This document shows, one piece after another, positions 1 to 27,191 of a stretch of 27,191 bases of DNA; positions within the stretch are counted from its first letter, which is position 1, and every line of letters begins with the position of its first letter. The translations under genes were made by a program, and so were the position numbers. Source of the stretch: a virus; IMG/VR virus record IMGVR_UViG_3300028829_003769, positions 1 to 27,191 of that record; one strand, written 5' to 3'. The notes below the pieces were generated by a model. The model saw nothing but the letters and a program-made list of their open reading frames with translations, did no database searches and was not told the origin of the DNA.

Positions 1-1607
1 TTGCTAGAAGATTATATAAACCTGAACTTGCAGATAAGTTTTTTGACTATATATGGAAAGGATGGTTATGTTTAGCTTCACCTGTATTATCTAACACAGG
101 AACAGATAGAGGTTTACCTATAAGTTGTTTTGGTATTGATGTTGCTGATAGCATTATGGATATAGGTAACAAGAATCTTGAAATGATGTTACTTGCAAAA
201 CACGGTGGTGGTGTTGGTATTGGTGTTAATATGATTAGGCCAGCTGGTGCTACTATAGCAGGTAACGGAACTTCAGATGGTGTTGTGCCGTTCTGTAAAA
301 TATATGATTCAACTATACTTGCTACAAATCAAGGCTCAGTAAGAAGAGGCGCTGCATCAGTTAACATAAACATCGATCACCCTGATTTTTTAGATTGGTT
401 AGAAATAAGAGAACCTAAAGGTGATGTTAACAGACAATCCTTAAATTTACACCAATGCGCTATTGTTGGTGATAAGTTTATGAGAAGACTTGAAGAAGGA
501 CAACCAGAAGCTAGAAAGAAATGGGCTAAGCTATTACAGAAAAGAAAAGCAACAGGTGAACCTTATATAATGTTTAAGGGTAACACAAACAAAGCTAATC
601 CAAAAGCATATAAGTATAATAGTTTAAAAGTCCATATGACTAATATATGTTCTGAGATTACACTACATACAGATGAGTCACATTCTTTTGTATGTTGTTT
701 ATCTTCTGTTAACTTAGCTAAATATGATGAATGGAAAAATAGTGATCTTATATATGACGCTACGTGGTTTTTAGATGGAGTGTTATCTGAATTTATACAA
801 CGTGCTAAAAATATGAAAGGTTTTGATAATGCTGTTAGATCTGCTGAAAAAGGTAGAGCGTTAGGATTAGGAGTATTAGGTTGGCATACTTTATTACAGC
901 AAGAAGGAATTGCTTTTGAAGGATTGCTTGCGCAATTTAAAACAAGAGAAATATTTTCACAATTAAAATTAGAAACAGAAAGAGCTAGTAGAGATCTAGC
1001 TGAAGTTTATGGTGAACCATTATGGTGTGTAGGTACAGGAATGAGAAACACACATTTAAGGGCGGTTGCACCAACAGTGTCAAATAGTAAATTATCAGGT
1101 AACGTATCACCTGGTGTTGAACCTTGGGCTGCTAATGTATTTACAGAGCAATCTGCTAAAGGTACATTTATAAGAAAAAACAATGAATTAAAAAAATTAT
1201 TTAGAAAGCTAGGTATAGATAATCAAAAAACTTGGGATAAAGTTTTAAAAGATAAAGGTTCTGTACAAGGCATAAAAGAATTAGATGGTTACTATTACGA
1301 TAATAGTGGTAAGCTTACTAAGGAAAAAGGTGGCGAACCAGTTAAAAATGTTTTCAAAACGTTTAAGGAAATAAATCAACTAGAACTAGTTAATCAGGCG
1401 GGAATAAGACAGACATATATAGATCAGTCTGTTAGTTTAAATCTTGCTTTTCCTTCACAAGCTGAACCTAGATGGATTAATAGAGTCCATATGGATGCTT
1501 GGAAAAAAGGAATTAAAACTTTATATTATATGAGAACTGAAAGTGTTCTCAGAGGCGATATTGCAGCTGAGGCAATGAATCCAGATTGCTTGAGTTGTGA
1601 TGGTTAG
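1..1607 (+). CDS. nrdA: Class I ribonucleotide reductase, large (alpha) subunit, 5'-truncated by window edge
   Basis: This enzyme reduces ribonucleotides to deoxyribonucleotides and supplies DNA precursors in the infected cell. The open frame already runs at base 3, so the ATG at 156 is internal and the real start lies left of the window. Visible family landmarks are ASPVLSNTGT followed by PISCF (the redox cysteine equivalent to E. coli C225), TNICSEI (the N437/C439/E441 active-site triad, with C439 the thiyl radical site), VCCLSSVNLA (partner cysteine C462), the SGNVSPGVEP loop, the LYY dyad (Y730/Y731, the radical transfer route) and a C-terminal CLSC pair that re-reduces the active site. 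The Tyr dyad argues for class I over class II. No small subunit gene is visible; it may lie to the left. This is the only + strand gene and probably belongs to the nucleotide metabolism or early module. All visible key residues are present, so it looks functional. Confidence 0.95.
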   Translation, partial: ARRLYKPELADKFFDYIWKGWLCLASPVLSNTGTDRGLPISCFGIDVADSIMDIGNKNLEMMLLAKHGGGVGIGVNMIRPAGATIAGNGTSDGVVPFCKIYDSTILATNQGSVRRGAASVNINIDHPDFLDWLEIREPKGDVNRQSLNLHQCAIVGDKFMRRLEEGQPEARKKWAKLLQKRKATGEPYIMFKGNTNKANPKAYKYNSLKVHMTNICSEITLHTDESHSFVCCLSSVNLAKYDEWKNSDLIYDATWFLDGVLSEFIQRAKNMKGFDNAVRSAEKGRALGLGVLGWHTLLQQEGIAFEGLLAQFKTREIFSQLKLETERASRDLAEVYGEPLWCVGTGMRNTHLRAVAPTVSNSKLSGNVSPGVEPWAANVFTEQSAKGTFIRKNNELKKLFRKLGIDNQKTWDKVLKDKGSVQGIKELDGYYYDNSGKLTKEKGGEPVKNVFKTFKEINQLELVNQAGIRQTYIDQSVSLNLAFPSQAEPRWINRVHMDAWKKGIKTLYYMRTESVLRGDIAAEAMNPDCLSCDG

Positions 1608-1621
1608 TTTTGTTTTGTTCA

Positions 1622-1660
1622 ATATGGAGGGAATCTAATTGTTGGTTCCCTTCGTATTTT
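1622..1660 (+). terminator. Hairpin terminator after the ribonucleotide reductase gene
   Basis: A 14-bp stem (1622-1635 with 1644-1657, including three G-U pairs) encloses an 8-nt loop and is followed by TTTAT. It starts 15 bases after the stop codon. The three wobble pairs become A-C mismatches in the opposite transcript, and no T-tract follows on the - strand, so it should act mainly on the + strand transcript. It sits between the two convergent transcription units. The short U tract makes it a moderate rather than strong terminator. Confidence 0.6.
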
Positions 1661-1698
1661 ATAGTATTCCAGGAACAAGTAAAGCTAATAAAAGTTTT

Positions 1699-2160
1699 TT
1701 ATATAATGCTGTACACAGTTTTTCCATTTTTTCTTTCTGCTTTCAAACACCTGTTTCTATTTTCATCTTCATTTACATAACTTATATGAACCCAGTCCGG
1801 GTTGTCATCAGTTCCGAACTCCCATATCATTTGATCAAAGTTTAAATTAGCTTTTATATATTTGTACATTTCAGCATTTGTTTTATGCCCATATGTATCA
1901 TCTATATCAATTGCTCTACCTTGACAGTGTTGTGATTTACCACTCCCACCAATAGCTGTATTTAATTCAGGTGATCTAAAGAATGAGTTTATTTTTATTG
2001 GACCACCAACCCATTCACGTAATGGCTCAAATATATTATGAGCAATAGCTTCCATGTTTGTAAGGTGGTAATCAGTAGGTATATTTTCTATTCCTTTTCT
2101 TATAGCTGTAACTGATCGAGTACCTTCTTTATAAGATATGTGTTTACTTATTTTTTGCAT
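1699..2160 (-). CDS. Peptidase M15 family endolysin (D-Ala-D-Ala carboxypeptidase-like)
   Basis: This is a probable phage endolysin that cuts the peptide part of peptidoglycan late in infection. The 153-residue protein has the M15A zinc signature SxHxxGxAxD at residues 76-85, giving ligands H78 and D85. A catalytic-type Glu follows in IWEFG (E114), and the third zinc ligand is H125 in WVHIS. The FRSPELN segment just before the first ligand is also typical of this family. There is no signal peptide, so export would need a holin, and a two-helix membrane protein gene overlaps its start by 17 bases. It is the last gene of the - strand late block. Length is normal for single-domain M15 phage enzymes. 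Family assignment is firm; the lysis role is inferred from context. Confidence 0.9.
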   Translation of the reverse strand: MQKISKHISYKEGTRSVTAIRKGIENIPTDYHLTNMEAIAHNIFEPLREWVGGPIKINSFFRSPELNTAIGGSGKSQHCQGRAIDIDDTYGHKTNAEMYKYIKANLNFDQMIWEFGTDDNPDWVHISYVNEDENRNRCLKAERKNGKTVYSII

Positions 2161-2308
2161 TTTTATAAATTTCTTTCCATTTAGTTATGGTGTAACCTAT
2201 AGACACTACTAATAAACATATTTTTAGTATTATTTCAATTCCTGAAAATGAAACAATTAAAGCAAGGCTATTTATAGCCAATAGTTTTATATCTGAAAAA
2301 TCTAACAT
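2144..2308 (-). CDS. Small two-helix membrane protein, holin candidate
   Basis: This 54-codon gene has its ATG at 2308 and stop at 2144-2146. The protein is mostly hydrophobic, with two likely membrane segments at about residues 8-22 and 24-42 separated by a single Glu (GIEII), and ends in a Lys-rich tail (KWKEIYKNAKNK). That pattern, the size and the position just upstream of the M15 endolysin fit a small holin or a related lysis protein that lets the endolysin reach the cell wall. Its start overlaps the stop of the 91-residue gene by one base (TAATG), and its 3' end overlaps the endolysin start by 17 bases, so translational coupling is likely. There is no recognisable family signature, so holin is an inference; a spanin or another membrane protein remains possible. 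Confidence 0.65.
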   Translation of the reverse strand: MLDFSDIKLLAINSLALIVSFSGIEIILKICLLVVSIGYTITKWKEIYKNAKNK

Positions 2309-2583
2309 TATTTTTTTCTTTTTAATGATTTAACTCTTCTAGGCTTTCCTGCTGGTTGACCTAATCTTTTTTTCTCGTTAATTTTTTTTCTTTTTTCTGC
2401 TGGGCTCATTTCAGAAGCGGTCTTTGGTGTTTTACTAGATACTCTTTTACTCGGCCTACAATAAGGTGTGCCTCTTTTTTCACCTTTGCGCCTACCACAA
2501 GCTTTACCTGTGCGGACATCAACCCACTTTTCTTTAAACCAGCGTTTAAGTGATGCGCCTTCTTTTGTTTTACGAACAGCCAT
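2308..2583 (-). CDS. Small basic protein, DUF5872-like, function unknown
   Basis: This 91-residue, very Lys/Arg-rich protein has the core WFKEKWVDVRTGKACGR at about residues 15-31, followed by TPYCRPSKRVSSKTPKT. From memory this resembles the DUF5872 family, small proteins found in marine phages and some large algal viruses. The C-terminal half (SPAEKRKKINEKKR and a final KRKK) is strongly basic and probably helical or disordered, so binding to nucleic acid is plausible but not shown. Two cysteines (in KACGR and YCRP) could help bind a metal, but there are too few for a clear zinc site. It is joined by one-base TAATG overlaps to the genes on both sides, which places it in the late lysis or virion cluster. 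I do not know its function. Confidence 0.7.
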   Translation of the reverse strand: MAVRKTKEGASLKRWFKEKWVDVRTGKACGRRKGEKRGTPYCRPSKRVSSKTPKTASEMSPAEKRKKINEKKRLGQPAGKPRRVKSLKRKK

Positions 2584-2699
2584 TATTTTTTCTTTTTGCC
2601 TTTGTTTTTTCTACATTTAGCAATAGCTCCTGAAGCATAAGCTGAAGGGAATACCTTATATTGTTTTTTTACTTTATGATAACAAGCGTCTTTTGGCAT
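2583..2699 (-). CDS. 38-residue basic protein with YKVxPSAYASG motif, unknown function
   Basis: This tiny gene has its ATG at 2699-2697 and stop at 2585-2583. The product reads MPKDACYHKVKKQYKVFPSA and continues with YASGAIAKCRK and a Lys-rich end. From memory, the pattern ACYxKVKxxYKVxPSAYASG followed by AxxKCR recurs in many small proteins of marine phages, which is the main reason to call it a real gene. It has two cysteines and is strongly basic. The ATG follows the stop of the 2006-residue gene by two bases (TAATTATG), and its own stop overlaps the next ATG by one base (TAATG), so it is probably co-translated with its neighbours. No function is known to me. Confidence 0.7.
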   Translation of the reverse strand: MPKDACYHKVKKQYKVFPSAYASGAIAKCRKNKGKKKK

Positions 2700-2701
2700 A
2701 A

Positions 2702-5700
2702 TTAATCTATTTTTTTAACTTTCCCTAATGATTTTACTTTACCTAAACTATTTGATTTTAGTTTTGGCTCCTTTTGCGTTGGTCCTAATTTAACGTCCCA
2801 TTCACTGTAACCAAGTGCTAACGCTACTGATTGCCATAATTCAGTTTCGTTGTCAGCTGCTAACACTAAGTTATTCCATTTCTTTATAGCTCTATCAGCT
2901 GGCAAGTTAAATAAAGCAGATAATAAATCCGCTCCAGATAATACCGCTGGATTTCTAGTGCTAACACCGAGCTCTTTCATTTTTTCTCTTTCTTGTTTGT
3001 ATGTAAATCTTCTTCCAGCTCTTAACATTTTTTGCAGCTTAGAGTTTATAGGTGGTGAAATAGCTGTTGTTGCAATTGCAGCTTTTTGAAAATCTTTTCT
3101 ACCTTTTTCCTGTTCAATAACTTCCATTATAACATTTTTAGTAGTCGCTGCTATAGCACCATAAACTCCAGTACCTATTAATATAGAGTCTGCCATTCTA
3201 TTACCTATATTAAAGAATCTTTCTTTTTTCTCGTCGTCTTCTTCATCATCAAAAGCTAAAGCGAATAAAGCTGTTTGTAATGAGTGGAAAATAATATTTT
3301 GTACTGCACCATAATATACTATCTTAGATATATTAGTTTTCCAGTCGCCACGGTTGTTTATAAGATCCATAACAGACTTTTTAATCAATCTGGTATATTG
3401 CATAGGTGTATTTTGAAAAGCTAATATAATACGTCCTAATGGACCAGCTTGTTGCATAGATATTCTATCTGGTCTTGAAGATTGCTGAGCGGCTTCTGTT
3501 AATTCAGTAAAATCTCTAAAAGCATTTGCTTCAGCATCTTTTTTAGATTGTCCTTCAGATGTATATTTATTTATTCTATTTCTGTACATTGAAGCACCAC
3601 CTACTGAAATTGCAAAACTATCTGCTATTTGTGTTGGTAAAAATCCTTTTTTAAGTATTGCTGCAAGTGCTGCTTTAATCTTATTGTTACTTCCTGCTGT
3701 TGCTTTAGCTATTTCATCAGCATTTACATCAGTCTTTAAACCAGATCTTCTAGATTTTAAAAAGTCTGAATTATATAAAAATGTAAAATCATTCCAAAAT
3801 TGTTTTTGATTCGCAATTGCAGCCCCAGCTTTTATAGGATTATTATCTGACCAGTTTATGTAGTTAAAATTAGATATTGTTTGGAGTAAAGCAGATCTTG
3901 TATTAAAGAACATTATAGTACCAACAGAATTATTTACCCAATCCATAAAATTATTCGTAAGACTGTCAGGCCCTACTATTCTATTTCTACCGCTTTTAAT
4001 TCTTGTTAATATATTTTCTAACGCAACAATATAGTCATTACCCATTGCGGCTCTTAATCTATTAACGTTATCTCCTTTTAGTTTGTTGCCAGATGTAAAC
4101 TCACCTATTGTTTGTTCTATATTATCAAAGAATGGTGTTAAAAATTCTTTTCTTGTTTTATCGTTAACGTGATCTAATAAATCTGTTAGCATACTTCCAG
4201 CTAACCAATCATTATCTGTTGGTTCAGGATAAATGTTTTCAGGAAATATTGCATCAAGCTTTTCCATTAATTTCATTGAATCAAAATCCTGTCTTACAGA
4301 GTTACTTATTCTTTGAGCCTCTTCAGGTGTTAATCCTGGTATTTCGTACCCTTTTAAATACCATATACGAGTTCTTATAGCTTGTTCTTTAGTAAAACCT
4401 GTAACAGTTGACTCAGCACCTAAGTCTATACCTATTTTTTTAATTTCCTTTTTAAGTACTTTTAAATTTTCTAAAGCTGTTTGCTTAGCGCCATCAAAAG
4501 CAATAATTCCCTCCGATAATGGTCTGTAAAAATTATCTTTAAACCATTTAGCGTTTGTATCACCTTGTTTACCTTTACCATATAAAGCATACATTAATCC
4601 CTCAAAATCTTCAGCACTATACGGCACAAATGGCTTGAATGTATCTTTTCTTTTACCTAATTGCCTAGAAGTAACATCACCTATTATATCTTCTACTTTT
4701 ATACCTTTAGAATATTCTAATATATCTTGAAACTCTTTTGCTATGCCTTTAGAAGCTAATAATTCATTTGCAATTGTAAATTCATTTGCTTTTGTATTAC
4801 TTTTTTCGATGCTTTTAATTCTTAATCCACCCGATATTGTCATACCTCTTCTACCGTTCTTTGAACCTCCAGGTTTTAATCTCATTTCAATTTGCATAGT
4901 TCCTTTTAACGGAGTAACATTTGTTCCCGTATCACCAATAGAATATAAAGCATTTTCTGCAGCATGATATAAAAAGTCTGTATCTGCATAATGAGATAAT
5001 ATAGGCCCTAAATTATCTAAAGGAATATTTACATTAGGAATTAAACCTTTTCCTTTTTCGTCATGTGCTTTAACATCAACACTTATTGCTCCTTTTGGGC
5101 TTAAAGTTGCTCCTGTTTTTTCTATATAAGTATTAAGAGCTTGAATAAAACCTTTTGCATTTAAAATATCAATAACTTTTTTAGCAACTGTATTTGTAAT
5201 ATTACCTTTGTTTAAAGTTAATTTTCCATCAATTAATTTTAAAGAAAAGCTGCCGTGAAAATCACCTTGCTTACTTTTAGCTTCAAAGGTTACTTCTTGA
5301 TTAGTATCAGGATTAGCTATGGTTATATCAGAACCCTCAGAATTACTTGGTCCTTTTAAATCACCTACCGGTTTAAATCCTGGATTATTTATTAATAATG
5401 TTTTCCTCGCGTTATATTCTCTAACATATGTTAATAAATGCTTTTTTGTGATAGGTTTACCAGCTTTAGTAGTTGGATAATCAGCAACTAATTTATTATA
5501 TATAGGATTTAGTATATCATTATCTTTTGTAATAACGGTTGGCTTAGGATCATAAGAAGCTATACGTTCATTAATTACTTTTTGTGTTTCAATTTCTACA
5601 CCATTATTATCAATTAAATATGTTTGACTTGCTAATAACTCAGACTTACCATCTTCAATTGTAAATATAACATTAGCATCTGCTCCGTCTGCTTTTAATT

Positions 5701-8700
5701 GCTCTCTTACTACACTATTAGTTATTGCTTTACCAATTTCTGATTCTAGCGCTGATATTGCTGTTTTTTGATTTCTTGTTTTTTCTTGCCCTGGTAATAA
5801 ACCAAATAATTCAAAAAATGTTTCTTCATTAAAAGGTTTTTTATCTCTAACAGTTAATCCTGCAGCAGTACCTTGTGCCATTGTAGCTCTTCCTTTTTCT
5901 TCATAAAAAGCTTTTTGTAATATGTTTTTTAAACCAGTAGCTGTTTTTAAACCTACCGCTCTTTTTCTTTGGTTTAAAGGCAGCATGTTATATAAAGCTT
6001 TTGCATTCTTTCTTATAAAAACTCTTTTATCTGGGAATGTTGCACCAAATATTTGTTTTGTAATATCAGGAGCTACATCTGTAAGTGTTTTATAATTTAA
6101 ATCGTATATGTCTGCACCTTCAAGAAATTGCTTAACCTCTTCTTTATACATATTTCTTACTTCAGGCTCAGCTACTAATCTTTCTAAAGGTCTAATTAAT
6201 TTTTTAGGGCCTTCTGTAACAGTTTGTGCAGGCGCAGCTTGATCAGCTATTTGAAGTCCTGGCCCTTCGCCTTCTTCTCTATCTTCAATTCTAGTCTCTT
6301 GTTTTCTCTGTTCACCTTCTTCAAATAAAGCTTTCTTAGCATCTAACTTAGCAAATCTTGCGTCTGACATTATTCTTTCGACAAATCCCTCTCTACCAAC
6401 TACACTACCATCAGATCTTACTTCTTCAGGATTAAATTTAAGAGCTCTGTTAACAACATTTTCAATAACTTTATCAGATTCAATTGCAGAAACTGATTTA
6501 CTTTTTATATAAGCCGCTATAGCGCCTGTATATATAGAGTTAAATAATTTAGCCCCTCCTTGTGATCGTACAAAAGCATCATATTGAGCTTTAGTTTTAA
6601 TGTTTTCAGGAAGTAAATTATTTATATTATTAAACAACGACGCAACTAACTCTGTATCTTGTGGCCCTGTAGTAGGCTTAATATTAGATAAAGCTTTTTC
6701 AAGCTGTGCAGTTATACCACCTTCTGAAACACCTTTTTGGTATTCTTTCATAAAGTTATATACTTGCTTACCGTTTTCAAATCCTATTTTTGCAAAACCA
6801 AGTGGTCTTAATACTTTTTCAACAATAAAGTTACCTATTTTAGTGAATAAATTGTCATCAAATTTGATTAATCCTTTTTGAACAGAATCACTATATACCG
6901 ATAAAAATTCTTTGTCAAATTGATCTTTAGTATATCCTCTATCTGTTAATTCTTTTACAACAACATCTGTTTGTTCTTGGCCTATAGTGCTTTTAAAATC
7001 TTTTATAACATTAGATAAATTATTACCAACGTATTTTTGCAATATACCATGTACAACCTCATGAGCCCCTACATTAATGTTTCCTGTTTTTGCAGCTATT
7101 TCTTCATTAATAAATATACTGTTACCTAAAACAAACCCACCTAAATCATTAATTTGTTTTTTCTGATTTGCTGTATAATTAATATTGTTATCATCTAAGT
7201 ATTTAAATACCTCATCTGTATTTTTTAATGTAACTTGATTAAACCCTAATTTTTCCGATGTTTCTTCTGCGAATGTTATTGTTTCAGCTACATTAGCTTT
7301 CATTAAGTTTTCTGTAAATACTTTTATAGGTGCATCGTCTTTAAGCTTACTAAAATCAATTTCATCATACTTATCTAGTATATTATCAATTTCACTTTCT
7401 ATTTCGCTTTTTCTTTTTTTACCCGCCCTAGTTTTAGGAGTACCTATACTTTCAAGCTCTGTTTCTAAATCTAATACTTTCTCTAAATCAGTTGTATTAG
7501 TAACCCTTGTTTCAACTTCTGCTTTCTTACCAAGTCTTATTGTCTTATCTTGTATTATTTTACTTATTTCAGGATTATTAGACACTTGAATTCTACTAGC
7601 TAAAAAGTCAGAATCTTCTGCATCAATCTGATCTAATACATCTTGTAACTGCGCTTTTTTACCGTTTATTTTATATTCTGGAGCATTAATCATTGCTGCT
7701 GCAATATTCACAGGCGCTGTTGCTGTTCCAGCTATACCTTCAAATCCAATTTCGGCTACATCCATTTCTTGTCCAGCCGCAATTCTACCCGCAACTTCTC
7801 CTGTACTACCACCTACAGCTTCAGTTGCTATCGCTGCAGTAGCTCCTCTAACACCTCTTCCCGCTGTAGTAAACGCTTTTCCAGCTAATCCACCTGATAA
7901 AGCTCTTCTTTTTAAGTTTTTATATCTATTTTCGTCGGCTAGTAATTCTTTAACATTAGCAAGACTAAAATCTTTGCCTTCCTTCTGTAATTCATTTTGT
8001 AATAATTCACCAAACGTTAAACCAGTTTCCATCGCACCACCTAAACCACCGAATAAACCAGCAAATCCACCAGGTATAGCTCCAACACCACCAAACCCTG
8101 CACCAACTGCTGCACCACCACCTGCACCTGCAATTGCTGCTTTAGCAACTTCGTCAGAATCTAATGCTGAACCAGCTAGCGTAGCCATAGAACTTACAAA
8201 AACCTGTGGTATAACACTAGGATTATTTAAAACACCTTTTATAAAACCCCAAACACCTTTACCTTCTTCTTCATATATCCTTGAAAAGTCACGCATTTCA
8301 TCTGACATTTTTGATCCTTGCGCTTTTTTATTAGCTCTAATAAAGTTTAAAATTGTTTTATCATCTGCATCAACACCTTTATTAAATACGTCTATATTTT
8401 CACCTACAGCTTGTGACTGTTCAAATCCCTGAACACCTGCTCTATATATATCACCAAAAAAATCAGTAACAAGATTTTTACCTAAAGCTCTTTCAATAAA
8501 AGTATCATCTTCTTGTGATGCCAACGAAGTATTTCCCAAGTTGGATCCCATATTGAGTGCTGTTCCCGGCTCCACAAACGCACTCGGATTCGTGGGTGAT
8601 GTCTTTGCTTGTATACTAGGGTTTTTTTGTAGCAATTCATCAAAGGTTATACCTTTTTTGTTTGCTGCTGTTAGCAAAGTGTCTTTAGTGTAAGTAACAC

Positions 8701-8722
8701 CATTAAGTATATATTCTTCCAT
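2702..8722 (-). CDS. Giant internal virion / ejection protein with HEVVH zinc-peptidase motif (T7 gp16-like by position)
   Basis: At 2006 residues this is the largest single protein here and the third of three consecutive ejection-type genes, the place of T7 gp16. Such proteins travel inside the capsid and are injected with the DNA to build a channel or act in the cell. Residues 1-45 form a small N-terminal domain, followed by a Pro/Ser/Asn-rich linker. A Gly/Ala-rich hydrophobic stretch at about 190-235 could insert in membranes. HEVVH at residues 554-558 in GAHEVVHGIL is a zincin-type HExxH site; downstream EFLSVYSD could supply the third ligand. A D1132...E1147-A-K1149 arrangement resembles a PD-(D/E)xK nuclease core but is weak. 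Near the C-terminus are hydrophobic helices and an acidic patch (DDEEDDE, about 1825). The reading frame is unbroken. The role is inferred from order, size and motifs; neither enzymatic activity is certain. Confidence 0.7.
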   Translation of the reverse strand: MEEYILNGVTYTKDTLLTAANKKGITFDELLQKNPSIQAKTSPTNPSAFVEPGTALNMGSNLGNTSLASQEDDTFIERALGKNLVTDFFGDIYRAGVQGFEQSQAVGENIDVFNKGVDADDKTILNFIRANKKAQGSKMSDEMRDFSRIYEEEGKGVWGFIKGVLNNPSVIPQVFVSSMATLAGSALDSDEVAKAAIAGAGGGAAVGAGFGGVGAIPGGFAGLFGGLGGAMETGLTFGELLQNELQKEGKDFSLANVKELLADENRYKNLKRRALSGGLAGKAFTTAGRGVRGATAAIATEAVGGSTGEVAGRIAAGQEMDVAEIGFEGIAGTATAPVNIAAAMINAPEYKINGKKAQLQDVLDQIDAEDSDFLASRIQVSNNPEISKIIQDKTIRLGKKAEVETRVTNTTDLEKVLDLETELESIGTPKTRAGKKRKSEIESEIDNILDKYDEIDFSKLKDDAPIKVFTENLMKANVAETITFAEETSEKLGFNQVTLKNTDEVFKYLDDNNINYTANQKKQINDLGGFVLGNSIFINEEIAAKTGNINVGAHEVVHGILQKYVGNNLSNVIKDFKSTIGQEQTDVVVKELTDRGYTKDQFDKEFLSVYSDSVQKGLIKFDDNLFTKIGNFIVEKVLRPLGFAKIGFENGKQVYNFMKEYQKGVSEGGITAQLEKALSNIKPTTGPQDTELVASLFNNINNLLPENIKTKAQYDAFVRSQGGAKLFNSIYTGAIAAYIKSKSVSAIESDKVIENVVNRALKFNPEEVRSDGSVVGREGFVERIMSDARFAKLDAKKALFEEGEQRKQETRIEDREEGEGPGLQIADQAAPAQTVTEGPKKLIRPLERLVAEPEVRNMYKEEVKQFLEGADIYDLNYKTLTDVAPDITKQIFGATFPDKRVFIRKNAKALYNMLPLNQRKRAVGLKTATGLKNILQKAFYEEKGRATMAQGTAAGLTVRDKKPFNEETFFELFGLLPGQEKTRNQKTAISALESEIGKAITNSVVREQLKADGADANVIFTIEDGKSELLASQTYLIDNNGVEIETQKVINERIASYDPKPTVITKDNDILNPIYNKLVADYPTTKAGKPITKKHLLTYVREYNARKTLLINNPGFKPVGDLKGPSNSEGSDITIANPDTNQEVTFEAKSKQGDFHGSFSLKLIDGKLTLNKGNITNTVAKKVIDILNAKGFIQALNTYIEKTGATLSPKGAISVDVKAHDEKGKGLIPNVNIPLDNLGPILSHYADTDFLYHAAENALYSIGDTGTNVTPLKGTMQIEMRLKPGGSKNGRRGMTISGGLRIKSIEKSNTKANEFTIANELLASKGIAKEFQDILEYSKGIKVEDIIGDVTSRQLGKRKDTFKPFVPYSAEDFEGLMYALYGKGKQGDTNAKWFKDNFYRPLSEGIIAFDGAKQTALENLKVLKKEIKKIGIDLGAESTVTGFTKEQAIRTRIWYLKGYEIPGLTPEEAQRISNSVRQDFDSMKLMEKLDAIFPENIYPEPTDNDWLAGSMLTDLLDHVNDKTRKEFLTPFFDNIEQTIGEFTSGNKLKGDNVNRLRAAMGNDYIVALENILTRIKSGRNRIVGPDSLTNNFMDWVNNSVGTIMFFNTRSALLQTISNFNYINWSDNNPIKAGAAIANQKQFWNDFTFLYNSDFLKSRRSGLKTDVNADEIAKATAGSNNKIKAALAAILKKGFLPTQIADSFAISVGGASMYRNRINKYTSEGQSKKDAEANAFRDFTELTEAAQQSSRPDRISMQQAGPLGRIILAFQNTPMQYTRLIKKSVMDLINNRGDWKTNISKIVYYGAVQNIIFHSLQTALFALAFDDEEDDEKKERFFNIGNRMADSILIGTGVYGAIAATTKNVIMEVIEQEKGRKDFQKAAIATTAISPPINSKLQKMLRAGRRFTYKQEREKMKELGVSTRNPAVLSGADLLSALFNLPADRAIKKWNNLVLAADNETELWQSVALALGYSEWDVKLGPTQKEPKLKSNSLGKVKSLGKVKKID

Positions 8723-8728
8723 ATTATA

Positions 8729-10453
8729 TTATATTTCAATATCTTTAAATGTTGAAGCTAAATCTTTTTCAAGATCTTCAAACTTATTTCCGGCTTTTAT
8801 GTAATTAACCAATGCTAGTTCTTTTTTAGTAAAGTTATCTTGCCCATTCCAAGGCTTGCCTATTTTTTTAAGTATTTTTTTAACTTCATCAACTTTATAA
8901 TTAGCGGCATCGGCAACTTCTTGCGAGTTATTATAGTAATCTTTTAGCAGCGCTACTTTTGTGATCATTTCATTTTTAGTATTTGCTAAATTCGTATTAT
9001 ACTCTTCTCTGCCTGTTTTATCAAATTGGTATTTTAAAATATTTTTTTCAGTAAATGCGTCCCCATATTTTTTATTATATGCCCTTTTATCTTTGTCGTT
9101 CATGTTATACTTTGCATATATAGCTCTAGTAAAATCACCTTTACTACCATCTGTTTCTTCATTGTACACTATAGGGTCATCTGACGCATTAACTATGTTT
9201 TCAGGATATTCTCCTGTTTTTAATGTACCTGCAACTGTGTTGTCACTAGGTGCTGCGGTTGTTGTTGGGGTTGTAGAGCCTTCAACAGGAGTTTTAAATA
9301 ATTTTTCAAAAGCATTATAAGCTTTCAATGATTCAGTTGGTGTTGCACCTGTTTTCTTAATTAAACGATTACCTAAATCCAATATAGTACCACCATTATA
9401 TTGCACGGTTTCTAGGAATTTTTCTCCATCTTTAATATAAGTTATATCAATTGAACCAGGTGTAGTTGAATTTGCAACTGAAGAAACTACACCTCCTTCA
9501 GCATATTCAATACCGTTTAATATTTCCCATCTACCAGATTCACTAGCTAATTTTAAATTTTGGAAAACATTACCCCCCATAATTTCCCCATCAGATACCT
9601 CCACAGCAGCTGGTAATCCTTTATAAAAAACTTCTTCAGCTTTAGTTGACATGTGGTTGTTAATCATAGTCGACATACCTGTTAAATCTTTTCCCTCAAG
9701 TTCTTTACGTGTATAATTTAACCCGTCTATTAAAAATTCTTTAGCTGCATCTTCAGAAACAGTATATTGTAATGTTGCTGCTGCAATATTTTTTTTCAAC
9801 TGCATTGGGTCTTTTGTAGACTGTGCTAGTTTGTTTATAGCTCCCTGCACTTTTATAGGATCATATTGTTTTTCAGGTAATGTTAAAGCCTTTAATTCAG
9901 CGCTTGTAACTCTTACGCCATTAACGTTGTAACTACCATCAAAATTAACTTTATATTCTCCCAGTCCCATACCTTTTATTATTTGGTACTCTCTGGAGTT
10001 AGGGTCTACAGAACCGCTTAAATTACCATTAACTAATAATTTATTCATACCAGCTATAGACTCTTGATCGCCACCATATTTACTTACCTTTTGATTAAAT
10101 CCATCTACTGCTGATTTATATCTTGCTGCTTTTTCATATTGGCTTAAGCTTTCGTCTTTAGCAATATTATTCAATTCTTCTTTTACTTTAATAGCATCTG
10201 CTGTAATAGTGGCATTAAACTCACCTGTTAAGCTCGAAGAATCAGCCATTGTATTCATATAGTCAATAGCAATTACTTGATCATTTTTTAATTGGTCCAA
10301 CCTCTTTTTTTCTTCTTCAGCAATATTAGTTATATAATTTTTTAACGGATCAACACCTTGCTGTATTCCTACACCAATAGCTTGCTGCTGTAAATTCTTA
10401 GACTCCGCTAGTTCTTTGCTTGTTTGTAATAAATTACCGAATAGTTTAGACAT
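8729..10453 (-). CDS. Internal virion / ejection protein (T7 gp15-like by position)
   Basis: This 574-residue protein is the middle gene of the ejection triplet, between the small Gly/Ala-rich protein and the 2006-residue giant, with only 6 bases to the latter. It is mostly polar and probably helical at the N-terminus, with IAEEEKKRLDQLKNDQ suggesting a coiled coil near residues 44-60. A Thr/Pro/Ser linker (STTPTTTAAPSD) at about residue 390 separates a C-terminal Lys-rich domain. I see no catalytic motif and no membrane segment. Its start region is exactly duplicated upstream (50-bp tandem repeat). The ATG at 10453 is chosen because the upstream ATG at 10503 leads to a stop after 15 codons. 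The role is inferred from synteny and size only, since such proteins diverge too far for reading by eye. Confidence 0.6.
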   Translation of the reverse strand: MSKLFGNLLQTSKELAESKNLQQQAIGVGIQQGVDPLKNYITNIAEEEKKRLDQLKNDQVIAIDYMNTMADSSSLTGEFNATITADAIKVKEELNNIAKDESLSQYEKAARYKSAVDGFNQKVSKYGGDQESIAGMNKLLVNGNLSGSVDPNSREYQIIKGMGLGEYKVNFDGSYNVNGVRVTSAELKALTLPEKQYDPIKVQGAINKLAQSTKDPMQLKKNIAAATLQYTVSEDAAKEFLIDGLNYTRKELEGKDLTGMSTMINNHMSTKAEEVFYKGLPAAVEVSDGEIMGGNVFQNLKLASESGRWEILNGIEYAEGGVVSSVANSTTPGSIDITYIKDGEKFLETVQYNGGTILDLGNRLIKKTGATPTESLKAYNAFEKLFKTPVEGSTTPTTTAAPSDNTVAGTLKTGEYPENIVNASDDPIVYNEETDGSKGDFTRAIYAKYNMNDKDKRAYNKKYGDAFTEKNILKYQFDKTGREEYNTNLANTKNEMITKVALLKDYYNNSQEVADAANYKVDEVKKILKKIGKPWNGQDNFTKKELALVNYIKAGNKFEDLEKDLASTFKDIEI

Positions 10454-10508
10454 AATTATAGTTCTTTGCTTGTTTGTAATAAATTACCGAATAGTTTAGA
10501 CATAATTA
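10409..10508 (-). repeat. Perfect 50-bp tandem duplication at the start of the 574-residue gene
   Basis: Bases 10409-10458 and 10459-10508 are identical at all 50 positions; the match ends sharply on both sides (10408 differs from 10458, and 10459 from 10509). On the - strand each unit begins with TAATTATGTCTAAACTATTC, so each carries a stop codon, a 2-base gap and the ATG plus first codons of the 574-residue gene. Fifty is not a multiple of three, so the copies are out of frame with each other. The absence of any difference means a very recent duplication, or an assembly error. Confidence 0.97.
10456..10503 (-). other. 15-codon leader ORF created by the duplication
   Basis: The upstream copy of the repeat contains an ATG (10503) that encodes MSKLFGNLLQTSKEL, the same 15 residues that begin the 574-residue protein, and then stops with TAA two bases before the real ATG (TAATTATG). 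Ribosomes leaving the 259-residue gene meet this ATG first, again after TAATT. If it is translated, it could pass ribosomes on to the real start by coupling. It is probably a by-product of the duplication and not a selected gene. Confidence 0.45.
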
Positions 10509-11285
10509 ATCTGTTTTATTGGTTAAATATGGCATTTGAAAGTTATCAACATATGATGTGTTATTTAAAAAACTTTGTCCACCACCATTTGCTCCTGTAA
10601 AAGCATTTAAAGCGCCGCCTGCAGCACCGCCCCCTTTACCTCCAAATAACCCAGCATCTTTACCAATTACATATGCAGATGCGGCTGACCCTATACCGCC
10701 TACTAAATCTGCTGTTGCTTGTGCCCTTGCTTTATTAGCTGCTGTAAGTTCTTGATTAGCTATTCCGAGTAAAGCACTAGATCTTTGCGCTTCCATTTGC
10801 TGTGACATTGCTTGCCCCTTACCTTTTAATTCGTCTACTTTAGCTGCTCCTTGTGCTATCATGCTTTGTACACCTAATTCTTGTTTACCTAAATCAGCTT
10901 GAATAGCCTGCTGACTTGTACCTAATATTTGTTTTAGTCTTTGTGTTATTGCAGCTGGATCCATACCAGATTGTATTGCTGATGACTGTAATTGAGCAAC
11001 ATTTTGTGCTGCTAAATCTCCTCTCATTTCTGCTGCCAACGTACTCACCTTTAAATCTTCAAATTGATTTTGTGTATCCGCATAAGGGTTTGATAAGTCT
11101 AATGCTTTGAAATCATTCATCGCTGCTGTTTGTTGTTTTCTAGCGGCTCTTTGTCTTCTTCTTCTAGCTCTACCTCCGAATAAACTACCTATACCTTTAG
11201 CTATTCCTGGTATTGCTGAAGCAATTAATCCGACTGGTCCTGTAGCTGCTCCTGCAGCTGCGCCTAGTAGTTTTTTTAATGCCAT
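10506..11285 (-). CDS. Small Ala/Gly-rich internal virion protein (T7 gp14-like by position)
   Basis: This 259-residue protein opens with a Gly/Ala-rich hydrophobic segment at residues 6-38 (GAAAGAATGPVGLIASAIPG and on), followed by an Arg cluster GRARRRRQRAARK at about 38-50. A long Ala/Gln-rich helical region and a Gly-rich tail (GGKGGGAAGG) complete it. That composition is usual for the first of the three phage ejection proteins, which can insert in the outer membrane during DNA entry. It lies directly upstream of the 574- and 2006-residue genes, matching the T7 14-15-16 order. No enzymatic motif is visible. The start at 11285 is the first ATG, 11 bases after the stop of the 106-residue gene, with only an A-rich leader. 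Confidence 0.65.
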   Translation of the reverse strand: MALKKLLGAAAGAATGPVGLIASAIPGIAKGIGSLFGGRARRRRQRAARKQQTAAMNDFKALDLSNPYADTQNQFEDLKVSTLAAEMRGDLAAQNVAQLQSSAIQSGMDPAAITQRLKQILGTSQQAIQADLGKQELGVQSMIAQGAAKVDELKGKGQAMSQQMEAQRSSALLGIANQELTAANKARAQATADLVGGIGSAASAYVIGKDAGLFGGKGGGAAGGALNAFTGANGGGQSFLNNTSYVDNFQMPYLTNKTD

Positions 11286-11296
11286 TGTTTTATTTT

Positions 11297-11617
11297 TTAA
11301 TTACTGCTTATAAATATTTCTGAATTAACCGCAAACAGTTCTGCATGGGCTTGTGAATTGTTTGTGAAAGTTACTTCTGCATAATATCCTATTATACCAG
11401 AGGTGTTTATTTCACTATCTTTTGAAAAGAATATATAACTAGTAGAAGTTAACTGTGTTAAATTACCATCTACAGTGCATGTAATGGTGTTGTCAGTAAA
11501 TCCTGCTACTGGTCCTATTCTAAGTACATTATCACTAGAACCTAAATAATAAATAATATCTCCTATTTGTAGGGAAGAATTCTTACTAAATGTAGTATCT
11601 AATGTTATTTGACTCAT
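11297..11617 (-). CDS. Small conserved phage protein, probably structural, unknown function
   Basis: This 106-residue protein looks all-beta and has no membrane segment or catalytic motif. It begins with a segment like a small beta-barrel (LQIGDIIYYLGSSDN, then IGPVAGFTDNTITCT), and ends with GYYAEVTFTNNSQAHAELFA. From memory, the closing pattern (GYYAEVxxxNNSxxxAELF) recurs in a family of small proteins of marine phages, usually near tail or virion genes. It lies between the glycosyltransferases and the ejection proteins, so a minor virion component is the best guess. A perfect 16-bp palindrome (11624-11639) lies just upstream and reaches into the end of the previous gene. Specific role unknown. 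Confidence 0.6.
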   Translation of the reverse strand: MSQITLDTTFSKNSSLQIGDIIYYLGSSDNVLRIGPVAGFTDNTITCTVDGNLTQLTSTSYIFFSKDSEINTSGIIGYYAEVTFTNNSQAHAELFAVNSEIFISSN

Positions 11618-11627
11618 AATTCTATTA

Positions 11628-12122
11628 TTACGTAATAATTTTTATACCTAATTGCTTGATAATCTTATATTCTTCTTCTGGTTTATGTACTGTACCTCTT
11701 TGCTCGTTATCACCATAATGGTGTTTATCTTTATCCCACCAGTCAAAACCAATTATGTCGACTTGAAAATTAAAATAATATATAGCTATTAAGCCAGTAC
11801 TTGGGGTTTTTACAGGTATAGATTTTATAATATCTTTTGGTATTTTAACTGCATCGGGTCTTGCTTTTTTAATTTGCTTATAAATTTTACAATCATTTTC
11901 ATGCGCCCAAGAATGAAACAACACCTTGCTATACACATCTATCTCGTTTATATGTAACATATTACAAGTAAACCATATATCAGTTTTAGTACCAACATAT
12001 TCTTCGTAGCCCTCAATCTTATAGCTATTAAACCTTACAACCGTATCGTAAGAGTCAATAAGATCTTTTCTTTTATTATCGAGCATGCTACTTCCATTAC
12101 CCACTAATAATATTTTTTTCAT
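11628..12122 (-). CDS. GT29-like (sialyltransferase family) glycosyltransferase, compact form
   Basis: This 164-residue protein resembles the catalytic core of family GT29. The N-terminal KILLVGNGSSML (residues 3-14) and DTVVRFN (26-32) look like sialylmotif L. PSTGLIAIYY (107-116) with DIIGFDW (122-128) looks like sialylmotif S. H146 and E151 in HKPEEE match the H-x4-E of motif VS, whose histidine is the catalytic base in characterised GT29 enzymes. It has no membrane anchor, unlike eukaryotic members, and is far shorter, but compact bacterial and phage relatives exist. Donor and acceptor cannot be read from sequence; CMP-sialic acid or a related nonulosonic acid is suggested by the family only. 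Its ATG overlaps the stop of the upstream glycosyltransferase (ATGA at 12119-12122), so the two are probably translated together and act on the same substrate. Confidence 0.7.
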   Translation of the reverse strand: MKKILLVGNGSSMLDNKRKDLIDSYDTVVRFNSYKIEGYEEYVGTKTDIWFTCNMLHINEIDVYSKVLFHSWAHENDCKIYKQIKKARPDAVKIPKDIIKSIPVKTPSTGLIAIYYFNFQVDIIGFDWWDKDKHHYGDNEQRGTVHKPEEEYKIIKQLGIKIIT

Positions 12123-13021
12123 GATAAAGCTTTTTTAACTATATCATAATAATAGGCCGATGCTTTTGTTTCATCAATTTCTAAATCCAGCTTAGGTAAT
12201 TCGTTCATATAATCACCTTTATAAAATAATCCTTCTTTACCATTAATAACACCTGCGTTGTGCAGTATATTAGCTGAACCTAACTTTTCATATTTTTGAG
12301 TTGGCCATATAAAATCCATTTCCTTAACTATACGTGTGGGCTTTGCTAGTTTCCAAAGATTCCATAATACAGCCCACATATCAGCACACCATATTTGTAA
12401 TTCGTGGTACTCAGGCTCTTTTTCTTTTCTTTTATTGTTGTACTGTGTTACACCATAATAAAGCATTTCGCTATCCTCTTCTACGTTTCTCCAGTATTCC
12501 GCATTTATATTTTTAAATAAATATTGTGCACCCCCTGAGTTGTGTTGATTAGCTCTAACTTTACAAGAACAAATATCTACTATGTTACACATAAGCTCCA
12601 CTACCTCATTACCTTTGCTTTTTATATATTCATACCCAATATATGAAACAGTGTCAGATAGATAAGTTATATCATCTTTTAAATAAGCATTAAGCTCTAA
12701 TGGCCTCATTAAAACAATATCGCAATCGTGATAAAATATAACTTCATTTTCAAGTTCTGGAAACGCTTCAAAATGTTTAGCTAAAACATGAGGTCTAATG
12801 CTTGATATATACATTGGTTCTTCCCTTGTATCAGGATAGTAATAAAAATTAGCCTCGTATTTACTTTCTAGTTTTGAAAAATAATCGTCAATAGGGGTTT
12901 TGTATGATGACACAATTATTACATCTTTTAGGTCTATACCTATATCTCTAAAATTGTAAAGCATTGCGTCTAATTGCCAACCATAATATTTTATAGCCGG
13001 CTGTGCGCATAAGTATTTCAT
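12119..13021 (-). CDS. GT-A fold glycosyltransferase with DxD motif
   Basis: This 300-residue soluble protein has the hallmark VIFYHDCDIVLMRPL, where D99-C100-D101 is the DxD site that holds the metal and nucleotide sugar in GT-A enzymes. Later conserved-looking segments are QHNSGGAQYLFK (159-170), where family members contact the acceptor, LQIWCADMWAVLW (208-220) and LHNAGV (253-258), whose His may complete the metal site. The overall pattern reminds me of the peptidyl serine / hydroxyproline galactosyltransferase group, so a protein acceptor is possible, but this is from memory and not tested. There is no signal peptide or membrane segment. It follows the Thr-rich tail protein gene by 14 bases and overlaps the GT29-like gene by ATGA. 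The job is inferred to be modification of a virion protein or a glycan. Confidence 0.75.
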   Translation of the reverse strand: MKYLCAQPAIKYYGWQLDAMLYNFRDIGIDLKDVIIVSSYKTPIDDYFSKLESKYEANFYYYPDTREEPMYISSIRPHVLAKHFEAFPELENEVIFYHDCDIVLMRPLELNAYLKDDITYLSDTVSYIGYEYIKSKGNEVVELMCNIVDICSCKVRANQHNSGGAQYLFKNINAEYWRNVEEDSEMLYYGVTQYNNKRKEKEPEYHELQIWCADMWAVLWNLWKLAKPTRIVKEMDFIWPTQKYEKLGSANILHNAGVINGKEGLFYKGDYMNELPKLDLEIDETKASAYYYDIVKKALS

Positions 13022-13035
13022 TTTATTTTATTTTA

Positions 13036-16000
13036 TTATGGACAATTAAGACTTGTAATAAGTGTTAATGATACTCCATTCCATCTATAATAATTTCCTC
13101 CTCCAGGTGATTCAGAATAATACCTAGTACCTGAAGCTAAACTTGTACAAGAACTATTAGTATAAATAGCTGTTGAATTAGCCAACCCATTACCGTTACC
13201 ATATATTGTTCTTAAACTTCCATTACCACATAAATCATTAAGTGCGGTACTACTTGTTGCTGGGTCAACAGTCGTGTAATAAACATCAATTGCGAAACAA
13301 GTCTGAGCTGTTGTTGACGTTGTTGTGGTTGTAGGTAGATTGCTAGCACAGTCTGTACAGTTAGCACCTACTGTGCCAAATGTATTATACACAGTATAGT
13401 TTGAAATATCTTGTCTTGGTGTTCCAAGGTTATTACTGGTCCATTGGAAACAATCCGAACCGTTTGATATTACACTACTTGCTGATATAGAGCTTGAACT
13501 TTCAACCCATATAACTTGTCCATTAGGATCACCACAGGTTACAAAGCTAGCATAATTTGTTGTTCCACCCGTACCTGTATTTATTGAAGCACCGTTTGAA
13601 CAAGTAACCTGTGCATTCGTATTATCCCAAGCGGCTTGATTATCAGAGAATGTAAATGTTACAAACACATTACCAGAACCAGCAGTCGCTGATTGAGGGC
13701 TAAATGAATGGACTGTAGTTGTGCTTCTTGTAGGCGTACAAGTAATTACTCCTGTAGCAGAGTTCCAGCCTAAAGTTACCCAATCTCCATAAGTGTTACA
13801 TGTATATGTACCTAATGGACATGTTGTATAATTAGATGGTTGTATTACACCGAATTGTGTGTATTGGTTTACAGTTGCGTTTGTTGAAATCACTCTAAGT
13901 TGTATTCCATTACTTTCAACTATATCATTAACACTAAATAATCCTGAGCCAGAACCTTGAATACTTCTATATAAAGTATTAGTTGTACAGTGTTCTAATC
14001 CGTAATAAGATGTTGGTGGAGAAGGACAGTTTGTTTGACCTGTATTAGTAACGTTTGTTAACTTAGTACCTTGATAAACCTGTGTTGTACCAGTAACTTT
14101 ATAATACATATCTGTAGTGTTGTCTTTTATTCTATCACCTACATTCCATGCGCCTAATGTTATTGTTGATTGAGATGTTATTATACCTGTTGCTAAAGTA
14201 AAACATTGTTGCAAAGTATAATATTCCGTAGCTAACCACGAAACATCATGAGTGTCTGTAACTGTTCCATCAATAGTAACTTGGTACGTATAACTACCTG
14301 CATATGATTCTGTAAATTCTATTTGTTTTACAGCAAAACCATTAGCATTAGACGTTCCTTGCGGCGACGCTGTTGCTGTCCAAGACCAGGATGACCCTGT
14401 AAAATCATTATCTTCTCCAACTAAAATTATGCTTTGACCTATAGTTGCTTGCGTTGGTCCGGTAATTGTTGCCGTTGGTGGGGTTTGAGTAGTTGTAGTG
14501 CTTATTCCAGTACAAGCTGAACAGCTGCTATGACTTATATAATCATAAGTTAATGTGTTTCCTACACAAGTTCTAGATAATACCCAGTCGTTATCTTGAT
14601 TACCTGTTCCTGTTTGCGGATCTCCATAACATACACCTGTTAATCTATCTTCTACTACTGTTGGAAATCCAGATGATGAATTATTACCTAATGTTATAAG
14701 TGAATCACCCCCACATTCTCTATATTCTCTCCAAGCAGTTAATGTTGGTTTTACCGGTTCTGAACATGCTAATGTTGTTGGAGGAGATAAACAAGTACTT
14801 GACGTGCTCCAAACCTCTTCTACCGGTTCATAATATCTATATGTGGTTCCATCTGTATAATAACCTTCCGCTGAGTAAGTAGATGTGTTAATATCAGATA
14901 TTGAATCATACATGTAATCGCTTGTTGTTGCAGTTGTAAAAGAAGCGTTATTATCAAAATAATAAAACCCTTGCACCCCGTTTGAAGTGTTACATAAATC
15001 CTGAGCAGGGTTAAAGCCTATTCCTAAGAAAATTAAACTCTGTGCGTCTATACAATTAACACAAGCACTAAAGCTACTGCCATCCCAATATCTTCTTTTT
15101 GTATTGTCACCATTTAAAGAATAATAACCCGCTGGAGCCGCTACTGAACAATCAGCGTAGGTGTATAAGTCAGTCAAACTACAAAAGTTAGTTTGTGTTT
15201 GAGCTAAATTAGCCCCATTACCATAATATGAAGTGGTAGAAGATGCTGATTCACAAACATTACTCGAAGTTGAATATCTTAAAGTAAATAAAGATTTAGT
15301 CGCTAAACAAAAGTCTGTCGTTGTTGTAGTTGTAGTATAAGTTGTACTTACAGTTAACGCATTATTACAAGTCAACTGAGTGCCTGTGTTATTCCAAGAT
15401 GGATTACTATCTGAAAAAACATATGATACAAACACATTACCTGTATTAGCTGTGGCTGTTGTCGGTGTGTAACTATGAATAGTTGTTGTACCTAAAATAG
15501 GTGTTACTGTTATCGCCCCCGTAGCCCCATTATAAGTTGCTGTCGCCCAAGTTTGTGTACTACAAGTATAATCACCTACCGGCGCTGTTGTAGTGGTAGT
15601 TGTAGGAGGAAGTGTCGTTGTAGTAGTAGTCGTAGGGGGCAACGTTGTTGTTGACGTTGATGTTGTTGTTGTAGTAGGTCCCGCTGTAGTAGTAGTGGTT
15701 ATTTGTGAAGAACCAACAATATTACCTAAACCTTGAACATTAAATTCCTTAGAATCTAATCCACCTAAATCATCTTTTAAATATTCGCTTGGCGCAATAT
15801 TTGAAATACCTGTAATATTAGCAAACCATTTGCCTTCCTTCTCTATAAACTCTAATACCTGCCCTTGCTGCTGGTCTGTTTCAATAATATCAGCATCCCA
15901 ACCCGGAGCTGTTCCTTGCTTAGCTTGAGTACCTTCATAAGATATTGTCTTATAATTTTTAATTTCTGATGGCTCTTGATTAAGTATTAGCTTTACACTA

Positions 16001-16896
16001 GACCCGCTCTGAATTCCAAAAAAGTTATTTCTTAAAGCAGCTGGATGATGGTGCTGATATAAATTACCTCCGTTAAACGTAAAGAAAATACCGTTTATTG
16101 ATATACCGTTTTCAATTTCAAAATCTAATCTTGAAACCCATCCATCTACATTTTCTTTAAAAGAAAAAGTTTCACCCGCTAAGGTAATTAAATATTGATC
16201 TGTATACTTATCCCATATACCAAATATTTGAGAGCCGACTGGATGTTGATTAAATTTATCTCTAAACCAGCTTTTCATTCCTTTAGAAGATATTACGGTT
16301 ATTCCGTTTTTAGATAACCTTAAAATAGCGTTTCTAGCGCTATCAGCCCAGTATAATGTATTGCCATCGAATGCAAATGATTCAGGATTTTTAGAAATAC
16401 CATAATCACCAGAGTAAGGCGCTGCAGATCCCAGTATTTTAGCAGTTGCAACTAAGTTAGTTGTACCATCAGCATTAAAAAGCAAATCTCTTTGCGCTTG
16501 TATTGAAACTATTTTATCTTCACATAAAGCTATTAAATCTGTTGTTTTAGCAAATAGCAATTGTATGCTACCGTAATCAGGATTTATATCTTTAGTGTTA
16601 CCACCACCTGGTGGAAATTGATTTAAATAATTTATATTTGTTCTAGAATTATAAACACCTGAATAAATTAAACCTGTTTTTCTAGTTGTTTCATTAAATG
16701 GTATTATTGATGGTGCAGAAACCCTTACTTGTTTATCTATAAGATCTTCATTAAAATCATCTTTAATTCTATTTGATTCAACTCCATCACCAAAATCAAA
16801 AGCATTATACCATCTTAAAGTTTTAGCTCCACCGCTGGATAATAAATAACTATCTTCAGTTTCATAATATATATCTAATACAGATTCGTCTGGCAC
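13036..16896 (-). pseudogene. Tail nozzle/adhesin, C-terminal part (frameshifted from the gene upstream)
   Basis: This is the distal 1286 codons of the tail protein begun in the 16875-19013 frame. The nominal GTG at 16896 is probably not a start: the same frame runs back to the junction at 16935 and reads VTATNATPAVFET just before it. From memory, the PAVFET...LDIYYE motif and the following NGVESNRI-type and YGISKNPESF segments occur in one continuous protein in related marine phages. Parts in order (residues of this frame): beta-propeller-like hub region 1-395; Thr-rich linker 400-437; module A 441-515; second Thr run about 519-527; Cys-rich module 528-611 and a relative 619-698; Ig/PKD-like domain about 802-888; paired YYxLxxC modules 890-957 and 963-1027; second module A 1030-1100; Thr linker about 1185; third Cys-rich module 1198-1286. 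It is likely a receptor-binding tail part, functional only if the frame is joined. Confidence 0.75.
15586..15700 (-). repeat. Low-complexity ACA/ACT repeat encoding mucin-like Thr-rich linker
   Basis: This stretch is nearly all threonine codons (ACT, ACA, ACG, ACC) broken by LPP, AGP and STS spacers. It encodes residues of about 400-437 of the C-terminal tail frame. Two shorter Thr runs occur later in the same protein (before FCLATKS, about residue 525, and in LPTTTTTSTTA, about residue 1188). Such linkers are extended, and are potential O-glycan acceptor sites. The varied codons show the protein pattern is kept and is not just a recent DNA slippage. Confidence 0.9.
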
Positions 16897-19013
16897 TGTT
16901 TCAAATACAGCTGGTGTTGCGTTAGTAGCTGTAACCCCAACTCAACCCATATTTCATTTATCGTTCCTATCGTTCCATCTACATACCCATTTATGTTAGG
17001 TGTTGTAAGTTGTTGCCATGTACCTGTTATAGATCCACAGGATGTTGTTGGATTTGTTACAGCTGAATTTGCATTTGCAGTTAATAAGCTTGTACCATAA
17101 CTTCCAGATGGATAATAATGTATTTGGCCATCTTTATATAAATAGGTTTCTTTTGAAGTATCATTTGGAACATCAGCTTCACCTAAAAATAAATAGCTGC
17201 TTAAATTACTAGGAGCAGTTGTGTAGTAATTAAAATCAGAATCATCAAGAATACCATCAGCACCACCTGTACCGATTGATTGCTTTAATAATGTTGATGC
17301 TGCATTTGCTTTTATTTTTACAAAAAACTTCCCATCAAATGTATTTACCGATGTTATACTGTCTGGTTTCTGCCCTGATATGTCTAAAACCTTATATTTT
17401 AATTCATCAGAAGTATAAGTGCCTATAGGTGAATTACCATTACTTAACTTTTTAAGTATAATAGTGTCATCGTCTTTTATCTTATTTATTTCATAAGTTG
17501 GTATAACAAGCCAAACGTGCTCTTCGTTTTCTTCATCGTCATATACCGCATCTATAATAAAGTTATAATATTCTTCTGAACTTTCCTTTATAAAATATCT
17601 ATATTTGTGAATTCTGCCATCTGAATTTGTTGGCATAGTTGTTAGCTCTACATTAAGAGCTTTTGCGGTACCGTCATATGTGTCAAAAGATTTTCTATAT
17701 ACACCTTGTTCACTTGTATATACAGGACTCTGTCTACCATATATATCTTCAAATACAACACCAACTTGATATTTTCTTCCTGATTTAATCGTTCTTAAAT
17801 TAGATAAGTTTTCGGGTGCAACATTATTATCTGCATCATTTACCTTAGCTCTTGTGCTTTCTGTTATTGTAAATGTAGGTGAGTAGTCGCCTATATTAAT
17901 CCCTGTAGTGTAGTTACCAAAAATAACTCTATTAGCTATAATATCTAAAGCTTTAGCTTTTACAGGTACATTATCATACGCTCTAAATAATTGTTCCTCT
18001 GGTAAAACAGAAAAAATACTTTCTTCTTTATTATTTATTTGATGTGTTGGAGGTTGTGCGGGATTTAAACCTGTTATTGTTTTATAAACATACACATTAT
18101 TATTTCCGGCCTCCTTATATAATATATCAATCGCTGCAGCATCATCGGGGACATCAAACCCACTTATAGTTATTTTTTGTATATTGTTAACCATTCTTTC
18201 ATTATATCCCTCTTCAACATTGTAAAAATAAGTGCTTGAATCAACACGCGGGTCAAATACAGGCTCACTAAAAGGTGAATAAGCAGAGTATTGTCCATTA
18301 GTAAATCTCCATCTATAACCAAACCTTATAAACTTTTCTTCATATATTGTATCAGTATCACTTGAGCCAGTACTAATATAATTAGTTAATGCTATAATTG
18401 GAGCGGAAGATGGTTTTTGCTTTATTAAAGTTAAATGCTGCTCTTCCATGTTAGACAAAACGCCTTGTGTACTTGGAATTTTGGTTTGATCAGAATAGCT
18501 TTTAGTACTATAGGTATTATACGTTTCAAATGTATTTAAATCAATCAACTTAGGCTCTGATGTGTTGTCAGTCCACATTAATAGCTTATCTAATACTTGT
18601 ATGGATGTAATTTGTGTATCTGTGAATTTAAGGGCTGTGCCTGCAGTATCTATAAGCACAGGAGTGATTGCGGAATCAATTAAATTTGCATTGATGTCAC
18701 CAGCATTAGTGTCTCTAGTATCATACTCTATTATACCTTGTTTTGTATTAGTGTTTATACCTTTAAAAAACCAATATAATTTATCATTTTCAGTGTCTGC
18801 TACACTACCAACACATTTAGATTCACCAATTAGCGAAGACATATTTTTTAATATTCTATTACCTAATACGTTTTGAATAGTACCAGCATTACTATCTTCA
18901 GATGAAGAAACCTGAACGTTAAGCGCATCTCTGTACTCACCATCAGGCAGCAATCTCTCATCGAGGTCTTTATTCATTCTTCCCCTTAAGAAAGTCTTTT
19001 TAATTTCAGGCAT
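16875..19013 (-). pseudogene. Tail nozzle/hub protein, N-terminal part (frame broken at a G4 run)
   Basis: The first 712-codon frame of the giant tail protein starts MPEIKKTFLRGRMNKDLDER and continues LLPDGEYRDALNVQVS; from memory this opening is typical of a large structural protein of marine podoviruses. A beta-rich fold with YWFFKG and LLMWTDN repeats suggests the propeller of a nozzle or hub (role of T7 gp12 or P22 gp10). True homologous sequence appears to end at residue 693 (EIWVELG). The last 19 residues (LQLLTQHQ... to the stop at 16875) look out of frame. At the GGGG run (CCCC at 16935-16938 on the + strand) one added G, or a -1 slip on GGG, joins it to the downstream frame and gives about 1992 residues. 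The start ATG at 19013 lies 4 bases after the stop of the 297-residue gene. Confidence 0.75.
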
Positions 19014-19017
19014 TTAA

Positions 19018-19911
19018 TTAGTGTTTTATTTGCTTAGACTTACCTTTTAATACTTGTGTTAATTCTTCTATTTTAAGGTTAGATAATCTTAGCTTTGCTT
19101 TTCTTGTAGCTGCAACCTTATCTTTTTGGTATCTTCTTACTTGGTATTCTGGTATATTATTTTTAGCCGATGCTATTGAATGAGCAACGAACTTATAGAT
19201 AGCATCTTCTGCAAATTTATGCACTTTCATTTCAGCTTCTGTAGCTAAGCCGTCTGAAATATATTTTACAATTATTAATCTTCCATTAAATTCACCTGAG
19301 AAAGATATAGTGCCGTTGTTTTCGTTTATAACAAATGAACCATTTCTGTTCATTAACTCTGGATTTAAACCATACCTAGTTCCAAAATGAATTTTATATT
19401 CATCTTCTGACTCTGCTAATATGTCACTTAAATCCGCTGTTGTTATAGTATTATTTGCTGTTGCCCCTTGATATTTTTGTTCTGTTTCTGACTGCGCTGC
19501 TAATACTAAAGCTCCATTGCTGTCAAATATATAATTAAAGCTACTATCTTGCAAAATAGCATTTGGCGTGCTTGTTTGTCTTGTAGGCATAACTCTTTGC
19601 TCAATACCGTTTGTATCTACCCAAGCTATTTTCACGTAGTTTACATAGTCATGAGGTAATTTTACCGATAAAGATGGGCCTACTTCTATTTCTTGTGTTT
19701 TTACAGATTTTAAAGTGTCATAACTTAATTCCTGCAATGCTCTCTGTGCATGAAACAAAACCTCTGTTCTTTTTACTTCGCCAATAATTTTATCTTCACC
19801 CACATAAGAAATCATAAAGTTATTTACAATATCTGTAAGCGATACAAATTGATATGTACCGAATTCTGAGCCTTCGTAATATTGTTGGTTTGTTTGATTT
19901 AGCAATGCCAT
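19018..19911 (-). CDS. Head-tail connector / tail adaptor protein, conserved in marine phages
   Basis: This 297-residue protein lies between the 233-residue gene and the giant nozzle gene, the place of an adaptor such as T7 gp11. The N-terminal half contains LTDIVNNFMISYVGEDKI and LFHAQRALQELSYDTLKS, a helical segment that from memory is common in a family of marine phage connector proteins, followed by a beta segment SLSVKLPHDYVNYVKIAWVD. A beta-rich middle and a basic C-terminal helix (KDKVAATRKAKLRLSNLK and KGKSKQIKH) complete it. No enzyme motif. The gene starts 3 bases after the previous stop (TAATAAATG pattern), so it is probably coupled. Assignment as adaptor or ring protein is by position and general fold pattern. 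Confidence 0.65.
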   Translation of the reverse strand: MALLNQTNQQYYEGSEFGTYQFVSLTDIVNNFMISYVGEDKIIGEVKRTEVLFHAQRALQELSYDTLKSVKTQEIEVGPSLSVKLPHDYVNYVKIAWVDTNGIEQRVMPTRQTSTPNAILQDSSFNYIFDSNGALVLAAQSETEQKYQGATANNTITTADLSDILAESEDEYKIHFGTRYGLNPELMNRNGSFVINENNGTISFSGEFNGRLIIVKYISDGLATEAEMKVHKFAEDAIYKFVAHSIASAKNNIPEYQVRRYQKDKVAATRKAKLRLSNLKIEELTQVLKGKSKQIKH

Positions 19912-19914
19912 TTA

Positions 19915-20616
19915 TTAAGATTTTTCTTGTGTTATTTTCTTAGTCTCTTTGTTATCCGCTAATTGAGCTATATTAGGGTCCTTAATGCTTATACCAGCGT
20001 ATAATAATATTTTTAAAACCAAAGATGTTTCTTCAGTTTCATGTAGCTCAAAGTTCTGTGAATTACCTGCATTATATAATGCTGTTCCGTTTACATTTGT
20101 ATATGACCAGTTAACCTTTACGGGTTTTCTAACGTAGTTAGCTGTTATAGAAGAGTTTATAGTTGTAGGATATATTTTTATACTCCAATCTCCTTGTGTA
20201 TTAGCTATATTTTGTATATAAACTGGATTATTTGTAGTGGGGGTAGTTAATTTAGAAAGCTGATATTCTAATAAAGTTTTTGTATCAACCTCATCAATAG
20301 GCATTATATTATTATATATTACTGTGCCTAATTTGTGCATATCGCTTGGTAAATTAAAGTGATCTGCTGAATATGTTAAAGTAGCATTCTTTTTGAATTT
20401 ACTTAACTTTTCATTAGTAATTTTGTATAGATTAGCGTATTCTGTGGAATTATCTTTTAATCTTTTATATTGGCTTAAGTCAAAGAAATACTGATCAAAA
20501 ACTTCATTTTGTGCTTGATTTGCAAAAAGATTATATTCCTGTGGTGTTAAATAACCACGATTCTCTTTGTTCACTATAGCGAGTACTCTTTGATAAACTG
20601 TATCTATGCTAACCAT
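19915..20616 (-). CDS. Putative head-completion or connector ring protein
   Basis: This 233-residue protein opens with a helical segment (VYQRVLAIVNKENRGYLTPQ, then EYNLFANQAQNEVFDQYF), which resembles the helical start of phage head-tail connector proteins, then a beta-rich middle (YPTTINSSITANYVRKPVKV) and a final helical, charged tail. It is the first gene downstream of a strong stem-loop (20631-20668) and lies just before the 297-residue adaptor gene. No catalytic motif and no membrane segment. The start at 20616 is the first ATG after the hairpin. The role is inferred from gene order. Confidence 0.6.
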   Translation of the reverse strand: MVSIDTVYQRVLAIVNKENRGYLTPQEYNLFANQAQNEVFDQYFFDLSQYKRLKDNSTEYANLYKITNEKLSKFKKNATLTYSADHFNLPSDMHKLGTVIYNNIMPIDEVDTKTLLEYQLSKLTTPTTNNPVYIQNIANTQGDWSIKIYPTTINSSITANYVRKPVKVNWSYTNVNGTALYNAGNSQNFELHETEETSLVLKILLYAGISIKDPNIAQLADNKETKKITQEKS

Positions 20617-20630
20617 ATTATTCTTTTTAT

Positions 20631-20668
20631 TATAGCGAAGGTCACAATTACAGCGACCTTACACTATA
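20631..20668 (-). promoter_or_regulatory. Long stem-loop upstream of the 233-residue gene
   Basis: A 15-bp stem with one bulged base pairs 20653-20668 with 20631-20645 around a 7-nt loop (20646-20652). In the - strand transcript it reads TATAGTGTAAGGTCGC, loop TGTAATT, GTGACCTTCGCTATA, and ends 14 bases before the ATG at 20616. No U tract follows, so it is a poor intrinsic terminator. More likely roles are an RNA processing or 3'-end protection site between the 247- and 233-residue genes, or control of translation of the latter. Confidence 0.6.
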
Positions 20669-20677
20669 ATTAGACCT

Positions 20678-21421
20678 TTACTTTAGTCTTTTTTCAATTG
20701 TTTGGTATATTTCTATACCTTCATCTGTTTTAAAATATGCAGTTAATGCTGAATATGGATTTTCATCAAATGGAACTGTAACAATTTTTTTATCGTTTGT
20801 TCCCCATTTAAATGTTCTTTGATCTGAAGATAATTTTAATATCCCCATTTCAACAGCTTTAATACCTAAATTCCTAATATTAATGTCTTCATCATTAGCG
20901 ATTTCTAAGAACAGATCAGGATTATTCTTAGCGAATAATAACAAATCTCTTTTAATCTCCTTAGAAGTCATCTTAGATACCTCAGAACCGACACTTGACC
21001 TTACAACTGCTTCAGCATGGTCAATATCCATCTGATGTGCAACATTCATCGCTTCAAGTTCTAATTCTAAAATATCAATATCATCTTCTGCAACTTTTGT
21101 TGAATCAAATTCTTGATATATTTTGTTTAAATCTGGGTGATATAAACTTAATAATTTTTGTAATGTTTGTTTTTCTTTTGGCACTTGTAATGAGCCATCT
21201 TCAAAAACAATATGCCCAAGTCTTGCGTCTCCTTTCATTTCATCTACGAAAACGGTTCTTTGGTTTGTAGTATATTTTAGTTCTCTTTCGTAACCTGCCT
21301 CTTTATCGAACCAAAACATATTCTTACTTCTTATAGTATGAGTAAGGGGAGTTTTACCTCCTCTTAATAGATATGTTCTATCTTTTATTTCCCACGTAGG
21401 GTTATTTGCTTTTTTTGCCAT
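20678..21421 (-). CDS. Conserved protein after the major capsid gene, function unknown
   Basis: This 247-residue soluble, charged protein sits between the capsid terminator and the connector genes. It starts MAKKANNPTWEIKDRTYLLR and has GGKTPLTHTIRSKNMFWFD at residues 21-39, a beta-like N-terminal part. A helical, acidic middle (AEDDIDILELELEAMNVAHQ, about 111-130) and a C-terminal region rich in helices (LLLFAKNNPDLFLEIANDED) follow. No catalytic motif is evident. Position suggests a capsid accessory or head-completion protein, but I do not recognise a named family. Its ATG at 21421 lies about 35 bases downstream of the terminator stem, so it depends on read-through or on an unseen promoter in the AT-rich gap. 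Confidence 0.6.
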   Translation of the reverse strand: MAKKANNPTWEIKDRTYLLRGGKTPLTHTIRSKNMFWFDKEAGYERELKYTTNQRTVFVDEMKGDARLGHIVFEDGSLQVPKEKQTLQKLLSLYHPDLNKIYQEFDSTKVAEDDIDILELELEAMNVAHQMDIDHAEAVVRSSVGSEVSKMTSKEIKRDLLLFAKNNPDLFLEIANDEDINIRNLGIKAVEMGILKLSSDQRTFKWGTNDKKIVTVPFDENPYSALTAYFKTDEGIEIYQTIEKRLK

Positions 21422-21441
21422 GATATAATATAATTTAATAA

Positions 21442-21484
21442 TTAAAAAAAATATAAGAATCCCCGGCCGAAACCGGGGTAATTC
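21442..21484 (-). terminator. Rho-independent terminator after the major capsid protein gene
   Basis: The - strand transcript reads GAAT-TA-CCCCGG, loop TTTCGG, CCGGGGATTC, then TTATATTTTTTTT. A 6-bp all-GC stem is extended by 4 more pairs across a 2-base bulge and followed by a U-rich tract. It begins 17 bases past the capsid stop codon (21501). Strong termination here would end the head transcript after its most-needed product, with read-through feeding lower amounts to the tail genes. Confidence 0.92.
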
Positions 21485-21500
21485 TCATATTAAATAAGGA

Positions 21501-22880
21501 TTATTTTAATAACATAAAGTTATTAGCTCCTTGTACAACTAAACATCTTTCAGATAAGTAGTGTACTTCCATTGCATCTAGATCTGAAGTAGCTGCACCA
21601 ACTGAACCAGTAGTCCAAGACTTCATCTTTCTGTCATCAGCTTCTGAAGCTCTATATCTGACGTGAAGGAATGGTCTTTTGATGTTTTTACCTAACGTTT
21701 GATCGTATACAGTAGATGTTCCAGCAGGAACTAATACACCTTTTACATCCGTAATGTTACCTCTTGTTGACGCGTCGTTTAAGTATTTCCAGTCAGTTTT
21801 GTAGAAGTCATAAGAACCTCTTCTGAAACCAGAGAAACCTAAATTAAGTGCCATATCTTCGCTGTTTGAGAATACACCGTAAGATGTACCACCAGCTCCA
21901 TAAGAATTTTGAGCAGCTAACATGTCATCGATTTTTAATGCTTTATCTCTGTTGATAAATAGCATGTTTTCTTCGATAGCACCTTGCTTATCTAATTTCT
22001 TAAGTATTTCGTCAAAGTCTGCTAGATCTGAATCAGAACCACCATCAATACCTCCAGTTGTTACATGTCCTCTATCTTCGATAGCTTGGAATAAACCTTC
22101 AGTACCTTTGATACCTGTAATAGCCGCTGCTCCTGAACCGTTAGCTGCAGTTTCAGCTTCTACTAATGTCATTTCTAAATAGTCTTCAAATCTTGTTCTT
22201 GTATCACCTTCAGCTTTTAAGTACCATAGGAAACCAGTTTGTCCAGACTCTCCTGTTACTTCAACCCATCCAATTTGAGACGCATCAGAACCTGATACTT
22301 CAAATTTATCTTTAATGATAATTGGTTGGTTAGTGAAAGATTGGAAAGAAGGAGTTACTGATTCATTCATACCATTAGTCCCTTTTGCAAATTCAGAACC
22401 AAATACGAATAATTCTACAGAACCATCTGAAAAGTCAGTATCTGTGCTAAATAGAGCTTTGTCATATCTGTTAGCATCAATTGTTGTTGATCCAACAGCG
22501 TCAACGTATGCTTTAACTGTTGTAGTCCCATCAGATACTACGATTGTTTGACCTACTCTAATTGCATGTCCAGCATCTATTGTAATAACACCTGTTGATG
22601 CTACTAAAGCTCCTGTATATGCTAAATGAAGTCTACCTTGTTCAGACCAAACTACTTGATCAGAAGTCATAGGCATTTCAGCACCAACCATTCTTAAGAA
22701 GCTTGCGATAGATCTGTCTCCATATCTTTCAACTTCAGCTTCATATAATTCTGGTAAGTATTGCTGACTCCAGTCGTTAGAACCACCTGTAAATGAAAGG
22801 TAGTTAGAACTTAATGTTTGTTTTACCGGCGCTGGTACAGCGTTTAAGTTAGTACCTGCCGCAAAAGTCATTACTGCCAT
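21501..22880 (-). CDS. Major capsid protein
   Basis: This 459-residue protein follows the scaffold gene by 20 bases and is itself followed by the only strong terminator of the block, the usual layout for the most abundant virion protein. The N-terminal part has LPELYEAEVERYGDRSIASF and FLRMVGAEMPMTSDQVVW (about 42-79), typical of the N-arm and long-helix region of HK97-fold capsid proteins. A beta-rich insertion follows at about residues 88-165 (STGVITIDAGHAIRVGQTIV and on). The C-terminal part (FLHVRYRASEADDRKMKSW, then AMEVHYLSERCLVVQGANNF) fits the closing beta strands of the axial domain. The start is at the first ATG (22880) with an A-rich leader. Fold is inferred; the role is well supported by context. 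Confidence 0.88.
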   Translation of the reverse strand: MAVMTFAAGTNLNAVPAPVKQTLSSNYLSFTGGSNDWSQQYLPELYEAEVERYGDRSIASFLRMVGAEMPMTSDQVVWSEQGRLHLAYTGALVASTGVITIDAGHAIRVGQTIVVSDGTTTVKAYVDAVGSTTIDANRYDKALFSTDTDFSDGSVELFVFGSEFAKGTNGMNESVTPSFQSFTNQPIIIKDKFEVSGSDASQIGWVEVTGESGQTGFLWYLKAEGDTRTRFEDYLEMTLVEAETAANGSGAAAITGIKGTEGLFQAIEDRGHVTTGGIDGGSDSDLADFDEILKKLDKQGAIEENMLFINRDKALKIDDMLAAQNSYGAGGTSYGVFSNSEDMALNLGFSGFRRGSYDFYKTDWKYLNDASTRGNITDVKGVLVPAGTSTVYDQTLGKNIKRPFLHVRYRASEADDRKMKSWTTGSVGAATSDLDAMEVHYLSERCLVVQGANNFMLLK

Positions 22881-22900
22881 TTTGTTTTAATTTTTATTGA

Positions 22901-24106
22901 TTATTGTCTAAGTTTAATTTTTAACTTTGAACTATCATCACCAGTAATTGCTCTTACTTTTATGCCTTCGGCTTCTACTGTGCCAGCTTTACGAGGATCC
23001 ATATTAATATTTTTTGATTCCGCGTTTAACTGTTTAATTGCGTCAGCTTTACCTTGTTCATAAAAATGGTTTGCAACTGCGTCTGCGTTGTCTGCAACGA
23101 AAAGAGCTTTATGATAACCAGTGGCATCTTGTAACATATTATCATTATTAATATACTTATCTAATACGTTTAAAATGTTTGACTGCTTATCTAAAACTTG
23201 CTGCTTATCTTTTACATTAAATCTATATTTTTTGTCTGCAACTTTAAATTCAAAACCTTTGAATTCTTCGTTAAAAACTTTTTTAGATTCATTGTTAAAA
23301 TGAGTAGTCTGCTTTTCCTGCAAAACTTGCTGTTCTGATTGCTCAGAGTTGTAATTATTGAAAAACTCAATTGCTTTTTGTTGATCGCTGGTTAACTTAG
23401 AACCCAACTTGACTTCTTCGTAGTACTTGCCCTTTAATCCTTCCAAATAGCCTTTAGCTTTTGCAATTTCTTCTTTGTAAGCTAATTGCTTACGTTTAAT
23501 ATCTTTTGGATCATCAACTTCGTCGTCTGATACGAACTTATCTTCAATTAAAAAATCTATTTCATCTTTAGTAAGATGGCCTTTAGTTTGAGAATAATAT
23601 TCGTATAAAAGAGTTGAATCATCGATGTTAGAATAATCTTGATTAAGTTTTACATAATCTTCTAACGTTCCACCAGTCTCATTCATGAAGTCTACAACTT
23701 TTTGAATGTTTTCTGGTAATGCTGTAGCCGTATCTTGCGATTCTTGCACAGCGTCTTCTATTTCTTCTTTAAGTTCCTGTACAGGATCTTCTTTGGGTTC
23801 TTCTTTAGTTTCTTCTTCAATTACCTCTTCTAAAGTTAATTGATTTTCTTCTTGCTGTACTTCTTGCAATTCCACTTCGGTTTCTTCCCCAGTTTTTTCA
23901 TCCGTGCTGCTTCCGCTTGGCACGCTTTCATCTGCGCTTTGTTCTTGAACGGCATCTGTTTCTGTTTTAGGTGGTTTACTTAAATCCACTTTGTAAGTAC
24001 CATCTTTGGCCTTACCTGTATCTTGTCCGGCTGCTTCAAGTACTTGTTCTTCCTTTTCTGCAGCAGTTGGTGTTTCGTCAACTACGACGTCTTTATTTTC
24101 TTCCAT
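22901..24106 (-). CDS. Capsid scaffold protein
   Basis: This 401-residue protein is extremely acidic over the first 135 residues (runs of E, D and Q such as EEVIEEETKEEPKEDPVQEL) and appears disordered. The middle is helical and Lys/Glu-rich, and the end is a short basic tail (SSKLKIKLRQ) of the kind that binds the inner face of the capsid. It lies between portal and capsid genes, the standard scaffold position. I see no Ser/His/Asp protease signature, so it is unlikely to be a fused maturation protease. Low sequence conservation is normal in this class. Base composition is somewhat richer in G/C around 23870-23960 than in the rest. Confidence 0.82.
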   Translation of the reverse strand: MEENKDVVVDETPTAAEKEEQVLEAAGQDTGKAKDGTYKVDLSKPPKTETDAVQEQSADESVPSGSSTDEKTGEETEVELQEVQQEENQLTLEEVIEEETKEEPKEDPVQELKEEIEDAVQESQDTATALPENIQKVVDFMNETGGTLEDYVKLNQDYSNIDDSTLLYEYYSQTKGHLTKDEIDFLIEDKFVSDDEVDDPKDIKRKQLAYKEEIAKAKGYLEGLKGKYYEEVKLGSKLTSDQQKAIEFFNNYNSEQSEQQVLQEKQTTHFNNESKKVFNEEFKGFEFKVADKKYRFNVKDKQQVLDKQSNILNVLDKYINNDNMLQDATGYHKALFVADNADAVANHFYEQGKADAIKQLNAESKNINMDPRKAGTVEAEGIKVRAITGDDSSKLKIKLRQ

Positions 24107-24137
24107 TATAAAATTGTATAAAATATGTTAGCAGTTT

Positions 24138-26531
24138 TTATTTAGGATCAAACTGCTCTAATCCAAATCCTCCTAAGTTATCAAATCCAGCAGATTCAAA
24201 ACTTTTTGGTGGAGTATTATTTTTTCTTTGCTGTATAAGTTCAGACTGTTGAGATGCTTGTATTTTTGTTCTTTCATCTTTTCTATCTTCTTTATAAGCT
24301 TCTTTATCTTTAATCACTTGTATTTCTGCACCTTTAAGCTGCATATTCATTTCAAATTCTTTTTGCATTAGCAGCAACTTTAATTCAGCTTCTTTTTCTA
24401 ACTTTTGTGTATCCAGCTGTGCTTCTATTTGTGCTAGTTGCGCTTTGCTCTCCGTAATAGCTTGTTGTTTTTGAACATCAGCCTGCGCGGATGCCTGTGC
24501 TGATTGAGCATTAGATTGAGATTGCATTTGAATATTCTCTTGCTGTAAGGCTCTATCTTGATCAAATTTCTTTTTTCTTCTTATCTTTAATAATTGATTT
24601 GCAAGCTTAAGATTTTTGATTTCACGTATGTCAATAGCATCTTCTAAATTAATTTGATCTTTAGATAAAGACATTTGTATATTGTTTTCTAACAATTGTT
24701 TTTCTTCTTCATCAGGTGATAGCTCTAAAAATATACCAAAATCATGAAGCGATAGTTTTTTCATATCATTTAATGCTGCTACATTAAATTTACCTATAGC
24801 TTGTATAAATGATTTTTTAGTTGGCCCATACTCTAGTACATCTGAAATTCTAAGTGATATTGCTTCAGCTGTTTTTAAAGTAAGAAATAAACCTGCTTGC
24901 AATATATGTCTTGTTGCTGTATTAGAATTAGCGGCCGCAAGTTTTTGGAGCCCTACTAACGCGTTTTTATCTGGTGTTGAACCATCTCTTGCTTCGTTTA
25001 ATCCGGTCACATCTCTTATCATTTGTAAATAATAATTATATGAATTTATCAAACTAGCTATTTTAGCATTAGACCCAGAAGACTGTAATTCCTGTACTGG
25101 TACTTTACCATTATTAAATTCTCCTTCGCTAGTCATTGACCTTCCAATAACAGAACCTGTTTGGAAATACATATTCAATGCTTCTTGTGGATTATAATTT
25201 GTACCATTACCCAAATCTATTTCAGCAATACCATCCGCATCTAAATAAACACCATCTGGTACCATTCTTGATAGCACTTGTTGTAACTTTAAATGAGTTA
25301 ATTGAATCATATCAGCAAATGTAGTCATTCTACTAACAAGCGATTCAACTTTACCTTTATACATTCTTGGTGCAACAATATTATAGCTAAACTGAGCTTT
25401 AACATTTTCAGCTAACTGCCATTTAAGCAATTTGTCGCTCCCAATTATTTTAGCTCCCTCATATATTACCTCAATAGTTCTACTTTGTTTTTCAAATCTA
25501 GCTCTTGAATCTTTAGGTGGGTTAAAACTATCATCTTTTTTAATTGCTTTCGATGCACCCGTTGAAGTTTCTTTTATTTTATGAACTTGATCTTGATACG
25601 TTTTATATTCAAAATATAACACATAAACATAATTACTATCCTCAGCGTCTTGTGCCGCATAAGCTTTATTATATAATTTTGTATTGCTACCTTGCCCTTC
25701 AATTTTAGCAATATCTTCAGGTGTTAAATTAGGGTATTGTTTTTTTAATTCAACAATTGATACTCTTCTTATTTCACCTACATAATATATATCATCAAAA
25801 TATGGTGATTCAGTATAAGAATATACTACATCGGCTGGATCAACATATTTTACATTAATACCTTCAGATGTTGTATAATCATTTTTAACTGAAGCTATAC
25901 CGCAAACAGCTAAATCATAATCTAATCTTTTCTTTATTAAATCGTATTTATTATGATCAAGCACATTGTTAATTGCTTCTTCTTCCGCTATTTCTATAGA
26001 GTCTTTGTAATCTAGCTGCATATGTAGCTCTAGCTCTTCTTCATTCTCAGGTAATGAATCTGGATCATTTTCAAATATATTTATTCCTAATTCATCCATT
26101 ACTGAGTCAGCAAAATTAACTGTACGCATATCTTTTAATAAAGATTCAACGTAAGCAGTTCTTTTTTGTATTGAAGCTGGATCTTGTGAATACGCTTTTA
26201 TATCGTATGTTCTTTCGCTAATACCATTTACTACAATATCTACAAATTTTGGTATTATAGGAACTGGCTTCCAATCTAAATTAAGATATGATAAATCACC
26301 GTTAATAGATAATTCATCTTTATATTTTTGTATTGACTGTTCACCTCTAGCATATAATCTTAAACGGTGAAAGTTATCTCTATTAGCGTAATACCTAGCT
26401 GTACCAGAATCTCTTTTAAACCATTCTGATTCAACTGCCTTTGCAACTTCTAAACCATACTGCTCTCCTGCTTTCTGTGCATTGGAAACTGCTTGGCTTG
26501 GGAATACTCCTCTGGGTACTGTGTTTAACAT
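24138..26531 (-). CDS. Portal protein
   Basis: This 797-residue protein would form the ring at the capsid vertex through which DNA is packed and ejected. It is next to TerL on one side and scaffold plus capsid on the other. Segments NRDNFHRLRLYARGEQSIQK (about 50-69) and LNLDWKPVPIIPKFVDIVVN (about 83-102) form the typical N-terminal region before the clip and stem. VKYVDPADVVYSY (about 227-239) is like the segment in podovirus-type portals, and the stem region includes FADMIQLTHLKLQQVLSRMV. The last 130 residues are a long Gln/Lys/Glu-rich coiled coil (QKQQAITESKAQLAQIEAQL and beyond), which fits an extended portal barrel reaching into the capsid. Large size also fits a barrel-bearing podovirus portal. 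No enzyme motif is expected. Confidence 0.88.
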   Translation of the reverse strand: MLNTVPRGVFPSQAVSNAQKAGEQYGLEVAKAVESEWFKRDSGTARYYANRDNFHRLRLYARGEQSIQKYKDELSINGDLSYLNLDWKPVPIIPKFVDIVVNGISERTYDIKAYSQDPASIQKRTAYVESLLKDMRTVNFADSVMDELGINIFENDPDSLPENEEELELHMQLDYKDSIEIAEEEAINNVLDHNKYDLIKKRLDYDLAVCGIASVKNDYTTSEGINVKYVDPADVVYSYTESPYFDDIYYVGEIRRVSIVELKKQYPNLTPEDIAKIEGQGSNTKLYNKAYAAQDAEDSNYVYVLYFEYKTYQDQVHKIKETSTGASKAIKKDDSFNPPKDSRARFEKQSRTIEVIYEGAKIIGSDKLLKWQLAENVKAQFSYNIVAPRMYKGKVESLVSRMTTFADMIQLTHLKLQQVLSRMVPDGVYLDADGIAEIDLGNGTNYNPQEALNMYFQTGSVIGRSMTSEGEFNNGKVPVQELQSSGSNAKIASLINSYNYYLQMIRDVTGLNEARDGSTPDKNALVGLQKLAAANSNTATRHILQAGLFLTLKTAEAISLRISDVLEYGPTKKSFIQAIGKFNVAALNDMKKLSLHDFGIFLELSPDEEEKQLLENNIQMSLSKDQINLEDAIDIREIKNLKLANQLLKIRRKKKFDQDRALQQENIQMQSQSNAQSAQASAQADVQKQQAITESKAQLAQIEAQLDTQKLEKEAELKLLLMQKEFEMNMQLKGAEIQVIKDKEAYKEDRKDERTKIQASQQSELIQQRKNNTPPKSFESAGFDNLGGFGLEQFDPK

Positions 26532-26605
26532 CTATTTTATTATTTTTGAAATATTTCCTTTGTTATTATATTTTTTAAAACCAAAATCTAATGTTTTAGT
26601 TTGTC

Positions 26606-27191
26606 TTACAAATGTCTATTGCAAGCCATTACAGCAAGTCCAGAACTTATTGCAGCATCATGTTTTGTTCTATTGTTTATATTAAACTTCGCCCAATCAT
26701 TTAACGTAGTGTTAAAATATATATTACCGTAATCTCCATTTTCTTGCAATCCAACATATTTATCTATATATGATTCAATTGCTGCGGCATGAGCTTGCTT
26801 TATATCTTCAGAGGTATTAGGTATGCCTCCTATTTCTTTTTCAGCTGTCGACAACTTATTCATTGTTTTATCTGGCCTATTCATAGAGTAACCTCTATAC
26901 CCTCTTCTTTTTATATAATATAACAATCTAGGCTTATTATTTTCCGCAAGTATTGGCATACCATAAAATATTAGTGCCATTAATACATCTTCAAAAAATA
27001 TTTCCGCTGTTTGAGGTCTTGCAATATATTCTAAAAAGAATGTGTTAGAGGGTGCATCTTCCATACTAAATTTAGTCAATCCGTGTAGTGCTCCTTTAGA
27101 TCCTCTTCCATCTGTGGTACCGGATATGTCGTAGGAGTCACAACCAAAAGCACCCATATGTTCGTTCCCAGGATACTTACCCCCATTTTTT
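26606..27191 (-). CDS. terL: Terminase large subunit, C-terminal nuclease domain (5' end outside window)
   Basis: The frame is open to the right edge: eleven codons before the ATG at 27157 read KNGGKYPGNEH, so this ATG is internal and the gene starts beyond the window. The visible 194 residues are the RNase H-like nuclease domain that cuts concatemeric DNA during packaging. GAFGCDSYDIS holds the first metal-binding Asp. EYIARPQTAEIFFEDV followed by ILAENNKPRLLYYIKRRGY is the familiar RPxTxxxFxxxV and E-N-N motif pair, with the Glu a second metal ligand. HDAAISSGLAVMA near the end supplies the last Asp. The ATPase domain (Walker A/B) must lie to the right. The portal gene starts 74 bases downstream. 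Strong family assignment. Confidence 0.9.
   Translation of the reverse strand, partial: KNGGKYPGNEHMGAFGCDSYDISGTTDGRGSKGALHGLTKFSMEDAPSNTFFLEYIARPQTAEIFFEDVLMALIFYGMPILAENNKPRLLYYIKRRGYRGYSMNRPDKTMNKLSTAEKEIGGIPNTSEDIKQAHAAAIESYIDKYVGLQENGDYGNIYFNTTLNDWAKFNINNRTKHDAAISSGLAVMACNRHL

Follow-up and report, generated by a model that had tools for sequence, protein, structure and literature searches.

Virion glycosylation by phage-encoded glycosyltransferases is already known in mycobacteriophages (Freeman et al. 2023, PMID 37329881, cited in PMC11256854 and PMC12619734), and the citing accounts report the glycans on the C-termini of capsid and tail-tube subunits. Going by those accounts, this is also where most of the threonine (Thr) tags described below are located, on structural proteins encoded near a protein family of unknown function, phrog_4417. 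The systems differ in that the capsid (MCP) and tail (MTP) proteins of mycobacteriophage Che8 have no poly-Thr tag, unlike those of the phages with phrog_4417 considered here. No Mycobacterium phage was present among the 74 phage records matched by phrog_4417 with tblastn, and neither homologous enzymes nor acceptor tails of the mycobacteriophage type were found. The citing accounts, as far as they describe the mycobacteriophage system, mention no enzyme of family GT29, unlike the window analysed here (the whole stretch of DNA studied, a virus record of 27,191 bases), which encodes one.

The scheme proposed below also resembles mucin-type O-glycosylation, in that both the tracts of the window and the tags of cultured phages are acceptor sequences of the Thr/Ser/Pro kind, and in that a first transferase would be followed by a capping GT29 enzyme. 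It differs in its acceptors, which are virion proteins made in bacteria, and in its first enzyme, a GT-A fold protein without a Pfam or PDB sequence match that is not a detectable homologue of the GT27 polypeptide GalNAc-transferases. Bacterial GT29 enzymes are known (PMC5811610). The GT29 enzyme of the window has the fold and the sialylmotifs L, S, III and VS in common with the CAZy GT29 sialyltransferases ST6GalNAc2 and ST3Gal1, and is phage-encoded and much shorter than the matched chains (164 aa vs approximately 270–300 aa).

We interpret the window, with a probability of about 0.72, as carrying a virion-protein glycosylation cassette in a crAss-like muzzle (tail-end) gene, in which the GT-A enzyme would start and the GT29 enzyme would extend a Thr-linked glycan.

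Genomic context and structure of the muzzle gene

The minus strand of the window carries a block of structural genes comprising terminase (phrog_6681), portal (phrog_6547), a capsid-type virion protein (phrog_13704), adaptor, other virion proteins and muzzle (phrog_14478, Pfam crAss_MUZ_C). Among named phages, those of Cellulophaga and Flavobacterium, phi38:1 for example, came closest in the N-terminal part of the muzzle. Because of this structural block and the affinity of the muzzle N-terminal part, the window was assigned to a crAss-like podovirus of Bacteroidota, with both the Bacteroidota host and a marine habitat considered probable. The structural block also contains a 2006-aa protein (2702–8722) that matches phrog_32588, of unknown function, only in part. 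At the window edge, a truncated ribonucleotide reductase large subunit gene (3–1607, plus strand) adjoins a minus-strand endolysin gene.

The features relevant to the muzzle and the proposed cassette are as follows.

16875–19013, minus strand: muzzle N-terminal part, matching phrog_14478 from positions 1–343 onward
13036–16896, minus strand: muzzle C-terminal part, matching phrog_14478 positions 906–1385 and PF25729 (1.2e-7); body to aa 391 (with crAss_MUZ_C), Thr-rich extension at aa 392–1286
15556–15714, minus strand: main Thr/Pro tract and proposed acceptor, aa 395–447 (53 aa), where the inserted extension begins
13285–13356, minus strand: Thr tract LPTTTTTSTTAQ near the C-terminus, aa 1181–1204
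12119–13021, minus strand: GT-A fold glycosyltransferase, 300 aa, proposed Thr-tract O-glycosyltransferase (phrog_4417, 1.8e-69)
11628–12122, minus strand: compact GT29 (sialyltransferase family) glycosyltransferase, 164 aa, identified from PF00777, fold and motifs
11297–11617, minus strand: last muzzle domain as a separate 106-aa gene behind the cassette, matching phrog_18548 positions 147–237
11618–15722 (approximate limits), minus strand: cassette of Thr-rich muzzle extension, GT-A and GT29, flanked by the muzzle body and the last muzzle domain

Membership of the crAss-like muzzle family was indicated by the matches to phrog_14478 and crAss_MUZ_C, and the position of the gene within the structural block fits. 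An initial reading from the sequence alone (hereafter the sequence-only reading) had taken the open reading frame at 13036–16896, with a GTG start at 16896, as a complete tail gene. This was rejected, since the frames at 16875–19013 and 13036–16896 match opposite ends of one family, phrog_14478, and the muzzle frame is continuous across the junction in a relative of 90 % identity (L423); the shorter frame is only the C-terminal part of the muzzle. In two further relatives, L002 and L003, the muzzle is likewise a single frame, 2661 aa or more in length. The break lies near 16900–16950, in the interval 16875–16960; approximately 48 nt present there in L423 are missing from the window, with a resulting shift of frame. 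The break is either a natural deletion or an assembly error, and intact copies exist in relatives. Programmed frameshifting was judged unlikely, as no slippery heptamer is visible and L423 is approximately 48 nt longer at this point.

The presence of Thr runs in this frame, claimed in the sequence-only reading, was borne out: in addition to the long tract at aa 395–447, smaller tracts are found at approximately aa 470–485, 509–536, 795–816 and 1181–1204. These tracts use mixed Thr codons and are therefore not a simple DNA repeat.

A cassette inserted into the muzzle gene

The related locus L424 encodes a 1491-aa muzzle without a Thr tract and has no GT-A gene. This muzzle aligns with the frame at 13036–16896 only to aa 391, where the Thr-rich extension begins, and its last 96 residues (1396–1491) align with the separate window gene at 11297–11617 (41 % identity, E 5e-19), which is also 28 % identical to the C-terminus of Cellulophaga phage phi38:1 gp97. 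Since the alignment is broken at aa 391 and resumed in the separate gene, an ancestral muzzle gene is interrupted by approximately 4.1 kb. Insertion as one block, before the last domain of the muzzle, thus brought in the Thr-rich extension, GT-A and GT29, and it is this block, at approximately 11618–15722, rather than the span 11628–16896 proposed in the sequence-only reading, that forms the unit. The muzzle body and the structural gene order are common to the window and the described crAss-like muzzle (phrog_14478; phi38:1 gp97), whereas neither phi38:1 nor L424 has Thr tracts or GT-A, and in the window the 4.1-kb cassette splits off the last muzzle domain.

A similar arrangement was observed in L002, where the end of the muzzle is again a separate gene behind GT-A and GT29 is absent, and in L104, where another Thr-bearing gene, GT-A and GT29 directly precede a phrog_18548 gene. 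The comparison of tag and enzyme presence within the muzzle family itself comprised three loci and is too small to be read.

The GT-A enzyme

The first enzyme matches phrog_4417 over aa 1–298 of its 300 residues (E 1.8e-69), and members of this family in cultured phages match at 1e-70 to 1e-156. The DCD motif noted earlier at residues 99–101 was recovered, with D99, D101, H254 and G257 invariant across 43 homologues. The AlphaFold (AF2) model has a mean pLDDT of 96.8, and its best Foldseek matches were the UGGT catalytic domain, glycogenin and alpha-1,3-galactosyltransferase (E approximately 1e-6 to 1e-5), in agreement with the GT-A fold proposed from the sequence. These three families are GT-A enzymes that retain the anomeric configuration. 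A GT-A fold with a DxD motif and a candidate metal-binding histidine (H254) is consistent with the retaining GT-A transferases (GT8, GT24, GT6); at sequence level the protein did not group with GT8, GT24 or GT6, and there was no significant match in Pfam (for any of the 43 members), NCBIfam or PDB sequences. The gene spacing given in the sequence-only reading was correct, with the genes at 11628–12122 and 12119–13021 overlapping by 4 bases and the GT-A start lying 14 bases from the upstream frame.

Association of GT-A with Thr-rich structural proteins

The 80 GT-A loci nearest to that of the window, together with the window itself, formed 38 clusters at 80 % identity, 36 of them with an upstream gene. 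In this marine set the gene before GT-A was Thr-rich, defined as eight or more Thr in 16 aa, in 28 of 36 clusters, compared to 16 of 348 other open reading frames at the same loci (Fisher p 3e-24, with loci that are not phylogenetically independent). Four more of the 36 had a Thr-rich frame elsewhere in the locus, and the remaining four had none within the DNA retrieved. When segments rich in Thr, Ser, Pro and Ala were masked, the upstream proteins sorted into 16 groups, among which no homology was detectable; several of these groups are Thr-rich, and what they have in common is therefore the Thr runs. The reverse association was rejected: GT-A was found in only two (L178, L211) of 120 loci from a DNA pattern scan for poly-Thr, and the implication runs from enzyme to tract. 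As poly-Thr is common in viral contigs without GT-A, Thr tracts must have other uses or other enzymes.

The family is also present in cultured phages of Lactobacillus, Enterococcus, Staphylococcus, Lactococcus and others (the 74 records above), where it often directly follows the major capsid or major tail gene. Thr runs were found within approximately 3 kb of GT-A in all 15 cultured-phage records examined, from Lactococcus, Enterococcus, Lactobacillus, Staphylococcus and Chryseobacterium, two of which (bIL285 and LT985578) are near-identical. These runs are usually C-terminal tags on MCP, MTP or both. In phage 1706, MCP and MTP each terminate in T9-10-HHD, and in bIL285 GT-A follows MCP with the tag on MTP 1.3 kb away. 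In a sample of 296 genomes from one bacterial order, phrog_4417 was found in six, and in each of these a structural gene close by encodes Thr runs. The tags are encoded by two to four different Thr codons, and selection therefore acts on the protein.

To compare tagged and untagged relatives, homologues of four MCP/MTP families were gathered regardless of GT-A and scored where the locus was long enough to judge. Tag and GT-A were both present at 97 loci and both absent at 66, no locus had GT-A without a tag, and five had a tag without GT-A, in a table that is highly redundant and holds approximately five independent contrasts, too few alone for formal significance. At three of the five exceptions the contig ends just after the capsid gene; at L398 the tag is present with no GT-A in reach. 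Within the iLp84 family, capsid proteins that are 94–99 % identical are found both in tagged form with the enzyme and in untagged form lacking it. In the comparison with phage phiFL1A, a homologous tail protein of 82 % identity lacks the tag, and the genome that encodes this homologue lacks phrog_4417 throughout. Trees of the tag-free core sequence gave one, one and two independent contrasts (the two rising to as many as four with weak branches), and wherever the tag differed the direction was always the same.

The GT29 enzyme and its donor

The GT29-like identity proposed earlier for the second enzyme, with L, S and H-x4-E motifs, was upheld. The window protein matches PF00777 (E 4e-14, 53.1 bits, cut-off 23), as do all 22 of its homologues, in which sialylmotifs L, S, III (HHYxD) and VS (H146-x4-E151) are kept. 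Invariant residues are G8 N9 G10, R30 F31 N32, G44, S108, G110, H135 Y136, H146, P148 and E151. A single-sequence search recovered no relatives, and the homologues came from an alignment-based search. The AlphaFold (AF2) model (pLDDT 93.5) was closest in Foldseek to human ST6GALNAC2 with CMP (6apl; E 5e-7, TMq 0.71), with 31 PDB chains at E <0.001 led by GT29 enzymes, and a profile search of PDB sequences likewise found ST6GALNAC2 and ST3Gal1. The enzyme is thus likely to transfer a CMP-activated ulosonic acid.

In five lineages (the window, L010, L013/L014, L019 and L104) a Thr-bearing gene, GT-A and GT29 come in direct succession, and the two enzyme frames overlap in all five, the only lineages that possess both. 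L102 and L105 have GT29 after a GT2 enzyme (with a methyltransferase intervening in L105), downstream of a gene whose product reaches 16/16 in its best Thr window. Some dozen homologous GT29 genes, with 46–53 % identity, come from T4-like phages in which no Thr-rich gene lies within reach, most of them alongside a GDP-mannose dehydratase gene, and GT29 is absent from L002 and L003, which hold the closest relatives of the window GT-A.

As to the donor, Kdo is at least as likely as sialic acid for three reasons. Kdo is made by most Gram-negative hosts. On the T4-like contig L088 a KdsB-like CMP-Kdo synthetase gene (7076–7837) lies just upstream of GT29, near a GDP-mannose dehydratase gene, and sialic acid as sole donor was dropped after this finding. 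The plant GT29 enzyme RCKT1 is a Kdo transferase (PMC11288761).

Proposed mechanism and alternative explanations

In the proposed mechanism, threonines in the Thr/Pro tracts of the extended muzzle would receive their first sugar from the GT-A enzyme, which would probably draw on a nucleotide sugar, for instance a UDP-sugar. To this sugar the GT29 enzyme would then add an ulosonic acid activated by CMP, either Kdo or a nonulosonic acid resembling sialic acid. The tail tip would thereby bear a stalk that is mucin-like and stiff, resists proteases and carries negative charge. This stiff, protected stalk or coat is something we infer, as are the reactions themselves, which sugars are used and in what order, and the advantage to the phage. 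Glycosylation of the Thr tracts by GT-A is very probable on comparative grounds, because of the gene order, the Thr runs in all the cultured phages examined, the co-variation of tag and enzyme and the insertion as a block; the sequence-only proposal that this enzyme adds a sugar to the Thr runs of a virion protein thereby gains strong comparative support. Extension of the GT-A product by GT29 with an ulosonic acid is the weaker step, since relatives of this GT29 gene are also found where Thr-rich proteins are lacking, and is judged somewhat likely. The earlier proposal of a nonulosonic acid cap agrees with the fold, the motifs and the position behind GT-A, but sialic acid is not favoured over Kdo. 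The co-occurrence with Thr runs expected among related phages was seen for GT-A, and broke down in part for GT29 at the T4-like loci.

Those T4-like loci, with their dehydratase neighbours and in one case a KdsB-like gene, and the lack of GT29 in L002 and L003 are what might be expected if only GT-A acted on the Thr tracts and GT29 were a passenger acting on LPS or on glycans of the host surface, for instance with Kdo-like sugars against superinfection. We consider this unlikely given the five lineages in which the GT29 frame overlaps the end of GT-A after a Thr-bearing gene, the recurrence of GT29 after GT2 behind a 16/16 Thr window, and the position of the window GT29 within the inserted cassette. 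The tracts might instead be plain flexible linkers, with teichoic acid, LPS, DNA or another protein as the GT-A target and the association reflecting a conserved operon position. Poly-Thr is indeed common in viral proteins without GT-A, and GT-A often sits just after the major capsid gene, which is a conserved site. However, tag and enzyme are gained or lost jointly where the remainder of the capsid or tail protein is 80–99 % identical, tags accompany GT-A on structural proteins lacking detectable homology, and a GT-A gene after MCP can pair with a distant MTP tag, as in bIL285, all of which makes a linker role improbable.

The sequence-only reading had also raised the alternative that both enzymes alter host surface glycans against superinfection, which would make the adjacency to a tail gene accidental. 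Phage-encoded serotype-converting glycosyltransferases are well known. Nevertheless, no flippase or polyprenyl-transfer partner was seen adjoining the genes in the window, neither enzyme has an obvious membrane segment in its sequence, and the structural-gene location and tag co-variation of GT-A disfavour this explanation to the point that we give it very little weight.

Possible generality of the proposed Thr-tract glycosylation

With odds put a little above even, the glycosylation reading may be extended to phrog_4417 as a whole, as a dedicated Thr-tract O-glycosyltransferase of a portable, tag-directed system shared by phages that infect Firmicutes, Bacteroidota and marine bacteria. Approximately 6–12 Thr on any capsid, tail-tube or tail-tip protein would recruit the enzyme, and interchangeable second enzymes (GT29, GT2, GT32-like, radical SAM, methyltransferase) would finish the glycan, in the window by means of a minimal GT29 with CMP-Kdo or a related ulosonic acid. 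The literature searched, with most subscription papers and all bioRxiv preprints outside reach, held nothing relevant on poly-Thr phage proteins, nor any account of a poly-Thr acceptor rule, of phrog_4417 as the enzyme, of its spread over unrelated phages or of a phage GT29 partner. Sugar-coating of particles via Thr tracts looks like a widespread, previously unnamed phage strategy.

If correct, this would assign a role to a phage protein family that is widespread but at present of unknown function, account for the poly-Thr tails of many capsid and tail proteins, and extend virion glycosylation well beyond mycobacteriophages to phages that include common dairy and gut phages. The 164-aa GT29 would serve as a minimal model of the sialyltransferase fold. 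As near-identical capsid proteins exist in tagged and untagged form in species kept in the laboratory, glycosylation of the tags is directly testable.

Other genes are also found next to GT-A. Known glycosyltransferase genes follow GT-A in 13 of 41 cases, compared to two of 32 for poly-Thr genes generally (p 0.009). At many loci the gene immediately behind GT-A belongs to a family of approximately 291 aa starting MRIISAKYGGVDCT (L062, 4721–5596, and homologues) that matched nothing in Pfam or PHROG, and proteins of approximately 345 aa with starts like MNIKDKIIADFQKHKISQMQLDPNG occupy this position in L004, L017, L018, L040, L042 and L063. Radical SAM/SPASM families are among the Pfam matches of GT-A neighbours, and possibly carry out another modification of the same Thr tracts.
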